DNA of 64,000 nt from Bacteroidota bacterium (GTDB taxonomy: Bacteria; Bacteroidota; Bacteroidia; Palsa-965), in assembly GCA_020402865.1 (NCBI GenBank), contig JADBYT010000001.1:124001-188000 (forward strand). The letters are read 5' to 3'. This document shows positions 1 to 64,000 of the stretch, piece after piece (positions within the stretch are counted from its first letter, which is position 1; each line of letters opens with the position of its first letter). Both the position numbers and the translations under genes were made by a program. The notes below the pieces were generated by a model, which saw only the letters and a list, made by a program, of their open reading frames with translations, ran no database searches and was not told where the DNA came from.

Positions 1-530
1 TTGTACAGGCCGTCGCCGTCCACATCTTCAAACGGAGCCAGCCGTTGAGCCTGTCCGGGTCTTCCGTTGCCCGGCCAGGTGCGTATGTTTTCGGGAATTA
101 CATAACCCGGCAAATTGCGGCAGGCAATAAACTGTTCAACCTCTGCGCGGTTCAGCTTCCATATTTTATCAAATGCAGCGCAGGTTGAATCGGCAATTGC
201 TGCTGTGGCCGTATCGAGTGGTCCGGGCCAGAAATCCATGCCGCTTTGCCGGTAATGCCCGGCTGCTAAATGAAGGAGTCCGTTATCATCAAGCCCCCCT
301 ATTAATAAAGAACTTGCAAAATTACTGTGTAAACTGCCACCCTTTGGTACTTCATAACCGGCATTTTGCAAATCCCACCACATATCGCCGCCGTTTAATA
401 TCCGGGCGCGCACATTATTAATATCAAGATCAACCTGGGCTGTAGCCTCATAACATGATGCGGCAAGCTGCGCATGTGCTGAGGTTGCCGATACAGTGCA
501 AAGAAAGAGTAAAATGTAAACGTGTTTCAT
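1..530 (-). CDS. Secreted surface protein, N-terminal part (cut by window edge)
   Basis: The ATG lies at 528-530 on the minus strand and the frame stays open to the window edge for about 176 codons. The first 20 or so residues form a signal peptide ending in AHAQ. The mature part begins with a pattern (DIDINNVRARILNGG-like, then MWWDLQN and a GGLD-GLLHLAA segment, then WPGPLDT) that I associate with long Bacteroidota exported proteins that usually end in a T9SS sorting domain. The end near the window edge has an Asp/Gly-rich calcium-site-like stretch (DVDGDGLY). The C-terminus is not visible, so the sorting signal is inferred. Function unknown. Confidence 0.75.
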   Translation of the reverse strand, partial: MKHVYILLFLCTVSATSAHAQLAASCYEATAQVDLDINNVRARILNGGDMWWDLQNAGYEVPKGGSLHSNFASSLLIGGLDDNGLLHLAAGHYRQSGMDFWPGPLDTATAAIADSTCAAFDKIWKLNRAEVEQFIACRNLPGYVIPENIRTWPGNGRPGQAQRLAPFEDVDGDGLY

Positions 531-786
531 GCAGAGGAAAGTTGTCAAATAAAAATAATATTTTATCCGGGAAAGGATGCAGTTAAATCATAAGTGCTTC
601 TCGCTTTTTGGTAACTGGTTGATTTTAAATCGCAGCTGTTTTTTTTAATGTGGGAACATGGAAACAAGTACGACATTCGACAAATTCTGTAAATCGTATC
701 GACGAACTCCGATATATATCAGGCAGAAATTGCTTGGAAGAAATGAATAATCGATACTACCTTTATTTGCCCATAAAATCAATGCT

Positions 787-1227
787 GTGCTCTATCATTA
801 CGCCAATAACAGTCCGGTAAAAACAGCTACGGCCACCGTAAGCTACAATCCTCAAAACAGGATTGTGCAAATGACTGCGCATCCCGGAGCCACGTTTGAT
901 GCCGAGCACGCAATAGACAATCGCACGGCGGCACTTGAGCTGGCCGGCTGGGAACGTTGCGGGCTCATTTTCGAAGCAGAGGGCGATATTGTTACCACGC
1001 CTGAAATGCGGCAGGTGTCTGCTTCTGCAGAATACAATTCGCACTTTATTGCCGTGGCATTGGTGAGCCCGAGTGTGGCGATGAAAATTCTCGGCAACTT
1101 CTACATGCGCATTAATCGTCCCGTGGTGCCAACCCGTTTTTTCAGCCAGCACGACCCGGCCGAAGCCTGGTTGCTTCAGCAGATAACCACCGATAAAATT
1201 CGGTTGGAAAAACAGGAGTCCCGCTGA
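787..1227 (+). CDS. STAS/SpoIIAA-like small cytoplasmic protein
   Basis: A 146-residue protein starting at GTG; an in-frame stop lies about 35 bases upstream and no ATG precedes the conserved part. It has no signal peptide. The pattern of alternating strands and helices (DAEHAIDNRTAALELAG, then a strand, then a segment around residues 75-105 ending in an N-P-x-R-F motif and a WLLQQ helix) resembles the STAS-like proteins common in Bacteroidota (DUF7793 type), in which an 'EAxxWL' helix closes the domain. The assignment rests on pattern recognition only. It stands alone with no obvious operon partner, and its role is unknown. Confidence 0.6.
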   Translation: MLYHYANNSPVKTATATVSYNPQNRIVQMTAHPGATFDAEHAIDNRTAALELAGWERCGLIFEAEGDIVTTPEMRQVSASAEYNSHFIAVALVSPSVAMKILGNFYMRINRPVVPTRFFSQHDPAEAWLLQQITTDKIRLEKQESR

Positions 1228-1294
1228 CTTTTTGTTTCCTGATCTCAATTGTGGAAATTTAGCCGCCATGCGTTATCTGTAAAAACAGGTTGTA

Positions 1295-1828
1295 ATGCGT
1301 GTGTATCTTCTTTTTCTGTTGAGTGTTTCATCCTGCTATATCCAGCATCCGCTTTCACACTCAGTTAGTGTAAAATCAGAAACAGGCTTTGTGGATTCTG
1401 CCGCTACTCTTTGTGTGAAATTATGCAGTGATGAGGAGTTGATTTTCTGGCATGTGGCGCTGACAGATACCGCCGGCAACGAACTTGCGTTGAAACGACC
1501 TGAACAAAACCTGTTTTCGGAAACAGATACGGTTGCTCTTCCGTTTGCTAAGGATTTCGTAGTATTCGATAGTTTGCCCGACAGTATTCCTTTACGGGTT
1601 TCGTTCAGGAGTTACGGTTATTACCGGTTTGATACGCTTATACACCCTTTAACTGGCCGGGGATTGAAAATAACGGTACGCCCTGTCGTAAATCCCGACG
1701 AGCAAAGTGGCTGCACGTTTGAACCCTTGGATGTGTTCGGGCTAAATCATTTGATACATGGCCCGATGGCACCTCTGAATCGTGAATTTCCATTATATGA
1801 GCTAAATAAACGCCCGCTTCCCCGTTAG
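1295..1828 (+). CDS. Hypothetical lipoprotein
   Basis: A 177-residue protein with a short hydrophobic N-terminus ending in LSVSSC, which looks like a lipobox, so a lipid-anchored periplasmic or outer-membrane protein is likely. The rest has beta-rich composition and several Asp-Thr-Asp turns (for example DTAGNE, SETDTVALPF), as in small beta-sandwich domains. I do not recognise the family. It follows the STAS-like gene by 67 bases on the same strand and could be cotranscribed with it. The overlapping minus-strand frames here are shadows. Confidence 0.55.
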   Translation: MRVYLLFLLSVSSCYIQHPLSHSVSVKSETGFVDSAATLCVKLCSDEELIFWHVALTDTAGNELALKRPEQNLFSETDTVALPFAKDFVVFDSLPDSIPLRVSFRSYGYYRFDTLIHPLTGRGLKITVRPVVNPDEQSGCTFEPLDVFGLNHLIHGPMAPLNREFPLYELNKRPLPR

Positions 1829-1921
1829 CTGCAATACAGCCTTGCTGATATTTTATATATTTGAACTGAGCGACCACTGATTCACCCTGTCACTTATCCC
1901 AAACCGAGTGACACCAGTTAC

Positions 1922-4177
1922 ATGAAAAAAGTATTCCTGCTGCTGCAGCTGTTTGCTGCATGCATTGTATTTGCACAGGCCCCTGTAATAATTACACCCT
2001 CACAATGGGACAGCCTCAAGGCTACCGGATTGTTGAACAGCGGACTGTATATTCAGGCATCAGGTAATCCGGCTGCTCCTGTACAACCCGTGGTGCAGCC
2101 GCCGGTTAGCCAGTCGGCGCCGGCAAACTGCAATTGCATGTTGTCCATTGACAATACATTTCAGGTGGTGCCATTTACAATTGGTATGCCACCTGATTAC
2201 CGGAACGACGACGGTTCATCTCCGCTGATTAATATTCCGTTTGTGTTTTGTTTTTATGGGAATATTTATACAAGTTTATTTATTAATAATAACGGGAATG
2301 TATCGTTCAGTAATCCTTACGGTACATTTACAGCCAGCGGATTTCCTACCAATCAGGTGGATATGATTGCGCCGTTCTGGGCGGATGTGGATACACAGAA
2401 TCCGCTCAGTGGTATTGTTTATTACAAAGTAACACCTTCCGCTTTAATTGTTCGCTGGCAAACGGTGGGTTATTTTTCCCAGCATGCCGACAAGCTCAAC
2501 GATTTTCAGCTTATCCTTACCGATGGTTTTGATCCGCTGCTTCCGGCAGGCAGCAACGTGTCGTTTTGCTATGGTGATATGGCATGGACTACCGGCGACG
2601 CATCTGGCGGGAACAATGGTTTTGGCGGCGTACCCGCTACCGTAGGGGCTAATGCCGGCGATGGTGTAAATTTTATTCAGATCGGCACATTCGACCAGGC
2701 GGGAACTACATACAACGGTCCGCTTGGCCCGGCAAGTCAGGTAAGCTGGCTCGATTATCAGCAGTTCTTTTTCAACGCCTGCAACGTGGGCAACGGCAAC
2801 AACATACCGCCCATTATGAACGCCGCACAGGTGTGCGATACGCTCACGCTCTGCGTGGGTGATACATTGCCCATTTCAGCCACTTTCCTCTCGCCCGAAA
2901 CCAATCAGATTACCACCATTACCGTTACACCCAGCGGCACCGGCTATACCCAGGTCAGCAACACACCCGGCTCAACAGCCGTTCTGGCGGGTGTGTTCAC
3001 GGGCATGCAAAGTAATATCGGCTACAATACATTGCTCATTTCAGGCTCCGACAACGGCACACCCGTGCAAACCACTTCAGGCACTGTAGTAGTGGAAGTG
3101 GTGCCCGGCCCCACTGCACAATTCACCGCCACAAGCGCCTGCCCCGACAGTCTCATCAGTTTTAACAGTCAGGGCACAGTTGTAATTCCCGGCAACGGAC
3201 CTGTTGTAAGCTGGCATTGGGAATTTAATGATCCGGCTGTAGCCAACGGCAGCGATACATCAGCTCTGCAGCTTCCGCAGTATGCCTACAACGCAGGCGG
3301 TACCTACACGGTAAATCTAACCGTTACAGATTCACTCGGCTGCTCCGATACCGTGAATACAACCGTAACGGTGTATCACAAGCCGCAAGTTGTATTTAGC
3401 GGTACCCCACTGAGTGGTTGCGCCCCGCTCTGTACTGATTTTACCGATCAGAGCACAGTCACCAACAGCAACATTACCAGCTGGGCCTGGACCTTTGGCG
3501 ATGGCGGCACCGCAGGCACTGCCAACCCGCAGCACTGCTACACCGTAAACGGCGCTTACACCGTGGGCCTCACCGTAACCTCAGCTGATGGCTGCCAGAA
3601 TACCGACTCGCTGCAGGGCTATGTGAATGTAATTCCCGGCCCGGTAGCAGCCATTACCGCTTCGCCGCCGGCATCGTCCATTAACAATCCGGTAATTAAT
3701 TTCATCGATGCCTCCACCGGTTCGCCGGTTACCTGGCTCTGGGATTTCGGCGGCGGAAACTTCTCAACTGATCAGAACACCAGTTTCACCTACAGCGATA
3801 CCGGTACATTTTGCGTTACTCTGATTGCTGCCGGCCCGGGCGGAGTTTGTCCGGATACAGCCACTGAATGTATCGTTATACTTCCCGAACTGCTGATCTG
3901 GTATCCGAACGCATTTACACCCAACGGAACGGGATTAAACGATGTGTTTAAGCCGGTAGTAAGCGATCCCGGTTATATTGCAGGATACAAATTCTATGTA
4001 TTCGACCGCTGGGGAAATATGATATTCAGCACCACCGACATTGCCGAAGGCTGGGATGGCCGCATGCAAAAAACCGGCGAAAAATGCCAGATTGATACGT
4101 ATGTGTATCTCATAAGCATAACCGACAAAGACGGGAATATCTTTGATCATCGGGGCATTGTTAATCTTATTCGCTGA
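1922..4177 (+). CDS. PKD-domain surface protein with T9SS type B sorting domain
   Basis: A 751-residue exported protein. Residues 1-19 form a signal peptide (MKKVFLLLQLF...FAQA). Residues about 85-290 look like a nidogen-type domain (FCFYGNIYTSLFINNNGNVSF; FWADVDT). About 395-650 hold three PKD domains, seen as repeats of WEF/WTFGDG/WDFGGG followed by Y..GTYTV or its variants. The last 90 residues (YPNAFTPNGTGLNDVFKP, DRWGNMIF, GWDGR) are the gliding-motility-associated C-terminal domain, which directs export by T9SS and attachment to the surface. It probably acts as an adhesin or structural surface protein. The dnaG start lies 42 bases downstream. Confidence 0.9.
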   Translation: MKKVFLLLQLFAACIVFAQAPVIITPSQWDSLKATGLLNSGLYIQASGNPAAPVQPVVQPPVSQSAPANCNCMLSIDNTFQVVPFTIGMPPDYRNDDGSSPLINIPFVFCFYGNIYTSLFINNNGNVSFSNPYGTFTASGFPTNQVDMIAPFWADVDTQNPLSGIVYYKVTPSALIVRWQTVGYFSQHADKLNDFQLILTDGFDPLLPAGSNVSFCYGDMAWTTGDASGGNNGFGGVPATVGANAGDGVNFIQIGTFDQAGTTYNGPLGPASQVSWLDYQQFFFNACNVGNGNNIPPIMNAAQVCDTLTLCVGDTLPISATFLSPETNQITTITVTPSGTGYTQVSNTPGSTAVLAGVFTGMQSNIGYNTLLISGSDNGTPVQTTSGTVVVEVVPGPTAQFTATSACPDSLISFNSQGTVVIPGNGPVVSWHWEFNDPAVANGSDTSALQLPQYAYNAGGTYTVNLTVTDSLGCSDTVNTTVTVYHKPQVVFSGTPLSGCAPLCTDFTDQSTVTNSNITSWAWTFGDGGTAGTANPQHCYTVNGAYTVGLTVTSADGCQNTDSLQGYVNVIPGPVAAITASPPASSINNPVINFIDASTGSPVTWLWDFGGGNFSTDQNTSFTYSDTGTFCVTLIAAGPGGVCPDTATECIVILPELLIWYPNAFTPNGTGLNDVFKPVVSDPGYIAGYKFYVFDRWGNMIFSTTDIAEGWDGRMQKTGEKCQIDTYVYLISITDKDGNIFDHRGIVNLIR

Positions 4178-4219
4178 GTGCTGCCTGAAAGGCATTTTGT
4201 ACCTTCGTGAGCCAGCCTT

Positions 4220-6211
4220 ATGATTCCGAAGGAAACCGTTGACCGTATTCTCGAAACCGCCCGCATTGAAGAGGTGGTCGGAGAGTTTGTATCGCTCAAA
4301 AAGCGCGGTGCAAACATGATTGGTCTTTGCCCGTTTCACAACGAAAAAACGCCCTCGTTTAATGTGTCGCCTGCACGCGGCATATACAAATGTTTTGGCT
4401 GTGGAAAAGGCGGCAATCCGGTAAATTTTGTGATGGATCACGAACAGCTTTCGTATCCTGAAGCATTACGCTGGCTGGCCCGGAAATACAATATTGAAAT
4501 TGAAGAGCAGGAGCGAAGCCCCGAACAGGCCGCTAAGGAAAACGAACGCGAAAGCCTGTTCATCGTCAGCAACTTTGCACAGAAACATTACACCAAAAAC
4601 CTGCACGAAACCGAAGAAGGAAAAGCCATTGGCCTGAGCTATTTTCTCGAACGCGGATTTCGTAAAGACATTATCGAAAAATTCCAGCTCGGTTACAGCC
4701 CTGATACATGGCGCGACATGACCGATGCTGCGCTGGCGGCCGGTTACAAGCTGGAGTATCTGGTAAAGGCTGGTTTAACGATACAGAATGAAGAAGATGC
4801 GTCGAAATTTTTCGATCGTTTTCGCGGGCGGGTGATTTTTCCGGTGCACAATGCCAGCGGGCGTGTAATTGCATTTGGCGGCCGCACACTCAAGACCGAT
4901 AAGAAAGTTGCCAAATACATCAACTCGCCCGAAACTGAAATTTACCACAAAAGCAATGTGCTTTACGGCCTGTTTTTCGCCAAGAAAGCGATTATGCAGG
5001 AAGATGTGTGTTACCTGGTAGAAGGTTACACCGATGTGATTTCAATGCACCAGGCGGGAATTGAAAACGTGGTGGCTTCGTCGGGTACATCGCTCACCGT
5101 GGAGCAGATACGCCTCATTCGCCGCTACACCAGCAACATTACCATTTTATACGACGGCGATCCGGCCGGTATAAAAGCCAGTTTCAGAGGGATTAACCTG
5201 ATTCTGGAAGAAAGTATGAATGTGCGTGTGCTGCTTTTTCCGGATAACGATGATCCAGATTCGTATTCGAAAAAAGTAACGCCCGATGCGTTGCGCGAAT
5301 TTATTTCGGCGAATACCAAAGACTTCATCAATTTCAAAACCGAATTGCTGAAGGCCGATGTGGGCAACGATCCCATCAAACGCGCCTCACTCATTCACGA
5401 AATTGTGGACAGTATTGCACTCATTCCCGATGCCATTACGCGCAGCGTGTATGTAAAAGAGTGCAGCCGCATACTTGATATTGAAGAACAGGCACTGCTT
5501 ACCGAGCTGAATAAACTCCGCCGCCGCCTGCACGAGAAAAAGCACGATGAGCAGGCGGTGAAAGAAGCGCCGCTGCCCGAACTTCCGCCCGATGTATATC
5601 CGCCCGATGAGTTTGTGCCTGATCAGCCGGCGCGCGAGGGCGATCACGCCAAAGTACAGTCGGGCGAAGTATTTGAGCGCGAACTGGTGCGCCTGCTGCT
5701 CAACTACGGACAGGAGCCTGTAACTGCCAAAACCACTGATGAGCTGGGCGAAGAAATTGAAGTAACAGTGCCGCTGGCCGAACTCATGCTGCACGAACTG
5801 GAGAGTGATGAAATTACATTTACGCATGCCGTTTATCAGCAGGTACTCAGTGAATACACGCAGCACATCAACAACGGCAACGTTCCCGATTTAAACTACT
5901 TTGTAAATTATCCCGATCAGAATATCTCGCAGCTTGCGGTTGATCTGGTGCAGATTCCCTATCAGCTGTCAGACTGGGAACGACATTTTATTTATGTGCA
6001 AACCGAAAGTCAGTTGTTGCGGCAGGCTGCGGTGCACAGTGTAAATGTGCTTAAACTTACACGGCTTGAGCAAATGATTGCCGACAATCAGAAACAACTG
6101 CGTGATAATCCTGATGAGGAGATACAACTGCAACTTATGCAGCAGCAGCTTAATCTGCTCAATGCAAAGCGCCATTTTTCGTCGTTGCTGGGGCGGATAA
6201 TTCTGAAATGA
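4220..6211 (+). CDS. dnaG: DNA primase
   Basis: A 663-residue DnaG, which makes the RNA primers for replication. The N-terminal zinc-binding domain shows CPFH followed by CFGC (residues about 37-64). The TOPRIM catalytic core shows EGYTD (around 270) and the acidic DGDPAG motif (around 315). The C-terminal 200 residues would bind the DnaB helicase and are rich in Asp/Glu/Pro at their start. An element TACCTTCG at 4200-4207, one mismatch from the Bacteroidota -7 consensus, lies just before the gene. Length is normal for the family. It converges on the histidine kinase gene downstream. Confidence 0.97.
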   Translation: MIPKETVDRILETARIEEVVGEFVSLKKRGANMIGLCPFHNEKTPSFNVSPARGIYKCFGCGKGGNPVNFVMDHEQLSYPEALRWLARKYNIEIEEQERSPEQAAKENERESLFIVSNFAQKHYTKNLHETEEGKAIGLSYFLERGFRKDIIEKFQLGYSPDTWRDMTDAALAAGYKLEYLVKAGLTIQNEEDASKFFDRFRGRVIFPVHNASGRVIAFGGRTLKTDKKVAKYINSPETEIYHKSNVLYGLFFAKKAIMQEDVCYLVEGYTDVISMHQAGIENVVASSGTSLTVEQIRLIRRYTSNITILYDGDPAGIKASFRGINLILEESMNVRVLLFPDNDDPDSYSKKVTPDALREFISANTKDFINFKTELLKADVGNDPIKRASLIHEIVDSIALIPDAITRSVYVKECSRILDIEEQALLTELNKLRRRLHEKKHDEQAVKEAPLPELPPDVYPPDEFVPDQPAREGDHAKVQSGEVFERELVRLLLNYGQEPVTAKTTDELGEEIEVTVPLAELMLHELESDEITFTHAVYQQVLSEYTQHINNGNVPDLNYFVNYPDQNISQLAVDLVQIPYQLSDWERHFIYVQTESQLLRQAAVHSVNVLKLTRLEQMIADNQKQLRDNPDEEIQLQLMQQQLNLLNAKRHFSSLLGRIILK

Positions 6212-6310
6212 TTTTAGATGTGGTGGCTTCGACCTCCGCCTAAATTGCAGGTATTCAGCCACCGGTCAATGTATTATTTTCAGTGGCTTTGATCTGTTCA
6301 ACCACCCTGC

Positions 6311-7819
6311 TTATTGCTTCAACTCTATTCTGAATGTGGTTCCTTTGCCCGGCTCCGAGCGTTTTACGAAAATGCTGCCGCTGTGGTAGTTTTCGATAAT
6401 CCGTTTGCAGAGTGAAAGGCCGAGCCCCCAGCCGCGTTGTTTGGTGGTAAAGCCGGGCTCAAACACGGTTTTGTGTTTGGAGCGTGGAATGCCTTTGCCG
6501 CTGTCGGTAATATCAATGATTACTTTTTCGGGTACTTCCTGCACGGTTACCGTAATGCTGCCGCGCCCGTCCATAGCGTCAACCGCGTTGCGGCAAAGGT
6601 TTTCGATGACCCATGCAAAGAGCGGGATGTTGAGCGGGGCAATGATTCCGTTGCCAGTATCAACCGTGTATTCTACTGATTTCGGGGAGCGTGCGCGGAT
6701 ATAATCAACGGCCTGTTCGAGGGCGTCGGAAAGGTTTTCGGGTTTGAGTTTAGGTTGGGAACCGATTTTTGAAAAACGCTCGGTAATCATTTCAAGGCGT
6801 TTTACATCACGACCTATTTCAACGGTAATTTCCGGGTCGATGCCTTTGAGTTGCATGTATTCGAGCCACGCAATGAGTGATGAAAGCGGTGTACCGAGCT
6901 GATGTGCCGTTTCTTTCGCCATGCCCACCCAAACATGATTCTGTTCGGCGCGGCGTGAGGTACTGAACAGGAAATAGGCGGTAAGCAGGAAGATGCCGAT
7001 AACGGTAAACTGGATATAGGGGAAGTAGCGCAACTGTTTCAATTGAGGCGACTCCATATACCAGATATAGTTTTTCTTGTTGCCAAGATTCACATCAATA
7101 CGGTTGCCCTCCTTTTGCAGCACGGTAAGCATTTTTGCCAGATAGGCGGCTGAGTCTTTCGCCACCATTGCCGAGTCGAGGTTGCCGAAGGCAATAATTT
7201 GGCCGGAAGCCGAATCGGCATAAATGGCCGGGGCTGAAGCCGGGTTGGCGGCTACTTCTTTAATGAACGATCGTTCATTGTCTTCAAACGAAAGGCGTAT
7301 TTCGGTAAACACTTCCGAATCGCGGTAGTAGAGGTAGTGGTATTTTCCGGGGCCTACTTCCATTGGGATGGAATCATGCTGCCGCTGCATTTCGGCAAGT
7401 TCTTCGCGCAGGTAAAGGCTGTCTTTTTCACGCTTCTGATCGAGGTTGCGCGAGAGGAGAATTTTGCCGTTATCATCAGTGAGAATTACCGGTACGGTTT
7501 CATTGTCCACAATTACCGCAAACACAAAGCCAAGCGCCACATCATCGTCGGGCAGTTGGGGCAGCATTTTATTGGCTTCGGCCCAGAGCTGTACTTTTTT
7601 GCGTTCTTCGCGGGCAATTTTGGCATAGAGCTGGCTGGTGGCTTCCATCATAAGCGCCTTGCGGCGCACGGCTTCGGCCCAGAGTTCTACATTGCGCTTT
7701 TCGCTGTCGGCAATTTTGCGCACAAGCTGACTCGTGTACCAGAGTGATGCGGATACAATTGTGGCTGCCGCCAGCAGCAGCAGCCATTTCCATCGCTGTT
7801 TTTTCGAGTAGATGTTCAC
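6311..7819 (-). CDS. Membrane sensor histidine kinase
   Basis: A 502-residue kinase that starts at GTG. A membrane segment lies at about residues 12-28 and a second at about 272-291, with a 240-residue extracytoplasmic region between. The cytoplasmic part has the phosphoacceptor motif ETAHQLGTPLSSL, an N-box (NLCRNAVDAMDG), G1 (DSGKGIP) and G2 (GWGLGLSLCKRII). Close to the membrane two copies of a motif of the form QLxxKIAxxExxxVxLWAEA occur at residues 31-50 and 63-82. No response regulator gene adjoins it, so it is an orphan kinase here. The signal is unknown. Confidence 0.92.
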   Translation of the reverse strand: MNIYSKKQRWKWLLLLAAATIVSASLWYTSQLVRKIADSEKRNVELWAEAVRRKALMMEATSQLYAKIAREERKKVQLWAEANKMLPQLPDDDVALGFVFAVIVDNETVPVILTDDNGKILLSRNLDQKREKDSLYLREELAEMQRQHDSIPMEVGPGKYHYLYYRDSEVFTEIRLSFEDNERSFIKEVAANPASAPAIYADSASGQIIAFGNLDSAMVAKDSAAYLAKMLTVLQKEGNRIDVNLGNKKNYIWYMESPQLKQLRYFPYIQFTVIGIFLLTAYFLFSTSRRAEQNHVWVGMAKETAHQLGTPLSSLIAWLEYMQLKGIDPEITVEIGRDVKRLEMITERFSKIGSQPKLKPENLSDALEQAVDYIRARSPKSVEYTVDTGNGIIAPLNIPLFAWVIENLCRNAVDAMDGRGSITVTVQEVPEKVIIDITDSGKGIPRSKHKTVFEPGFTTKQRGWGLGLSLCKRIIENYHSGSIFVKRSEPGKGTTFRIELKQ

Positions 7820-8518
7820 AGTTTATCCTTGCACGGTTTTTCCGCATTTCAGGCTGCAATAAAGATAATCGCATTTGTGTGCTAAAAAAAGAGAATATAT
7901 GCAGATAATCCGATCCCAAACTTTGCGGCTTGGGGTGTCACCTGAAGGCCATATGGTGAAACAGGAGACTTTGGCTAAGGAGTTGAAGCAAATGATAACT
8001 TTCTGGCAACAAATTATACATTGATTCCATAATAAAATATAAATATGTGCGTACAAACGATTGTTGCTGGTTGTATGTTCAATTAATACAACATGCAACA
8101 TATTCATTCGCCTTCTGCAAGAATTGCTCAATTAGTTTGGGTGAAATTAAAACCGATTGATTGATATATACGTATATTATGGATTTATCTGATTTATATA
8201 TTTAATTATAACAAATCAAAAAAAGATGAATTATTAATAAAATAAGCCCACTTATCAATTAAAAGCGGCCATTTATTGATATTATCATGAATCACGGAAA
8301 ACAATGACATTATCTTCGCTTTGTGAGCAGGCAATCAAAGAAAGACTCTCCTGCATGCGGATGTAATCATTTGGTAACCAGTCAAAAAATAATCTTTACG
8401 GTGGATTAATTCCACAGTGATTATGCAGTAAATCCGGAATGCTGCAGGCTGGTTTCGTTTTGCTCATGGCGGAAGCCGAAAAGCCATAAGAGTAGGCATT
8501 TTGTTAATATTTCTAATC
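7820..8518. other. AT-rich gene-free leader region upstream of the peptide operon
   Basis: About 700 bases without a convincing gene, visibly richer in A and T than the flanking housekeeping genes. A 102-codon minus-strand frame (7823-8131) has low-quality composition and was rejected. A possible -7 element TATCTTCG lies at 8311-8318 and a short inverted repeat GTGGA-N5-TCCAC at 8401-8415. Either could contribute to control of the precursor gene at 8519, but both are weak signals. The kinase promoter presumably lies at the left end on the minus strand. Confidence 0.5.
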
Positions 8519-8665
8519 ATGAATCTGTTTAAGATTAAGCCGAGTGCTGTGAAAACAGTGCAGAATTCAGCCCCTGCACAAACACTTTCTATCGAAGCAA
8601 TGAAGAAAGTAATGGGTGGCGGTGCATACAACAGCCACTGTTGCGTGAAGAAAGCAATGAGTTAA
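8519..8665 (+). CDS. Double-glycine leader precursor peptide (putative bacteriocin or signal)
   Basis: A 48-codon gene, ATG at 8519 and TAA at 8663-8665. Residues 23-34 read LSIEAMKKVMGG, matching the LSxxExxxVxGG leader consensus recognised by C39 peptidases. Cleavage after Gly34 would release a 14-residue core, GAYNSHCCVKKAMS, with adjacent cysteines at 41-42, a lone Tyr and a Lys-Lys pair. The N-terminal 22 residues are basic and polar. A strong hairpin follows within 15 bases. Downstream genes encode a C39 peptidase-ABC exporter and a HlyD adaptor, the standard partners. The core resembles no bacteriocin class I know. Whether it is an antimicrobial, a signal or a modified RiPP is open; that it is a secreted GG peptide is well supported. 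Confidence 0.85.
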   Translation: MNLFKIKPSAVKTVQNSAPAQTLSIEAMKKVMGGGAYNSHCCVKKAMS

Positions 8666-8677
8666 TACTTTTTTCAG

Positions 8678-8707
8678 GAGAATCATACCGGTTTCGGTAT
8701 GATTCTC
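8678..8707 (+). terminator. Hairpin between precursor gene and rest of operon
   Basis: A perfect 13-base-pair stem, GAGAATCATACCG (8678-8690) against CGGTATGATTCTC (8695-8707), closes a GTTT loop 12 bases after the precursor stop codon. The tract that follows (TTCTTATTATTT) is T-rich but not a pure run. It could be a leaky terminator or a 3' stabiliser giving excess precursor transcript over the transport genes. Confidence 0.75.
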
Positions 8708-8807
8708 TTCTTATTATTTATCTAAACAATATAAATAAAACAATTGTATATCGGATAATATTATAATCAGATCGAAAAAATACTATTCATTAATTATATA
8801 TAATTAG

Positions 8808-11105
8808 ATGATACAGGTTATTAAAACAGCTGGAAACCAGTCGATAAACGAGTTAAGCGTTTTTTTTGATAAAAAAAGAGCTGTGCTTATTACACACCGT
8901 GCTGATTTCATTCAACCTCATCTTGTGTTTCGCGAAGTGATTCGCTTTTTTGTATCCGAATTAGGTAAAGTTCATGTAGAGACTTATTTAAGCAGGTATC
9001 GGTCGGTAATGAGTTTGCTTTATGGTGAACTTGCCGGACAAATGAACGAGGAAGAGGAGCGTGAAAACGATTTTTGTGCGGCCCGGTGTGATTCAAATTA
9101 CGCGCATAGCCCGATTGCAAAATCAGCACTGATTGAGTCTTGTGCCTCATTAATGATTGAATTCAATGCTCAGATTCCCTACAGAATAGTAGTGAGTGAC
9201 GTTTCAACGCTTGATGTGAACAGTGTGGATCTGCTTAAGCATTTATACCATCTTCACCGCGATGAATCTCCTGATTTACTGATTGCATATAATCCGATAT
9301 GGCCCGATGATGAATGGGATTATGAAAACGGGCTTTGTCATTTTTACGGGCACGATACCGTTACTGTGCTTCAGGCGTTTGTATATGCTTTTGAAGAAGC
9401 GGCTGATCAGCTTATTGATTTAAGAATGATGGCAGAAACAGCTGTCAGCCAGCCGGCAACCCAACACGATACATTATGCGAACCCGAACTCACGCCTGAA
9501 TACGAGGCTTTTGTAAGACTTTCGGCAAATGTGCCATTCTCCGCAGAAGAGGCTGAGCGTACTTATCAGGCAATAATCGGATGTTTCAGGCAGTACGACT
9601 TTTTCAATACGCTCTTTCTCGGGCTGCGTGCCCGTGAAAAAATATTCTCACAACTAACACACGCTCAGCGTGCCGAATTACTGCATGTGCTCGGACTTTC
9701 AGCACATATCCGCCATTTTTTTACGCAGGAAAACAGTCGTCTTGCCGATTTTCTTCACCAGATTTTCGTTGAAGCACTGCAATACGAAACCCGTTTGTTG
9801 CATCGTATTGCACTCTGCTACAGACTTGTTGTTACGTTTGGCAGACGGAAAAATGACATACAACGTGCTTACAGTTACTTAAGCATTGCCGATACCGAAT
9901 TGCCGGAATTGCTCAACGACAAGCTGAAAATTGCCCGTGCATGGTTACTAAACATTCATAGCTATCTGCTGATGAAAGAAAATAAGCTGGAAGAAGCAAT
10001 AGCGCGGCATGAAGAAGCAATAGGGTCAGTATTCGAGATTGATGTGGAGGCGGGTGAGGTGTATGTACGTGAGCTGGAATTTACAAAAGCCATTCTTGCC
10101 GAAAATCTGGCTACGCTTACAGCCATAAAAAAAGATTACACATCCATGCAGCATTGGCTCGAAATTGAAACGGCGTTTAGTGCGCGCTGGCCTTTTTTTC
10201 ACGCCTCTGCCAGAGCCGAATGGCAATCTTTATATTTCAGGCAGCATAAACTGAAACAAGCCAGACTGTATGCTGAGGAAGGATTGTTGCTGTGTAGCAA
10301 AAGTTTTAATTATGTGCTTGCTTATTACTTCAGAGTAAGCCTGGCCGAAATTACCAGCCGGATGGGTATGGCTCATGAAGCGGCTTCCCATTACGAAAAA
10401 AGCTATGTGTATTGCACGCAGATAGGCCATAGCTATCCCGAAATTTCTGCGCTGTATCTGCTTCATTCTGCGGTATCCATGCACCTGAGTGCAGGAAATT
10501 ATTCGCGTGCTGCATATTGGCTTGAGCAAATACAACGGCTTGAACTTACGCACACTCCTGCCCAGCGTATTGCGCTGCTTGTGTTAAATGCACAGCTGGC
10601 CGGAATACAAAAAGATACGGCCGGGGTGGATGCCTGTATGAATGAGGCAATTGAACTGGCCGTGAATGATGGCGGTTCGGATATTTTCTTTACTACACTG
10701 CTGGAGGCAGGTCGTATTTGCACACATGCAAAAAGAAATTCCGAAGCAGCTTCAGCCTTTACACAAGCAGCCGAACTGCTTACGCTCGAACTCAGCGGAT
10801 TACCCTTTAAGCCACCGGTGGCTGAGCTTGCGCTGCTCTATCTGGGGCTGGCCCAAACCGGCGATATTCCGCTTAACTATTTGCCCGATGCTGTTTCGAA
10901 CCTGGCTGCAGCATTACCCAATCACACGGCTTCGTGGAGTATTTTACCCGAACTGGTGGAAATACTTTCGAAGTTATCTCCTCATGATTTAGAAAAACTC
11001 ACCATGCGCTCGGCTTCGGCAATCAAAGAAATTCTTTCCGCTGCCGAACAACGGCAAGACTGCATAAGTCACCTCAATATTATCCATTCCTACATAAACC
11101 GCTAA
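8808..11105 (+). CDS. Degenerate NTPase-like/TPR protein 1 of the peptide operon
   Basis: A 765-residue protein without signal peptide or membrane segment. Residues 1-200 contain a segment YRIVVSDVSTLDVNSVDLLKHL (split here only for description) that looks like the Walker-B/sensor part of AAA/STAND ATPases ('DD...aD..Sl.lL..l'), but no P-loop (GxxxxGKS/T) precedes it. From about residue 330 to the end the protein is all helical with TPR-like pairs (for example KLEEAIARHEEAI, AGNYSRAAYWLEQIQRL). The next gene is a paralogue. Expected to be a cytoplasmic scaffold or receptor for the peptide or transporter. The enzyme or regulatory role is not known. Confidence 0.7.
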   Translation: MIQVIKTAGNQSINELSVFFDKKRAVLITHRADFIQPHLVFREVIRFFVSELGKVHVETYLSRYRSVMSLLYGELAGQMNEEEERENDFCAARCDSNYAHSPIAKSALIESCASLMIEFNAQIPYRIVVSDVSTLDVNSVDLLKHLYHLHRDESPDLLIAYNPIWPDDEWDYENGLCHFYGHDTVTVLQAFVYAFEEAADQLIDLRMMAETAVSQPATQHDTLCEPELTPEYEAFVRLSANVPFSAEEAERTYQAIIGCFRQYDFFNTLFLGLRAREKIFSQLTHAQRAELLHVLGLSAHIRHFFTQENSRLADFLHQIFVEALQYETRLLHRIALCYRLVVTFGRRKNDIQRAYSYLSIADTELPELLNDKLKIARAWLLNIHSYLLMKENKLEEAIARHEEAIGSVFEIDVEAGEVYVRELEFTKAILAENLATLTAIKKDYTSMQHWLEIETAFSARWPFFHASARAEWQSLYFRQHKLKQARLYAEEGLLLCSKSFNYVLAYYFRVSLAEITSRMGMAHEAASHYEKSYVYCTQIGHSYPEISALYLLHSAVSMHLSAGNYSRAAYWLEQIQRLELTHTPAQRIALLVLNAQLAGIQKDTAGVDACMNEAIELAVNDGGSDIFFTTLLEAGRICTHAKRNSEAASAFTQAAELLTLELSGLPFKPPVAELALLYLGLAQTGDIPLNYLPDAVSNLAAALPNHTASWSILPELVEILSKLSPHDLEKLTMRSASAIKEILSAAEQRQDCISHLNIIHSYINR

Positions 11106-11117
11106 AACATAATTCAA

Positions 11118-13364
11118 ATGATACAGGTTATTCAAGGCGCTCAGCATCAGATTAATTTCTTCCTGCATGAATTCATGCAGCGCGAGAGCAATGTGTTTGT
11201 AATGCATACCCATAAAGAATTCCCTTCCGGGTTTTATTGTATGCGCATGTTTACCGACTACCTGAAACAGCGTTTCGGGGAAGAAGAAGTGTTGCAACAA
11301 CTCCGTGCTGATGCGGCAATGAACGCATTTATTTATCCGGAAGCTGCATCGGAAATGAATGACCAGGATAAGAAAGCATTTTCCAGCTTTTCCGCCAGAT
11401 TTGAATCACGCTTAAATGTGCCGTATGGTTTGTTTGAGCGCCTTGCTGCGTTGCTCAGTAAGTTAATCGGGAGCAATACAATTAATCTGATTATTCCGGA
11501 TATCCGTATGGTTGATTCGGAAAGCCTTCGTGTAATTGAAAGTTATTATCGGATTTACAGCCCCTCGTCAATGAGCCTTTATCTGGGTTTTACTACCGAT
11601 GTGATCGACAAGGAAGATGTGAACGGAATTATCTGGGAGCGCTATCAGGGTGATGTGCAGTTTTTTGCGGGTGGTTTTCTGCAATACGAGAATGTACAGC
11701 ACATCAAGCTGACTGATGGCGAAACCACATCGGTAATTTGGAATACCTATGACGTGGTTACTGCGGAAGAAGCAATTTACAATCAACTGGTTTCAGCAAA
11801 GCACATCAGTGAATTGCCACTGAATGAAATACGCGCACAGCTTCATGAGTCGTATGCGCGGTTTTCGTTCCGGGCTGTGATGAAAACCGGTGTGGCATTA
11901 CTTGAAAGGCCTGATTTTACTGATAATGCCATACGTGCAGAAGTTCATGGACTTGTAGGTTCCGCGGCCAATTTCTATCAGTTTACCCATCATGCCAATC
12001 CGCCGTTTGATGATTATCTGATGTATCATCTTGAAGAGGCGTTGAAATACGAAACACGTGCCGATGTGCGCATGGCGCTGTTTTACCGGATTTGTTTTAC
12101 CTGTGCCGAACGTCGCAGCGATATGCCGGCTGCCGAAAAATGGATCAATCAGTTTGTAGAAGAAGTAAATACATCATCGTTATCCGACGTACAGCGAAAT
12201 TATCATCTTGCATGGGCCTATAACGTGCGCGGTCATGTATATGCACATACCGGGCGTTTTGAGGAGGTGGAGCGTGATGGCGAAATTGCATACCAGCTCC
12301 TTTTCGATGGAATCCGGAAAATGGAGGCTGAGGGAGAAACAACATACAATGTGTGGCTGACCGACTACAGGCTTTCAATTTTTAATCTCACTATTCATCA
12401 GGTGTACACCGGTGATGAGGAAAATGAGTATGCCTACAGCCGCAAGTGGCATAAACGTATGGATGAAATCATGTCATTTATGCCGCGCATTATGTTGTTT
12501 GACACTTTTCACTGGATTGATTATCACCGGAACAAATTTGATATCATTAATGCGCTCAAAAGTGCGGAAGAGGGAATACAAGATGCAATTGAGCTCAAGC
12601 ACGGACAGATTTATGTATATACGGTATGCGCGGCTGATTTCAATTTCCGTCTCGGCAATATTGAAAAGGCATTGGATTATTTCTCCCGTGCCGAAAAGCT
12701 CAGACCCGTTTACAATGACCTCTTTTACTTCCTCTCTACATCCTGGTTTAAAGCATGCTGTCTTGCAAAACTCGGCAGGTATGCGGAAGCAGAAGCGTTG
12801 TTTACAGATGAACTGAAAAATAATCCGGCACCTGATTACCGTATCGGACTCATTTCCCGCCTTGCTGTAATTGAAGCCGGAAAAGGTAACCGCAGCGAAT
12901 TTGAAGCATTGATCAATACGGCCATTGATGAAGCAGTTGATCTTGGCGAGTTGAATGTGCTTTTAAAAGTAGCACTCACCTCCTGCCAGTGTCTGCTTCA
13001 ACTTGGCGATAATCAAAATGGTCGTGAGGCACTCGAAAAGGTAAACGAGTTAATTCAAAATGCTGCACATGAAAACGAAACGTTGAGTAAAACAACTCTT
13101 CTCGAAACGGCTGTTTGCAACTTGATGCTCAACGGTTATCAGGAAAATCAGGTATTGGCTGCACTGGGCATTTTGAAAGAAGCTTTAAATGACATCGAAA
13201 GCTGGCAGTACCTTCCTGTTTTAAGCCGGTTTGTGGAGGAATTTGAAATGAATAAACATCATAGCAGTCACGAAAATGCTGTTGCGGAAGCCCTTGAGGT
13301 ATTCCATTTTTCTTTCGGCCAGCAGCGTGAAGCAATTTCCGAAATACATTCAACCCAGGTATAA
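11118..13364 (+). CDS. Degenerate NTPase-like/TPR protein 2 of the peptide operon
   Basis: A 748-residue paralogue of the preceding protein. It starts with the same MIQVI (the first 15 bases of both genes are identical), has a matching Walker-B-like segment (INLIIPDIRMVDSESLRVIE) near residue 125, again without a P-loop, and a shared core around 'EALKYETRADVRMALFYRI' that aligns with 'EALQYETRLLHRIALCYRL' in protein 1. TPR-like repeats occupy about 340-700 (for example GNIEKALDYFSRAEKL, GRYAEAEALF). No DNA-binding domain is visible. It begins 12 bases after protein 1 and ends 6 bases before the transporter, so it is cotranscribed. Confidence 0.7.
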   Translation: MIQVIQGAQHQINFFLHEFMQRESNVFVMHTHKEFPSGFYCMRMFTDYLKQRFGEEEVLQQLRADAAMNAFIYPEAASEMNDQDKKAFSSFSARFESRLNVPYGLFERLAALLSKLIGSNTINLIIPDIRMVDSESLRVIESYYRIYSPSSMSLYLGFTTDVIDKEDVNGIIWERYQGDVQFFAGGFLQYENVQHIKLTDGETTSVIWNTYDVVTAEEAIYNQLVSAKHISELPLNEIRAQLHESYARFSFRAVMKTGVALLERPDFTDNAIRAEVHGLVGSAANFYQFTHHANPPFDDYLMYHLEEALKYETRADVRMALFYRICFTCAERRSDMPAAEKWINQFVEEVNTSSLSDVQRNYHLAWAYNVRGHVYAHTGRFEEVERDGEIAYQLLFDGIRKMEAEGETTYNVWLTDYRLSIFNLTIHQVYTGDEENEYAYSRKWHKRMDEIMSFMPRIMLFDTFHWIDYHRNKFDIINALKSAEEGIQDAIELKHGQIYVYTVCAADFNFRLGNIEKALDYFSRAEKLRPVYNDLFYFLSTSWFKACCLAKLGRYAEAEALFTDELKNNPAPDYRIGLISRLAVIEAGKGNRSEFEALINTAIDEAVDLGELNVLLKVALTSCQCLLQLGDNQNGREALEKVNELIQNAAHENETLSKTTLLETAVCNLMLNGYQENQVLAALGILKEALNDIESWQYLPVLSRFVEEFEMNKHHSSHENAVAEALEVFHFSFGQQREAISEIHSTQV

Positions 13365-13370
13365 ACAGCT

Positions 13371-15560
13371 ATGCGCCGTTTTCCTTTTTTTCGTCAGTAC
13401 GATTCGATGGACTGTGGGCCCACTTGTCTGAAAATGATAAGTGCGGCCTACGGCAAAGACATCAGTTTACAGAAACTCAGAGAGCTTTCGTACCTCTCGC
13501 GCGAAGGCGTCTCGCTTGCGGGTTTGTATCAGGCTGCCGAAAAACTTGGTTTCAGGGCAATGGTGGTCAAACTGCGCACGATCAGTAATGACGATCAGTT
13601 TACATTGCAGCATGCTACGCTGCCCTGCATTGTTCATTGGGATCAGAAGCATTTTGTAGTGGTGTATAAAATTTCCCGCTCACATGTATGGATAGCCGAT
13701 CCGGGAGCAGGAAAAATGAAAATCACAATTGCCGATTTCAGTAAGTTTTTCGAAACCGATCAGGGCGAAGGAATAGCCGTTTTACTCGAACCTACAAACG
13801 AATTTTATGATGCTGAATTTGAAAAGGAACCCCGGCTGGGTCTGAAATATCTTTTTGGCTATTTCAGACCTTACCGGCGTTTTGTGCTGCAGTTGTTTAT
13901 CGGAATTTTTGCTTCGGTTATTCTACAGTTAATTTTCCCCTTTCTGACCCAGGCCATTGTTGATGTGGGCGTTTCTACCAACAACCTTAGTTTTATTGTC
14001 CTTATCCTTATTGCACAGCTTGTGCTTTTTGTATTTAGTGCATTAATCAATGTGATGCAGCGATGGATTATTTTACAAATCAATTCACGTATTTCCATAC
14101 AACTTGTATATGATTTTCTTTCCAAACTGATGAGACTGCCCTTCAGGGTTTTCGATAGTAAAAATACCGGCGATATTTTTCAGCGGATGGAGGATAATAA
14201 ACGGGTTGAAACCTTCCTGTCCGAGTCCTTCATTCCATTTATCATGGGTTCGATCAGTTTTGTGGTGTTTGGAATTGTATTGCTGTTTTACAGCCTGAAA
14301 ATATTTTTAATCTACCTTATCGGACTTACACTGTATGTATTCTGGATTACTTCCTTTATGAAAAAAAGGAAGTCAATTGATTACATACGTTTTCAGGAAG
14401 CCTCCTATAACCAAACTACGGTGCTGGAAATGCTTCGTGGAATGCCTGAAATTAAACTTCAGGGTAGTCAGGTAAAACGCCGTCAGCAATGGCTGGGCGT
14501 GCAGGCTCGTCTTTTCAGAGCAAAAATTCAATCGCTCATTCTTGTTAATTATCAGGATTTCGGCGGGCAGTTTATCAATCAGTTAAAAGATATTCTAATC
14601 ATCTTCGTGTGCGCAAGTGAAGTAATCTCAGGACGAATGTCGCTCGGTATGATGATTGCCGTACAATACATTATCGGCCAGCTGAATGTTCCGGTTATTC
14701 AGCTGGTCAATATTCTCAGGGAAGGACAGGATGCAGTGCTCAGTCTTACGCGTATGAATGAGTTGTACAGCATGAAAGCCGAAGAGGAAAGTTTTGGGAA
14801 TATTGACGGACTCATGCAAGACGATTCCACACTTGTACTTAAAGATGTGTCTTTCAGGTACAATGAATTGTCGGACATGGTGCTGAAAAATATTAATCTC
14901 GTTATACCGCAGGGTAAAACGGTAGCTATAGTGGGAGCCAGCGGAAGCGGAAAAACCACGTTGCTCAAATTGTTGCTCGGATATTACGAGCCTGTCAACG
15001 GGAGCATTAAAACGGGCGATTATGATTTTTCACTTATCGACAAAAATAAATGGCGCAAGCAATGTGGTGCAGTAATGCAGGATGGATTTATTTTTTCCGA
15101 TTCCATTGCCAATAACATTGCCGAAAGCTCTGATCAGGTTGATAAAGCTCGTTTGCTTAAAGCGGTGAAAGTAGCCAACATTCAAAATTTTGTCGAAAAA
15201 CTTCCGCTGGCGTACAATACACAAATCGGTCCGCAGGGCATTGGTTTAAGTCAGGGGCAGCAACAACGTCTGCTCATTGCACGGGCCGTGTACAAACAAC
15301 CCAAACTTTTTTTCTTTGATGAATCGACCAATGCGCTTGATGCCAATAATGAAAAAGTAATTATCAATAATCTGAACGAAGTAACGAAAGATTGCACGGT
15401 GATTATTGTGGCGCATCGGTTAAGTACGGTGAAAAATGCCGACAAAATAATTGTACTCGACGAAGGCCGCATTATTGAAGAAGGCACGCATACCGAACTG
15501 GTTGAACTTGGCGGGGCTTACCTTAACCTTATCAAAAATCAATTAGAACTGGGAAAATGA
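13371..15560 (+). CDS. Peptidase-containing ABC transporter (C39) for GG peptides
   Basis: A 729-residue exporter that removes the leader and pumps the core peptide across the inner membrane. The N-terminal C39 peptidase keeps Gln9, Cys15 (in MDCGPTC), His94 (QKHFVVVY) and Asp110 (IADPG), so it should be active. A transmembrane domain spans about 165-450. The nucleotide-binding domain shows Walker A GASGSGKT (about 522-529), signature LSQGQQQR, Walker B LFFFDE and the H-loop VAHRLS. It overlaps the HlyD-family gene by 4 bases (ATGA). Its substrate is most simply the precursor at 8519. It is of the type often found with Bacteroidota bacteriocin loci. Confidence 0.95.
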   Translation: MRRFPFFRQYDSMDCGPTCLKMISAAYGKDISLQKLRELSYLSREGVSLAGLYQAAEKLGFRAMVVKLRTISNDDQFTLQHATLPCIVHWDQKHFVVVYKISRSHVWIADPGAGKMKITIADFSKFFETDQGEGIAVLLEPTNEFYDAEFEKEPRLGLKYLFGYFRPYRRFVLQLFIGIFASVILQLIFPFLTQAIVDVGVSTNNLSFIVLILIAQLVLFVFSALINVMQRWIILQINSRISIQLVYDFLSKLMRLPFRVFDSKNTGDIFQRMEDNKRVETFLSESFIPFIMGSISFVVFGIVLLFYSLKIFLIYLIGLTLYVFWITSFMKKRKSIDYIRFQEASYNQTTVLEMLRGMPEIKLQGSQVKRRQQWLGVQARLFRAKIQSLILVNYQDFGGQFINQLKDILIIFVCASEVISGRMSLGMMIAVQYIIGQLNVPVIQLVNILREGQDAVLSLTRMNELYSMKAEEESFGNIDGLMQDDSTLVLKDVSFRYNELSDMVLKNINLVIPQGKTVAIVGASGSGKTTLLKLLLGYYEPVNGSIKTGDYDFSLIDKNKWRKQCGAVMQDGFIFSDSIANNIAESSDQVDKARLLKAVKVANIQNFVEKLPLAYNTQIGPQGIGLSQGQQQRLLIARAVYKQPKLFFFDESTNALDANNEKVIINNLNEVTKDCTVIIVAHRLSTVKNADKIIVLDEGRIIEEGTHTELVELGGAYLNLIKNQLELGK

Positions 15561-16861
15561 TAAATCAGGAAGAACTCACACAGGATCCCGATCAGATAAA
15601 ACTAACCGGCAGGCAGGCGGTAAACGAAGCCATCGGGCGTCCGCCTTCTTCGGTACTGACCTATGGACCCGCCATTATTTCATGTATGCTGATTATGTTG
15701 CTGTTGCTCTCGTGGTTTATTCAATATCCCGATATTATTTCAGCCAAGGCAGTGATCACCACACTTTCGCCGCCACAAAAAGAAATCGCACGCATTTCAG
15801 GTAAACTTGATTCTGTTTTTGTAACAGATAATCAGCTTGTGAGCCCGGGCACTCCGCTGGCGGTTATTGAAAACAGTGCCCGATATGCAGATGTGGCCAA
15901 ACTGAAATTACTTCTGAATAATTCAGGCCCTGATGATTTCCCTTTTGAGCAATGTGCCGGCCTTTCCCTCGGTGAAATTGGCGAAGACTACTCGAAGTTT
16001 GAAACTGCTTACATTCTGTTTCAATTAAACGACAGGTTGCAGCCATTTGATGCCGACAGTTACAGCGGCATGCAAAATAAGTATGAGCTCAGCAGCCGGG
16101 AAAGCACTTTGCTCAATCAGCTTTCACTGGCCGAAAAAGAAATGCAACTCAGAGAGCAGGATCTCGACAGGTACCGTACACTCCATAAACAAGGCGTTGT
16201 TCCGGCCGAAGAGCTGGAGCAAAAACAACTTGCGGCTATTGAGGCCGGACGTTCGCTCAAAGCAATAAACCTTGCGCTTTCACAACTTCGCGAAAATAAA
16301 AACATCAATAACCGGAACCTCCGTAATGCAGAATTCAATAAAACACGCGAAAACGTTCAGCTTCGGAACAGCCTGCAGCAAGCTCATTTTTTACTTAAAA
16401 AATCGCTGCGCGACTGGGAACTGAAATATTTGCTTCAGGCTGATATTCAGGGACGGGTTTCATTTATTAATTACTGGAGCAAAAATCAAAGTGTAATTGA
16501 AGGTGAACTAATATTTGCAATTATTCCCGATCAGAAAAGCGGTATTGTGGCAAGAGTGAGAACGCCTTCGCTGAAATCAGGTAAGGTAAAGGCCGGACAA
16601 ACGGTTAATCTTAAACTGGAAAGTTACCCCGGTAATGAATTCGGAATTCTAAAAGGACGGGTTACTTCTGTGTCTGTTGTGCCCGATAAAGAAGGATTTT
16701 ATCAGGTGAATGTTGATTTACCCTCGGGCCTCGTGACTACGTATCAGAAAGAAATTGTATTCCGGCAGGAAATGCGTGCCGATGCCGAAATTATTACAGA
16801 GGAGTTGCGACTGGTAGAACGATTTTTCTATCATTTTAAAAACCTCTGGTCGAATTCATAA
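15557..16861 (+). CDS. HlyD-family membrane fusion protein
   Basis: A 434-residue periplasmic adaptor for the preceding ABC exporter. A single membrane anchor lies at about residues 36-55 (ISCMLIMLLLLSWFI). It is followed by a lipoyl-like half (ISGKLDSVFVTDNQLVSPGTPLAVIE), a long coiled-coil hairpin (about 165-290, rich in Leu, Gln and Glu), the second lipoyl half and a beta-barrel part (VKAGQTVNLKLESYP). The start overlaps the stop of the transporter gene, indicating coupled translation. An outer-membrane TolC partner is expected from the family but none is encoded in this window. It is the last gene of the operon and converges on the MarC gene. Confidence 0.93.
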   Translation: MINQEELTQDPDQIKLTGRQAVNEAIGRPPSSVLTYGPAIISCMLIMLLLLSWFIQYPDIISAKAVITTLSPPQKEIARISGKLDSVFVTDNQLVSPGTPLAVIENSARYADVAKLKLLLNNSGPDDFPFEQCAGLSLGEIGEDYSKFETAYILFQLNDRLQPFDADSYSGMQNKYELSSRESTLLNQLSLAEKEMQLREQDLDRYRTLHKQGVVPAEELEQKQLAAIEAGRSLKAINLALSQLRENKNINNRNLRNAEFNKTRENVQLRNSLQQAHFLLKKSLRDWELKYLLQADIQGRVSFINYWSKNQSVIEGELIFAIIPDQKSGIVARVRTPSLKSGKVKAGQTVNLKLESYPGNEFGILKGRVTSVSVVPDKEGFYQVNVDLPSGLVTTYQKEIVFRQEMRADAEIITEELRLVERFFYHFKNLWSNS

Positions 16862-16913
16862 GAGCTGGTAAAGGATTGCGCCTCATCATGCCCGATGCTT
16901 TTTAGCAAACTTC

Positions 16914-17486
16914 TTAAATTCCCGCATGTGTGCGGAACAGTTTTACCGCTATAGCAAGCAGTACAATGCCAAATACCTTGCGCAGCACGGCCACACCACC
17001 TACACCAAGCACTTTCTCCAAACGGCCAATATTGCGCAGTACGAGATAAACGATGCCGATATTGATAACAATGGCAATGAGAATACTCAGCTCTGAATAT
17101 TCGGCACGGAGCGAGAGCAGCGTGGTAAGCGTACCCGTACCGGCAATGAGCGGAAACGCTAGCGGCATAACCGATGCAGTAGCAGGCATTTCGTCTTTAT
17201 ATAAACGAATGCCAAGAATCATTTCGAGCGCAAGAAAGAACAGAATGAACGAACCGGCAATGGCAAAGTCAGATACCCCGATACCGATAAGCCCGAGAAT
17301 AAATTCACCCACAAACATAAACGTAACCATAATTGCCAGCGAAACCAGCGAAGCACGGCGCGCATTGAGCTCGCCCACTTTTTGCTTGAGGCCGATAATG
17401 ACAGGAATGGAACCGATTACATCAATAACGGCAAACAATACCATGGTTACGGTGGCAATGGCTTTGAGGTCGAATGTCCAGTTCAT
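16914..17486 (-). CDS. MarC family integral membrane protein
   Basis: A 190-residue protein with six hydrophobic segments and the MarC (UPF0056) hallmarks: an early 'LFAVIDVIGSIPVI' helix, the 'GSFILFFLALEMILG' segment and the 'PLAFPLIAGTGTLTTLL' motif. It sits in the inner membrane. MarC was once linked to multiple antibiotic resistance but has no established function. On the minus strand, the sequence just upstream contains CACCTTTG, close to the Bacteroidota -7 element, so a short leader is likely. It is not part of the peptide operon, which faces it. Confidence 0.92.
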   Translation of the reverse strand: MNWTFDLKAIATVTMVLFAVIDVIGSIPVIIGLKQKVGELNARRASLVSLAIMVTFMFVGEFILGLIGIGVSDFAIAGSFILFFLALEMILGIRLYKDEMPATASVMPLAFPLIAGTGTLTTLLSLRAEYSELSILIAIVINIGIVYLVLRNIGRLEKVLGVGGVAVLRKVFGIVLLAIAVKLFRTHAGI

Positions 17487-17599
17487 GCGTGGTAATTTTG
17501 CGCAAAGGTGAGATTTTATGCGTTAATCTCAATGCGCTGTTCCTTGAAACGACAGAAAACAACGATGAGCGGCAGTGAATTCGTATTTTTCGGTCAGCT

Positions 17600-17755
17600 A
17601 TGACAATGAATCAGCTTCCTGCGCTTATTGCCTCATTGGGTAATGTAAAAGCATGCAAAGCGTATTATCGAACTTCAGCGCGGGCTGTCTGAAATGCGTG
17701 CTTACCTGAGTAAAGATCCGGCTGCCGGCAATATCCGCTGTACGGTTCAACTTTA
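17600..17755 (+). pseudogene. Small frameshifted gene or assembly error, about 51 residues if repaired
   Basis: From ATG at 17600 the frame reads MTMNQLPALIASLGNV and then drifts into low-complexity sequence and a stop. Removing one A from the AAAA run at 17647-17650 restores a sensible continuation, KHAKRIIELQRGLSEM and then RAYLSKDPAAGNIRC..., to a TAA at 17753-17755. The repaired peptide is amphipathic and protein-like. I do not recognise the family. It could be a decayed gene, a sequencing indel in a homopolymer, or chance. Confidence 0.35.
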
Positions 17756-17791
17756 ATCTGCGCTTTAATCTGATTGTGTGATTTTTGTATC

Positions 17792-18628
17792 GTGACTGAA
17801 TCACCTTACAAAAATCAGCGCATGGTAATTGCCACCATGCACGGCAAAGAGCAGGTGCTGGCTCCGGTAATGGAGCAGCATCTGGGCGTGCGCTGCGAAG
17901 TTGTGGAGATAGATTCCGATGCGTTCGGTACATTTTCGGGTGAGGTTGAACGCACCGGAACACCCGTAGAAGCGGCGCTGCAAAAGTGCTATGCGGCTTT
18001 TGAAAAAACAGATGCCACGCTTGCACTCGCCAGCGAAGGCTCTTTTGGCCCGCATCCGGTAATTGGTTTGGTGCCGGGCAACGAAGAATGGCTTGTATTG
18101 CTGGAACGGCAAACTAACCGGCACATTGTAGCAAGGCATATCACCACAGAAACCAATTTTGCCGGGCAGCAGGTAAATAATTTCACCGAACTAAAAACGT
18201 TTGCCCGCCGGGTTGGGTTCCCCTTGCATGCTTTGCTGCTTAAGGATCGTGAAACTAACTTCACACAGTGTTTCAAAGGCATTTTTACAGAAGAGGCATT
18301 GCAAAATGCCTTTACTTCGCTCGGTCATACCGCCTGGGCCGAAACCGATATGCGGGCCATGCACAACCCCACGCGCATGAAAGCGATTGAAGCTGCTGCT
18401 CATAAACTGGCCGCCAAAGTGCTTTCCCGCTGCCCGAACTGCCACGAACCGGGCTTTGCCGTTACCGCTGCAATTGAAGGCCTGCCCTGCGAACTTTGCA
18501 ACCAGCCAACGCGCGGCATCCTGTTTCATATATACACCTGCACGTCCTGTACCCACCGCGAAGAACGCATTCCGCCACAGCGAAAGGCATTTCAGGATGC
18601 CATGTATTGCGATTATTGCAATCCGTAA
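17792..18628 (+). CDS. DUF6671-like protein with C-terminal zinc ribbon-like cysteines
   Basis: Starting at GTG 17792 the product has 278 residues; TTG 17774 and ATG 17822 are alternatives. The opening RMVIATMHGKEQVLAPVM, the GSFGPHP motif near residue 90 and the C-terminal pairs CPNC, CELC, CTSC and CDYC match what I recall of DUF6671 proteins, which are cytoplasmic and of unknown function. The eight cysteines in four CxxC pairs probably bind two zinc ions, as in rubredoxin-like knuckles. It stands alone between a decayed frame and an exported protein gene. Enzymatic function is not known; the name is pattern based. Confidence 0.75.
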   Translation: MTESPYKNQRMVIATMHGKEQVLAPVMEQHLGVRCEVVEIDSDAFGTFSGEVERTGTPVEAALQKCYAAFEKTDATLALASEGSFGPHPVIGLVPGNEEWLVLLERQTNRHIVARHITTETNFAGQQVNNFTELKTFARRVGFPLHALLLKDRETNFTQCFKGIFTEEALQNAFTSLGHTAWAETDMRAMHNPTRMKAIEAAAHKLAAKVLSRCPNCHEPGFAVTAAIEGLPCELCNQPTRGILFHIYTCTSCTHREERIPPQRKAFQDAMYCDYCNP

Positions 18629-18747
18629 GCCATTGGGTATTCCCCGCCCGCTTTCAGGCTACATAAACAGCAGCCGGCAGGCATCCTGTTGCCAACCTTT
18701 TTATTATCTTTCGCGTTAAACCTCCTGCGCAACAGCGCAAAACCGGT

Positions 18748-20007
18748 ATGCGTTTACATTTCGTGTGTGCCCGAAAACCACTGCTCACAGCATTGCTGTT
18801 GCTTTGCGTGTGGCCTTTGTTTGCGCAGGGCGATATGCGTTTTTTCGGCACGGCTACCAAAGCCGGGCAGGCTTTGCCGGGTGCCAACGTGAGTGTATTC
18901 ATGGATGGACGCCCGCTCCTTAACCTTACTACCGGCCGTAACGGGAAGTTCAGATTTACGGTTGATCTCGGGCATCAGTATCGGATCGACTTTACCTCGC
19001 CGGGTTGTGTGCCGATGTATATGGTGATGGATTTGCGGGTGCCCCGCGACAAAGGCTGGATTTATCCCGACTACGTGTGCGAAATTCCGTTCTTCGTACC
19101 CAACGATCCGCGTGTACGCACGGAGCAGTTTGCGCAAAAACCATTTGCCAAAGTAATTTTTGATGGCAACAAAGGTTTTTACGACGATCCGAAATGGAAT
19201 TTTACATCCACGCTTTTTAAAAACCCCGAAGAAGAACGACAGAAGCAGCTGCAACGCGAAGCCGAAGAGCGCGCGCGTATTGAAGAGGAAGACCGCAAGC
19301 GTAAACTACTGCTGGAAGAAGAACAGCGCGTGCTTGCCGAAGAAGCCCGGCGCAAACAACAGGCAGCACAAACACCTGCTACGCCCACACCCACTGTGCT
19401 GCCAGCTCTGGCTGCTGAAACAGAGGCACAGCGGCTTGAGCGCGAACGAAAGGAAAAAGAACAGCAGCAGCAGGCTAACCAGCAGGTAAAAAAACAATAC
19501 GAAAACAACCTGCTTAAACTGGCCGCCGAAAGCGAAAGGCAGCAGAATGTGCAGAAGTTTGATAAAATGAAAGGAACTGCACGAGGCAATTCGGCCGTGC
19601 AGGCCTTGCGTGTGGAGTCGGAAGTTAAAGCACAGGCCGAATTTGTGCGCGAACAACAGCAGCAACAACAAAAACAACAGCAGGTAAACAAACAGGTGAA
19701 AGATGCGCAGGTGAAAAAACTGCAGGAAACCGCAGCCAAAGTGCAGCGCGATGCCAATGCAGCAAAGCTGCGGCCTGTAGTACAAATGGGGACTTTCCAC
19801 TACCAGCCGTCGCCAACTATTGTGGTGACTTTTGTAGATGATATTTTTTCGGATGTGAAAACCACGCTGGTAAGCTGGCCCGGAGGGAAAAAAGTAGAAT
19901 TCCGCGCGGTGATTTACTGGTGGGGAGCTACGTATTTTTACCGCGATGGTTTGGAAATAGATGAGAAAACCTACACCAATGAAATTACAAAGTACAGGCA
20001 GAGTTAG
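18748..20007 (+). CDS. Exported protein with carboxypeptidase-regulatory-like domain and long coiled coil
   Basis: A 419-residue protein. A signal peptide occupies about residues 1-28 (ending LFAQ). Residues 30-115 resemble a beta-sandwich of the CarboxypepD_reg type (GATxxG..LPGANVSVFMDG...TTGRNGKFRFTV). About 155-345 is a charged coiled coil full of Glu, Lys, Arg and Gln with a Pro/Thr break in the middle, including runs of glutamine. The last 70 residues form a separate beta-rich domain (PTIVVTFVDDIF). It overlaps the start of the next gene by 29 bases, so the two are probably translated together and may act as a periplasmic partner pair. Function unknown. Confidence 0.7.
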   Translation: MRLHFVCARKPLLTALLLLCVWPLFAQGDMRFFGTATKAGQALPGANVSVFMDGRPLLNLTTGRNGKFRFTVDLGHQYRIDFTSPGCVPMYMVMDLRVPRDKGWIYPDYVCEIPFFVPNDPRVRTEQFAQKPFAKVIFDGNKGFYDDPKWNFTSTLFKNPEEERQKQLQREAEERARIEEEDRKRKLLLEEEQRVLAEEARRKQQAAQTPATPTPTVLPALAAETEAQRLERERKEKEQQQQANQQVKKQYENNLLKLAAESERQQNVQKFDKMKGTARGNSAVQALRVESEVKAQAEFVREQQQQQQKQQQVNKQVKDAQVKKLQETAAKVQRDANAAKLRPVVQMGTFHYQPSPTIVVTFVDDIFSDVKTTLVSWPGGKKVEFRAVIYWWGATYFYRDGLEIDEKTYTNEITKYRQS

Positions 20008-23000
20008 TGTGTTGCTGCTGTGTGTATGCACTGCTTTTCTGCTCAGGGCGCAAACCTCGGGCTTTATTTCGTATGGCGTAGAGCAGGGACTGGCGCAGGC
20101 ACAGGTGCAAACCATGGTGCAGGATGCGGATGGAAATTTGTGGGTGGGCACACTGGCCGGACTGTCGAAATACAACGGGCAGTCGTTTACCAATTACACC
20201 CGCCGCGACGGGCTGGCTGAAGACTGGGTGACTGCCGCCTATAAAGACAAACGCGGCGATTTGTGGTTTGGCCACTGGGCCGGTGGCGTTACGCGGTATA
20301 ATGTAAACCGGAAGAAATTCGAGAGCATGAATCTCGAAGAATATACACGCTTTCATACCATAACCGCGATTACGGAAGATAAAAAAGGTTTTTTGTGGAT
20401 TGCCACCGAGGGTGCGGGAATTTACATTTACGATGTGGCCAAAAACCAGATGTATGCGCTGGATAAGAAAGACGGATTAGCCAGCGCCAATGTGTATGAT
20501 CTTTGTCTTGATGCCAATTCGAATATGTGGATTGCCACCGATCACGGCATTACCATTTGCGATACAAAAGCGGACATTACCTCGCCCGCAGCTTACACCG
20601 ATCTTAATGCCGGCCGTGGATTTGTGAGCGATTACATTACCTGTTTTGCCCTGCTCAACAACGGAAAGGAAATGTGGGTGGGCACGGCCGACAAAGGCGT
20701 GCTTGTGATGCAATTGCCGCCTACGTTTGTAGCCCGCAATGCGCCCACGCTGCTTACTACCATGCGCCGTTTCAGTACAGCCGACGGAATGGGAGCTGAT
20801 TTTGTGGAAGCCATTTGCGGCGACAATCTGGGTAATGTGTGGACCGGAACTGCCGGAGGAGGTGTGGCGCGAATAACTCCGGGTAACTCCAAAGCCCGTT
20901 TCTCGGCACTTGACAAAGCGGCCGTGCGCAACTACTCCACACGAAACGGATTGAGCTATTTCAATGTGCGTTGTCTTTTACAGGATCGTGAAGGGAGTGT
21001 GTGGATTGGTACCGATGTTGGCCTGAATCAGTATCGTGGCGAACGGTTTACCTTGTATGACCGGCAGGACGGACTGCCCAATGATATTGTGTGGGCCACC
21101 TGTACCGACAGGCTGGGCAATGTGTGGCTTGGAACAAATGCCGGACTGGTAAAAATGAGTTTTTACACGCTGCCTGATAATAACGATCAGCGGTTTACGC
21201 TGCGCACCTACACCACGGCCGACGGACTTGGCAGCGATGCCGTGCTTGCCTTGCACGAAGATGAAGCCGGTAATATCTGGGCAGGTACCAATGGCGGCGG
21301 AGTAAGTAAACTTGCCCCCGGCAGCGAAGCACTTGAAACCTACAGCATATCCGATTCCCTCACCGGAAATATGGTGTATGCAATCAGTTCCGACCGAAAT
21401 GGTGATATCTGGATTGGTACACGCAACGGCGCATCCCGTTTAACACCCAATACCAGAGCAGTACGCAATTTTACCACTGCCGACGGGCTGGGAGGCAACA
21501 ACGTGTATCGTATTTTCTGCGACAGCCGCGGACAATTGTGGTTCGGGTCGCTGGGTGGTTATCTTTCAGTATATAACGGCAGCACGTTTACCCGTTACGA
21601 TGAAAGCAACGGTATTGTGCATCGTTTTATTCTTTGCATTAGCGAAGACAATAACCACAACCTCTGGTTTGGTGCTTACGGCGGCGGATTGTATGCGTAT
21701 GACGGGCGCACATTCAGAAACTACACCCGCAAAAACGGACTTTCCACTGAATCGCCTTACGCTATTATTGCCGATAAGATGAACAACATCTGGATCGGAA
21801 ACAGCCGCGGACTTGATTGCCTTTCCTCGCGTGATACCACGTTTTCATACTACGGCCGCAACGAAGGTTTTCCGGGTACGGAAGTAAACCCGAATGCGGT
21901 GTGCATGGATCGTGATGGTAACCTTTGGTTTGGAACTGTGATGGGTGCGGTGCGGTTTAGTCCGAAGGAAAATTTCCGCAACACCATTGAGCCGGTCGTA
22001 TCTGTTTCCGGACTGCGCATTTTTATGCGCGATGCAGAATTTCCGGAAGAAAACCGGTTTGCCTATAATCAGAATTACCTCACCTTCATTTTCACCGGCA
22101 CCAGTTTAACCAGTCCCGACAAAGTGCGTTATCAGTATAAACTCGAAGGCTTTGATAACGACTGGTCGCCGGTGCCGACGCATGTAAATGAAGCTACGTA
22201 TTCCAATCTTCCGCCGGGCGAGTACACCTTTCTGGTGCGTGCCTGTAACAACGATGGCGTGTGGAACCGCGAGCCTGCGCGCTATAAATTCACCATTAAA
22301 CCACCCTTCTGGCAAACGGCTGTATTTTATGGCGGTATGATTTTGCTGGTGGGTTTTCTGATTTTCGGATTTGATCGTGTGCGCACACGCGGACTGAAGA
22401 AGCAGAAGGAGGCGCTCGAATCGCAAGTAAGCGAGCGTACACTTGAACTTGCGCTGCGTAACGATGAGCTTGCGCAGAAGAACAAAGAAATTACCGACAG
22501 TATCCGCTACGCCAAGCGCCTGCAGGATGCCATGCTTATTCCGGCCTGGCATCTGCGCCGCGATTTGCCTGATTCGTTTGTGATGTTTAAGCCCAAAGAC
22601 ATTGTGAGCGGCGATTTCTGGTTCTATCGCAAAAAGAATCAGCGCATACTTATGGCTGCGCTCGACTGCACCGGGCATGGTGTACCCGGCGCGTTTATGA
22701 GCATTATGGCCAACGATTTGCTGGAGCAGGTGGTAACAGGCAATGAGCACGAAACACCGGCGCAGCTGCTTGACCGCCTCAACATACTCATGGCGGATAA
22801 AATGCGTTATCAGACAGACGAACTTCACGTGCGTGAAGGGTTTGATATCGCATTGATTGCATACAATACCGATACGCGCGAGTTGCAATATGCCGGCTCG
22901 TACAATCCGCTGCTGCATTTCCGCAGCCGCCAGATGACCGAGCTGCAGCCCGATAAAATTTCGGTAGGAAGCTGGACGGCCGACAAACCGGAATACTTTA

Positions 23001-23242
23001 AACTGCAAACCCTGCAACTACAGGCCGGCGATACGTTTTACATTTTCTCCGACGGTTTCTCCGATCAGTTTGGCGGGCCGCAGGGAAAGAAGTTTAAAAC
23101 AAGCCAGTTCAAAGCACTGCTGCTTAGCGTGCAGGGCCTTGAAATGGCCGAACAGGAACGCACACTCAGCCGCACCATAGAAAGCTGGCGCGGCGAGCTG
23201 GAACAGGTTGATGATATGCTGGTGATTGGTGTGCGGGTTTAG
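19979..23242 (+). CDS. Propeller-sensor SpoIIE-type serine phosphatase
   Basis: 1087 residues from ATG 19979, chosen because it gives a clean signal peptide (ending LLRAQ); an upstream ATG at 19961 adds six residues. Residues about 25-680 carry repeated 'G.LWxGT.GGGV.r...' blades typical of two-component regulator propeller domains. About 690-770 is a Y_Y_Y domain (RYQYKLEGFDNDW). A membrane helix follows at about 780-800, then a coiled coil and a SpoIIE/PP2C phosphatase domain (KDIVSGDFWFY; DCTGHGVPGAFMS; FSDGFSDQFGG). Periplasmic sensing would control a cytoplasmic phosphatase acting on a phosphoserine target, probably an anti-sigma-antagonist type protein. That target is not in the window. 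Confidence 0.92.
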   Translation: MKLQSTGRVSVLLLCVCTAFLLRAQTSGFISYGVEQGLAQAQVQTMVQDADGNLWVGTLAGLSKYNGQSFTNYTRRDGLAEDWVTAAYKDKRGDLWFGHWAGGVTRYNVNRKKFESMNLEEYTRFHTITAITEDKKGFLWIATEGAGIYIYDVAKNQMYALDKKDGLASANVYDLCLDANSNMWIATDHGITICDTKADITSPAAYTDLNAGRGFVSDYITCFALLNNGKEMWVGTADKGVLVMQLPPTFVARNAPTLLTTMRRFSTADGMGADFVEAICGDNLGNVWTGTAGGGVARITPGNSKARFSALDKAAVRNYSTRNGLSYFNVRCLLQDREGSVWIGTDVGLNQYRGERFTLYDRQDGLPNDIVWATCTDRLGNVWLGTNAGLVKMSFYTLPDNNDQRFTLRTYTTADGLGSDAVLALHEDEAGNIWAGTNGGGVSKLAPGSEALETYSISDSLTGNMVYAISSDRNGDIWIGTRNGASRLTPNTRAVRNFTTADGLGGNNVYRIFCDSRGQLWFGSLGGYLSVYNGSTFTRYDESNGIVHRFILCISEDNNHNLWFGAYGGGLYAYDGRTFRNYTRKNGLSTESPYAIIADKMNNIWIGNSRGLDCLSSRDTTFSYYGRNEGFPGTEVNPNAVCMDRDGNLWFGTVMGAVRFSPKENFRNTIEPVVSVSGLRIFMRDAEFPEENRFAYNQNYLTFIFTGTSLTSPDKVRYQYKLEGFDNDWSPVPTHVNEATYSNLPPGEYTFLVRACNNDGVWNREPARYKFTIKPPFWQTAVFYGGMILLVGFLIFGFDRVRTRGLKKQKEALESQVSERTLELALRNDELAQKNKEITDSIRYAKRLQDAMLIPAWHLRRDLPDSFVMFKPKDIVSGDFWFYRKKNQRILMAALDCTGHGVPGAFMSIMANDLLEQVVTGNEHETPAQLLDRLNILMADKMRYQTDELHVREGFDIALIAYNTDTRELQYAGSYNPLLHFRSRQMTELQPDKISVGSWTADKPEYFKLQTLQLQAGDTFYIFSDGFSDQFGGPQGKKFKTSQFKALLLSVQGLEMAEQERTLSRTIESWRGELEQVDDMLVIGVRV

Positions 23243-23288
23243 TGTGTGACGTGCTTTTTGAAACACCTGACGGTATGAGTGTATAGCC

Positions 23289-23367
23289 GGGATTGCAGCG
23301 GAAAACCCGGAAGGTTTACATTGCCTTTTAGCATGAAAACCGCTGAGGATTTGTAGCGAAAAGCCCG
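23289..23367. repeat. Two copies of a short intergenic repeat
   Basis: GGGATTGCAGCGGAAAACCC (23289-23308) and GGATTTGTAGCGAAAAGCCC (23347-23366) are variants of one sequence about 58 bases apart, in the gap after the SpoIIE-type phosphatase gene. A related fragment (TATAGCGGAAGACGGGACAG) occurs near 48479. I take it as a dispersed Bacteroidota intergenic repeat. Confidence 0.45.
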
Positions 23368-23475
23368 TGCAGGTGGAACTTTACTGCACCTTAAATTTCG
23401 CTCCTTTTTCAATTATTCTTGATTCCCCTACCGGTGCGAGGTTAGCACCGGGCACAGCTGCCTGAAAGGGAAAAA

Positions 23476-24690
23476 TTACTCTTCACTTACCCATTTCCAA
23501 TTCCGTTTCAGCAAAGGCAGTGCTTGCCAGTCTCGCCTCACAGCCCGAATTTCTTCTGGGGTGGAATTATTTTTGAGCACAAGGGTGTCGTTGTGCAATT
23601 CATAGTTCCACAACGTGTGTGCCTGTTTGGGTTGTTGAAGATAAAGCTGATGCAGCAGTGTATCGTACACCAGTGTGTGGCTGATCATACGTTCATCATT
23701 CAGTTGAAAAATAAGATGTCCTTTGCGGTGAATGAAAATGCGGCGGATGCTTTCGGTATTTCCCTGTAGCGGAAGCACAAGTTCATTATTCTCATTCAGC
23801 TGCAGGTAAACTTCGTAAGTGCCGTGCAGAAATGGCCGTACTACCTTGTCGTCGTTGAAATTGCCTGTTTTTACAAAGCCGTATAACGATTCGCTGAGGA
23901 ATGCGATGATGAGCAGCGTTTTTACTGTGATATAAACTTTCCTGCTCAGCTTCGGCCACAAGGCGGGTTCTGCAACTGGTGTTACGGGTTGTTTTTGCAC
24001 AAGCAGTGTGTAGAGTTGTTTCAGCGCAGGCCATGCGGATACAAATGCCAGAAGCAGCAGAAAAAGTGAAAGCAGTTTTACCGATACATCAAAACTGAAA
24101 TTGAGCAACACTACGTGCAGCATTATTCCTGCGGCCATTAGCGCACCGGCACCGCGTGTGCGGGTAAACAGCAGCAGCGCGGCGGAAATTACTTCGGCAA
24201 GTCCGGTGAAAAAGGAAAAGCTCCACGAAGTGCCTGCCGTACTCCAAAACAACAAATCAGGCGAGAGATTTCCGAGCGGTGTGTAAAGTGTGTTTGGCTC
24301 GGGCAAATAAAACTGATGCTTGAACACTTTGTCGAAGCCGTACACCAGCAACATGAGTGCCAGATAATACGTGCTGATTGTTCGTAGCCAGCGCCACTCG
24401 TGTTGCTGTTCACGTTTAAAGAATGTCCACGCCAGGGCACCTGTTGCGCTGCAAATACACAGCAGCAATGTCAGTACATACATCCCCGCACTGTCGCTGC
24501 CCATCAGGGCTTCGTAGTTTTCGGGCAGCAGTGTGGTTGCTTTGCCAAATGCTTCCACAGCGCCGGCGGTAAACGGTAAAAGAAAACTCCCGCTGTCGGG
24601 CAGGAGTGAAAAGGGCATGGGAAGAAAAATCACAAACAGCACCACAAACAAAAGCAGTGTGCGCAGCGCAAGTGTGTGTAGCAATTTCAT
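23476..24690 (-). CDS. DoxX-like integral membrane protein with C-terminal soluble domain
   Basis: 404 residues from ATG at 24690, 5 bases after the stop of the upstream gene; longer reading would remove the natural hydrophobic N-terminus. It has about eight hydrophobic segments up to residue 270, including DoxX-like 'YYLALMLLVYGFDKVFKHQFYLPEPN' helices and a 'GLAEVISAALLLFTRTRGAGAL' helix. Residues about 285-404 are hydrophilic and beta-like, probably facing the periplasm. DoxX proteins are small redox-linked membrane proteins; the fused soluble domain is unusual and I do not recognise it. Cotranscribed with the small exported protein upstream. Confidence 0.65.
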   Translation of the reverse strand: MKLLHTLALRTLLLFVVLFVIFLPMPFSLLPDSGSFLLPFTAGAVEAFGKATTLLPENYEALMGSDSAGMYVLTLLLCICSATGALAWTFFKREQQHEWRWLRTISTYYLALMLLVYGFDKVFKHQFYLPEPNTLYTPLGNLSPDLLFWSTAGTSWSFSFFTGLAEVISAALLLFTRTRGAGALMAAGIMLHVVLLNFSFDVSVKLLSLFLLLLAFVSAWPALKQLYTLLVQKQPVTPVAEPALWPKLSRKVYITVKTLLIIAFLSESLYGFVKTGNFNDDKVVRPFLHGTYEVYLQLNENNELVLPLQGNTESIRRIFIHRKGHLIFQLNDERMISHTLVYDTLLHQLYLQQPKQAHTLWNYELHNDTLVLKNNSTPEEIRAVRRDWQALPLLKRNWKWVSEE

Positions 24691-24695
24691 GGCAA

Positions 24696-25139
24696 TCAGG
24701 CTGCGCGGCGTTTCAGTTGCCACCAGCCCAAGCCGCCAGCCACTGTGGCCACTACGGCAAGCAGCCAGATCCATGTGGCGTTGTTGCTGCTGCGCTCAAT
24801 TGAAAACATGCCCGCCTGTAGTTTTTTCTTTTCAAAGCCCACCAGCTTTGTATCGGGGTAAATTTTCCTGAGGCTGTCGAGCGAAATTTTCGGATCGTTG
24901 GCAATGGGGTGATGATGCACCACATGGTTGCCGAAGTTGGTGTATTGCCGCACCGTGCTGTCATTCACAAACACAATACTGTCGATGTGGAGATGAATAA
25001 CCGGATTGCCGGGAATGTTTCCGGGTGTTTGCGCCTGCACGGTGCCGTTGTGGCTTTGTGCGGCAATGCGCTCGGTTTGTGCGTGTACAGATAGCACAAG
25101 GAGCGAAAGCAGAAGTAAGAGTGTAAGGCGCATGTACAT
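24696..25139 (-). CDS. Small exported protein with C-terminal membrane anchor
   Basis: 147 residues; ATG at 25133 would give MRLTLLLLLSLL and is equally good. A signal peptide ends near VHAQ. The mature part is about 100 residues (repeated His-His and Asn motifs such as HVVHHHP) and a single C-terminal helix (WIWLLAVVATVAGGLGWW) is followed by the basic tail QLKRRAA. The topology suggests a periplasmic domain tethered to the inner membrane. It sits directly before the DoxX-like gene, so the two probably work together. I do not recognise the family. Confidence 0.6.
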   Translation of the reverse strand: MYMRLTLLLLLSLLVLSVHAQTERIAAQSHNGTVQAQTPGNIPGNPVIHLHIDSIVFVNDSTVRQYTNFGNHVVHHHPIANDPKISLDSLRKIYPDTKLVGFEKKKLQAGMFSIERSSNNATWIWLLAVVATVAGGLGWWQLKRRAA

Positions 25140-25187
25140 TGGATTTTAAGCAGTACAATGCCTCAAAAATCAGGCCAGAAAGCGGTC

Positions 25188-26285
25188 TTACTCCTGTTTT
25201 TCGGTTTTACGCGGTGCCAGTTCCTGATTTTTCTGCACGGCCTCGTTTTTATTGGCCAATTGCCCGCAGGCGGCGTCAATGTCTTTACCCCGGCTGCGGC
25301 GCACGTTTACAATTACGTGGTTGTCTTCAAGCACACGTGTAAACTGGTTGAGTCGTTCGGGCAGGGTTTGTTTAAACTCGCCGTCGTCTATGGGGTTGTA
25401 TTCAATGATGTTTACTTTGGCCGGTACTTTTTTGCAGTAGGCTGCCAGTTCCTTTGCATCCTGCACCGCATCGTTGAAATCTTTGAATACAATGAATTCG
25501 AATGTGACGCGGGTGCCGGTTTTTTCGTAAAAATAGTTGAGTGCTTCGGCCAGTGCATCGAGCGTATTCTGCTCGTTAATGGGCATGATCTTGTTGCGCT
25601 TGTAATCGTTGGCCGCGTGCAGTGAAAGGGCAAGATTGAATTTCACTTCATCATCGCCCAGCTTCTTAATCATTTTTGCAATACCCGCCGTAGAAACCGT
25701 AATGCGTTGTGGCGACATGCCCAGCCCGTCGGGTGCAGTGATGCGTTCAACCGAATCGAGCGTGTTGCGGTAGTTGAGCAGTGGTTCGCCCATGCCCATA
25801 TATACAATGTTGGTGAGCGATTGCTGATAATGCTGCTGTGCCTGTTCCTTAATAAGCGCCACCTGATCGTAAATTTCCTCGGCTTCAAGATTACGCAAAC
25901 GGGCCAGGCGGCCGGTGGCGCAAAACTTACAGGTTAAACTGCAGCCCACCTGCGACGAAATGCAGGCTGTCATGCGTGTTTCGGTAGGGATGAGCACACC
26001 CTCCACAATATTTCCGTCGTGCAAACGGAACGCTGATTTGATGGTACGGTCGCGGCTCACCTGAAATGTATCCACACACACGGCAGGCAGCGAGAAGTTG
26101 GTTTCCAGCAGTGTGCGCGTGTCTTTCGAAAGGTTGGTCATCCCTTCAAAACTCCGCGCCGATTTCTGCCAGAGCCATTCCCAAACCTGTTTCGCACGAA
26201 AAGCCTTTTCGCCGTGTTCGGTAAAAAATGCTTTCAGCTCATCTTGCGAGAGCGTGCGAATGCTGCGTTTTTCAGTGGATTTCAT
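25188..26285 (-). CDS. rlmN: 23S rRNA (adenine2503-C2)-methyltransferase, dual-specificity RlmN
   Basis: 365 residues. A radical-SAM methyltransferase that methylates A2503 of 23S rRNA and A37 of some tRNAs. The iron-sulfur motif CSLTCKFC is at Cys115, Cys119 and Cys122. The methyl-carrying cysteine lies in DAACGQL near residue 345. The family motifs GMGEPLLN and STAGI are present. A perfect -7 element (TACCTTTG on the minus strand) ends 8 bases before the start codon, so the transcript may be leaderless or nearly so. Confidence 0.97.
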   Translation of the reverse strand: MKSTEKRSIRTLSQDELKAFFTEHGEKAFRAKQVWEWLWQKSARSFEGMTNLSKDTRTLLETNFSLPAVCVDTFQVSRDRTIKSAFRLHDGNIVEGVLIPTETRMTACISSQVGCSLTCKFCATGRLARLRNLEAEEIYDQVALIKEQAQQHYQQSLTNIVYMGMGEPLLNYRNTLDSVERITAPDGLGMSPQRITVSTAGIAKMIKKLGDDEVKFNLALSLHAANDYKRNKIMPINEQNTLDALAEALNYFYEKTGTRVTFEFIVFKDFNDAVQDAKELAAYCKKVPAKVNIIEYNPIDDGEFKQTLPERLNQFTRVLEDNHVIVNVRRSRGKDIDAACGQLANKNEAVQKNQELAPRKTEKQE

Positions 26286-26292
26286 TGTGGGG

Positions 26293-26300
26293 CAAAGGTA
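26293..26300 (-). promoter_or_regulatory. Bacteroidota -7 element of rlmN
   Basis: On the minus strand the sequence is TACCTTTG, an exact match to TAnnTTTG, followed by CCCCACA and the ATG at 26285. The spacing implies that transcription starts within a few bases of the start codon. Confidence 0.65.
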
Positions 26301-26404
26301 CGGAAAAGCCAGTAACCCTTCGGGTGGCTTTTAATACGTATAAAACATTTTGGAGCGAACCTTTTAGTGCAACAAAATACTGTCCGGCTCCGGCTTTCCG
26401 TTCC

Positions 26405-26499
26405 AATTTGCCAAAACAAAAATTAGTTTGGGTTCAACTCTCCGAGGTCTTTAAGACCTCGGAGAGTTTGGGATTAGTTTATTTTTGTTTTGGCAAATT
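26405..26499. repeat. Nested inverted repeat, about 95 bp
   Basis: Outer arms of 19 bases (26405-26423 and 26481-26499, AATTTGCCAAAACAAAAAT and its complement) flank an inner perfect palindrome with 16-base arms (AACTCTCCGAGGTCTT at 26434-26449, its complement at 26451-26466, one T between). The whole could fold into a long hairpin. It lies between the rlmN start and the SnoaL-like gene. It resembles intergenic MITE- or REP-like elements of Bacteroidota; no transposase is present. Confidence 0.75.
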
Positions 26500-26572
26500 T
26501 CCACTGCAATCCGGGCTAAGAAATCATTTCGTCTGGTATTTCAAATTACCACACACTTTTGTACACCGGGAA

Positions 26573-27013
26573 TCAATCCCACACATACTTCCAGCTTCCG
26601 TCCTTCTGTTTTTTCCAAACGGTGTGATAAACGCCCGGATACTTCGATACTTTACCCGAAGTATCTGTATAACTCCATTCATAATGTCCGTATGAATGCC
26701 CCAGATCGCCCGACTCAGCGGCATCCACATAATCGGGCGACCATTTCGCTTTGGCGGTTTTGTAAAAGTTGGAAGTGTGATAATTCCGTATCGCATTGCG
26801 GCCGCTGATGAGTGTGTCGTTTTCCCGTTTAATCACAGCCTGCGAATCGGCATAGAAGTAAAATGCTTCGGCAACCGATTTTTCGGCACACATGGTTTCA
26901 AATGCTTTTTCGGCTGCGCGTATTTCGGCAATGCTTTGTTCGCGCAGGTTTTCGGATTTTGTTTGGCATGCGTGGATGCTCAGCAGCAGGAAAGAAAAAA
27001 GAAGATAGCGCAT
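26573..27013 (-). CDS. SnoaL/DUF4440-like lipoprotein
   Basis: 146 residues from ATG at 27013, chosen because it begins the signal peptide MRYLLFSFLLLSIHAC with a lipobox cysteine at residue 16. The mature domain follows the DUF4440/SnoaL-like pattern: EIRAAEKAFETM, an 'FYFYADSQAVI' strand, 'GRNAIRNY', and the closing 'YPGVYHTVWKKQKDGSWKYVWD'. These cone-shaped alpha+beta domains occur in polyketide cyclases and in many small-molecule-binding proteins, so no substrate can be stated. It is divergent from the amidohydrolase gene. Confidence 0.75.
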   Translation of the reverse strand: MRYLLFSFLLLSIHACQTKSENLREQSIAEIRAAEKAFETMCAEKSVAEAFYFYADSQAVIKRENDTLISGRNAIRNYHTSNFYKTAKAKWSPDYVDAAESGDLGHSYGHYEWSYTDTSGKVSKYPGVYHTVWKKQKDGSWKYVWD

Positions 27014-27084
27014 GATAGTCTCTGTTTGACTCACCAATTTACCACTTTCTTTTTTCCTGTAACTTCGCTTAGTCAATTTTGTAT

Positions 27085-28251
27085 ATGCGCTATCTCTCTG
27101 CAAAAGCCGTTTTCTCGGCACATACGGGTTTTGTTCCGCACGGTGTGCTGGTGCTTGATGATGCTGGTGTGGTTTGTGATTTGCTGCGGCCATCAGAAGC
27201 GGATGCACTTGGTGTGAAGCCCGAATTGTTTGAGGGTGTGCTTTGTCCCGGATTTGTAAACGCGCATTGTCACCTCGAACTTTCGCACCTGCGCGGCGCC
27301 ATAAGCATGCATACTGGTTTTGCCGGTTTCGCAAAAGAGCTTATTCCAAAACGCAATCTGCTGAGTGTTGCCGAAATTGAGCAGGCAGCAGCCGAAGCCT
27401 GCGAGACACTCTACAACAGCGGTACGCAGGCCGTGGGCGATATTGCAAATACCACACATTCGTTTGCAGCTAAAGCAGGCAGCCGCATGCACATTCACAC
27501 ATTTATTGAATTGCTGGCGTTAAATCCTGCGCTGGCCGGTAAAGTGCTGGAAAGCGGAAAAGCCTTGCTGGCCGGATGCCCCCAGCCGGCCTCGCTTACA
27601 CCGCATGCGCCGTATTCTGTTTCCGAAGTATTGCTGCAAAGCATAGCTGTATCTGATGATACACTGCCGTTCAGCATTCATAACCAGGAAAGCCGGGCCG
27701 AAAACGAATTTTTTGAAACCGGCAAAGGCCGTGTCAACGAGTTGTATGCATTTCTCGGTATCGACATAAGCTGGTTTACACCGCCCGGCTGCAATGCCCT
27801 GCGGCGCACGCTGCCCGAACTCATTACCGGTCGTCCGCTGCTGCTGGTGCATAACACGTTTACATCAACCGATGATTTGCAATGGGCCGAAACGCAGCAC
27901 AGCAATCTTCACTGGTGCTTTTGTCCCAACGCCAATTTATATATCGAAAACACGCTGCCTGACTTCATGCAGTTTTATACGCAGGGTGTGCGCTGTTGTG
28001 TGGGCACCGATAGTCTGGCATCCAATCACAGCCTTTCGATACTTGATGAGCTGAAAGTAATTACCGCCGCTGCGCCCGGCATTCCCGCTGCTGTATTGCT
28101 GCAATGGGCCACAGCAGGAGGTGCCGCTGCATTGAATATGCCGCATATCGGTAGTTTTGAAAGAGGCAAAAAGCCGGGAGTGATTTTGCTGCAAGGTGTG
28201 GACGCACACAGCGGCATTGCACAAGATGCGGGCGTTACACGTATTTACTGA
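27085..28251 (+). CDS. Metal-dependent amidohydrolase, possibly aminodeoxyfutalosine deaminase
   Basis: 388 residues from ATG 27085 (a TTG lies 6 bases earlier). It is an amidohydrolase of the cytosine/SAH-deaminase type: NAHCHLELSH gives metal-ligand His61 and His63, and TPHAPYSVS, SIHNQESRAENE and GTDSLASNH supply the remaining ligands and catalytic residues. Homologues in organisms with the futalosine menaquinone route act as aminodeoxyfutalosine deaminases, and mqnC lies elsewhere in this window, so that role is a reasonable inference. It converges on ispD with a 7-base overlap. A TAACTTCG element at 27060-27067 could be its -7 box. Confidence 0.8.
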   Translation: MRYLSAKAVFSAHTGFVPHGVLVLDDAGVVCDLLRPSEADALGVKPELFEGVLCPGFVNAHCHLELSHLRGAISMHTGFAGFAKELIPKRNLLSVAEIEQAAAEACETLYNSGTQAVGDIANTTHSFAAKAGSRMHIHTFIELLALNPALAGKVLESGKALLAGCPQPASLTPHAPYSVSEVLLQSIAVSDDTLPFSIHNQESRAENEFFETGKGRVNELYAFLGIDISWFTPPGCNALRRTLPELITGRPLLLVHNTFTSTDDLQWAETQHSNLHWCFCPNANLYIENTLPDFMQFYTQGVRCCVGTDSLASNHSLSILDELKVITAAAPGIPAAVLLQWATAGGAAALNMPHIGSFERGKKPGVILLQGVDAHSGIAQDAGVTRIY

Positions 28252-28916
28252 TTCATTTTCATCAGCGCTTCGGCCACTACCATGTCTGACGGTGTGGTGA
28301 GCTTGATATTCTCCTTATTGCCTTCGGTAAGTGTAATGCTTTTGCCCGATGCTTCCACCACACTGGCATCATCGGTAAAATGCGGCCGGAACACTTGCTG
28401 ATAGGCATTTTTCAATACATCGCTGCGGAAGCATTGCGGTGTTTGCACCAGCCTGAATGCTTCGCGGCTGGCTGCAAGGCTTGTGTCGCCTTCCACACGC
28501 CGGATGGAATCGGTGAGTGGTACTGCCGGAATGCCGCTGCCATGCGAAACGGCTGCACCGAAAGCGCGTGCAATTGTTTCAATACTCACCAGCGGCCGCA
28601 CGGCATCGTGTACGCCAACCACATCGGCTGTTACCAGCGCCAGTCCGTTTTTTACCGACTCGAAACGGGTAGTGCCGCCTTTGGCAAGCTGCACGTCAAA
28701 ACCGCCGCTGCCAAATTGCCGCTTCAGTTCTTCCCACCGCCCGAATTCATTTTCAGGGAGTACCAGCACCACCTGCATAGTGGCATCAAACAAGGCAAAC
28801 TTTTCGAGTGTGTGAATAAGCACCGGCTTCCCGTTAAGGAGTAAAAACTGTTTGGGAATGGCTGCATTCATGCGGCTTCCGCTGCCTCCGGCTACAACTA
28901 TTACTGCTTTTTTCAC
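28245..28916 (-). CDS. ispD: 2-C-methyl-D-erythritol 4-phosphate cytidylyltransferase
   Basis: 223 residues from GTG 28916, which places KKAVIVVAGGSGSRM at the N-terminus as usual for IspD; another GTG at 28943 would add nine residues. The CTP-binding loop GGSGSRMNAAIPKQF, the VGVHDAVRPLVS motif and the C-terminal 'TPSDMVVAEALM' are all visible. It makes CDP-methylerythritol in the non-mevalonate isoprenoid pathway. The 3' end overlaps the convergent amidohydrolase gene by seven bases. Confidence 0.95.
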   Translation of the reverse strand: MKKAVIVVAGGSGSRMNAAIPKQFLLLNGKPVLIHTLEKFALFDATMQVVLVLPENEFGRWEELKRQFGSGGFDVQLAKGGTTRFESVKNGLALVTADVVGVHDAVRPLVSIETIARAFGAAVSHGSGIPAVPLTDSIRRVEGDTSLAASREAFRLVQTPQCFRSDVLKNAYQQVFRPHFTDDASVVEASGKSITLTEGNKENIKLTTPSDMVVAEALMKMNQ

Positions 28917-28957
28917 GTGCGTGGCGTACAATATTGTGTTCACCCCGAAAGTACAGG

Positions 28958-29005
28958 TTTTGCATTGTAATGCAAAAGGCGGTAATTCCTGAAGAAACTA
29001 CCGCC
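28958..29005 (-). terminator. Two tandem hairpins downstream of a small ORF
   Basis: Reading the minus strand, a 7-pair stem (GGCGGTA 28978-28984 with TACCGCC 28999-29005) is followed by TTTTGC and then a second palindrome, TTTTGCATT-GT-AATGCAAAA (28958-28977). They lie about 50 bases after the stop of the small minus-strand ORF at 29057-29155 and upstream of ispD. Confidence 0.5.
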
Positions 29006-29056
29006 CGGCACCTGACCAGAGAAAATTGGTGCGCTGCTGTATTATTATTCAGTTGT

Positions 29057-29155
29057 TCAGATAACCGATTGCCCCAGCGATGTAGCGTAAAACAAAAACA
29101 TAAGCAAGACCGCAAGTAAAAAACTCAGAAGCACGCGTTGCAAGTGAATTGACAT
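29057..29155 (-). CDS. Putative 32-residue membrane peptide
   Basis: ATG at 29155, TGA at 29057-29059. The product MSIHLQRVLLSFLLAVLLMF continues with a few more residues (LFYATSLGQSVI) and has one hydrophobic helix at about residues 8-23. Two hairpins follow the stop codon, which is the main argument that it is expressed. No family is known to me and it is close to the size where chance frames occur. Confidence 0.4.
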   Translation of the reverse strand: MSIHLQRVLLSFLLAVLLMFLFYATSLGQSVI

Positions 29156-29190
29156 GATATTGTGTTGTTTAGTTGTTTACACACACTGCA

Positions 29191-30372
29191 TCAAAAAAAA
29201 CGAAGACCTACCTTAGCACCTGCCCATGCACGAACTGTCCAGCGGTTATCATAAGTCCGGTTATAAAAATCAAACGGAACAAAACCAGCCATCGACTCAT
29301 TGCCGGCCATTCCTTGTATGTCATATACAAACAAGTTGAGCGCAGGTCCGGCGGTTAAAGAAATATTTTTGGTAATATGGAAATCAACCAGCGGTTCTAG
29401 TCGCACCAGTTCGCTAACCCGTTCGTTAAATCTGTTACGGCTGATGTGGTGGCCGGTAAGATCAATTACCAGATCCATACGAGGTGTGAGGCGAATGGCA
29501 GAACCTATTCCGTAGTGATACCCCCAGTACAGATCATTGTTTCGAGGCGTAAAACTGGCACCGATAATATTGTGAAACAAGTGGCTTCCCGTGTGAAACG
29601 AAATATTGCCAACCATGCTTTCTGTGGCTGCGAGTTCAAGCTTATGATAGCCGTGGCGCACAAAACTGAATACGCCGATGCTTACCCCATCCACACTGTC
29701 GGCAAAATTAAATACACCAAGCTGAAGCCCCTTCACATTGCGCGCATAGTTTACCGCACCAGAAACTTGTGCGCCTTTTATGTTACCGTTGGCAATGTTA
29801 AGCGCACCGGCTATTTGCACGCCGCGCAGGTTGCCGGCATAGTTTACCGAACCGGCAACCTGAAACAGTTCGGCATCATTTCCCGCAAAATTGAAAGCGC
29901 CTGATAGCTGTGCCCCGCGCGCAGTTCCCGAAACAATATTTCCGCTGCCACCAAGCTGAATACCGTTGAGTTGCCCTGCATAATTGAAACTACCGGCAGC
30001 CTGCAAACCTGTTGCCATTTTTTGTGTCATGTTTGCTACTCCGCTCACTTGCAAGCCCGTTGTGGCTTCGGCCATGTTCATTACACCGCTTATCTGTACA
30101 CCTGAAATTGAGTCAGTAGTAAGGTTGAGAATACTGCTGAACTGCATGCCTGAAATTTGCCCCGTGCTTGTGTTAAACAGCAAGGCTGCCTGCGATTGTA
30201 TTGGCGTGCTGTCTGATATATTTCCAAACAATGCAAGCTGGTGCTGGCCATTATTGATTCCGATAATGGTAACTGATGCATTCTTTTTTGGGCTGGCCGG
30301 TTTCAGCGAATCTTGTTGCGCTATGGCTGCCGTGCTCAGTAATAAGCCAAAAAGAATAGAAATTGATTTCAT
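29191..30372 (-). CDS. Surface repeat protein (LA_2272-like), stand-alone paralogue
   Basis: 393 residues. A signal peptide ends at AIAQ. Residues about 75-235 consist of repeats of about 21 residues of the form GxQxxGxxNxAxxxx(x)G (for example GVQISGVMNMAEATT, GVQIAGALNIANGN), which resemble the LA_2272 surface repeats and probably stack as a beta-solenoid. The last 150 residues (from SIGVFSFVRHGYHKLEL) are beta-rich, end in the aromatic pair RFF and could form an outer-membrane barrel. The C-terminal half is clearly homologous to that of the STN protein downstream. An ECF-type promoter lies just upstream. Confidence 0.75.
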   Translation of the reverse strand: MKSISILFGLLLSTAAIAQQDSLKPASPKKNASVTIIGINNGQHQLALFGNISDSTPIQSQAALLFNTSTGQISGMQFSSILNLTTDSISGVQISGVMNMAEATTGLQVSGVANMTQKMATGLQAAGSFNYAGQLNGIQLGGSGNIVSGTARGAQLSGAFNFAGNDAELFQVAGSVNYAGNLRGVQIAGALNIANGNIKGAQVSGAVNYARNVKGLQLGVFNFADSVDGVSIGVFSFVRHGYHKLELAATESMVGNISFHTGSHLFHNIIGASFTPRNNDLYWGYHYGIGSAIRLTPRMDLVIDLTGHHISRNRFNERVSELVRLEPLVDFHITKNISLTAGPALNLFVYDIQGMAGNESMAGFVPFDFYNRTYDNRWTVRAWAGAKVGLRFF

Positions 30373-30393
30373 GTTTTTTCCTGTTGTTCATTA

Positions 30394-30424
30394 CTAGAAC
30401 AGGAAACATTGTGCATACCCCTAT
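30394..30424 (-). promoter_or_regulatory. Putative ECF sigma promoter of the repeat-protein gene
   Basis: On the minus strand ATAGGGG (complement of 30418-30424) is followed after exactly 16 bases by TGTTCTAG (complement of 30394-30401). The same arrangement occurs upstream of the ECF sigma gene. A 9-base inverted repeat (TTTCCTGTT at 30377-30385, AACAGGAAA at 30398-30406) overlaps its downstream part. Confidence 0.5.
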
Positions 30425-30533
30425 GTCGGGGGAAAATATATCCGGCCAAAAAATAGTTTAAATATTGAGATGATTTCGGAGAAAGAAACAAACAACCCTA
30501 AGTTGGGTTAAGTGCAGGAAAGGTAACAGGCTC

Positions 30534-32522
30534 TTAGAGAAACCGGAAAGCCAATGAAGCACCAATCCAGGCCCGTCTGGTGTATTCCGGGGTTGTTTTT
30601 TGGTAAAAGGGAGAGCCGATATACGGTGTAAACCAATTCTCTGTAGTTGAATTGGTGTAAAGATTAACTACCGGGCCGGCTGCAATGGAAAAAGTTGAAA
30701 CCGGAGCCCATTCAACACGGGGAGTAAGTTGCACGAGCGTGCTTCTTCTGAATGTAATGGCCGAGCGGTTGATGTGCTGGCTGGTATAGTCAACCGTGAG
30801 ACGAAGGTTTTTTTTCTGGTTGAGATTGAAGCGGGTGCCGGCACCATAGCCGATACTCCAGTAAGGATGATCGGGTAAAACGCCGATGCCGGCCACAAGG
30901 ATATTGTAAAAACGGGGAATTCCTGAACGGAATGAAGCATTCAGATATCCTTTTTCATTTCCCGAAATTTCGAGCTGATGTACACCATTTTTCACAAAGC
31001 TCATTACCCCGAATATCGCGCCCGATTCGTATTGTTTGCAAATGTTGAAAGGTGCTATCTGAAAGCCGTTAAGGCGGTTTGTACGATTTAAAAAACCGGC
31101 AAACTGAAAGCCTTCAAGATCATATTTTATCCAGTTTATACCGCCTGCCAGCTGACCTGCTTTGCCAGAGGAGCCGTAGTTTACAAACGCAGCAACCTGA
31201 ATTGCATGCATTGTATCGGTTACAGCATTAATTGCTCCCGAAACCTGCATGCCGGAAATCTGTTTGGCATAATTCACACTTCCAGCAACCTGAATACCAT
31301 CGAGGTGCCCATAAATTGCATTGACCGCCCCCGAAACCTGCGTGCATTGAGCATTACCAAGAATACCGTTCACACTGCTTGCTCCCTGTACACCATAAAA
31401 ATAGTTGTTGGCGAGATTTACTGCTCCTGAAACCTGCATGCCGCGCATGGTATCAAGTGCAAAATTCCCGCAACCCGCAAGCTGAACACCAGTCGTTTTT
31501 TCAGTTACGATGTTAAATGCTCCGGCGGCCTGAACGCCTTTCATATTGCCCGTTACCACATTTGCGGCACCGGCAATCTGTACATACTGCACATCGCCGC
31601 GGTCAAAGTTCAGTATGCCGCCAAGCTCAAATACATCGGTGCCTCCGGTGTAGCCGGCTAAAACATTGAACGAGTATTTGTTGCGCGTTTTCCCGGTAAG
31701 CAGTCCGCGCGTGGAAAGCCCCGGTACAAGCGATACCTGTGAGTTGCCTTTAAACACATCGTCTTTCAGGTTACTGAATTGAATGCGCTGTGCACGGTTC
31801 AGTAATCCGTTGGCCCACTCAAAACGCAAACGATTAAATTCGGTCGAAACACTATCGGGCGCTGCATTTGTTACCCCGTACAGCGAATCGGTTCGCTGCT
31901 CCTGTGCATTGAATATCGGTTCGGGAGCAGGAATCGGACGCAGGGCTATATCAGCCGTAAGGTTCGATTTCGGAGTGATGGTGATTGTAGTATCGAAATA
32001 CCCGATGCGTTTCACGCGCAGGTGCATGGACTCTTTTCCTGCAGGCACAGTGAGCGAGTAAAATCCATACACATCGCTCAGTACAGCTACAATGCGTGCG
32101 GTGTCAACTACTGTTACATCGCGCAATACATAACCACTTCGTTTGTCGGTAATATAGCCGCTTACCTTGTATTCTACTTTTTTGGGCGGAGTCACCACTA
32201 CGGGAGGAAGCGGTGCCGGAGCTGCAACGAGTATAAGATGATTGCCGCGTACTTTATAATTTACGCTGTTCTCAAACAGTTTGTCGAGCGCACGCCGTAC
32301 CGTTTCATTTATCACGTTCAGCGTGGTAATCCGGTTTCTGTCGAATGCGTGCTGCGAATAGGAATAATCGAAACCGGCTTTGTCGGCAATAAGAAGGAAA
32401 ATATCTTCGGTGCGTTTGTTTTCGGCTTTGAGCGTAATTTTTCGTTCAAGTGGTGTGGTGCTTACCTGTGCATGAACAGAAGCAAAGAGCAAAATGAAAA
32501 TAAAAGACCAAAAAGTACGCAT
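30534..32522 (-). CDS. STN-domain surface repeat protein in FecR operon
   Basis: 662 residues. Signal peptide 1-19 (SVHAQ). Residues about 20-100 form an STN (secretin/TonB short N-terminal) domain, the part that in TonB receptors contacts FecR. About 118-200 is a CarboxypepD_reg-like beta sandwich. About 290-500 carries GxQxxGxxN repeats like the neighbouring protein, and the last 150 residues match that protein's C-terminus. No TonB-plug or receptor barrel is present. Its ATG overlaps the stop of fecR by one base. It is probably the outer-membrane signal input for the sigma/anti-sigma pair. Confidence 0.8.
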   Translation of the reverse strand: MRTFWSFIFILLFASVHAQVSTTPLERKITLKAENKRTEDIFLLIADKAGFDYSYSQHAFDRNRITTLNVINETVRRALDKLFENSVNYKVRGNHLILVAAPAPLPPVVVTPPKKVEYKVSGYITDKRSGYVLRDVTVVDTARIVAVLSDVYGFYSLTVPAGKESMHLRVKRIGYFDTTITITPKSNLTADIALRPIPAPEPIFNAQEQRTDSLYGVTNAAPDSVSTEFNRLRFEWANGLLNRAQRIQFSNLKDDVFKGNSQVSLVPGLSTRGLLTGKTRNKYSFNVLAGYTGGTDVFELGGILNFDRGDVQYVQIAGAANVVTGNMKGVQAAGAFNIVTEKTTGVQLAGCGNFALDTMRGMQVSGAVNLANNYFYGVQGASSVNGILGNAQCTQVSGAVNAIYGHLDGIQVAGSVNYAKQISGMQVSGAINAVTDTMHAIQVAAFVNYGSSGKAGQLAGGINWIKYDLEGFQFAGFLNRTNRLNGFQIAPFNICKQYESGAIFGVMSFVKNGVHQLEISGNEKGYLNASFRSGIPRFYNILVAGIGVLPDHPYWSIGYGAGTRFNLNQKKNLRLTVDYTSQHINRSAITFRRSTLVQLTPRVEWAPVSTFSIAAGPVVNLYTNSTTENWFTPYIGSPFYQKTTPEYTRRAWIGASLAFRFL

Positions 32523-33580
32523 CAGTTGCAGCCTGAACCGTCTATGTAGATCGTGTTGCCTTGTCGTGTGGTGCTTACATTCAACGATTCACGTATTGCG
32601 TAAAGCACTTCTTCGAGTGGTGCCGATTGATGACGTGAACTGAAAAGGCAGTTTTCAAGTTCAGGATTCCGGATGATGAAATTCACGCTGTATGCATCGC
32701 CAATTTCATCAAGCACTTTTGACAGCGGTTTATTGCGGAAATGTAGGAAACGCGTGCGGAATGCAAATGCATTGGGATCATCCATAATCAGCTTGCGCAG
32801 TTTTTTGGTGCGCAGGTTATAGATGCCTTCTTCACCTGCAATAAGCTCAATCGAATCATTTGCAGCAGCGCATCGTACTTTTCCGCTTTCTACACTCACC
32901 AGCACTTCTTCGCGGCCGGGATAGGCTTTTACATTGAACGAAGTGCCCAGCACACGCACATCAACCGGTCCGGCATGAATGATGAACGGCTTTTTTTCAT
33001 CGCGCTGAATTTTGAAGTAGGCTTCTCCGGTAAGCGTTACCTCGCGCACATCACCCGTAAACTGTTCGGGATAATCGAGTCGTGTGCTGTTGTTGAGGTG
33101 CACGGTGGAACCGTCGCTCAGCCGGCTTTCCACGGGCTTATCAGTAGCGGCCAGCGAGCGCTGTAAAGGCTGCTCGGTTTGCGAATTGAGGATGAAAATG
33201 GTAGCGGCAATGCCAATAATCAATGCCACCGAAGCCGCAATGCGCACAGGGCCGAGACGTTCCCAAAGGTTTTTTACCACAGGTGTTTCGCTGCTGCGTT
33301 CGCCTGTTTGCCCGGCTTCGGGTTGTATGTGCATGCGTGCCTGAAGGCGTTTCCAGGCAGCATCTTCATCAAATTGCTGCGGAGCAAAAACTTCGGGTGC
33401 ATGATTCCAGATTTCGCCAAGCTGTTCGAGATACAGCTTATGGTCGGGATGTGCTGCGCTCCACGCACTAAGCAGGGCAAGATCTTCGGCGCTGCATGCT
33501 CCGCTCATATAACGTGCGAAGAGTGCATCGCTGTCGGCCTCACTGAGACCGCTGATGATGTATGTATTTTCTTCGCGCAT
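32522..33580 (-). CDS. FecR family anti-sigma factor
   Basis: 352 residues from ATG at 33580, two bases downstream of the sigma gene stop; the upstream extension gives no natural start. Residues 10-60 form an N-terminal cytoplasmic domain (LFARYMSGACSAEDLALLSAW). A membrane helix lies at about 110-127 (IAASVALIIGIAATIFIL). The periplasmic FecR domain (DGSTVHLNNSTRLDYPEQF; REVTLTGEAYFKI; VLGTSFNVKAYPG) is followed by the common Bacteroidota C-terminal domain DUF4974 (FRNKPLSKVLDEIGDAYSV). It transmits the signal from the STN protein to the sigma factor. Confidence 0.95.
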   Translation of the reverse strand: MREENTYIISGLSEADSDALFARYMSGACSAEDLALLSAWSAAHPDHKLYLEQLGEIWNHAPEVFAPQQFDEDAAWKRLQARMHIQPEAGQTGERSSETPVVKNLWERLGPVRIAASVALIIGIAATIFILNSQTEQPLQRSLAATDKPVESRLSDGSTVHLNNSTRLDYPEQFTGDVREVTLTGEAYFKIQRDEKKPFIIHAGPVDVRVLGTSFNVKAYPGREEVLVSVESGKVRCAAANDSIELIAGEEGIYNLRTKKLRKLIMDDPNAFAFRTRFLHFRNKPLSKVLDEIGDAYSVNFIIRNPELENCLFSSRHQSAPLEEVLYAIRESLNVSTTRQGNTIYIDGSGCN

Positions 33581-33581
33581 G

Positions 33582-34181
33582 TTAGTGATTTCTGAAGAGG
33601 TGAGTGAACAGTGTAACAACAACAAGCGGCAGGTAGTGAACAAGTTGCTCGCGCATAATGCGCAGGGCTTTCCCCATCTGGTTTTCCACTGTTTTTACAG
33701 AGATGTTCATCACCTCGGCAATTTCTTTGTATTTCAGTTCTTCGAAGCGGCTCAGTTCAAACACCCGGCGGCATTGCTGCGGAAGTTTTTCGAGCGCCTG
33801 TGCAATCGCTTTTTCAAGTTCTTTTGTGCGCAGTCCAGGCAGTGCTTCCTCGCGGGTATGGGCCACCTGAAGGTGAACGCCACTGTCGAGACTTACATTG
33901 CGTTTCTGCTTTTCGGCATGGTTCAGCCCGGTGTTATGTACGGCTCTGTAGAGGTATGATTTCATGGAAACCACATCGGGCAGCTGTCCGCGTTTTTCCC
34001 AGATTTTTAAAAATACCTGCTGTACCAGTTCTTCCGCTTCATCGGCATCATTTCCGGTAAAACGCAGCGCATAGTTGCAGAGCGGATTGTACCACTGCTT
34101 AAACAACTCGCCGAAAACCTGCTCGTTGCCTTCGCGGATAGCCGCACTTAGCATCATGTCATTCGTTTCCGTAAGGAGCAT
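33582..34181 (-). CDS. ECF RNA polymerase sigma factor (FecI-like)
   Basis: 199 residues from ATG 34181; ATG at 34157 and an upstream start at 34235 are alternatives. Region 2 (FKQWYNPLCNYALRFTGNDADEAEELVQQVFLKIWE) and region 4 (ELSRFEELKYKEIAEVMNISVKTVENQ) are complete. The C-terminus ends in a hydrophobic tail (LPLVVVTLFTHLF) as in many Bacteroidota ECF factors. It is the first gene of a sigma-fecR-STN operon. The promoter-like element at 34254-34284 suggests autoregulation. Confidence 0.95.
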   Translation of the reverse strand: MLLTETNDMMLSAAIREGNEQVFGELFKQWYNPLCNYALRFTGNDADEAEELVQQVFLKIWEKRGQLPDVVSMKSYLYRAVHNTGLNHAEKQKRNVSLDSGVHLQVAHTREEALPGLRTKELEKAIAQALEKLPQQCRRVFELSRFEELKYKEIAEVMNISVKTVENQMGKALRIMREQLVHYLPLVVVTLFTHLFRNH

Positions 34182-34253
34182 GGCTGTCTGCGTAGCAGAA
34201 TGTGAAACGGTTATGTGAAATGCTGCGGTGGCCATTTTCCCTGATTACTGGAA

Positions 34254-34284
34254 TAATGACAATCGTCAGCCCGGCTTCCCCTAT
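34254..34284 (-). promoter_or_regulatory. Putative ECF sigma autoregulatory promoter
   Basis: On the minus strand ATAGGGG (complement of 34278-34284) is followed after 16 bases by TGTCATTA (complement of 34254-34261). The same spacing and core (AGGGG, N16, TGTY) occurs before the repeat-protein gene at 30372. Confidence 0.5.
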
Positions 34285-34336
34285 GCGGGAAGGGGATTTA
34301 ATGCTGTAATTTAGTAAAAAATTGCTAATCAACACG

Positions 34337-34918
34337 TTAATTTAATGAGTCGGCCTTCTTCATGGTTGATCCGGCAGGTGTTTTTGTTTCGCGGAAGGAG
34401 GTGATAATTCGCTCCATTTCAGGCTTGTGCTTTTCGTAGCGGCTTTCCAGTGTCCAGATCAGCAGCTGATAAAAGCCGGTTTCGGTTTCAATGGTGGTGA
34501 GCTGGTACACCATGTTTTCGCCTTTGAACTTTGCCTTAACTTCGGTTTGTATGGCTTTGTAATTACCCAGATTACGTGTTGATGCCCGGTAAAGACCGGT
34601 ACTGTCGAGCCGGCGCACGGCAATTTTCATATACGTTTCAAGGTCATAATCCAAGCCGAAAGAGGCAATTTTCTCCTTCGACTCATCAATAACCATTACA
34701 TAAAGCTCTGCATTCCGGTCGGCATATTGCAAGGAAGCATGCTCGTCGAAATCGCCCGCTGTCATGGTAGAAGGAAGATCGAGCGCATAATGGCCCCCGT
34801 TCATCGAATCAATTACAGCCGACATACGGGGTGCAGGGCGCTGCATGAGCCAGAATGTGACTGCCGCCGCAGCAAGAATCACGGCCAGCACAGTCCATAA
34901 TGTTTTCCGGTTTTTCAT
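34337..34918 (-). CDS. Hypothetical membrane-anchored protein
   Basis: 193 residues. A single N-terminal helix (residues about 7-24, LWTVLAVILAAAAVTFWLM) anchors a hydrophilic domain of mixed alpha/beta character (HYALDLPSTM; ELYVMVIDESKE; NYKAIQTEVKAKFKG; YQLLIWTLESRYEKH). This pattern is like small lipid- or membrane-tethered proteins related to PsbP/DUF1795-type folds, in which a hydrophobic strand precedes an 'ESRYEKHKPEMERIITSF' helix. The family is not certain. It is followed by the ECF operon on the same strand but is separated from it by more than 150 bases. Confidence 0.55.
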   Translation of the reverse strand: MKNRKTLWTVLAVILAAAAVTFWLMQRPAPRMSAVIDSMNGGHYALDLPSTMTAGDFDEHASLQYADRNAELYVMVIDESKEKIASFGLDYDLETYMKIAVRRLDSTGLYRASTRNLGNYKAIQTEVKAKFKGENMVYQLTTIETETGFYQLLIWTLESRYEKHKPEMERIITSFRETKTPAGSTMKKADSLN

Positions 34919-34940
34919 AGGGTCTCAGCGCCGAAATTAC

Positions 34941-34971
34941 GAAAAAAGCCGGAAGCACTGCCTCCGGCTTT
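34941..34971 (-). terminator. Rho-independent terminator of the hmgA-hpd transcript
   Basis: On the minus strand AAAGCCGGA (complement of 34963-34971) pairs with TCCGGCTTT (complement of 34945-34953), and the stem is followed by a run of Ts (34942-34947 on the complement). It lies after the hpd gene and its repeat array. Confidence 0.8.
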
Positions 34972-35072
34972 ATAAGCGTATTTACTTACTGAATAAGTGC
35001 AGGTTTCTGTCTCTTACCGGCTCCGCTCGAAGAGACAGAACATTTTCTGTTTCAAGGGACAATGAAATTTTT

Positions 35073-35264
35073 CGCTGTCACTTCCTGCATAGTCTCCGCT
35101 GTCATTCCGAGCGAATCCTACGCTGTGATTTCAAGCAAAATCTACACTGTCATTTCGAGCGAATCCTACGCTGTCATTCTGAGCGAATCCTACGCTGTGA
35201 TTTCAAGCAAAATCTACACTGTCATTTCGAACGAATCCTACGTTGTCATTTCGAACGAAGTCGA
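35073..35264. repeat. Tandem 24-bp repeat array next to hpd
   Basis: Eight consecutive 24-base units begin at 35073, the first one degenerate. Two types alternate: CGCTGTCATTTCGAGCGAAT plus CCTA, and CGCTGTGATTTCAAGCAAAA plus TCTA. Units 1-3 and 4-6 (35097-35168, 35169-35240) repeat the same three-unit order, so the array has a 72-base higher-order period. The last unit reads GTCATTTCGAACGAAGTCGA, a sequence seen in dispersed Bacteroidota intergenic repeats. It ends five bases before the hpd stop codon. Confidence 0.85.
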
Positions 35265-35268
35265 GAAA

Positions 35269-36417
35269 TTACAGCGTACCCCGCAGCATCTGTTCGCGCT
35301 CAATCGACTCAAACAGGGCTTTGAAATTGCCGGCGCCAAAACCTTTGGCACCCATGCGCTGAATGATTTCGTAGAACAGCGTGGGGCGATCTTCTACCGG
35401 GCGTGTGAAAATCTGAAGCAGGTAGCCGTCTTCATCGCAGTCGATGAGGATGCCCAGCTTTTGCAGCACTTCAAGGTCTTCCTTGATGGCGCCCACGCGC
35501 TGCGGAATTTCATCGTAGTATGCCTGCGGCGGAGCCGTGAGGAATTCCACGCCGCGTGAACGCAAGGCCGTTACCGTGCGGATAATATCGTCGGTTGCTA
35601 CGGCAATGTGCTGTACGCCGGAGCCTTCGTAAAAATCAAGATACTCCTCAATTTGCGAACGCTTCTTGCCTTCGGCAGGCTCGTTGATCGGGAATTTGAT
35701 GCGGCCGTTTCCGTTCGACATCACTTTCGACATCAGCGCAGAATATTCGGTATGAATCTGCTTGTCGTCGAACGAAAGGAAGTTCACAAAGCCCATCACA
35801 TCTTCATACCACTTTACCCAGGTATTCATTTCACCCCAGCCCACATTACCTACCATGTGGTCGATAAACTTGAGGCCTACAGGCTCAGGATTATAATTTG
35901 ATTCCCACTTCTGGTAGCCGGGCAGGAATATGCCTTTGTAATTTTTACGCTCCACAAACAGGTGTACGGTTTCGCCGTAGGTGTAAATTCCCGAGCGAAC
36001 GGTTTCGCCATGCTCGTCTTTTTCAACCGTAGGCTCCATAAACGGTTTTGCACCACGCTTCACGGTTTCTTCAAACGATTTGCGGGCATCATCCACCCAA
36101 AGCGCAATCACCTTTACACCATCGCCATGCTTTTTGATATGCTCGGCAATGGGCGAATCGCTGTTGAGCGGAGTGGTGAGTACAAGGCGGATTTTATCCT
36201 GCGCCAGCACATACGATGCACGGTCGCGCACGCCTGTTTCCAGGCCTGAATAAGCCAGCGACTGAAAGCCAAAGGCTGTTTTGTAATAATGTGCAGCCTG
36301 CTTGGCATTGCCCACATAAAATTCAACGTAATCGGTACCCAGGAGAGGGAGAAAATCTTGTGCACCCTCGAAAATTTTTTCGAGACTGTATTCTACATTT
36401 TTGAGTTCGGTTGACAT
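35269..36417 (-). CDS. hppD: 4-hydroxyphenylpyruvate dioxygenase
   Basis: 382 residues. It converts 4-hydroxyphenylpyruvate to homogentisate in tyrosine degradation, using iron(II) and oxygen. It has two vicinal-oxygen-chelate halves: the second half carries the iron ligands in FIDHMVGNV (His), SGVQHIAVAT (His) and the C-terminal LLQIFTRP/FYEIIQR (Glu). The family ends with the conserved 'GxGNFKALFESIEREQ' stretch, seen here. hmgA, the next enzyme of the pathway, lies 155 bases upstream on the same strand. A 24-bp repeat array abuts its 3' end. Confidence 0.97.
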   Translation of the reverse strand: MSTELKNVEYSLEKIFEGAQDFLPLLGTDYVEFYVGNAKQAAHYYKTAFGFQSLAYSGLETGVRDRASYVLAQDKIRLVLTTPLNSDSPIAEHIKKHGDGVKVIALWVDDARKSFEETVKRGAKPFMEPTVEKDEHGETVRSGIYTYGETVHLFVERKNYKGIFLPGYQKWESNYNPEPVGLKFIDHMVGNVGWGEMNTWVKWYEDVMGFVNFLSFDDKQIHTEYSALMSKVMSNGNGRIKFPINEPAEGKKRSQIEEYLDFYEGSGVQHIAVATDDIIRTVTALRSRGVEFLTAPPQAYYDEIPQRVGAIKEDLEVLQKLGILIDCDEDGYLLQIFTRPVEDRPTLFYEIIQRMGAKGFGAGNFKALFESIEREQMLRGTL

Positions 36418-36572
36418 GATGATGTTCTTTTTGTAGTGTAAAGAATTGGTTTATCGGCTGTGGGTTTGGAAACACAGCCGGTTATGACCACATGGCCATC
36501 ATGTGCGGACGGATGATGTTGCGTAGCGACATATCCTTACAAAGGTAAGAAATACCGGCTTTGCAGACCATC

Positions 36573-37730
36573 TTATTCTGCCCACGATTTATAGTACACG
36601 CCATCATCAATGGCGAGTGCGGCTTCGGTTACCTGCAGCGGACGGAAAGTATCTACCATTACGGCAAGTTCGGCTGTTTCTTTCTGGCCGATGCTGCGTT
36701 CCATGGCTCCGGGGGCGGGGCCGTGCGGAATGCCTTTCGGGTGCAGGGTAATATGGCCCTGCTCAATATTGTTGCGGCTCATAAAGTCGCCGTCCACATA
36801 ATACAACACCTCATCGCTGTCGATGTTGCTGTGGTTGTAAGGCGCCGGAATAGCCTGCGGGTGATAGTCGTAAAGGCGCGGGCAGAATGAACACACCACA
36901 AATGCGGCAGTTTCGAAAGTCTGGTGAACCGGCGGCGGCTGGTGAACGCGGCCCGTAATGGGTTCAAAGTTGTGAATGGAGAAGCCCCAGGGGAAGTTGT
37001 AGCCGTCCCAGCCCACCACATCAAACGGATGCGTGGCATACACGAGTTCGTGAAGCTGGCCTTCTTTTTTGATTTTTACAATGAAATCACCCTTTTCATC
37101 AAACGTTTCCAGCTCGGTGGGCAGTTTGTAATCACGCTCGCAGAAAGGTGAATGCTCAAGCAACTGACCCGATGAACTCTTGTAACGACGAGGGGTGAAG
37201 AACGGATGAGGACTTTCCACATACAGCAGACGATTGTCTTCGGTGTCGAAATCAATCTGGTAAATCATGCCGCGCGGAATAATCAGGTAATCGCCGTATT
37301 CAAACTGAATATTGCCCATGAGTGTGCGCAGCGTGCCTTTACCTTTGTGTACGAAAAGCATTTCGTCGGCATCGGCATTTTTATAGAAATAGCTGCGCAG
37401 CGATTTACGCGGTGCGGCAAGGCCCAGCACACAATCGCTGTTCACCAGCAAATCAGTGCGGCTGTCGAGAAAATCATCTTTGGGCGCCACCTGAAAGCCT
37501 TTGAGCAGCATGGGGCGGATGTTTTTAGCCACCGCAATTTTCGGGCTCACCTCTTTCGAACTCAGAATTTCCTTGATCTGAGTGGGGCGATGTGTATGAT
37601 AGAGCAGGGAAGAGTGGTTGTTAAAACCTTCTGTTCCGAAAAGCTGCTCGTAGTAGTGGCGGCCGTTGGGCTGCTGAAAAACAGTATGCCGTTTTTGCGG
37701 GAAGTTGCCGAGACGGTGATAAATGGGCAT
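36573..37730 (-). CDS. hmgA: Homogentisate 1,2-dioxygenase
   Basis: 385 residues from ATG 37730 (MPIYHRLG), the usual family start. It opens the ring of homogentisate to maleylacetoacetate. The cupin core shows EMLFVHKGKGTL, GDYLIIPRG and, near the C-terminus, the region HPKGIPHGP with metal-binding histidines. It is followed by hppD on the same strand, so the two steps that turn 4-hydroxyphenylpyruvate into maleylacetoacetate are encoded together. A fumarylacetoacetase gene is not in the window. Confidence 0.95.
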   Translation of the reverse strand: MPIYHRLGNFPQKRHTVFQQPNGRHYYEQLFGTEGFNNHSSLLYHTHRPTQIKEILSSKEVSPKIAVAKNIRPMLLKGFQVAPKDDFLDSRTDLLVNSDCVLGLAAPRKSLRSYFYKNADADEMLFVHKGKGTLRTLMGNIQFEYGDYLIIPRGMIYQIDFDTEDNRLLYVESPHPFFTPRRYKSSSGQLLEHSPFCERDYKLPTELETFDEKGDFIVKIKKEGQLHELVYATHPFDVVGWDGYNFPWGFSIHNFEPITGRVHQPPPVHQTFETAAFVVCSFCPRLYDYHPQAIPAPYNHSNIDSDEVLYYVDGDFMSRNNIEQGHITLHPKGIPHGPAPGAMERSIGQKETAELAVMVDTFRPLQVTEAALAIDDGVYYKSWAE

Positions 37731-37812
37731 AGGTTTGATTTTGAAAGTTTCAAAACTAACCCATGCCTGCGGGTGCAACAATGACAGATGTCAGCCGAAA
37801 CAGTAATTCAGT

Positions 37813-38499
37813 TCAGCCGTTTGCGCGGAATAAAAAAGTGTAAATAATCACGTCCTGCACAAAATGCAGCGCCCACGCAATGCCCAGTCCGCTTGTTTCT
37901 GCTGTGGCCTTTGAAGCCACGTAGCCCAGAAGTCCGGCCATGAGCACACCCACCGGCCCGCCCGGATTGCCGCCCCAGTGTGCCGCCCCAAATACCAATC
38001 CTGAAATAAGAAATACCGTGGAGGCAGGTGTATAACCCGTAAGCATTCCGTTTATCCCGAAACGGTAAATAATTTCCTCGCCAAACGAATTGGTGAGCGA
38101 AAAGAGCACAATCCAGAAAATCATTTCCGGTTTAAATGTTCCCGCCTGAGCCCGTGTAAAAAACATGAAACCAAACGTGGCCGCACTGATGACAAAAAGC
38201 AAGCTGAAAAACTCCTGCGTCCAGCTTTTCTTTCCCGAAATCCCCAGTAACGTCATTTTCCCGGCAGCAACACCGGTTTGCCCGATGCGGAGCAGCTGCA
38301 CACTTTGCGGAGCAGCCTTCAGCGTTACAAACATTACCACAAAAGCCAGCACCAGTGCAAAAGCCTGATACTGGATGATTTTATTGATAAACGGATTTGC
38401 ATGCAGCTGAATGCCTGTTTGCGGAATAACGTGTGAGGCGAGATAAAGAAGCAGGGTTGCCGCAATGCCAATACAGGTAGCAAGAATCAGTTTCGTCAT
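37813..38499 (-). CDS. CPBP family intramembrane glutamic protease
   Basis: 228 residues with about seven or eight hydrophobic segments. The CPBP/Abi motifs are complete: EEIIYR (catalytic Glu pair), FGAAHW and the third histidine in ALHFVQD. The family includes CAAX-type proteases and bacteriocin self-immunity proteins, and substrates are not predictable from sequence. It is separated from the GG-peptide operon by more than 20 kb, so a link to it is not indicated. Confidence 0.93.
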   Translation of the reverse strand: MTKLILATCIGIAATLLLYLASHVIPQTGIQLHANPFINKIIQYQAFALVLAFVVMFVTLKAAPQSVQLLRIGQTGVAAGKMTLLGISGKKSWTQEFFSLLFVISAATFGFMFFTRAQAGTFKPEMIFWIVLFSLTNSFGEEIIYRFGINGMLTGYTPASTVFLISGLVFGAAHWGGNPGGPVGVLMAGLLGYVASKATAETSGLGIAWALHFVQDVIIYTFLFRANG

Positions 38500-38598
38500 A
38501 CCGCAAAGATCAGGCAGTATGAGGAATGATAAAATTGATGTATGATAAGAAATGGTTTTCCCGCGAAAATTGTTCTTTTGAAGAAACGGTATTCCTGT

Positions 38599-39519
38599 TT
38601 ATTTCCCGGTATTGCTCTGGTGATTTTCTTCAATTATTGCAACAGAACAGGGGTAAGGATTGGCAAGTATTACAGTGAGCAACGCTGCCTGTTCATGTGA
38701 ATTCAGGTTAAAGCTACAACGTCCGTTTGTTATAGGATTCATCACCGTCGGGAAAGCGAATAATTGTCCGTCGATAAGTATGGCAATTTCCCTGCCTGTA
38801 TTTCGGGTTGTCATTTCGCGCCAGAGTGTCGTGTAGGCCTGCGTGAATTTTAGTTCGATGCCCGGAAGGCCGCCCTGTGTGGAGTGTGTTACTTCGGTAG
38901 TTTTCGGATGAATGGTTGCTGCGGATGAGGTGCTGATAAGAACTACCTGACATAAATTAGGGTCGTCATATACACTGGTAAATTCAGCGCGTACGGGAAG
39001 TGAAAAACGAAACAGCTTGAGTGAGTCGTTAAGCATGAGGTTAAGTTTGGCCGTGTCTTTTAAATGCACAAAGCCCAGCAGCGGATACTCGCCCTGGTTA
39101 TATTGCTCCTGCGGCTGGTAGGGTGTCATCAGGGTAAACAGCCGCGTGAAAAATGCTTTCAGCGTGTCGTTTGTATCATAATCTTCAAGATAAGTGCTGA
39201 GAAACTTAGTGGCAGCGTATGTTTCGCTCAATACAAGTTCGCCTTGTTGTTGAATGCACTCGCGTAGCCGTTTTTTGTGAACAGCGCCGGTGTCAGAGGA
39301 AAGGAACTCAAGAAAAATCAGGTTGCCTTCGGTGCGCGTGGCCATTTTTTCGTTTCCCGCCTCAATGGCATTCATTCTTTTCAGGAGAGCTGAATTTACT
39401 TCCTTTACCTGCTCCGGATTTCCGTTTACTTCAAGTTTGTAAACCGACTTAATTTTGCTGGTGTTGCAGCTGTAAAGCGCGCCAATAAAGGCAATAAGAA
39501 TAAAACACGATTTTTTCAT
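38599..39519 (-). CDS. Lipoprotein with SecD P1-head-like domain
   Basis: 306 residues. The N-terminus is a lipoprotein signal (IGALYSC). Residues about 205-300 resemble the periplasmic head of SecD: GIELKFTQAYTTLWREMTTRNTGREIAILIDG, then the strand 'FAFPTVMNPI', 'GRCSFNL' and an 'EQAALLTVILAN' helix, which match the SecDF P1 pattern 'w..lT..n.gr.iAivlDg.v..aP.v...I..G'. No SecD membrane segments are present. The first 190 residues are of unknown fold. The protein would be a periplasmic lipid-anchored relative of SecD; its job is unknown. Confidence 0.6.
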   Translation of the reverse strand: MKKSCFILIAFIGALYSCNTSKIKSVYKLEVNGNPEQVKEVNSALLKRMNAIEAGNEKMATRTEGNLIFLEFLSSDTGAVHKKRLRECIQQQGELVLSETYAATKFLSTYLEDYDTNDTLKAFFTRLFTLMTPYQPQEQYNQGEYPLLGFVHLKDTAKLNLMLNDSLKLFRFSLPVRAEFTSVYDDPNLCQVVLISTSSAATIHPKTTEVTHSTQGGLPGIELKFTQAYTTLWREMTTRNTGREIAILIDGQLFAFPTVMNPITNGRCSFNLNSHEQAALLTVILANPYPCSVAIIEENHQSNTGK

Positions 39520-39571
39520 CCGTTGATACTTGTTGGCCGAATGAAAGTAAGAAAAAAAAGAAGGGGTGTAA

Positions 39572-40618
39572 TTACGGCTGATTTTTCTTTAACCCGATAG
39601 CCGGCCTTAACCTGCTGTGGTAAAGTGCTGCTGCACTCACCGTTTTTCCTTCTGTGCGGAGTTTCGCGCGTTCGTCTTCGGGCAGTTTTATCCAGTTGCG
39701 GCACTCCTCGCTGCAACAATGCTCCATGCGTACGGCGCATTCATCGCATTGGATAAACAGTACGTGGCAATCGGTATTGGCGCAGTTTACGTGTGTGTCG
39801 CACACATTGCCGCATTGGTGGCAGGAGGCAATTACATCATCCGTAATGCGTTCGCCGAGCCGTTCGTCAAACACAAAATTTTTGCCGATGAATTTCGACG
39901 GGAGCTGCTGCGTTTTTACCTGACGCGCATATTCAATAATGCCGCCATGCAGCTGGTTTACATCTTTATAGCCGTGGTGCCGCAGCCAGGCGCTGGCTTT
40001 TTCGCAACGTATGCCGCCGGTGCAATACATCAGCACCTTGCGCTCTTTATCCTCGCCAAGCAGGTCGAGCACCTCATTAAGTTCTTCCTTAAACGTATCG
40101 GCTTTGGGTAGCACGGCATTTTCGAAATGGCCTACTTCGCTTTCGTAGTGGTTGCGCATGTCCACCACCACCACACCGGGTGTTTCAAGTGCGGCATTGA
40201 ATTCCTGCGCACTGAGGTGTGTGCCTACGTTGGTCACGTCGAATGTGTCATCGGCCAGTCCGTCGGCCACAATTTTGGATTTTACTTTTATCTGCAGCCG
40301 GAAAAACGACTTTCCATCATCTTCCACTGCAATTTTAAACGGCACATCTTTAAATTCGGTGTGGTTGTCGAGCACCTCACGGAAAGCCTGAAAGTTGTGT
40401 TCAGGCACACTGAGTTGGGCATTGATACCTTCACGCGCAATGTAAATGCGCCCGAATACGCCCAGCGTTTCCCATTCGCGCCATAGCGTGTTCCGCATTT
40501 TTTCCGGGCTGCTGATAATCACATAGCGGTAAAACGAAAGGGTAACACGGCGAAAGGGTTCGGCCATAAGTCGTTCGCGCATTTCCTGCCGGTTCACACG
40601 GTTGTATAGCGAGGGCAT
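39572..40618 (-). CDS. trhO: tRNA uridine(34) hydroxylase, rhodanese-like TrhO
   Basis: 348 residues from ATG 40618, which follows a -7 element at suitable distance. The acylphosphatase-like N-terminus is followed by a rhodanese domain with active-site cysteine in [15 protein letters not shown] (about residue 180), and a C-terminal cysteine-rich part ([21 protein letters not shown]) that probably binds zinc. The YceA/TrhO family makes 5-hydroxyuridine at tRNA position 34 using oxygen. Confidence 0.93.
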
Positions 40619-40644
40619 CTGGAGGTATTTTCTGAAAAACGCAG

Positions 40645-40652
40645 CAAAGGTA
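40645..40652 (-). promoter_or_regulatory. Bacteroidota -7 element of trhO
   Basis: Minus-strand sequence TACCTTTG, an exact match to TAnnTTTG, 26 bases before the ATG at 40618. Confidence 0.65.
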
Positions 40653-40752
40653 GCCAATCGCTTCCGCCAATACGGCTGATTTTTGTCAGATTTGATGCTG
40701 GCGGCTCTGGTATCATACCTATTACTACCTTTACGCGCTATATTTTCTCGCT

Positions 40753-41712
40753 ATGGAAACGGATACTATTCTCGTTATAGGTTCCTCTGGCCAGATCGGC
40801 ACCGAACTCGTTGCCGAACTCCGCACCCGATACGGCCACGACCGTGTAATTGCTTCCGACATTAAGCCCGCCACGCCTGAGCAGCTCAGTGAAGGCCCCT
40901 ACGAAGTAATCGACGCCCTGAACCGCGATCAGATCTTTGAGGTGGTGAAAAAATACAAGGTCAATCAGGTTTACCTGCTCGCGGCCCTGCTTTCGGCCAC
41001 TGCTGAGAAAAATCCCATGTTTGCCTGGAAGCTGAACATGGAAAGCCTCTTCCACATCCTCGAAATGGCCCGCGAAGGCCATATCCAAAAAATATACTGG
41101 CCCAGCTCAATCGCCGTGTTCGGTTTAACCACACCACGCGATAATACGCCGCAATTTACTGTAATTGAGCCTACAACAATCTATGGCATCTCCAAACAAG
41201 CCGGCGAACGCTGGTGCGAATGGTACCATAATAAATATGGTGTGGATGTGCGAAGCATCCGTTACCCCGGACTTATTGGCTGGAAATCGGCACCGGGCGG
41301 CGGCACTACCGATTATGCCGTACATATCTACCACGAAGCATTGGCACATAATACCTATAACTGCTTCCTTTCTGAAAATACCACCCTGCCCATGATGTAT
41401 ATGCCCGATGCCATCCGGGCTACTATCGAAATTATGACAGCCCCGGCCGAACAGATTAAGTTCCGTGGTGGCTATAACATTGCGGGAATGAGCTTTTCGC
41501 CCAAAGAAATTGCCGAGGCTATCCGCAAACATCAACCCGGCTTTACAATTACCTATCAGCCTGATTTCCGCCAGGCCATAGCCGATTCGTGGCCGAAAAG
41601 CATTGACGACAGCGTGGCGCGCGAACACTGGGGCTGGAAACCGGCTTTCGATCTGCAGCGCATGACTGAAGAGATGTTGGTAAACCTGAAAAAAGTTAAT
41701 AATCCGGTGTAA
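40753..41712 (+). CDS. NAD-dependent L-threonine 3-dehydrogenase, epimerase-like type
   Basis: 319 residues. Rossmann motif GSSGQIG at about residue 10 and catalytic YGISK (Tyr/Lys). The segments 'YPGLIGWKSAPGGGTTDYAV' and 'LPMMYMPDAIRATI' are characteristic of the short-chain threonine dehydrogenases related to UDP-galactose 4-epimerase. It oxidises threonine to 2-amino-3-oxobutyrate. The alternative, another sugar epimerase, is unlikely. It diverges from trhO; a near -7 element (TACCTTTA) lies just upstream. Confidence 0.88.
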   Translation: METDTILVIGSSGQIGTELVAELRTRYGHDRVIASDIKPATPEQLSEGPYEVIDALNRDQIFEVVKKYKVNQVYLLAALLSATAEKNPMFAWKLNMESLFHILEMAREGHIQKIYWPSSIAVFGLTTPRDNTPQFTVIEPTTIYGISKQAGERWCEWYHNKYGVDVRSIRYPGLIGWKSAPGGGTTDYAVHIYHEALAHNTYNCFLSENTTLPMMYMPDAIRATIEIMTAPAEQIKFRGGYNIAGMSFSPKEIAEAIRKHQPGFTITYQPDFRQAIADSWPKSIDDSVAREHWGWKPAFDLQRMTEEMLVNLKKVNNPV

Positions 41713-41872
41713 CCCGGCCTTAATCATTCCCGTAAAAAATGCTGTAAACTGACCAGAACGACATTTTTTCGTCGATTAAAAACACTAGTTTATCTAAATC
41801 TAAATCGGAGATACGAAACTATTGTATAGTTTGGATTTCCGAACGATGAAAACCGCTACAGTTACATACAGG

Positions 41873-42769
41873 ATGAAAAAAATTACCCTGATACTGTTAT
41901 TCATAATCTGTAAGGTGGGCATTGCCCAATCTTACGAGATGTATGGCGGCGACACCATCAATATGATTGATGCGGGTGGCAAACGACAAGGGCGTTGGAT
42001 CATCTTCGGCAGAATGAAGAAAGATCCGAAATACGCAGCTGATGCCAAAGTGGAAGAGGGCAAGTACCTCAACAGTATGAAAACCGGCATTTGGATTGAG
42101 TATTTCCCCACCGGAGTTAAAAAAAGCGAACTTACTTTCCAGAACAACCGTGCCAACGGTCCTGCCGTGATGTATCACGAAAACGGTAAAAAGGCCGAAG
42201 AAGGTAACTGGCAGGGTTCGCGTTGGGTAGGGCCTTATAAGCTTTACTACGAAGACGGAACGCTCCGTCAGGAATTCAACTATAATCCGCTCGGACAGCG
42301 CGATGGTGTGCAGAAATATTATCATCCCAACGGCAAACTCATGATTGAAGTAAACATGAAAGCCGGTAAGGAAGAGGGGATGATGAAAGAATATTACGAA
42401 AACGGCGAGCTCAAAGCCGAGAAATTCTTCAATGGTGGTAATATTGATCCCGCCAAATCACGCACCTATGAGCCCAAAAAGCCCGTAGCTGAGTCGAAAG
42501 CTCCCGAAGAAAAAGAAATAAAAGCACCTGCACCGGTGGCAAAAGCCAACGAAATGCCCAACAAAGGCCAGTTTACCGGCGAGGGCTACTGGATTCTGTA
42601 CACCAACGGACAGATTACCATGAAAGGGACTTTCCACCTGAAAAAACTCATTGACGGCGAGCAGCGCATCTATGATCAGAACGGCATGCTTATCCGTATC
42701 AAGCTCTACAAAGAAGGGCGCTACGTGGGCGATGGTCCGCTGCCGGTTGAAGGACAAAGCGGAAAATAA
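41873..42769 (+). CDS. Exported MORN-repeat protein
   Basis: 298 residues from ATG 41873, giving the signal peptide MKKITLILLFIICKVGIAQ; an ATG at 41846 and a TTG at 41822 are possible but add a non-signal tail. MORN-type repeats run through residues about 40-170 and 225-285 (GKRQGRWIIFG, KTGIWIEYFPTG, NRANGPAVMYHENGKKAEEGNW), with a proline/alanine-rich spacer between. Such repeats occur in YwqK-type and surface proteins; role unknown. A strong terminator follows. Confidence 0.8.
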   Translation: MKKITLILLFIICKVGIAQSYEMYGGDTINMIDAGGKRQGRWIIFGRMKKDPKYAADAKVEEGKYLNSMKTGIWIEYFPTGVKKSELTFQNNRANGPAVMYHENGKKAEEGNWQGSRWVGPYKLYYEDGTLRQEFNYNPLGQRDGVQKYYHPNGKLMIEVNMKAGKEEGMMKEYYENGELKAEKFFNGGNIDPAKSRTYEPKKPVAESKAPEEKEIKAPAPVAKANEMPNKGQFTGEGYWILYTNGQITMKGTFHLKKLIDGEQRIYDQNGMLIRIKLYKEGRYVGDGPLPVEGQSGK

Positions 42770-42793
42770 GCTTACATTACCCATAATAACCTG

Positions 42794-42830
42794 AAACCGC
42801 TGCACCTCTCCGTGCAGCGGTTTTGTTTTG
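42794..42830 (+). terminator. Rho-independent terminator after the MORN gene
   Basis: A 12-base stem, AAACCGCTGCAC (42794-42805) with GTGCAGCGGTTT (42812-42823), loop of six bases, followed by TGTTTTG. It lies 25 bases after the stop codon. Confidence 0.85.
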
Positions 42831-42859
42831 AAAGGCCCTCAACAGCCATGTTTTTCTGC

Positions 42860-42867
42860 TAAATTTG
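42860..42867 (+). promoter_or_regulatory. Bacteroidota -7 element of cysS
   Basis: TAAATTTG at 42860-42867 matches TAnnTTTG exactly and lies 36 bases before the ATG of cysS. Confidence 0.65.
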
Positions 42868-42903
42868 TGGTTCTGCCGCCTGCATGAAATTTGAATAGTA
42901 CTT

Positions 42904-44457
42904 ATGACAAACCAACCGCCCGCTCAGGAGCTTTTTATTTACAATACGCTTACCCGCACTAAGGAAAAGTTTGAACCGCTTGCTGCCCCGTTTGTGGGTA
43001 TGTATGTGTGCGGCCCTACCGTTTACAGTGATGTGCATCTGGGCAATTGCCGCACCTTTATTTCATTTGACATGATTTTCCGTTACCTGAAGCACCTTGG
43101 CTACAAAGTGCGTTATGTGCGGAATATTACCGATGTAGGCCACCTTACCGATGAAGATGCCGGGGAAGGCGAAGACCGCATTGGCCGCCGTGCCAAGCTT
43201 GAGCAGATTGAGCCGATGGAAATTGTGCAACGCTACACCCACGGTTTTCACGAAGTAATGGCGCTCTTTAATGCGCTGCCGCCAAGCATCGAGCCAAGTG
43301 CCACCGGCCATATCATTGAACAGATTGAAATGACGAAAGCCATTATCGAAAACGGCCTTGCCTACGAATCAAACGGCTCGGTGTATTTTGATGTGGAGAA
43401 GTTTACCACGCAATATAACTACGGCATCCTCTCTGGCCGCACCCTTGATGAACAGATCAATAACACGCGTGATCTCGACGGGCAGAATGAGAAACGCGGC
43501 CGTCTTGATTTCGCGCTCTGGAAAATGGCCCGCCCCGAACACCTCATGCGCTGGCCTTCGCCCTGGGGCGACGGTTTTCCCGGCTGGCATATTGAGTGCT
43601 CGGCCATGAGCCGCAAGTATCTTGGCGATGCATTCGACATTCACGGCGGTGGCATGGATCTTATTCCCACACACCACACCAACGAAATTGCCCAAAGTGT
43701 AGGCTGCTGCGGCAAAGCGCCGGTACGCTACTGGATGCACACCAACATGCTTACGGTAAACGGCAAAAAAATGTCGAAGTCGCTCAACAACTCCATTTTG
43801 CCGGTGGAGCTGCTTACCGGTATGGCTGTAGCAGCCGATTCGCCCGTAGCTACACCTTCACAGGCCAAACTCGGCGGCCCGCACAATGTGTTGCGACGTG
43901 GCTACACGCCCATGACGGCGCGCTTTTTTATGATGCAGACGCATTATTCGAGCACACTCGATTTTTCGAATGAGGCGCTTGATGCGGCTGAAAAAGGCTT
44001 TATGCGATTGATGGCCGGCGCACGCCAGCTTACCAAAATTAAGCCCGCTGAGCAATCGAGCGTAAAGATTGCCGAACTGCGCACCGCTTTCTACGCGGCC
44101 ATGAACGACGATTTCAATACGCCAATTCTGCTGGCGCATTTGTTTGATGCCGTGCGCATGATCAATAACCTGGCCGACGGCCGCGAAACCATCAACCAGG
44201 CTGATCTCGATCAACTCACCGGGTTGTACAATGCGTTTGTGTTCGACATCATGGGCCTGAAAGATGATATTGGCGACAATGCAGCCGGCGGTACTACCGA
44301 CGGGCTCATGCAGCTCATTATAAAAATGCGTGCAGAGGCAAGAGCCAAAAAAGATTTTGCCACGTCTGATCTTGTGCGCGACGAATTAGCCAAACTCCAT
44401 ATTGTGCTCAAAGACGGTAAAGAAGGCACAAGCTGGGATATTAAAGCATCCGAATAA
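42904..44457 (+). CDS. cysS: Cysteinyl-tRNA synthetase
   Basis: 517 residues. Charges tRNA-Cys. HIGH-like motif [13 protein letters not shown] (residues about 40-52) and [12 protein letters not shown] loop (about 291-302). Zinc ligands are supplied by the early CGP motif and the later [10 protein letters not shown] and 'HTNEIAQS' segments. The product is somewhat longer than the E. coli enzyme, with an extra stretch after KMSKS ([19 protein letters not shown]). The stop codon overlaps the ATG of the next gene by one base, suggesting cotranscription. Confidence 0.97.
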
Positions 44458-45458
44458 TGAACATGTTTTCGAAATTTACCTTCACGGCGTTACTGCCGGT
44501 GGCGCTGCTGGCTGTGTCGTGCAGCAACAACCCGCAAAACGGAGGCAACGATTCCACGTCTTCCAAACCCGCTGTTCCGCGTGTGGCTGCGCCGCTGTTT
44601 GCATACGACTCGGCCTTTGCGCATGTGAAAACGCAGGTGGAGTTCGGGCCGCGTGTGCCCGGCTCGGAAGCCCACGCCAAATGCGCGGAGTGGATGAAAA
44701 ACAAACTCACCGCATACGGCCTTACCGTAACCATGCAGGAAGCACCCATTTCACTCCCCAATGGCCAGCCGGTGCGCATGAAAAACATTTTTGCTGCCTA
44801 CAAACCCGAGCGCACCGACCGTGTGCTGCTGCTTGCCCACTGGGACAGCCGCGCCATGGCCGACCGCGACACCGCCCGCAAGAACGAAGCCATTGACGGA
44901 GCCAACGATGGCGCCAGCGGCGTGGCCGTACTGATTGAAATTGCACGTGTGCTCCAGCAGAAAGATCCCAACATTGGTGTGGACATTCTGCTGGTGGATG
45001 CCGAAGACCAGGGAAACAGCGGCTCTGACGAAAGCTGGTGCCTGGGCGCGCAGTACTGGGCCGCCAACAAACCGGCAAACTACAAACCCCGCTACGGCAT
45101 CCTGCTCGATATGGTGGGCGGCCAGAATCCAATCTTCCCGCGCGAAGGAAACTCATACATACACGCCTCACACGTGCAGGATAAAGTATGGGCCGCCGCC
45201 GCCGCTATGGGTTACGGCAATATCTTCATCAACGAACAAACCGGCCCCACTACCGACGATCATGTGCCCCTCAACAAAATTGCCGGCATCCCCACCATCG
45301 ACATTGTACATTACGATACCAATGCAAATGATTACTTCCCGCACCACCACCGCCACAGCGATAACCTTTCGGTTATTGATGTGAGTACGCTGAAAATGGT
45401 AGGCACTGTGGTGCTGGATGTAATTTACAATGAAAATCCCGCAGCGCCGGTAAAATAA
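44457..45458 (+). CDS. M28-family glutaminyl-peptide cyclotransferase-like lipoprotein
   Basis: 333 residues. N-terminal lipoprotein signal (LLAVSC at about 17-22). The M28 zinc-peptidase fold carries LLLAHWDSR, the ligand Asp in GANDGASGVAV, DAEDQG and the final histidine in DYFPHHHRHSDN. The arrangement, especially AHWDSRAMAD..., is that of bacterial glutaminyl cyclases, which form pyroglutamate at N-termini of exported proteins, a role that fits a periplasmic lipoprotein. An aminopeptidase is the alternative. It is downstream of cysS with one-base overlap; ATG 44463 is an alternative start. Confidence 0.85.
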   Translation: MNMFSKFTFTALLPVALLAVSCSNNPQNGGNDSTSSKPAVPRVAAPLFAYDSAFAHVKTQVEFGPRVPGSEAHAKCAEWMKNKLTAYGLTVTMQEAPISLPNGQPVRMKNIFAAYKPERTDRVLLLAHWDSRAMADRDTARKNEAIDGANDGASGVAVLIEIARVLQQKDPNIGVDILLVDAEDQGNSGSDESWCLGAQYWAANKPANYKPRYGILLDMVGGQNPIFPREGNSYIHASHVQDKVWAAAAAMGYGNIFINEQTGPTTDDHVPLNKIAGIPTIDIVHYDTNANDYFPHHHRHSDNLSVIDVSTLKMVGTVVLDVIYNENPAAPVK

Positions 45459-45487
45459 CCGGGCGGTAAAAGAATAGCATTATTAAT

Positions 45488-48325
45488 ATGGAATACAATT
45501 TCCGCGAGATTGAGAAAAAGATTCGCAGCTACTGGCGCGATGAAAAAGTATATGCTTCCGAAGCAGGAGGCGATAAGCCTAAATTTTATGCACTCAGCAT
45601 GTTTCCGTACCCTTCGGGAGCCGGGTTGCATGTAGGACACCCGCTTGGTTATATTGCCAACGATATTGTGGCGCGTTACAAACGAAACAATGGCTACAAT
45701 GTGCTGCATCCCATGGGATACGATGCATTTGGCCTCCCGGCCGAGCAGTATGCCATACAAACCGGACAACACCCGGCCGTAACCACAGAGAAAAACATTG
45801 CACGCTACCGCGAACAGCTTGACCGTATCGGTTTTTCGTTCGACTGGGAGCGGGAAGTGCGCACCTGCGACCCGCAGTATTACAAGTGGACACAGTGGAT
45901 TTTTTTGCAGCTTTTTGATTCGTGGTACAATTACCGCACACAAAAGGCGGAATCTATTGATACGCTTACAGCCTTGTTTGAAAGCGAAGGCTACACCGGA
46001 AACGATGACCGCATCCTGACCGGAAACGAAGAGCACAATCTTGCGCCATTTACTGCGGCCGAATGGAAGGCGTTTGACGAAAAAAAGAAGGCTGATGTGC
46101 TGATGAATTTTCGTCTGGCTTATCTCGACGAAGCCTGGGTAAACTGGTGCCCCGGTTTGGGCACGGTGCTGGCCAACGACGAAATTAAAGACGGCGTGTC
46201 GGAGCGCGGCGGTTTTCCGGTTGAGCGCAAACGTATGCCGCAATGGAGTTTCCGCATTACCGCATTTGCCGACAGGCTGCTGGCCGATCTGGATACGATT
46301 GACTGGCCCGAAAGCGTAAAGGAATCGCAGCGCAACTGGATTGGCCGCTCGGAAGGTGCGTCGTTGTTTTTCCAGCTCGACGGGCATGCGGAGAAGATTG
46401 AAGTATTTACCACACGGCCCGACACGGTGTTTGGCGTTACTTTCGTGACACTTGCACCGGAACACGAGCTGGTGGATAAAATAACCACGGCCGAATACCG
46501 CGAGGCAGTGGATGCTTACGTGCGCACAGCCAAAAGCAAATCGGAGCGCGAACGGCAGGCCGAGGTGAAAAAGGTGTCGGGTCAGTTTACCGGCGCGTAT
46601 GTGCTGCATCCGTTTACCGGCGCCAAAGTACCCGTGTGGACGGGCGATTATGTGCTGGCCGGTTACGGTACAGGCGCGGTTATGGCTGTGCCCGCACACG
46701 ACAGCCGCGACTATGCCTTTGCACGTCATTTCAATTTGCCGATAACTGAAGTAGTAAGCGGCGGCAATATTGAAGTGGAATCGTATGATGCGAAAACGGG
46801 CATTCTGGTGAATTCTGATTTCCTGAACGGACTCGATGTAAAGCCGGCCGTGAAACGAGCCATTGAAGAAATTGAAAAGCGTGGCCTGGGCAAAGGCAAA
46901 GTAAATTACCGCCTGCGCGATGCGGCTTTCGGTCGCCAGCGCTACTGGGGCGAACCCATTCCGATTTACTACAAAAACGGAATTGCCCATCCGCTCAAGG
47001 AAAGCGACCTGCCGCTGGTGCTTCCCGAAATTGAAAAATTTCTCCCCACTGAAACCGGCGAGCCGCCGCTGGCGCGTGCCGAAAAATGGAAGTGGAACGA
47101 AAGCACCCGCTGCGTGGACAGCGAAGGCCATCCGCTCGAAACCACTACCATGCCCGGCTGGGCCGGCTCAAGCTGGTATTTTTTGCGCTACATGGATCCG
47201 AATAACGGCAATGCGATGGTGGATAAAGGTGTTGCGGAATACTGGAAAAATATCGACCTCTACATGGGCGGCGCCGAGCATGCTACCGGCCATTTGATGT
47301 ATGTACGCAGCTGGACCAAGTTTTTGTGCGACCGTGGTTTTATTCCGGTGAATGAGCCTGCGCAGAAGCTGATTAATCAGGGCATGATTCAGGGCACAAG
47401 CATGATTGCACATGTGTCGGTTGATCGTACTTCTGAACCTGAAAAATACTTTATGCTGCCCGTTGACCAGCCTGTGGTGGAAGGAGTGAGCTTTCACAAA
47501 AATTACCTGGTAAATTTTGTGGAGTTTGAAAACGGCAAGTATTTCATCACGCAGGAAGGTGGTGCAAAAACAAGAGAATACGAAGCTACTTTCCGCAATT
47601 TCTACTTTGAGGGTGATAAACGCGAACTATTGCCCGCAGTAGAAAAAATGTCGAAGTCGAAATACAACGTAGTAAACCCCGACGACATTTGCGACCAGTA
47701 CGGTGCGGACACACTGCGTTTGTACGAAATGTTCCTCGGTCCGCTTGATCAGGCCAAGCCGTGGAATACCAACGGCATTACCGGCGTGCACAACTTCCTG
47801 AAACGTTTCTGGCGTTTGTTTTTCAACGAAAGCGGCCTTGCCGTAACCGCCGAACCAGCCACCGAAGCCGAACTGAAAGTGCTGCACCGCACCGTAAAGA
47901 AAGTGCGCGACGATATTGACCGCTACTCATTTAACACCTGCGTAAGTACGTTTATGATTGCCGTAAACGAGCTTACCGAGCTCAAGAGCCGCAAACGCAG
48001 CGTGCTGGAGCCGTTGGCGGTAGCGCTTTCGCCCTTTGCCCCGCACATTGCCGAGGAAATATGGCAGCAGCTTGGCCACAGCGGCAGCATTACCACCGCC
48101 CCTTATCCCGTGGTGGACGAAAAATACCTTACCGACGATACGTTTGAGTATCCGGTGCAGGTAAACGGCAAAATGCGTTTCAAATTTCCCGCACCGGCCG
48201 ATATGCCGCCTGCCGAAGTGGAAAAAGCCATCCTGGCATCGGAAGAAGCGCAGAAATGGCTGGAAGGCAAAACACCCAAAAAGATGGTGGTCGTGCCTAA
48301 GCGGATTGTGAATATTGTGATTTAA
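45488..48325 (+). CDS. leuS: Leucyl-tRNA synthetase
   Basis: 945 residues. Charges tRNA-Leu. HIGH motif in SGAGLHVGHPLGY (residues about 42-55). CP1 editing domain around 240-430 includes TTRPDTVFGVTFV and the GTGAVMAVPAHDSRDYAFA stretch. KMSKS loop as KMSKSKYN (about residue 721). The anticodon-binding domain and the C-terminal tail (VNGKMRFKFP...KRIVNIVI) are present. A 568-codon minus-strand frame overlapping it is a shadow. Length is normal. Confidence 0.98.
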   Translation: MEYNFREIEKKIRSYWRDEKVYASEAGGDKPKFYALSMFPYPSGAGLHVGHPLGYIANDIVARYKRNNGYNVLHPMGYDAFGLPAEQYAIQTGQHPAVTTEKNIARYREQLDRIGFSFDWEREVRTCDPQYYKWTQWIFLQLFDSWYNYRTQKAESIDTLTALFESEGYTGNDDRILTGNEEHNLAPFTAAEWKAFDEKKKADVLMNFRLAYLDEAWVNWCPGLGTVLANDEIKDGVSERGGFPVERKRMPQWSFRITAFADRLLADLDTIDWPESVKESQRNWIGRSEGASLFFQLDGHAEKIEVFTTRPDTVFGVTFVTLAPEHELVDKITTAEYREAVDAYVRTAKSKSERERQAEVKKVSGQFTGAYVLHPFTGAKVPVWTGDYVLAGYGTGAVMAVPAHDSRDYAFARHFNLPITEVVSGGNIEVESYDAKTGILVNSDFLNGLDVKPAVKRAIEEIEKRGLGKGKVNYRLRDAAFGRQRYWGEPIPIYYKNGIAHPLKESDLPLVLPEIEKFLPTETGEPPLARAEKWKWNESTRCVDSEGHPLETTTMPGWAGSSWYFLRYMDPNNGNAMVDKGVAEYWKNIDLYMGGAEHATGHLMYVRSWTKFLCDRGFIPVNEPAQKLINQGMIQGTSMIAHVSVDRTSEPEKYFMLPVDQPVVEGVSFHKNYLVNFVEFENGKYFITQEGGAKTREYEATFRNFYFEGDKRELLPAVEKMSKSKYNVVNPDDICDQYGADTLRLYEMFLGPLDQAKPWNTNGITGVHNFLKRFWRLFFNESGLAVTAEPATEAELKVLHRTVKKVRDDIDRYSFNTCVSTFMIAVNELTELKSRKRSVLEPLAVALSPFAPHIAEEIWQQLGHSGSITTAPYPVVDEKYLTDDTFEYPVQVNGKMRFKFPAPADMPPAEVEKAILASEEAQKWLEGKTPKKMVVVPKRIVNIVI

Positions 48326-48729
48326 AAGCTGAAAAGGATGCTCCGGTTAATCAAGTCTGGAGACTTGATTAACCGGAGCGAAAAGTTTCAATCGCTGACG
48401 CGATAAACTTTCCGCAGCTTCGAATTTCAATCGCTGACGCGATAAACTTTCCGCAGCTTCGTAACTGCGGGGAAGGAGTATAGCGGAAGACGGGACAGCT
48501 GTTTTTTAATTGCACATTCAGATCGTGCTCCTGATTTTTTAAATCTGAACTGCTTGCCTGTTAGTAGTTGAAAATCAGTGGTTTAGTAACCATTTGGCCG
48601 CTTGTTTCGTATTTTTAACAGAATTGCGGGGTAAAAAGCAACCTTTTCACATACGAAAAGTCTATAGTTTAACGTCACTTTGGCATATCGTTTGGATTAT
48701 ACCTGCAAACGCTAATTAAACTACGAAAA
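48326..48729. other. Intergenic region with palindrome and direct repeats
   Basis: About 400 bases without a gene. It contains the palindrome and repeat pair at 48341-48461 and a T/A-rich stretch leading to the DUF3108 gene. A TCACTTTG sequence near 48673-48681 resembles the -7 element but has a mismatch. Nothing coding is seen on either strand. Confidence 0.6.
48341..48461. repeat. 18-bp palindrome followed by 39-bp direct repeat
   Basis: CTCCGGTTAATCAAGTCT (48341-48358) and its exact complement (48361-48378) are separated by two bases. Just after it a 37-base sequence, beginning TTTCAATCGCTGACGCGATA, occurs at 48386-48422 and again at 48425-48461, two bases apart. Each copy carries the small palindrome TCGCTGACGCGA-like core. 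Confidence 0.8.
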
Positions 48730-49512
48730 ATGAAAAAGCTTCTTCTCATCTCCGGTTTGCTGGTCGTTGCGGCCACCTCGGCCGTGGCGCAGACTGCAAG
48801 CTACCGCAAGGTAAATAACACCGCTTTTAAACGCGGCGAAGAACTTAAATTCCGCTTGCACTACGGTGCGGTAAACGCCGGTGAGGCGGTGGTAAAAGTG
48901 GATGAATCGCGCAAGATGATTGCCGGCCGTCCTACCCTGCACATTGTGGCCAATGGTTATTCCAAAGGCGCATTCGACTGGTTTTTCCGCGTGCGCGATT
49001 ATTTTGAGTCGTATGTGGATGAGGAAGCACTCATTCCCTGGCTGTTTATGCGCCGATGCGACGAGGGTGGTTTTAAAATTACCCAGAATCAGACCTTTAA
49101 CCACCAGCTTGGTCAGGTTAATTCGAGCGGTAAAATGATGACCGTGCCCAAGAATATTCAGGATATGGTTTCGTCGTTCTTTTTTGCCCGGACCATGGAT
49201 TATTCAAAAGCCAAAAAAGGTGATTTGTTTGAGGTGAAAACCTTTATGGACGATGAAGTGTGGGATTTGAAAATCAAATTTATAGGCCGCGAAACCATTA
49301 AGACCGACCTTGGAAACATTGCCTGCATGAAGTTTGTGCCGGTAGTACAAAAAGGCCGCGTGTTTAAGAAAGAAGATGATCTGCACATCTGGATTTCTGA
49401 CGATGCCAATAAAATTCCGGTACGCGTGGAAGCGCAGATTCTGGTAGGCTCGGTAAAAATGGACATTACCAGCGCCAAAGGTCTGGCCGTGCCGTTGAAA
49501 ACCACGAAGTAA
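48730..49512 (+). CDS. DUF3108 domain exported protein
   Basis: 260 residues with a signal peptide (about 1-21, VAQ). The mature protein matches the DUF3108 pattern: FKRGEELKFRLHYGAVNAGEAVVKVDES, the 'VRDYFESYVDE' strand, 'LGNIACMKFVPVVQKGRVFK' and 'LHIWISDDANKIPVRVEAQILVGSVKMDI'. It is a periplasmic beta-rich domain of unknown function found widely in Bacteroidota and Proteobacteria. A terminator follows the stop codon. It stands alone before kynA. Confidence 0.9.
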   Translation: MKKLLLISGLLVVAATSAVAQTASYRKVNNTAFKRGEELKFRLHYGAVNAGEAVVKVDESRKMIAGRPTLHIVANGYSKGAFDWFFRVRDYFESYVDEEALIPWLFMRRCDEGGFKITQNQTFNHQLGQVNSSGKMMTVPKNIQDMVSSFFFARTMDYSKAKKGDLFEVKTFMDDEVWDLKIKFIGRETIKTDLGNIACMKFVPVVQKGRVFKKEDDLHIWISDDANKIPVRVEAQILVGSVKMDITSAKGLAVPLKTTK

Positions 49513-49534
49513 GTTTTTTTGAATATACATCCCC

Positions 49535-49570
49535 GAAGGGCGAAAGCGGAAACGTTTTCGCCCTTCTTTT
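49535..49570 (+). terminator. Rho-independent terminator of the DUF3108 gene
   Basis: GAAGGGCGAAA (49535-49545) pairs with TTTCGCCCTTC (49556-49566), followed by TTTTA. It lies 22 bases after the stop codon. Confidence 0.8.
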
Positions 49571-49653
49571 ATTGATGAATGTGCTTTACTTGACAAGCAT
49601 CATTTTTATCTAATCAACACTCTGGCTATCTTGGCAGTCCAAACAAAAAACAC

Positions 49654-50637
49654 ATGCCCGAATTTTCAGAGAAAACGCTTTCGCTGCTTCAGCAATTGCA
49701 GGAAAAGCTGGCGAAAGATGGTCAAAGCCTCGATACTTATCTCGAAGGTTATTGCTACAATACACACCTCAGCTACTGGGATTACATAGAACTTGATACG
49801 CTGCTGAGCTTGCAGAAGCCGCGCACCACCTATCCTGATGAGCACATTTTCATTATGTATCATCAGGTAACTGAATTGTATTTCAAACTCTGTTTGCACG
49901 AATACGGCCAGCTGCGCGAGAAAGGGCGCAACGGCGAACTCAACGGTAAGTTTCTGCGCGAACGTGCGGCACGTATTACCAGTTATTTCGATGCGCTCAT
50001 TTTCTCGTTCCGCATTATGCGCGAGGGCATGGAGTATGAACAGTTTACCAGATACCGCCTTTCGCTCACTCCCGCAAGCGGCTTCCAGTCGGCGCAATAC
50101 CGCTTCATTGAAATCTGTTCTACCGATTTTGCCAACCTGGTAAGCGATTCGGAGCGGGAGGCCCTGCGCCACAAACCGCTTGCCGAACAGGCCGCAAAAG
50201 CATACTGGCGCTATGGCTCTACCAACGAAGACGGTACGCCCACACTTACGCTGCGCATGTTTCTCGAAAAATACAGCCAGCACTTTTACGAACTTGCCGA
50301 CGAGAACAAAGACACCAACCTGGCCGCACTCTACCGCAGCCTGCCCGAAACCGAGAAAACCGACGAACTGAAAGACGTTCTCCGCAAACTGGACCGGAAT
50401 GTAAACGTAAACTGGAAACTCCAGCATTTCCACTCGTCCACACGCTACCTCACCGGCAAACAGCCCGGGCAGGATGTACCCGCCACCGGCGGCACCAACT
50501 GGGGCAAATACCTCCCGCCCAAATTCCAGCGCATCATCTTCTTCCCCGAACTCTGGACCGCCGAAGAAATTGAACGCTGGGGCATGCAGTGGGACGACAG
50601 TGCCTCCAATCTGGAGAAGGACCGGAGCATGCGCTGA
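49654..50637 (+). CDS. kynA: Tryptophan 2,3-dioxygenase
   Basis: 327 residues. A haem dioxygenase that opens the indole ring of tryptophan to N-formylkynurenine, the first step of the kynurenine route. Family features: the N-terminal YLEGYCYNTHLSYWDYIELDTLL, 'HIFIMYHQVTELYFKLCLHE' and 'LTPASGFQSAQYRFIEI' segments. Other kynurenine genes are not in the window. Together with hmgA and hppD it indicates aerobic breakdown of aromatic amino acids. Confidence 0.95.
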   Translation: MPEFSEKTLSLLQQLQEKLAKDGQSLDTYLEGYCYNTHLSYWDYIELDTLLSLQKPRTTYPDEHIFIMYHQVTELYFKLCLHEYGQLREKGRNGELNGKFLRERAARITSYFDALIFSFRIMREGMEYEQFTRYRLSLTPASGFQSAQYRFIEICSTDFANLVSDSEREALRHKPLAEQAAKAYWRYGSTNEDGTPTLTLRMFLEKYSQHFYELADENKDTNLAALYRSLPETEKTDELKDVLRKLDRNVNVNWKLQHFHSSTRYLTGKQPGQDVPATGGTNWGKYLPPKFQRIIFFPELWTAEEIERWGMQWDDSASNLEKDRSMR

Positions 50638-50709
50638 GGGCGTAAGATTGTTTAGATTACAGTTTTGATGTATGCGGATGCCGGGCTACTTTTATTAAAA
50701 ATAACCCGC

Positions 50710-52260
50710 ATGAAAAAACAACTACTCATTCTCTTCCTGTGTTTGTTTGCCGGAGTAATCAACGCCCAGCGCTGGACACCGGTAATGCTTAACGACACGT
50801 TTCATTACCAGAAAGACGGTGATGCCGAAATCAGCGGCTCATTCTTCCCGGTAAGCTACGCCGCAAGCAATGGCGATACCACATTTACGTTTAACAAAAC
50901 CGGTTGTATAAACTGCCTTACGTTTACAAGCGGCCCGTCGTGCGATTCGTGCTACGGGCTTCAGAATCTTCCGGCAGTTGTAGCTGGTTATTCCATCCAG
51001 AAAGCAGTTAACGGTATTTGCACATTTACCGGAAGTGATACACGCATCCTGCAAACCCTTGCTGAAGTGGGCGATAGCTGGACGTTTGCTTCTACGCCTG
51101 CTGTAACGGCGCAGGTAATAAGCAAAACACAAACAACCATATTGGGGCAGCCCGACTCGGTAAAAACAGTCCTGCTTTCTACCGGCGATACGGTGGTGTG
51201 GTCGGCCACGCATGGTATTGTGCAGTGGCCGGCAGCTTTTGCATCAGGGCAATATTACCGGCTGAAAGGCATTGAAAACCGTAATCTCGGGCACCAGATG
51301 CTTACCATGTTTGATTACTACGATTTTCAGACAGGAGATGTGTTTCAGTATTATGGCTTTTCATTCGAACCCGGTTCAGGGCAACTCATTACCGCATGGT
51401 CAAAATACACCGTGCTGCAGCGGCAGAATTATTCCGACAGCATTGTATATACGTATGAAGTATATCACAGCAGCCGTTCACAGCAAGCTGCGCAAATGAA
51501 TATACCGCCCACCTATTCGAATACGTATAATCCCGGATTCGTAAATGTGATTACAAATTGCGCGTCACATCATCTTAATCAGCCCAATCATTCATTAATT
51601 GAACCCCGGTTTTTTAATTCATACTCCTATTACCCGCAACGCTATTGGGGTTGCGGTGATACAATGAGCGGAGGAGGAGTAAATGAATGGCAATATTTTC
51701 ACGACTCACTCAATAACCCCGGAGCCTTCTTCGGAGAATATTCGATGAGTGGTGGTCCTGTTGCATGGTTTCCGCTCAGCAGTACATCTGATACATTATA
51801 TGGTATTGAGCCATTTTCGCAAAATATACCGCAGTGGCCTATATTTAATATGGCTATTTATGCCCGTTATGTAAAAGGACTTGGGATGATTGAAGCCAAC
51901 TGGGATCAGCTGTTCGAGTACTCACGTTATGAATTGCTGATGGGGTATGTGAAAAACGGCGATACGGTAGGTACAGTTTATCCGGATACCTATTTCAATC
52001 TCAGCACGCCCGAAAATCAGTTGCTTGCTGTACGCAGTTTCCCCAACCCCGCCAACGAATCACTCCGTATTGAACTTGAACAACCAAGCGGCACAGCCCG
52101 CATTGAACTGCTCAACCTGCAGGGCGAAGTGGTGGAGCAATTCGCCACAACGAATACCACGCACACACTTTCTACTGCATCAATTCCTTCGGGTACGTAT
52201 TTGCTGCGTGTAAGCAATGACACCGGCGTGCGTGTGCAGCGTGTAGTAATTGTGCATTGA
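50710..52260 (+). CDS. T9SS type A sorting-domain exported protein
   Basis: 516 residues from ATG 50710, which starts the signal peptide MKKQLLILFLCLFAGVINAQ. The middle part has no recognised family but contains clustered cysteines (CINCLTF, CDSCYGLQ). The C-terminal 80 residues (FPNPANESLRIELEQPSGTARIELLNLQGEVV, then SGTYLLRV and RVVIVH) form a type A sorting domain for T9SS. It is likely released or anchored at the cell surface. Confidence 0.88.
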   Translation: MKKQLLILFLCLFAGVINAQRWTPVMLNDTFHYQKDGDAEISGSFFPVSYAASNGDTTFTFNKTGCINCLTFTSGPSCDSCYGLQNLPAVVAGYSIQKAVNGICTFTGSDTRILQTLAEVGDSWTFASTPAVTAQVISKTQTTILGQPDSVKTVLLSTGDTVVWSATHGIVQWPAAFASGQYYRLKGIENRNLGHQMLTMFDYYDFQTGDVFQYYGFSFEPGSGQLITAWSKYTVLQRQNYSDSIVYTYEVYHSSRSQQAAQMNIPPTYSNTYNPGFVNVITNCASHHLNQPNHSLIEPRFFNSYSYYPQRYWGCGDTMSGGGVNEWQYFHDSLNNPGAFFGEYSMSGGPVAWFPLSSTSDTLYGIEPFSQNIPQWPIFNMAIYARYVKGLGMIEANWDQLFEYSRYELLMGYVKNGDTVGTVYPDTYFNLSTPENQLLAVRSFPNPANESLRIELEQPSGTARIELLNLQGEVVEQFATTNTTHTLSTASIPSGTYLLRVSNDTGVRVQRVVIVH

Positions 52261-52277
52261 TGGTGATGACAAAAACA

Positions 52278-52311
52278 GAACGGCCGGACTTTTCAGTTAG
52301 TCCGGCCGTTC
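52278..52311. terminator. Bidirectional terminator between T9SS protein and accC
   Basis: A 13-base stem, GAACGGCCGGACT (52278-52290) with AGTCCGGCCGTTC (52299-52311), eight-base loop. It lies between converging genes, 18 and 19 bases from their stop codons. Confidence 0.8.
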
Positions 52312-52330
52312 GTTATTTGTATCGTTCCGC

Positions 52331-53671
52331 TTACTCGCTCAAATCAAATGATTCAAGGAATTTGGTGGTGTAGTTGCCTTTGATGAAGTTTTCGTCGTTC
52401 ATCAAACGCAGGTGGAACGGGATGGTGGTTTTTACACCTTCTACTACAAACTCGCTGAGGGCGCGGCGCATTTTGGCGATGGCTTCCTCGCGGGTTTGTG
52501 CCATGGTAATGAGCTTGGCCACCATTGAATCGTAGTTAGGCGGAATTGTGTAGCCGGCGTAGATGTGCGAATCAACGCGAACGCCGTGGCCACCGGGTGT
52601 GTGCAGCACGGTAATTTTACCGGGTGAAGGACGGAAGCCGTTGAACGGATCTTCGGCGTTGATGCGGCATTCGATGGCGTGCAGCTGCGGGTAATAATTT
52701 TTGCCCGAAATGGGTACACCCGAAGCAATAAGAATCTGCTCGCGGATCAGGTCGTAGTCGATAACCTCTTCGGTAATCGGGTGCTCTACCTGAATGCGGG
52801 TGTTCATTTCCATGAAGTAGAAATTCCGGTGTTTGTCAACCAAAAATTCCACTGTACCCACGCCTTCGTAGGCCACGGCAGCGCCGGCTTTGATGGCGGC
52901 ATCGCCCATGCGTTCACGCAGTTCGTCGGTCATAAACGGCGAGGGCGTTTCCTCGGCCAGTTTCTGGTGGCGGCGCTGAATGGAGCAATCGCGTTCGCTC
53001 AGGTGGCACACTTTGCCGTATTGGTCGCCGGCAATCTGAATTTCGATGTGGCGGGGCTCTTCAATGTATTTTTCCATGTAGAGCGCGCCGTTTCCGAAGG
53101 CGGCTTCTGCTTCCTTGCTGGCCGATTCGAAGTTGGCTTCGAGCTGGCTTTCTTCCCAGATAATGCGCATACCACGTCCGCCGCCACCGGCTGTAGCCTT
53201 GATGATAACGGGGTAGCCGATTTCTAGGGCATTTTTCTTGGCATCTTCCAGATCGGTCAGGAGGCCTTCACTGCCGGGAATGCAGGGCACGCCGGCTTTC
53301 TTCATGGTATCTTTGGCGCTCGATTTATCGCCCATGGCATCAATCTGCTCAGGGGTTGCGCCAATGAACTTGATTTTATGCTCCTGACAGATGCGGGAGA
53401 ACTTGGAGTTTTCCGACAAAAATCCGTAGCCGGGGTGAATGGCGTCGGCATTGGTAATCTCGGCAGCCGCAATAATATTGGGGATGTTGAGATAGGAGTC
53501 TTTGCTGGGCGGAGGCCCGATGCACACAGCCTCATCGGCAAATTTCACGTGCAGCGAGTCTTTATCGGCAGTGGAGTAAACGGCAACGGTTTTGATGCCC
53601 ATTTCGCGGCAGGTGCGGATAATGCGCAGGGCAATTTCGCCGCGGTTGGCCACGAGTATCTTCTTGAACAT
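52331..53671 (-). CDS. accC: Acetyl-CoA carboxylase, biotin carboxylase subunit
   Basis: 446 residues from ATG 53671 ([16 protein letters not shown]), the standard family start; ATG 53686 and 53695 are alternatives. The ATP-grasp region is seen as GGGGRGMRI, the '[20 protein letters not shown]' segment, [16 protein letters not shown] and the C-terminal 'RINAEDP' motif. It carboxylates biotin carried by AccB. Last gene of the yceD-rpmF-plsX-fabH-accB-accC operon. Confidence 0.97.
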
Positions 53672-53792
53672 TTTATCTTTTGCCATAGCTTGCATTCAGA
53701 TAAGTCAGTAGTGCGGCTGCTCTGCGGTGACAGAGGGCCGGTAAAGAAAAGCCGGATGTGATTCCGGCATTTGGTTACTGCAGAAAGGCTGT

Positions 53793-54287
53793 TTAGGCCA
53801 GCTCTACAAGGAACAGGGGCTGATCATACTCCACCGGCGAAGCATCGTCAACCAGCACTTTTACAATGCGGCCGCTGATTTCGCTTTCGATTTCGTTGAA
53901 CAGCTTCATGGCTTCGATGATGCAGGTTACCTTACCCGGTTTGATTTCGTCGCCTACGTTTACAAACATCGGCTTATCGGGACCCGGTGAGCGGTAGAAC
54001 GTACCAATCATGGGCGATTTTATGGTAACTGTATTGGCCGACTCGGCAGCTGCGGGTTTGGCGGCCGGGGCAGTGGTTTCGGCAGCTGGTGAAGCTGTAA
54101 CTACTTGAGCGGCCGGAGCAGCCTGTACTACGGGCATAGCCTGCTGATATACCACCGGAACATCTTTGGCCGATTTGCCGCTCGTGGTCTTAATCACGAT
54201 CTTAATGTCAGTGGTTTCCAGTTCAACTTCGCTGACCCCTGATTTGGCCACGAACTTGATCAAGTCCTGGATTTCATTCAGTTTCAT
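53793..54287 (-). CDS. accB: Biotin carboxyl carrier protein of acetyl-CoA carboxylase
   Basis: 164 residues. N-terminal helix-rich part (MKLNEIQDLIKFVAKSG), a proline/alanine-rich linker (residues about 45-85), and the C-terminal biotinyl domain with IIEAMKLFNEIE (biotin lysine in EAMK) and a closing strand SPVEYDQPLFLVE. It carries carboxybiotin between AccC and the carboxyltransferase. It lies just upstream of accC. Confidence 0.96.
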   Translation of the reverse strand: MKLNEIQDLIKFVAKSGVSEVELETTDIKIVIKTTSGKSAKDVPVVYQQAMPVVQAAPAAQVVTASPAAETTAPAAKPAAAESANTVTIKSPMIGTFYRSPGPDKPMFVNVGDEIKPGKVTCIIEAMKLFNEIESEISGRIVKVLVDDASPVEYDQPLFLVELA

Positions 54288-54392
54288 TGCGTGCGTTTTA
54301 AGTAAGGTTCTCTTGTGTTGGGAGGGTAAATATAGACTTTCCGTCTGATAAACAAGTATGCCGGGGCGGGGAACCTGTTTTTCAATGGAAGT

Positions 54393-55388
54393 TTAATTCG
54401 TGTCGTATGACCAGCGCAGGTAAATGGCGCCCCAGGTAAAGCCGCCGCCAAAGGCCGAAAGAATAATATTATCGCCCTTTTTCAGTTGCTTTTCGTAATC
54501 CCACATCAGCAGCGGAATGGTGCCGGATGTGGTATTGCCATAACGTTCAATGTTCATCAGCACTTTGTCGCCGCCAATGCCCATACGGTTTGCGGTGGCG
54601 TCAATGATGCGTTTGTTGGCCTGATGCGCCAGCAGGTAAGCCACATCGTCTGATTTCAGGTTGTTTCGTTCCATGATATTGGCCGAAACTTCTGCCATAT
54701 TATACACTGCGTGCTTATACACAGCCTGTCCTTCCTGATACACGTAGTGCATTTTCTTCTCTACCGTTTCGGCAGTTGGCGGATAAGCAGAGCCGCCGGC
54801 TTTCATGTGCAGGTGCTGACAGCCGTTTCCATCGGCATGCAGCATGAAATCCTGAATGCCGTTTTCGTCTTCCGAAGGCTCCAGCAAAACTGCGCCCGCG
54901 CCATCGCCAAAAATAACACAGGTGGTTCGGTCGGTATAGTCAATAATGGCCGACATTTTATCGGCGCCTACTACGATTACTTTTTTGTAGCGTCCGGTTT
55001 CAATAAACTGCGCCCCGGTAGCCAGCGAGTAAAGAAAACCCGAGCAGGCCGCCGAGAGATCGAAGCCCCAGGCATTTTTCATGCCCAGTGCTGCGGTTAC
55101 AATGTTTGAAGTGGCAGGAAACACATGGTCGGGCGTAACGGTGCCCACAATAAGCATGTCCACGTCGAGCGGATCGAGGTTTTTGCGCTCCAGAAGCTGT
55201 TTTACGGCCTCAATAATCATTACCGAATTGCCCTGCCCTTCGCCACGCAGAATACGTCGTTCGCGTATTCCGGTGCGGGCCATGATCCACTCGTCGGTGG
55301 TGTCCACCATCTTTTCGAGGTCTTGGTTGGAGAGAACCGTAGGGGGAACGTATCCGCCTACACCTGTGATGGCAGCTCTGATTTTCAT
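54393..55388 (-). CDS. fabH: 3-oxoacyl-ACP synthase III
   Basis: 331 residues. Starts fatty-acid synthesis by condensing acetyl-CoA with malonyl-ACP. The catalytic triad is visible: Cys in AACSGFLY (about residue 113), His in [11 protein letters not shown] (about 249) and Asn in GNTTSGT (about 279). The N-terminal '[29 protein letters not shown]' is characteristic. It follows plsX by five bases in the usual order. Confidence 0.97.
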
Positions 55389-55393
55389 GTGGT

Positions 55394-56329
55394 TCAGAAG
55401 GCTTGTTTGATTTTTTCGGGGAGTTTGGCTTCGGCCACGTCGCGGGCCAGAAGCAACATGTTTTTAATGGCTTCCGGGCTCGAAATGCCATGTCCGATAA
55501 TGGCGTTTCCGTTAATCCCCAGAATGGGTGTACCGCCGTAAATTTCGTAATTAAAGCGGTTGAAGTAGGGATCGTCGATGTGCCGTTTGCGGATGGCCGA
55601 ATAGAACGATTCGGCAAATTTCAGTACCACGTTTCCGGTAAATCCTTCACACACAATCACATCAGCCTTATCGCTGAACAGGTCGCGGCCTTCTACGTTT
55701 CCGGTGAAGGTAAAGTCGCGGCTGTCTTTCATGAGCGTGTGTGTGGCCTGGCTTACAAGGTTGCCTTTTTCGGCTTCCTCGCCAATGTTGAGCAGGCCCA
55801 CTTTCGGGTCGGTAATGCCAAACACGTGCTGGGCGTAAAGTTTGCCCAGAATGCCAAACTGGTAAAGCACATCGGGCTTGCAATCGGCATTGCTGCCTAC
55901 ATCAAGGAGCAAATTAAAACCGCCTTCTTCTTTTGGAAGGGCGGTTGTAATGCACGGACGAATTACGCCCGAAATTGCTTTTACGGTGTACATGGCGCCC
56001 ACCAGCATGGCGCCGGTGTTGCCACAACTTGCAAACGCATCGAGACGGCCTTCCTTCAAAAGCTTATACCCTACTGAAATAGTAGAGTTGGGCTTTTGAG
56101 AAAAAGCCTTTACAGGATGTTCGTCCATGCCAATGACTTCCGGCGCGTGTACAATATCCACGCGGCCAGCGTCGAACTGAATGGCTGCCAGCCCGTTTGC
56201 AATCTGTTCCTGATCGCCGATCAGTACCAGACGCACGCCGGCAGGCAGCGCATCGTAGGCAAGGGCGACACCCGCAAGCGGAGCCTCGGGTGCGAAATCG
56301 CCACCTGAGATGTCAATCCCGATTTTCAT
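55394..56329 (-). CDS. plsX: Phosphate acyltransferase
   Basis: 311 residues. PlsX makes acyl-phosphate from acyl-ACP for phospholipid synthesis. The N-terminal [16 protein letters not shown] (GGD motif), the '[14 protein letters not shown]' segment and '[15 protein letters not shown]' are family motifs. It sits between rpmF and fabH, the most common arrangement in bacteria. Confidence 0.97.
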
Positions 56330-56345
56330 AAGGAGGAGTTAAGGA

Positions 56346-56531
56346 TTAGTCCTTCTTCTCCATCACCATTTTGCCCTTGTAGTAGAGGGCGCCATCGTGC
56401 CAGTAGGCACGGTGCCAGAGGTGAGCTTCTCCGGTCACAGAGCAGGTCGATACGTTCGGAGCATCAGCCTTATAGTGAGTGCGACGCTTGTCGCGGCGGC
56501 TCTTGGAATGGCGCTTCTTTGGATTCGGCAT
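56346..56531 (-). CDS. rpmF: 50S ribosomal protein L32
   Basis: 61 residues, MPNPKKRHSKSRRDKRRTHY at the start. Only one cysteine is present (STCSVTGE), so this looks like the zinc-free form. It lies between yceD and plsX. Confidence 0.97.
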   Translation of the reverse strand: MPNPKKRHSKSRRDKRRTHYKADAPNVSTCSVTGEAHLWHRAYWHDGALYYKGKMVMEKKD

Positions 56532-56567
56532 GACTTGTAGTTGTTTAAGGTATTGGTATTGCTGTGT

Positions 56568-57107
56568 TTAATCGAATTTCAGGTTTTTGAGGGCGTCCCA
56601 GCGCGGGTCGGTCTCTTCCTCGCCCGGGTCGGTTGGTTCGGGTGCGGCCAGTTCGTTTATACGGGCCAGCATTTCCGGATCGCAACCGCTTGTGCCGTCG
56701 GCATTATCAGGATGCACACGTCGTGCGGGCAGCAGCAGCATTACAAACTCATAAAACCAATGAGCGGTATCAATGCTGTGTGCGGAAGCCGGAAGCGTAA
56801 TGAGGTCGTCCTCATCGTTATAGCTGTCGGCATTCAGGTTTACCACAAGCTGTCGTTTGCCTTGTATGGGCTGGTTGTACAGCTCGCCGCAACGGTCGCA
56901 AAGCAGCTCGGCCACACCTTTCAGTGAAAAGTCGAGCGTAAGCATATCCGGGCGTTTGAACAACTCCAGTTGTGCATCCACTTTTCCGTTTTCAATTTCG
57001 CCATACGGGAACGCTTCAAAGAACGTGCGCGTGAGTTCGAACGTATAGCTGTGGCTGCCATCTTTTAACCCTGAAAAAGGTATTTCATATTCTTTCAGTG
57101 CTTTCAT
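56568..57107 (-). CDS. YceD family protein (DUF177)
   Basis: 179 residues. The conserved part around LLCDRCGELYNQPIQGKRQLVVNL is the DUF177 signature, with a CDRCG pair. C-terminal Asp/Glu/Pro-rich tail. In other bacteria the homologue affects 23S rRNA maturation and is cotranscribed with rpmF, as here. A perfect -7 element precedes it, so it is the first gene of the operon. Confidence 0.9.
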   Translation of the reverse strand: MKALKEYEIPFSGLKDGSHSYTFELTRTFFEAFPYGEIENGKVDAQLELFKRPDMLTLDFSLKGVAELLCDRCGELYNQPIQGKRQLVVNLNADSYNDEDDLITLPASAHSIDTAHWFYEFVMLLLPARRVHPDNADGTSGCDPEMLARINELAAPEPTDPGEEETDPRWDALKNLKFD

Positions 57108-57136
57108 AAGGCATCCTACTTTTTACGGAAGGGTCG

Positions 57137-57144
57137 CAAAAGTA
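57137..57144 (-). promoter_or_regulatory. Bacteroidota -7 element of the yceD-accC operon
   Basis: Minus-strand TACTTTTG matches TAnnTTTG exactly, 29 bases before the yceD ATG at 57107. No other such element was noted between the following genes, except a weaker one (TATATTTA) before accB. Confidence 0.65.
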
Positions 57145-57239
57145 CACAAATTAACAGGATATGAACAAGAAATTGAGCCGAAAAATCACTTTCCCCCCCC
57201 AAATTCAGGCCCAAAACCTGATTGCCCTGCCCGAACCGC

Positions 57240-58310
57240 CTACCGGTCGCGGTCACGATCGCGTGAGCGCATGGGCTGTGTTTTAAGCGGGTTCGCGTTC
57301 AGTGCGGCCCAGCCCCGGCGTGCGCGGTACACGTCTATGGCCAGGTAAATAGCCTGCCGCGTGGATGTTTCGTCGGCCAGGTTTTTGCCGGCAATATCGT
57401 AGGCTGTGCCGTGGTCGGGCGAGGTGCGCACAACCGGAAGCCCGGCCGTGAAATTTACCCCGGCCGTAAACGCCAGTGCCTTAAATGGTGCCAGCCCCTG
57501 ATCGTGGTACATGGCCAGCACGGCGTCAAACTGCTTCCACTGCCCGGCGCCAAAAAAACCGTCGGCCGGGTAGGGGCCGAAAACGAGGTGATTTTCGCCG
57601 CGCAGGGCTTCAATGGCCGGAATGATGGTTTGCTGCTCGTGGCTGCCAATGGTGCCGTTGTCGCCGGCATGCGGGTTTAAGCCCAGCACGGCAATGCGCG
57701 GCTTGCGGATGCCGAAATCTTCGGTGAGCGATTTCAGCATGAGTTTTACTTTCTGTGTAATGCTTTCGGCTGTGACCAGCGCCGCCACACGGTCAACCGG
57801 CACATGCCCGGTAACCAGTCCCACGCGCAAATCGTCGTGCACAAGCAGCATGAGCGACTGCCCTGCGCCGAAACGTTGCTGCAGGTATTCGGTGTGCCCG
57901 GCAAAAGCAAACTCTGCCGACTGGATGGTGTGCTTGTCGATGGGCCCGGTTACGAGCGCATCAATTTTGCCGTTCTGCAGGGCATCGCAGGCTGTTTGCA
58001 GGGCGCGTAAGGCCATTTGCCCCGCCGCCGGCGAAGGCTTGCCGAATTCGGGCTGAAACTCTTCTTCGCCGGTGCTCCAGAGGTTTACGCGGCGCTGGTG
58101 CAGGTTGTCGGGATCGCGCACCACGTTTACGTTAAATTCCTCCATGCCAATGGCTTTCCGGTGCGTGTTGAGCACTTTGCCATTGCCAAAAATTACCGGC
58201 GTACACAAATCAAGCAGGGCCTGATCGTGCAATGCTTTCATTACTACTTCAGGGCCAATACCGTGCGGATCGCCGAGGGTAATGCCAATTCTGAGTTTAT
58301 GTTCGTTCAT
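57240..58310 (-). CDS. pdxA: 4-hydroxythreonine-4-phosphate dehydrogenase
   Basis: 356 residues from ATG 58310; the longer reading has no natural start. Pyridoxal phosphate synthesis enzyme. Family signs: ITLGDPHGIGPEVVMKAL near the start, GHTEYLQQRFG (metal ligand His), 'LGLNPHAGDNGTIGSHE' and 'MYHDQGLAPFKALAF' with the third histidine. The tail ends in an odd Arg-Asp repeat (RSRDRDRDR). It is preceded by an exported protein gene 8 bases upstream. Confidence 0.96.
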   Translation of the reverse strand: MNEHKLRIGITLGDPHGIGPEVVMKALHDQALLDLCTPVIFGNGKVLNTHRKAIGMEEFNVNVVRDPDNLHQRRVNLWSTGEEEFQPEFGKPSPAAGQMALRALQTACDALQNGKIDALVTGPIDKHTIQSAEFAFAGHTEYLQQRFGAGQSLMLLVHDDLRVGLVTGHVPVDRVAALVTAESITQKVKLMLKSLTEDFGIRKPRIAVLGLNPHAGDNGTIGSHEQQTIIPAIEALRGENHLVFGPYPADGFFGAGQWKQFDAVLAMYHDQGLAPFKALAFTAGVNFTAGLPVVRTSPDHGTAYDIAGKNLADETSTRQAIYLAIDVYRARRGWAALNANPLKTQPMRSRDRDRDR

Positions 58311-58318
58311 TTCGTTTA

Positions 58319-59440
58319 TCAGTTCGTCCAGCCGCACACGGCAGCTACATCTCCGTCGCCCACCCATTTCCACATACCGGCAGAAACTGTCCAGGCGGCA
58401 ATACCTTTGCGGAAACGCTGCCCGCCAATTACATGGTCGGCACAAAAAGCGATGGCGCCGGGGGCGGTGTAAATCATTTCCGGATCACAAAAGTACGTAC
58501 CTATTGTTTGTGTGCGGTAATAAATCGGATTTCCCTGCAAAGGATAGCTTTGCAGCTCAACGCTGAAATCGTTTCCCAGCTCAAGTCTGGGCTGCGCAAG
58601 CAGGGTCCCGTTTTTCAGGTCGATTTCATACCAGCCTTTGCCGCAGCAGAAAAGCAGCTGGTTGTTTTCGCCGCTCAGGAAGCGGAACGGCGAAGATGCG
58701 GGAAGTACATCGGTAATTTTTCCGAGGCTGGTTTGTGCGGAGGCTTCCACATCCACCCGCACAATTTCGAGGGTTCGGCCTTTTTCGGAGTATTTCGGGA
58801 AGATAAATTGTGTGTGGCTGAGCCAGAGAATGGGGCAGGCTGGTTTTGCCCCGGGTTGCAGGCTCAGGTCTTCGCCGCAGCCGGCGTCGGCCACACGTTC
58901 TATTTTGGGTGCGGAGGCCGGGTACTCGAAAATGCGAAACGGCTGCGTGGTGCAGTCGGCCTCGGCATCGCGGCCGGGGCGGGCTTTCCAGCCGGGTTTG
59001 CTTACCTGTGTGTAGGTGCCGGTTTTGGTGTGGAAAACGGAAAAGTATTTTCCACGGGTAATGTCGTTGGTGTAAAAGATGAGCGAATCGGTGCCGGTGC
59101 GGATGAAACGGTCATGTGTCTGAATCGCCGTTTTTTTCTGTACCAGATCAATAATATCGCCGTTTCCGGTCACCAGCCAGCGGTTGTTGTAAATGAAGTT
59201 GCGGCCAATATCAAAACGTGTGGCGCCGCGGTTGGTGGCAGTGGGCACGGGCAGGGCCAGCAGTTCGGTAATGGTGCGCGGCGAGGCGGGCTGTGCAGTG
59301 TTAATGTGCTGGAAATGCGCACCGGTTTCGCCGCTGTCGTAGCTTACAAAAACCAGTGCAGGCTCGTTTGCCGGGCCGCTGCTGCAAAGCACGGCTACAG
59401 CCAGAGGCAGACAAAAACCGGCAGCCAGCAGCCGTTTCAT
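58319..59440 (-). CDS. Hypothetical exported protein, beta-propeller-like
   Basis: 373 residues with a signal peptide or lipobox-like N-terminus (LAVAVLCSS). The mature part consists of many short strands with Gly/Asp turns (NGDIIDLVQKKTAI, TDSLIFYTNDITRGKYFSV, NNQLLFCCGKGWYEIDL) that could form a seven-blade propeller, but no blade motif repeats closely. I do not recognise the family. Its start overlaps the stop of pepA by four bases, so it is cotranscribed with pepA and pdxA. Confidence 0.6.
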   Translation of the reverse strand: MKRLLAAGFCLPLAVAVLCSSGPANEPALVFVSYDSGETGAHFQHINTAQPASPRTITELLALPVPTATNRGATRFDIGRNFIYNNRWLVTGNGDIIDLVQKKTAIQTHDRFIRTGTDSLIFYTNDITRGKYFSVFHTKTGTYTQVSKPGWKARPGRDAEADCTTQPFRIFEYPASAPKIERVADAGCGEDLSLQPGAKPACPILWLSHTQFIFPKYSEKGRTLEIVRVDVEASAQTSLGKITDVLPASSPFRFLSGENNQLLFCCGKGWYEIDLKNGTLLAQPRLELGNDFSVELQSYPLQGNPIYYRTQTIGTYFCDPEMIYTAPGAIAFCADHVIGGQRFRKGIAAWTVSAGMWKWVGDGDVAAVCGWTN

Positions 59441-60873
59441 GCGCCGGTGTAGTTTTTAAAGAAGTCGAAAAGCAGGCGCACGCCGCTGCCGGTGCCGCCT
59501 TTTGGGCGGTAGGCATCCTTGCTGCTCAGAAATGCCGGGCCGGCAATGTCAAAGTGCATCCACGGCGCTTTCACAAAGTGGCTGAGGAATTTCCCGGCTG
59601 TAATGGCGCCCGCGTAGGCCGAACCGATGTTTTTGATTTCGGCCACATCAGACTTAATCATCTCGTCATATTCATCCCAGAACGGAAACTCGGCCAGGCG
59701 TTCGTGTACGCGTGTGCCGCTGGCTTTGAGGGCGTCTTTGGTTTTTTCGGAAGCCGTGCCCATGCACACAATGCCCACGGGGCCAATGGCCGCGGCGGCC
59801 GCGCCGGTAAGTGTGGCGAGGTCGATAACCAGTTCGGGCGAAAATTTTTCGCCATAGCTGAGCGCGTCGGCCAGAATGAGGCGGCCTTCGGCATCGGTGT
59901 TGAGTACTTCCACCGTGAGGCCGTTGTACATAGTAAGTACATCGCCCGCCACAAAGCCCGATCCGTTAATCATATTGTCGGTAGCGGGCACTAAACCAAT
60001 TACATGCACAGGCAATTTGGCTTTAGCCACCGCCCACAGCGTAGCGCCCACGGCTGCAGCCCCGGCCATATCGCACTTCATGGTCTCCATGTGGTTGCCC
60101 ACCTTAATATTGTAGCCGCCGGTGTCGAACACCACGCCTTTGCCCACCAGAATAACCGGCTTTTTGTTGCGGGCTTTGGCGGGCTTATATTCCATTATGG
60201 TAAATGTGGGCGGGCGTTCGCTGCCGGCGTTTACGGCCAGCAGTCCGCCCATTTTGAGCGATTCGATTTTGGCGCGGTTGAGGATTTCGACACTGAACCC
60301 GGCATCGCGGCCATATTGTTTAAAGGTGCGGGCAAGGGCTGTGGCATCAAGTGTACTTAGCGGCTCGTTTACCAGATCGCGGGCGCGGCAGGTGGCCTCG
60401 CAGGCAATATGCAGGTGCTGAATGTCGGCTGCGGTTACGGTGCGCGAGGCAATAGTGAGTTTGCTCAGCGGATTGGCCTCTTTCGCGGGGTTTTTGCGGT
60501 ATTTCAGAAACTGGTAGTTGGCCAGCAGCATACCTTCGGCAAAAGCCAGGAGATCGTGCGCATTGTCGGTTGTGTCGCACAGTTGTATGGTGGTCAGTTT
60601 CTGCTCGTTGCACCAGGTGGTGAGTTGTGCGGCGGCTTTTCGCAGGTTTTCGGCATTGCGGCCGGGCTGCTCTTTATGGTCTTTCAGCAGCACGGCAAGC
60701 ATACGCCCGGGGCCGGTGAGGAAAGCCTGACGGCGGTCGCCGGTGAGCGATTGCCGAATGAATTCGGTTTCGGCTTTGTTTAAACCGATGCGGGATATAT
60801 CGGCGGCTTTGCTGATGAGCCAGATAGCGGCTTTTGCAGCATTCGGCGCATCAGTTAACTCGGGAACGATCAT
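59437..60873 (-). CDS. pepA: M17 leucyl aminopeptidase
   Basis: 478 residues from ATG 60873 (MIVPELTD); the extension upstream is not family-like. The C-terminal half has the M17 signature NTDAEGRLILADAL and metal-site motifs VGKGVVFDTGGYNIK and 'MKCDMAGAAAVGATLWAVA'. It removes N-terminal residues from peptides. The N-terminal domain is shorter than in E. coli PepA. Divergent from mqnC; first gene of the pepA-hypothetical-pdxA unit. Confidence 0.93.
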   Translation of the reverse strand: MIVPELTDAPNAAKAAIWLISKAADISRIGLNKAETEFIRQSLTGDRRQAFLTGPGRMLAVLLKDHKEQPGRNAENLRKAAAQLTTWCNEQKLTTIQLCDTTDNAHDLLAFAEGMLLANYQFLKYRKNPAKEANPLSKLTIASRTVTAADIQHLHIACEATCRARDLVNEPLSTLDATALARTFKQYGRDAGFSVEILNRAKIESLKMGGLLAVNAGSERPPTFTIMEYKPAKARNKKPVILVGKGVVFDTGGYNIKVGNHMETMKCDMAGAAAVGATLWAVAKAKLPVHVIGLVPATDNMINGSGFVAGDVLTMYNGLTVEVLNTDAEGRLILADALSYGEKFSPELVIDLATLTGAAAAAIGPVGIVCMGTASEKTKDALKASGTRVHERLAEFPFWDEYDEMIKSDVAEIKNIGSAYAGAITAGKFLSHFVKAPWMHFDIAGPAFLSSKDAYRPKGGTGSGVRLLFDFFKNYTGA

Positions 60874-60989
60874 GTTTCGTAATTTTGAAACGCCTAATGT
60901 AAGAAAATCATTATGCGATTTAACGGCAAATTTGTGTTCCGCCGAAACAATGTATAAACTGGAATTGTTCTGATTCCGACATTCATCAC

Positions 60990-62114
60990 ATGCAAACCGA
61001 CACACTGTATAAACGTGCATTAGCAGGCGAGTTTCTCTCGGCCGAGGAAGGAATCTGGTTGTATCACCACGCGCCCACTGCCGAACTGATGGCTGTGGCC
61101 GACGAAATGCGCCGCCAGCGAAAGAAAGACGGTAAGGTGACCTGGATCATCGACCGGAATGTGAATACCACCAATGTGTGTATTGCCAACTGCAAATTCT
61201 GCAATTTCTATCGTATCCCTGGTCACAGCGAGAGCTATATTACTGACATTGCCACCTATAAACGTAAAATAGAAGAAACGTTCCGCTATGGTGGTGAGCA
61301 GCTTCTGCTTCAGGGCGGGCATCATCCTGACCTCGGACTGAGTTACTACGTAAATCTTTTCCGCGAACTTAAATCGCTTTACCCGAATCTGAAGCTGCAT
61401 GCACTTGGGCCGCCGGAAATTGCACACATCACCAAGCTCGAAAAATCAACACACACCGAAGTGTTGCGTGCACTTATGGAGGCTGGTTTGGATTCGCTGC
61501 CCGGCGCCGGTGCCGAAATTCTTAACGACCGTGTGCGCCGGCTCATTTCAAAAGGCAAATGCTCCGGCCGCGAATGGCTCGATGTAATGCGCGCCGCACA
61601 TCAGCTAGGCCTTACCACTTCGGCCACCATGATGTTCGGCCATATCGAAACCCTTGAAGAACGTTTCGAGCATCTGGCACTTATCCGTCAGGTACAAAGC
61701 GAAAAGCCGGCTGATGCTAAAGGATTCATCGCGTTTATTCCGTGGCCGTTTCAAGACGACGGCACACTGCTGCGCCGTGTAAAAGGGATTACCAATAATG
61801 TAAGCGGCGACGAATATATACGTATGCTGGCACTGAGCCGCATCATGCTGCCCAATATCGAAAACATTCAGGCCTCGTGGCTCACAGTGGGTAAGGAAGT
61901 GGCGCAAATCTGCCTCCACGCCGGCGCAAACGATTTTGGCAGCATTATGATTGAAGAAAATGTGGTTTCGGCTGCCGGTGCGCCGCACCGCTTTACCTAC
62001 AAGGGAATTATGGCCGCCATTGAAGAAGCAGGCTTTGTGCCGCAACTTCGGAATCAGCAGTATCAGTATCGTGAACTTCCGGAACACATCGAAGAGCAGG
62101 TGATTAATTATTGA
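60990..62114 (+). CDS. mqnC: Cyclic dehypoxanthinyl futalosine synthase
   Basis: 374 residues. A radical-SAM enzyme of the futalosine pathway to menaquinone, with the iron-sulfur motif CIANCKFC at Cys64, Cys68 and Cys71. Other family motifs: LLQGGHHPDLGL, 'SLPGAGAEIL' and the C-terminal 'TVGKEVAQICLHAGANDFG'. Related enzymes such as MqnE differ in the N-terminus; assignment as MqnC rests on these motifs. No other menaquinone gene adjoins it. Confidence 0.93.
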   Translation: MQTDTLYKRALAGEFLSAEEGIWLYHHAPTAELMAVADEMRRQRKKDGKVTWIIDRNVNTTNVCIANCKFCNFYRIPGHSESYITDIATYKRKIEETFRYGGEQLLLQGGHHPDLGLSYYVNLFRELKSLYPNLKLHALGPPEIAHITKLEKSTHTEVLRALMEAGLDSLPGAGAEILNDRVRRLISKGKCSGREWLDVMRAAHQLGLTTSATMMFGHIETLEERFEHLALIRQVQSEKPADAKGFIAFIPWPFQDDGTLLRRVKGITNNVSGDEYIRMLALSRIMLPNIENIQASWLTVGKEVAQICLHAGANDFGSIMIEENVVSAAGAPHRFTYKGIMAAIEEAGFVPQLRNQQYQYRELPEHIEEQVINY

Positions 62115-62162
62115 CCGGCAGCCCGATTTCTTTTATATTTGAAAGTAAACCGCCGGCAACGG

Positions 62163-62630
62163 ATGAAGCATTTTTTTCTGTTTTCTGTCATCACCCTGCT
62201 TTTGTGTGCAGGATGTAAACCGGAACCTGTGTTCCCGGTTGAACCTGTGCTTACGTTTAAAGAATTCATTCAAAACAATACATCCGATTCACTTCAGGTG
62301 GTATTTTCGTTTACTGATGGTGACGGAGATATTGGTGTGGATGAAACCGGGACTGATTCAAATCTGGTGCTTACACTTTATGTGCGTGATAATGCAGGGA
62401 ATTTTATTCCGCAGGATAATATTTCCACCGCTGCGCCCGATTCCATTTACTACAACTACCGTATTCCGCCACTCACACGCTCACAGAAGGGCGTTGAAGG
62501 TGATGTGTATTTAACGGTAAACAAAGACTTTATTTCGCGCGATACGATTCGCTTTAATGCGTTTATGGTTGATCAGACACAGCATCGCAGCGCAACCGTT
62601 CAAACTCCTACTGTTATTCTTCTGCGCTGA
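62163..62630 (+). CDS. Hypothetical lipoprotein
   Basis: 155 residues from ATG 62163, giving the lipoprotein signal MKHFFLFSVITLLLCAGC (lipobox LCAGC). The mature part is beta-rich with an Asp/Gly cluster (FTDGDGDIGVDETGTDSN) that could bind calcium. Similar small lipoproteins are common in Bacteroidota near surface-protein genes. It is followed by a large surface protein 16 bases downstream, so the two may be one unit. Confidence 0.7.
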   Translation: MKHFFLFSVITLLLCAGCKPEPVFPVEPVLTFKEFIQNNTSDSLQVVFSFTDGDGDIGVDETGTDSNLVLTLYVRDNAGNFIPQDNISTAAPDSIYYNYRIPPLTRSQKGVEGDVYLTVNKDFISRDTIRFNAFMVDQTQHRSATVQTPTVILLR

Positions 62631-62646
62631 TTAACTCACATTCTTT

Positions 62647-64000
62647 ATGAAACGTCTGCTGCTATTTGTTGTGTTCTTCTTTGCTGTATTTGCAGCGAAA
62701 GCCACACACAATATAGCCGGCGAAATAACCACACGCTGTGTAGGGCCGGGCTACAACGTAATTGAAGTAACCGTAACAACCTATACCGATTCAAACAGTC
62801 CGGCCGACCGTTGTGAATTAATTGTAGAGTGGGGCGATGGCAATTCGGAAATTGTTTATCGTGTGGACGGGCCTGCGGGCAATTGCCCTTCTCCTTCTAC
62901 TATGGGCATTCTGCTTGGCAGCAGCTACCCCAATATTCAGGTAAACTACTACCGGGCCACACACACGTATCCGGGCCCAAGCGGAGTCACCCCGTACATC
63001 ATCCGAATGAAAGATCCGAACAGGGTTGCCGGCATCGTAAATATTCCCAACTCGGTAAACGAACCTTTTTACCTGCAAACTGAGGTGTTTGTGGATCCCA
63101 ACATTGGTTGCAATTCCACACCCGCACTCACCAGTTTACCGCTTGATAAAGCCTGCACCGGTTCGTGCTTTTATCACAATGCCGGAGCAGTTGATCCTGA
63201 CGGCGACAGCCTTTCATATCGTGTAGGGCCTTGCCTTGATACACTTGGCAATCCCATTGCCGGATACCAGCTGCCCAATGTGGCCGGAGGCGGTAATTTG
63301 CAAATAGATCCGGTAACCGGCGATCTGTCGTGGTGTACACCTCAAATTCAAGGCAAGTACAATCTGGTTATTTATATCGACGAGTGGCGGAGCTTACCCA
63401 ACGGAAACCGGGTACGTATAGGTACTGTGCTTCGCGATATGTCGGTAGATGTAGAAGACAACTGCCAGAATGATCCGCCGCAAATTCCCAATCTGCCCGA
63501 TTTGTGTGTGGATGCCAATACCAATGTAAGCTTCAATTTTACGGTTACCGACCCCAATGCCAGTGACCAAGTGCGTTTGCTTGGACTTGGCGGCGCGTTT
63601 GCTTTGCAGCCTAATCCGGCTGTGCTTACACCAAGTGGTCCGGGCTATTCGCCGCTGCCTATTTCAGCTTCATTTACGTGGACACCCAGTTGCGAAGAAG
63701 TTCGTCTGCAACCGTGGATCGTTACGTTTAAAGCCACCGATAATCACAGCGTTACGCCGTTAACTGATATTGAGTCGGTGCGCATTACGGTGGTGGCTCC
63801 CGGCCCGCCCACGCTCACCGCCACACCGCAGGGCTCGTCGATGACACTCAGCTGGTCTGCAGCGCCATGCAATCCTTCGGGCAACCGGCGTTTGCAATAC
63901 CGTGTTTATCGTCGCAACGGCCCCAGTGGCTGGAATCCGGCCCAGTGCGAAACCGGCGTGCCGGCCTACACCGGCTTTGTGCTGGCAGGTATTGTAAACG
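62647..64000 (+). CDS. Large surface protein, N-terminal part (cut by window end)
   Basis: At least 451 residues; the frame stays open at the window end. A signal peptide (MKRLLLFVVFFFAVFAAKA) precedes a beta-rich region (THNIAGEITTRCVGPGYNVIEVTVTTYTDS) that I have seen at the start of gliding-motility-associated T9SS surface proteins. Around residue 390 onward, fibronectin-III-like strands follow (PTLTATPQGSSMTLSWSA, LQYRVYRR). The C-terminal sorting domain would be outside the window. Confidence 0.78.
   Translation, partial: MKRLLLFVVFFFAVFAAKATHNIAGEITTRCVGPGYNVIEVTVTTYTDSNSPADRCELIVEWGDGNSEIVYRVDGPAGNCPSPSTMGILLGSSYPNIQVNYYRATHTYPGPSGVTPYIIRMKDPNRVAGIVNIPNSVNEPFYLQTEVFVDPNIGCNSTPALTSLPLDKACTGSCFYHNAGAVDPDGDSLSYRVGPCLDTLGNPIAGYQLPNVAGGGNLQIDPVTGDLSWCTPQIQGKYNLVIYIDEWRSLPNGNRVRIGTVLRDMSVDVEDNCQNDPPQIPNLPDLCVDANTNVSFNFTVTDPNASDQVRLLGLGGAFALQPNPAVLTPSGPGYSPLPISASFTWTPSCEEVRLQPWIVTFKATDNHSVTPLTDIESVRITVVAPGPPTLTATPQGSSMTLSWSAAPCNPSGNRRLQYRVYRRNGPSGWNPAQCETGVPAYTGFVLAGIVN

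Follow-up and report, generated by a model that had tools for sequence, protein, structure and literature searches.

An acquired five-gene cassette that combines a putative short secreted peptide and C39 exporter with two orphan TPR proteins

Within the 64,000-nucleotide stretch of Bacteroidota DNA analysed here (the window), we observed a single acquired cassette that carries two orphan proteins; it is not yet a class because the same gene order was found nowhere else among the collections searched. The reading we favour, with a probability of about 0.5, is that of an acquired secreted-peptide cassette in which a pair of TPR proteins would bind or otherwise handle the peptide precursor in the cytosol. 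The features concerned are listed below by position in the window.

7820 to 16913, unstranded: insertion between the start codon of a histidine kinase gene and the stop codon of marC (synteny; lower G+C than flanks)
8519 to 8665, + strand: GG-leader precursor peptide, 48 aa (motif chance rate; unique in own genome)
8676 to 8709, + strand: intrinsic-terminator hairpin with a perfect 15-bp stem (top-ranked site of the region)
8808 to 11105, + strand: TPR-pair protein A (P0001), 765 aa, with a putative degenerate AAA_16-like N-terminal region of ~240 aa followed by helical repeats
11118 to 13364, + strand: TPR-pair protein B (P0002), 748 aa, a paralogue of A with Pfam-level TPRs
13371 to 15560, + strand: C39 peptidase-containing ABC exporter (PCAT), 729 aa (Pfam, motifs)
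15557 to 16861, + strand: HlyD-family periplasmic adaptor, 434 aa (Pfam)

The whole cluster was found to be an insertion of ~9.1 kb. Its flanking genes, for the histidine kinase and marC, are immediate neighbours (the empty site) in four relatives belonging to two genera. The G+C of the cassette was 0.42-0.45, compared with 0.48-0.52 in the flanks. Given one insertion and a shared lower G+C, the five genes probably travelled together, and the cassette would have been acquired horizontally. No suggestive repeats were observed inside either boundary region of the insertion, each region being examined by itself. As a compact unit of five genes on one 9-kb piece, the cassette is expected to be movable as a whole.

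The precursor consists of a leader, MNLFKIKPSAVKTVQNSAPAQTLSIEAMKKVMGG, followed by a core, GAYNSHCCVKKAMS, in which two Cys residues lie side by side. The original prediction had described the leader as LSxxExxxVxGG; the double-glycine leader stood, but the spacing of the Glu did not, as the leader ends in LSIEAMKKVMGG and places Glu one residue earlier, at -9 and not -8. Three Gly residues occupy the junction, so the core would comprise 14 residues if cleaved at the first GG, or 13; a cut at the first GG places Met at -7 and Val at -4. When a relaxed GG-leader motif within an ATG ORF of 25-120 aa was used to assess chance occurrence, 0.0036 matches per kb were expected, while a stricter pattern (E at -8) did not match the precursor. 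The ORF had no database family match, and two matches to the precursor in relatives (E 0.58 and 0.76) were rejected as noise.

Directly 3' of the precursor gene, the hairpin at 8676-8709 had a predicted stability of -22.4 kcal/mol (z -6.2), which was equalled by 0/200 shuffles. With this terminator and 142 bp between the precursor and the next gene, the precursor appears to be at least partly on a transcript separate from the four-gene operon. The compact operon first proposed holds for the four downstream genes, with spacings as originally given when taken from the gene coordinates (12 bases between A and B, 6 bases between B and the exporter, and a 4-base overlap of exporter and HlyD); the precursor is set apart from them by the 15-bp terminator. 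Precursor and operon could be uncoupled by this terminator, which counts against the favoured reading.

The exporter matched Peptidase_C39 at 119 bits, with ABC_membrane and ABC_tran also well above cut-off. It had been predicted to be a C39 peptidase-ABC protein with an intact triad, and this was borne out by a complete Gln-Cys-His-Asp set (Q9, C15, H94 and D110) together with Walker A, the signature LSQGQ and Walker B. The adjacent gene was likewise confirmed as an HlyD adaptor (HlyD_3, 45.8 bits against a cut-off of 22.2). Matches returned by PADLOC were ABC-ATPase cross-hits of the exporter only and were set aside. No second C39 exporter was found in the genome, the precursor is unique within that genome, and its leader resembles those at related exporter loci, for example LSRAEMKKVMGG in locus L124. 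From these sequence features, the predicted short secreted GG-leader peptide with a dedicated C39 exporter is well supported. The cassette would encode a very short exported peptide, whose precursor would be overproduced from a terminated transcript of its own. As known for the family, the C39 domain would cut after the double glycine; exporter and HlyD, with a TolC-type outer-membrane channel presumably encoded elsewhere, would then release a peptide of ~14 residues, either GAYNSHCCVKKAMS or a processed form, for instance with the Cys-Cys pair oxidised.

Family profile searches of the cassette genes returned no known maturation enzyme for the operon, as had been claimed: within the cassette there was no Lant_dehydr or LanC match, no ATP-grasp ligase or SPASM/radical SAM maturase match, and no recognisable immunity gene. 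The further claim that no described class has this gene set also stands, as we know of none and found none. The exporter itself belongs to a widespread Bacteroidota group, members of which are frequently the exporters of RiPP loci of ordinary types (grasp-with-SPASM, LanB, thioredoxin/VKOR). Immediately upstream of related exporters there is often a maturase gene, with grasp-with-SPASM hits in 12/69 and thiopeptide-type/LanB-C hits in 8/69 scanned loci, and in a genome of the same family (locus L036) a LanB-like gene lies 30 bp upstream of the exporter. A relative of the TPR pair was present at 0/124 examined exporter loci, and a relaxed-pattern scan found candidate GG precursors at only 39/124. 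The TPR proteins encoded close to other exporters were of different kinds (TPR-CHAT, secreted or lipoprotein TPR), showed no significant similarity to the pair and were rejected as relatives. The Bacteroidota exporter module is seen to pair with many maturation systems; here the position usual for RiPP maturases would be taken by a pair of orphan proteins, apparently of a degenerate STAND-TPR type, and this points to an undescribed handling, sensing or modifying of secreted peptides.

Two large paralogous TPR proteins had been predicted. Their paralogy was upheld (21% identity over 708 columns, E 3e-16), as was the TPR assignment of protein B (35.2 against a Pfam cut-off of 27.8 bits); protein A fell below the cut-off (best 17.1 vs 27), and for A the assignment depends on its paralogy with B and on predicted helices. 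No relevant Pfam match was found for the N-terminal ~240 aa of the pair, and neither protein contains a P-loop (GxxxxGK[ST]). Comparison of the N-terminal domain with the Walker-B/sensor region of AAA_16 gave an HHalign score of 32.5 (P 6e-4), a weak match with a probability of 28%, while the maximum among 150 column shuffles was 20.8. The N-terminus thus appears to resemble this region of AAA_16/STAND ATPases weakly but non-randomly, and such a match without a P-loop suggests that the pair are STAND-TPR proteins in degenerate form and not enzymes of a recognisable kind. AF2 models, built on two sequences, were poor (pLDDT 47 and 56), and too poor for the N-terminal domain. Foldseek indicated a C-terminal TPR solenoid, with generic TPR solenoid matches only; among these a Rap-CSF match (rank 50, rmsd 12.6) was disregarded. 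In these models helical repeats appear to occupy most of both proteins. No homologous locus was found that would connect the pair with the peptide; they are linked by co-operonic position and shared island only, which weighs against the favoured reading. In the favoured reading proteins A and B, with their TPR superhelices, would most likely be a cytosolic pair which binds the precursor and holds it or delivers it to the exporter.

The original prediction had proposed a search for the same gene order in other genomes; this was carried out and none was found. The arrangement was absent from 12 family/order genomes, from 395 and 366 class genomes (overlapping samples), from the best 80 loci of a GTDB-wide exporter-profile scan, and from IMG/VR and plasmid searches. 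No full-length homologue of the pair was found in any collection searched. Patterns from P0001 identified no orthologue in the genome contigs searched, and P0002 none in family/order genomes and only short TPR matches in class genomes. With profiles of the pair, the N-terminal region gave no credible match in class genomes, and the full profile gave short TPR matches only in another class sample and nothing in the family from which the closest sampled exporter came. Plasmids and IMG/VR held no orthologue of the pair, PDB sequences no meaningful match, and PHROGs no match. The cassette is a singleton, its single known instance being its weakness.

A possible but distinctly less probable reading is that the peptide, once exported, acts as a pheromone sensed inside the cell by the pair (RRNPP- or MalT-like sensors), which would relay its level by protein-protein contact and not DNA binding. 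The TPR superhelix is the peptide-binding fold of RRNPP receptors, a core of 14 residues fits a signal, and AAA_16/STAND-TPR proteins, which the N-terminus recalls, are mostly signal transducers. Propeptide-plus-receptor pairs have been described (PMC10075063), and two RiPP clusters of Bacteroidales are reported to contain TPR genes, for which a regulatory role was suggested (PMC10352776). However, neither A nor B was found to contain an HTH, a kinase or another output domain, the P-loop is absent, the cassette has no peptide importer, and two highly divergent receptors for a single peptide would be unusual.

It is unlikely that the pair are a new kind of RiPP maturase modifying Ser, Cys, His or Tyr of the core before export. 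Their genes stand where related exporter loci carry maturases, the core offers many residues that could be modified, and clusters whose maturases are invisible to annotation have a precedent in cacaoidin (PMC8068269), but the proteins show neither a catalytic motif nor a metal or cofactor signature, lack the P-loop that ATP-driven chemistry would need, and consist mostly of helical repeats. We similarly regard as speculative and improbable the idea that the P-loop-less AAA_16/TPR pair is a heteromeric enzyme or conformational machine which adds a previously unseen modification to a GG-leader peptide and thereby defines a new class of RiPP. Self-protection or control of transporter activity, with no part in peptide production, would fit a cassette otherwise devoid of a recognisable immunity gene, but is quite improbable: we know of no immunity type made up of large soluble TPR proteins. 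Bacteroidetocin producers, moreover, appear to lack immunity proteins (PMC6671954). Least credible is a spurious ORF with the exporter substrate encoded elsewhere, for although the ORF has no database family, the low chance rate of its leader, the terminator right behind its stop and its closeness to the genome's only C39 exporter all argue against this.

Export systems with a C39 PCAT and double-glycine leaders include LahT, colicin V and the bacteroidetocins. The cassette shares with them the GG leader, a C39-ABC exporter with complete active site, HlyD and a short precursor nearby, but the place of the usual maturase/immunity genes is taken by two ~750-aa orphan paralogues and the core is only ~14 aa. 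Like the bacteroidetocins (PMC6671954), it comes from Bacteroidota and combines a GG leader, C39 exporter and Cys-containing peptide with no evident immunity gene; bacteroidetocins A and B, in contrast, have 42-aa cores with four Cys, and their cluster encodes a five-TM protein and a thiol oxidoreductase, both absent here, where the core has 14 aa and two Cys. RRNPP peptide-receptor pairs likewise place a short secreted peptide gene beside TPR proteins, but their peptides use Sec export, not a GG leader and PCAT, and they are recognised by an N-terminal HTH or Rap-type 3-helix bundle, whereas the present pair gave no HTH match, are about twice the usual size and have an AAA_16-like N-terminus. 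AAA_16/STAND ATPase-TPR signal transducers appear to share with the pair the succession of Walker-B/sensor-like segment and TPR superhelix, albeit with weak similarity, but the pair lack the P-loop and carry no effector domain. Bacteroidota class I lanthipeptide and grasp-with-SPASM loci differ in their LanB/LanC, ATP-grasp or SPASM/radical SAM genes, but belong to the same exporter group, with PCATs about 45-56% identical and HlyD usually next. Peptide and exporter are of a familiar kind; what is new is their two large orphan partner proteins.

The five genes predicted to form the cluster were found in the arrangement originally described: all point the same way; 12 bases lie between the second and third, 6 between the third and fourth, and the last two overlap by 4.

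8519-8665, same strand as the other four: GG-leader precursor, a 48-aa ORF (MNLFKIKPSAVKTVQNSAPAQTLSIEAMKKVMGG before and GAYNSHCCVKKAMS after the putative cut)
8808-11105, same strand: first large paralogue (P0001), 765 aa, downstream of the precursor
11118-13364, same strand: second large paralogue (P0002), 748 aa
13371-15560, same strand: C39 peptidase-ABC exporter, 729 aa, downstream of the large pair
15557-16861, same strand: HlyD adaptor, 434 aa, last of the five genes

The short ORF carries a GG leader as proposed, with its Glu at position -9 and not -8, and three Gly in a row leave the cut site ambiguous by one residue. By chance, as judged from simulations that kept the dinucleotide composition, a short ORF with the relaxed motif is expected 0.0036 times per kb. 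Directly 3' of the stop codon lies a perfect 15-bp hairpin with a T-rich tail, the top terminator-like site of the region, which folds far better than shuffled sequence (z -6.2) and so backs the precursor as a real small gene. This terminator also means that the precursor probably has some expression separate from that of the four genes below it, and is not just the first gene of one operon.

Three Pfam models, Peptidase_C39, ABC_membrane and ABC_tran, matched the exporter above their cut-offs, and the predicted intact active site was borne out (Q9, C15, H94 and D110 retained, together with the ABC motifs). It was the sole C39 gene found in the host genome (4.89 Mb, 49 contigs). The host belongs to a small order, in a class which includes Saprospiraceae, Flavobacteriaceae and Bacteroidales relatives. 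The exporter was nearest to two Saprospiraceae loci (L131 and L136, about 900 bits) and the adaptor to Flavobacteriaceae loci (L186, L196 and L177, 367-389 bits), a hint that the two export proteins differ in ancestry.

The cluster lies between a histidine kinase (6311-7819), with orthologues in most family members, and marC. Kinase and marC adjoin in three genomes of the same genus (L230, L232, L233) and one of another genus (L234), where the order continues unbroken through homologues of the genes at 18748 and 19961; in a further relative, L231, marC is not next to the kinase. The gene at 19961-23242, kept beside marC in relatives, encodes a large sensor that combines two-component-propeller repeats with Y_Y_Y and SpoIIE phosphatase domains. 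The five genes have G+C and GC3 of 0.42-0.45 each, against 0.48-0.52 and 0.50-0.58 for flanking genes to 25 kb, and acquisition in one piece is the simplest reading. The kinase-marC junction may be a hot spot for insertions, since in a fifth relative, L235 (G003:C22, 4929-8633), two other genes (301 and 837 aa) are inserted there.

Members of the exporter group occurred in 75 of 395 class genomes, mostly at 45-55% identity, and the best 80 loci kept from a GTDB-wide scan were all at or below 56%, the nearest of them mainly from Saprospiraceae/Chitinophagales. Neither the predicted gene order nor a protein related to P0001 or P0002 (E<=0.01) turned up at any of the roughly 125 exporter loci inspected, of which 124 have the exporter intact. 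Among 69 loci with a close, co-directional gene directly upstream of the exporter, that gene was often a maturase (grasp-with-SPASM 12, thiopeptide-type/LanB-C 8, VKOR/thioredoxin 6). A LanB-like gene lies 30 bp upstream in L036, from a same-family genome; in L092, whose exporter is the nearest one in the class sample, HlyD is followed by genes of 406 and 1037 aa, sizes that would fit LanC and LanB. The exporter is of an ordinary kind; the large pair is not.

Other gene sets were observed among these loci. In L040 (G009:C15, 3229-11850), of the same family, a GG precursor whose core has 8 residues (ASIVGG before the putative cut, ALAACHPA after) precedes genes for a methyltransferase-PqqD fusion, a metallo-beta-lactamase-fold hydrolase, an aldo/keto-reductase-like protein, a PCAT and HlyD, an unusual RiPP-like set. 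Related GG precursors adjoin PCATs in L104 (8358-12567), L108 (1735-5942) and L094 (7947-8114), with proline-rich cores ending DIWIPVVL or DIWIPIPL; L104 and L108 also encode a 1101-aa TPR protein, in reverse orientation relative to the PCAT gene, with a CHAT (caspase-like) domain in L104. L041 (G011:C60, 9897-13456) has a lone C39 domain ORF of 141 aa that lacks the ABC exporter portion and overlaps an ORF of 1045 aa.

No full-length homologue of the pair was detected in family and order genomes, two overlapping class samples (395 and 366 genomes), the nearest exporter's family, plasmids, IMG/VR or the genome contigs collection, where contig scans are sensitive to close relatives only and fast evolution could mask distant ones. 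P0001 and P0002 readily found each other in these genome searches, and the predicted paralogy held (21% identity, E 3e-16). The TPR assignment is solid for P0002 only (35.2 bits against a cut-off of 27.8), whereas P0001, below the cut-off, would be a TPR protein by paralogy and predicted helices. Both begin MIQVI and share a N-terminal domain of about 240 aa, without a relevant Pfam match, followed by helical repeats. Within this domain a hydrophobic strand leads into D-x4-D-x2-S (P0001 IVVSDVSTLDVNS, P0002 LIIPDIRMVDSES), which resembles Walker B of AAA_16/STAND ATPases. A profile built from the two N-terminal domains aligned weakly with 13 AAA_16 domains gathered for this comparison (70 columns, score 32.5, pairwise P 6e-4, probability 28%), covering exactly this segment and the next sensor strand; 150 column shuffles reached at most 20.8 and the reversed profile 12.9. 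A P-loop is absent from both proteins. The strand order in a low-confidence P0002 model (26-28, 122-126, 152-158, 180-184) is compatible with a P-loop-NTPase core. The pair may tentatively be described as STAND-type TPR proteins which have lost nucleotide binding, for which a scaffold or sensor is more plausible than an enzyme.

Beyond the genes, motifs, terminator, insertion and lack of detectable relatives of the pair, which were observed directly, a mechanism can be proposed. C39 exporters cleave after GG and export the core, and HlyD adaptors connect to a TolC channel; by this family knowledge, the exporter would cut the precursor and release its core through an adaptor-linked channel, while the TPR pair may bind the precursor and help its export or modification. 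Alternatively, the pair could be receptors of the exported peptide, a reading placed lower by a small margin, since the gene position speaks for precursor handling, no output domain was found in the pair and no peptide importer in the cassette, and two diverged subunits suggest a heteromer.

With these small corrections the observation is confirmed as real, and its interpretation is supported in part: a secreted short-peptide cassette with no known maturase within it stands, but a class of its own is not established by one instance. Among known systems, TPR genes occur in two Bacteroidales RiPP clusters, with a proposed regulatory role (PMC10352776), Bacteroidota GG peptides can act without recognizable immunity genes (PMC6671954), and there is precedent for RiPP clusters whose enzymes annotation overlooks (PMC8068269).
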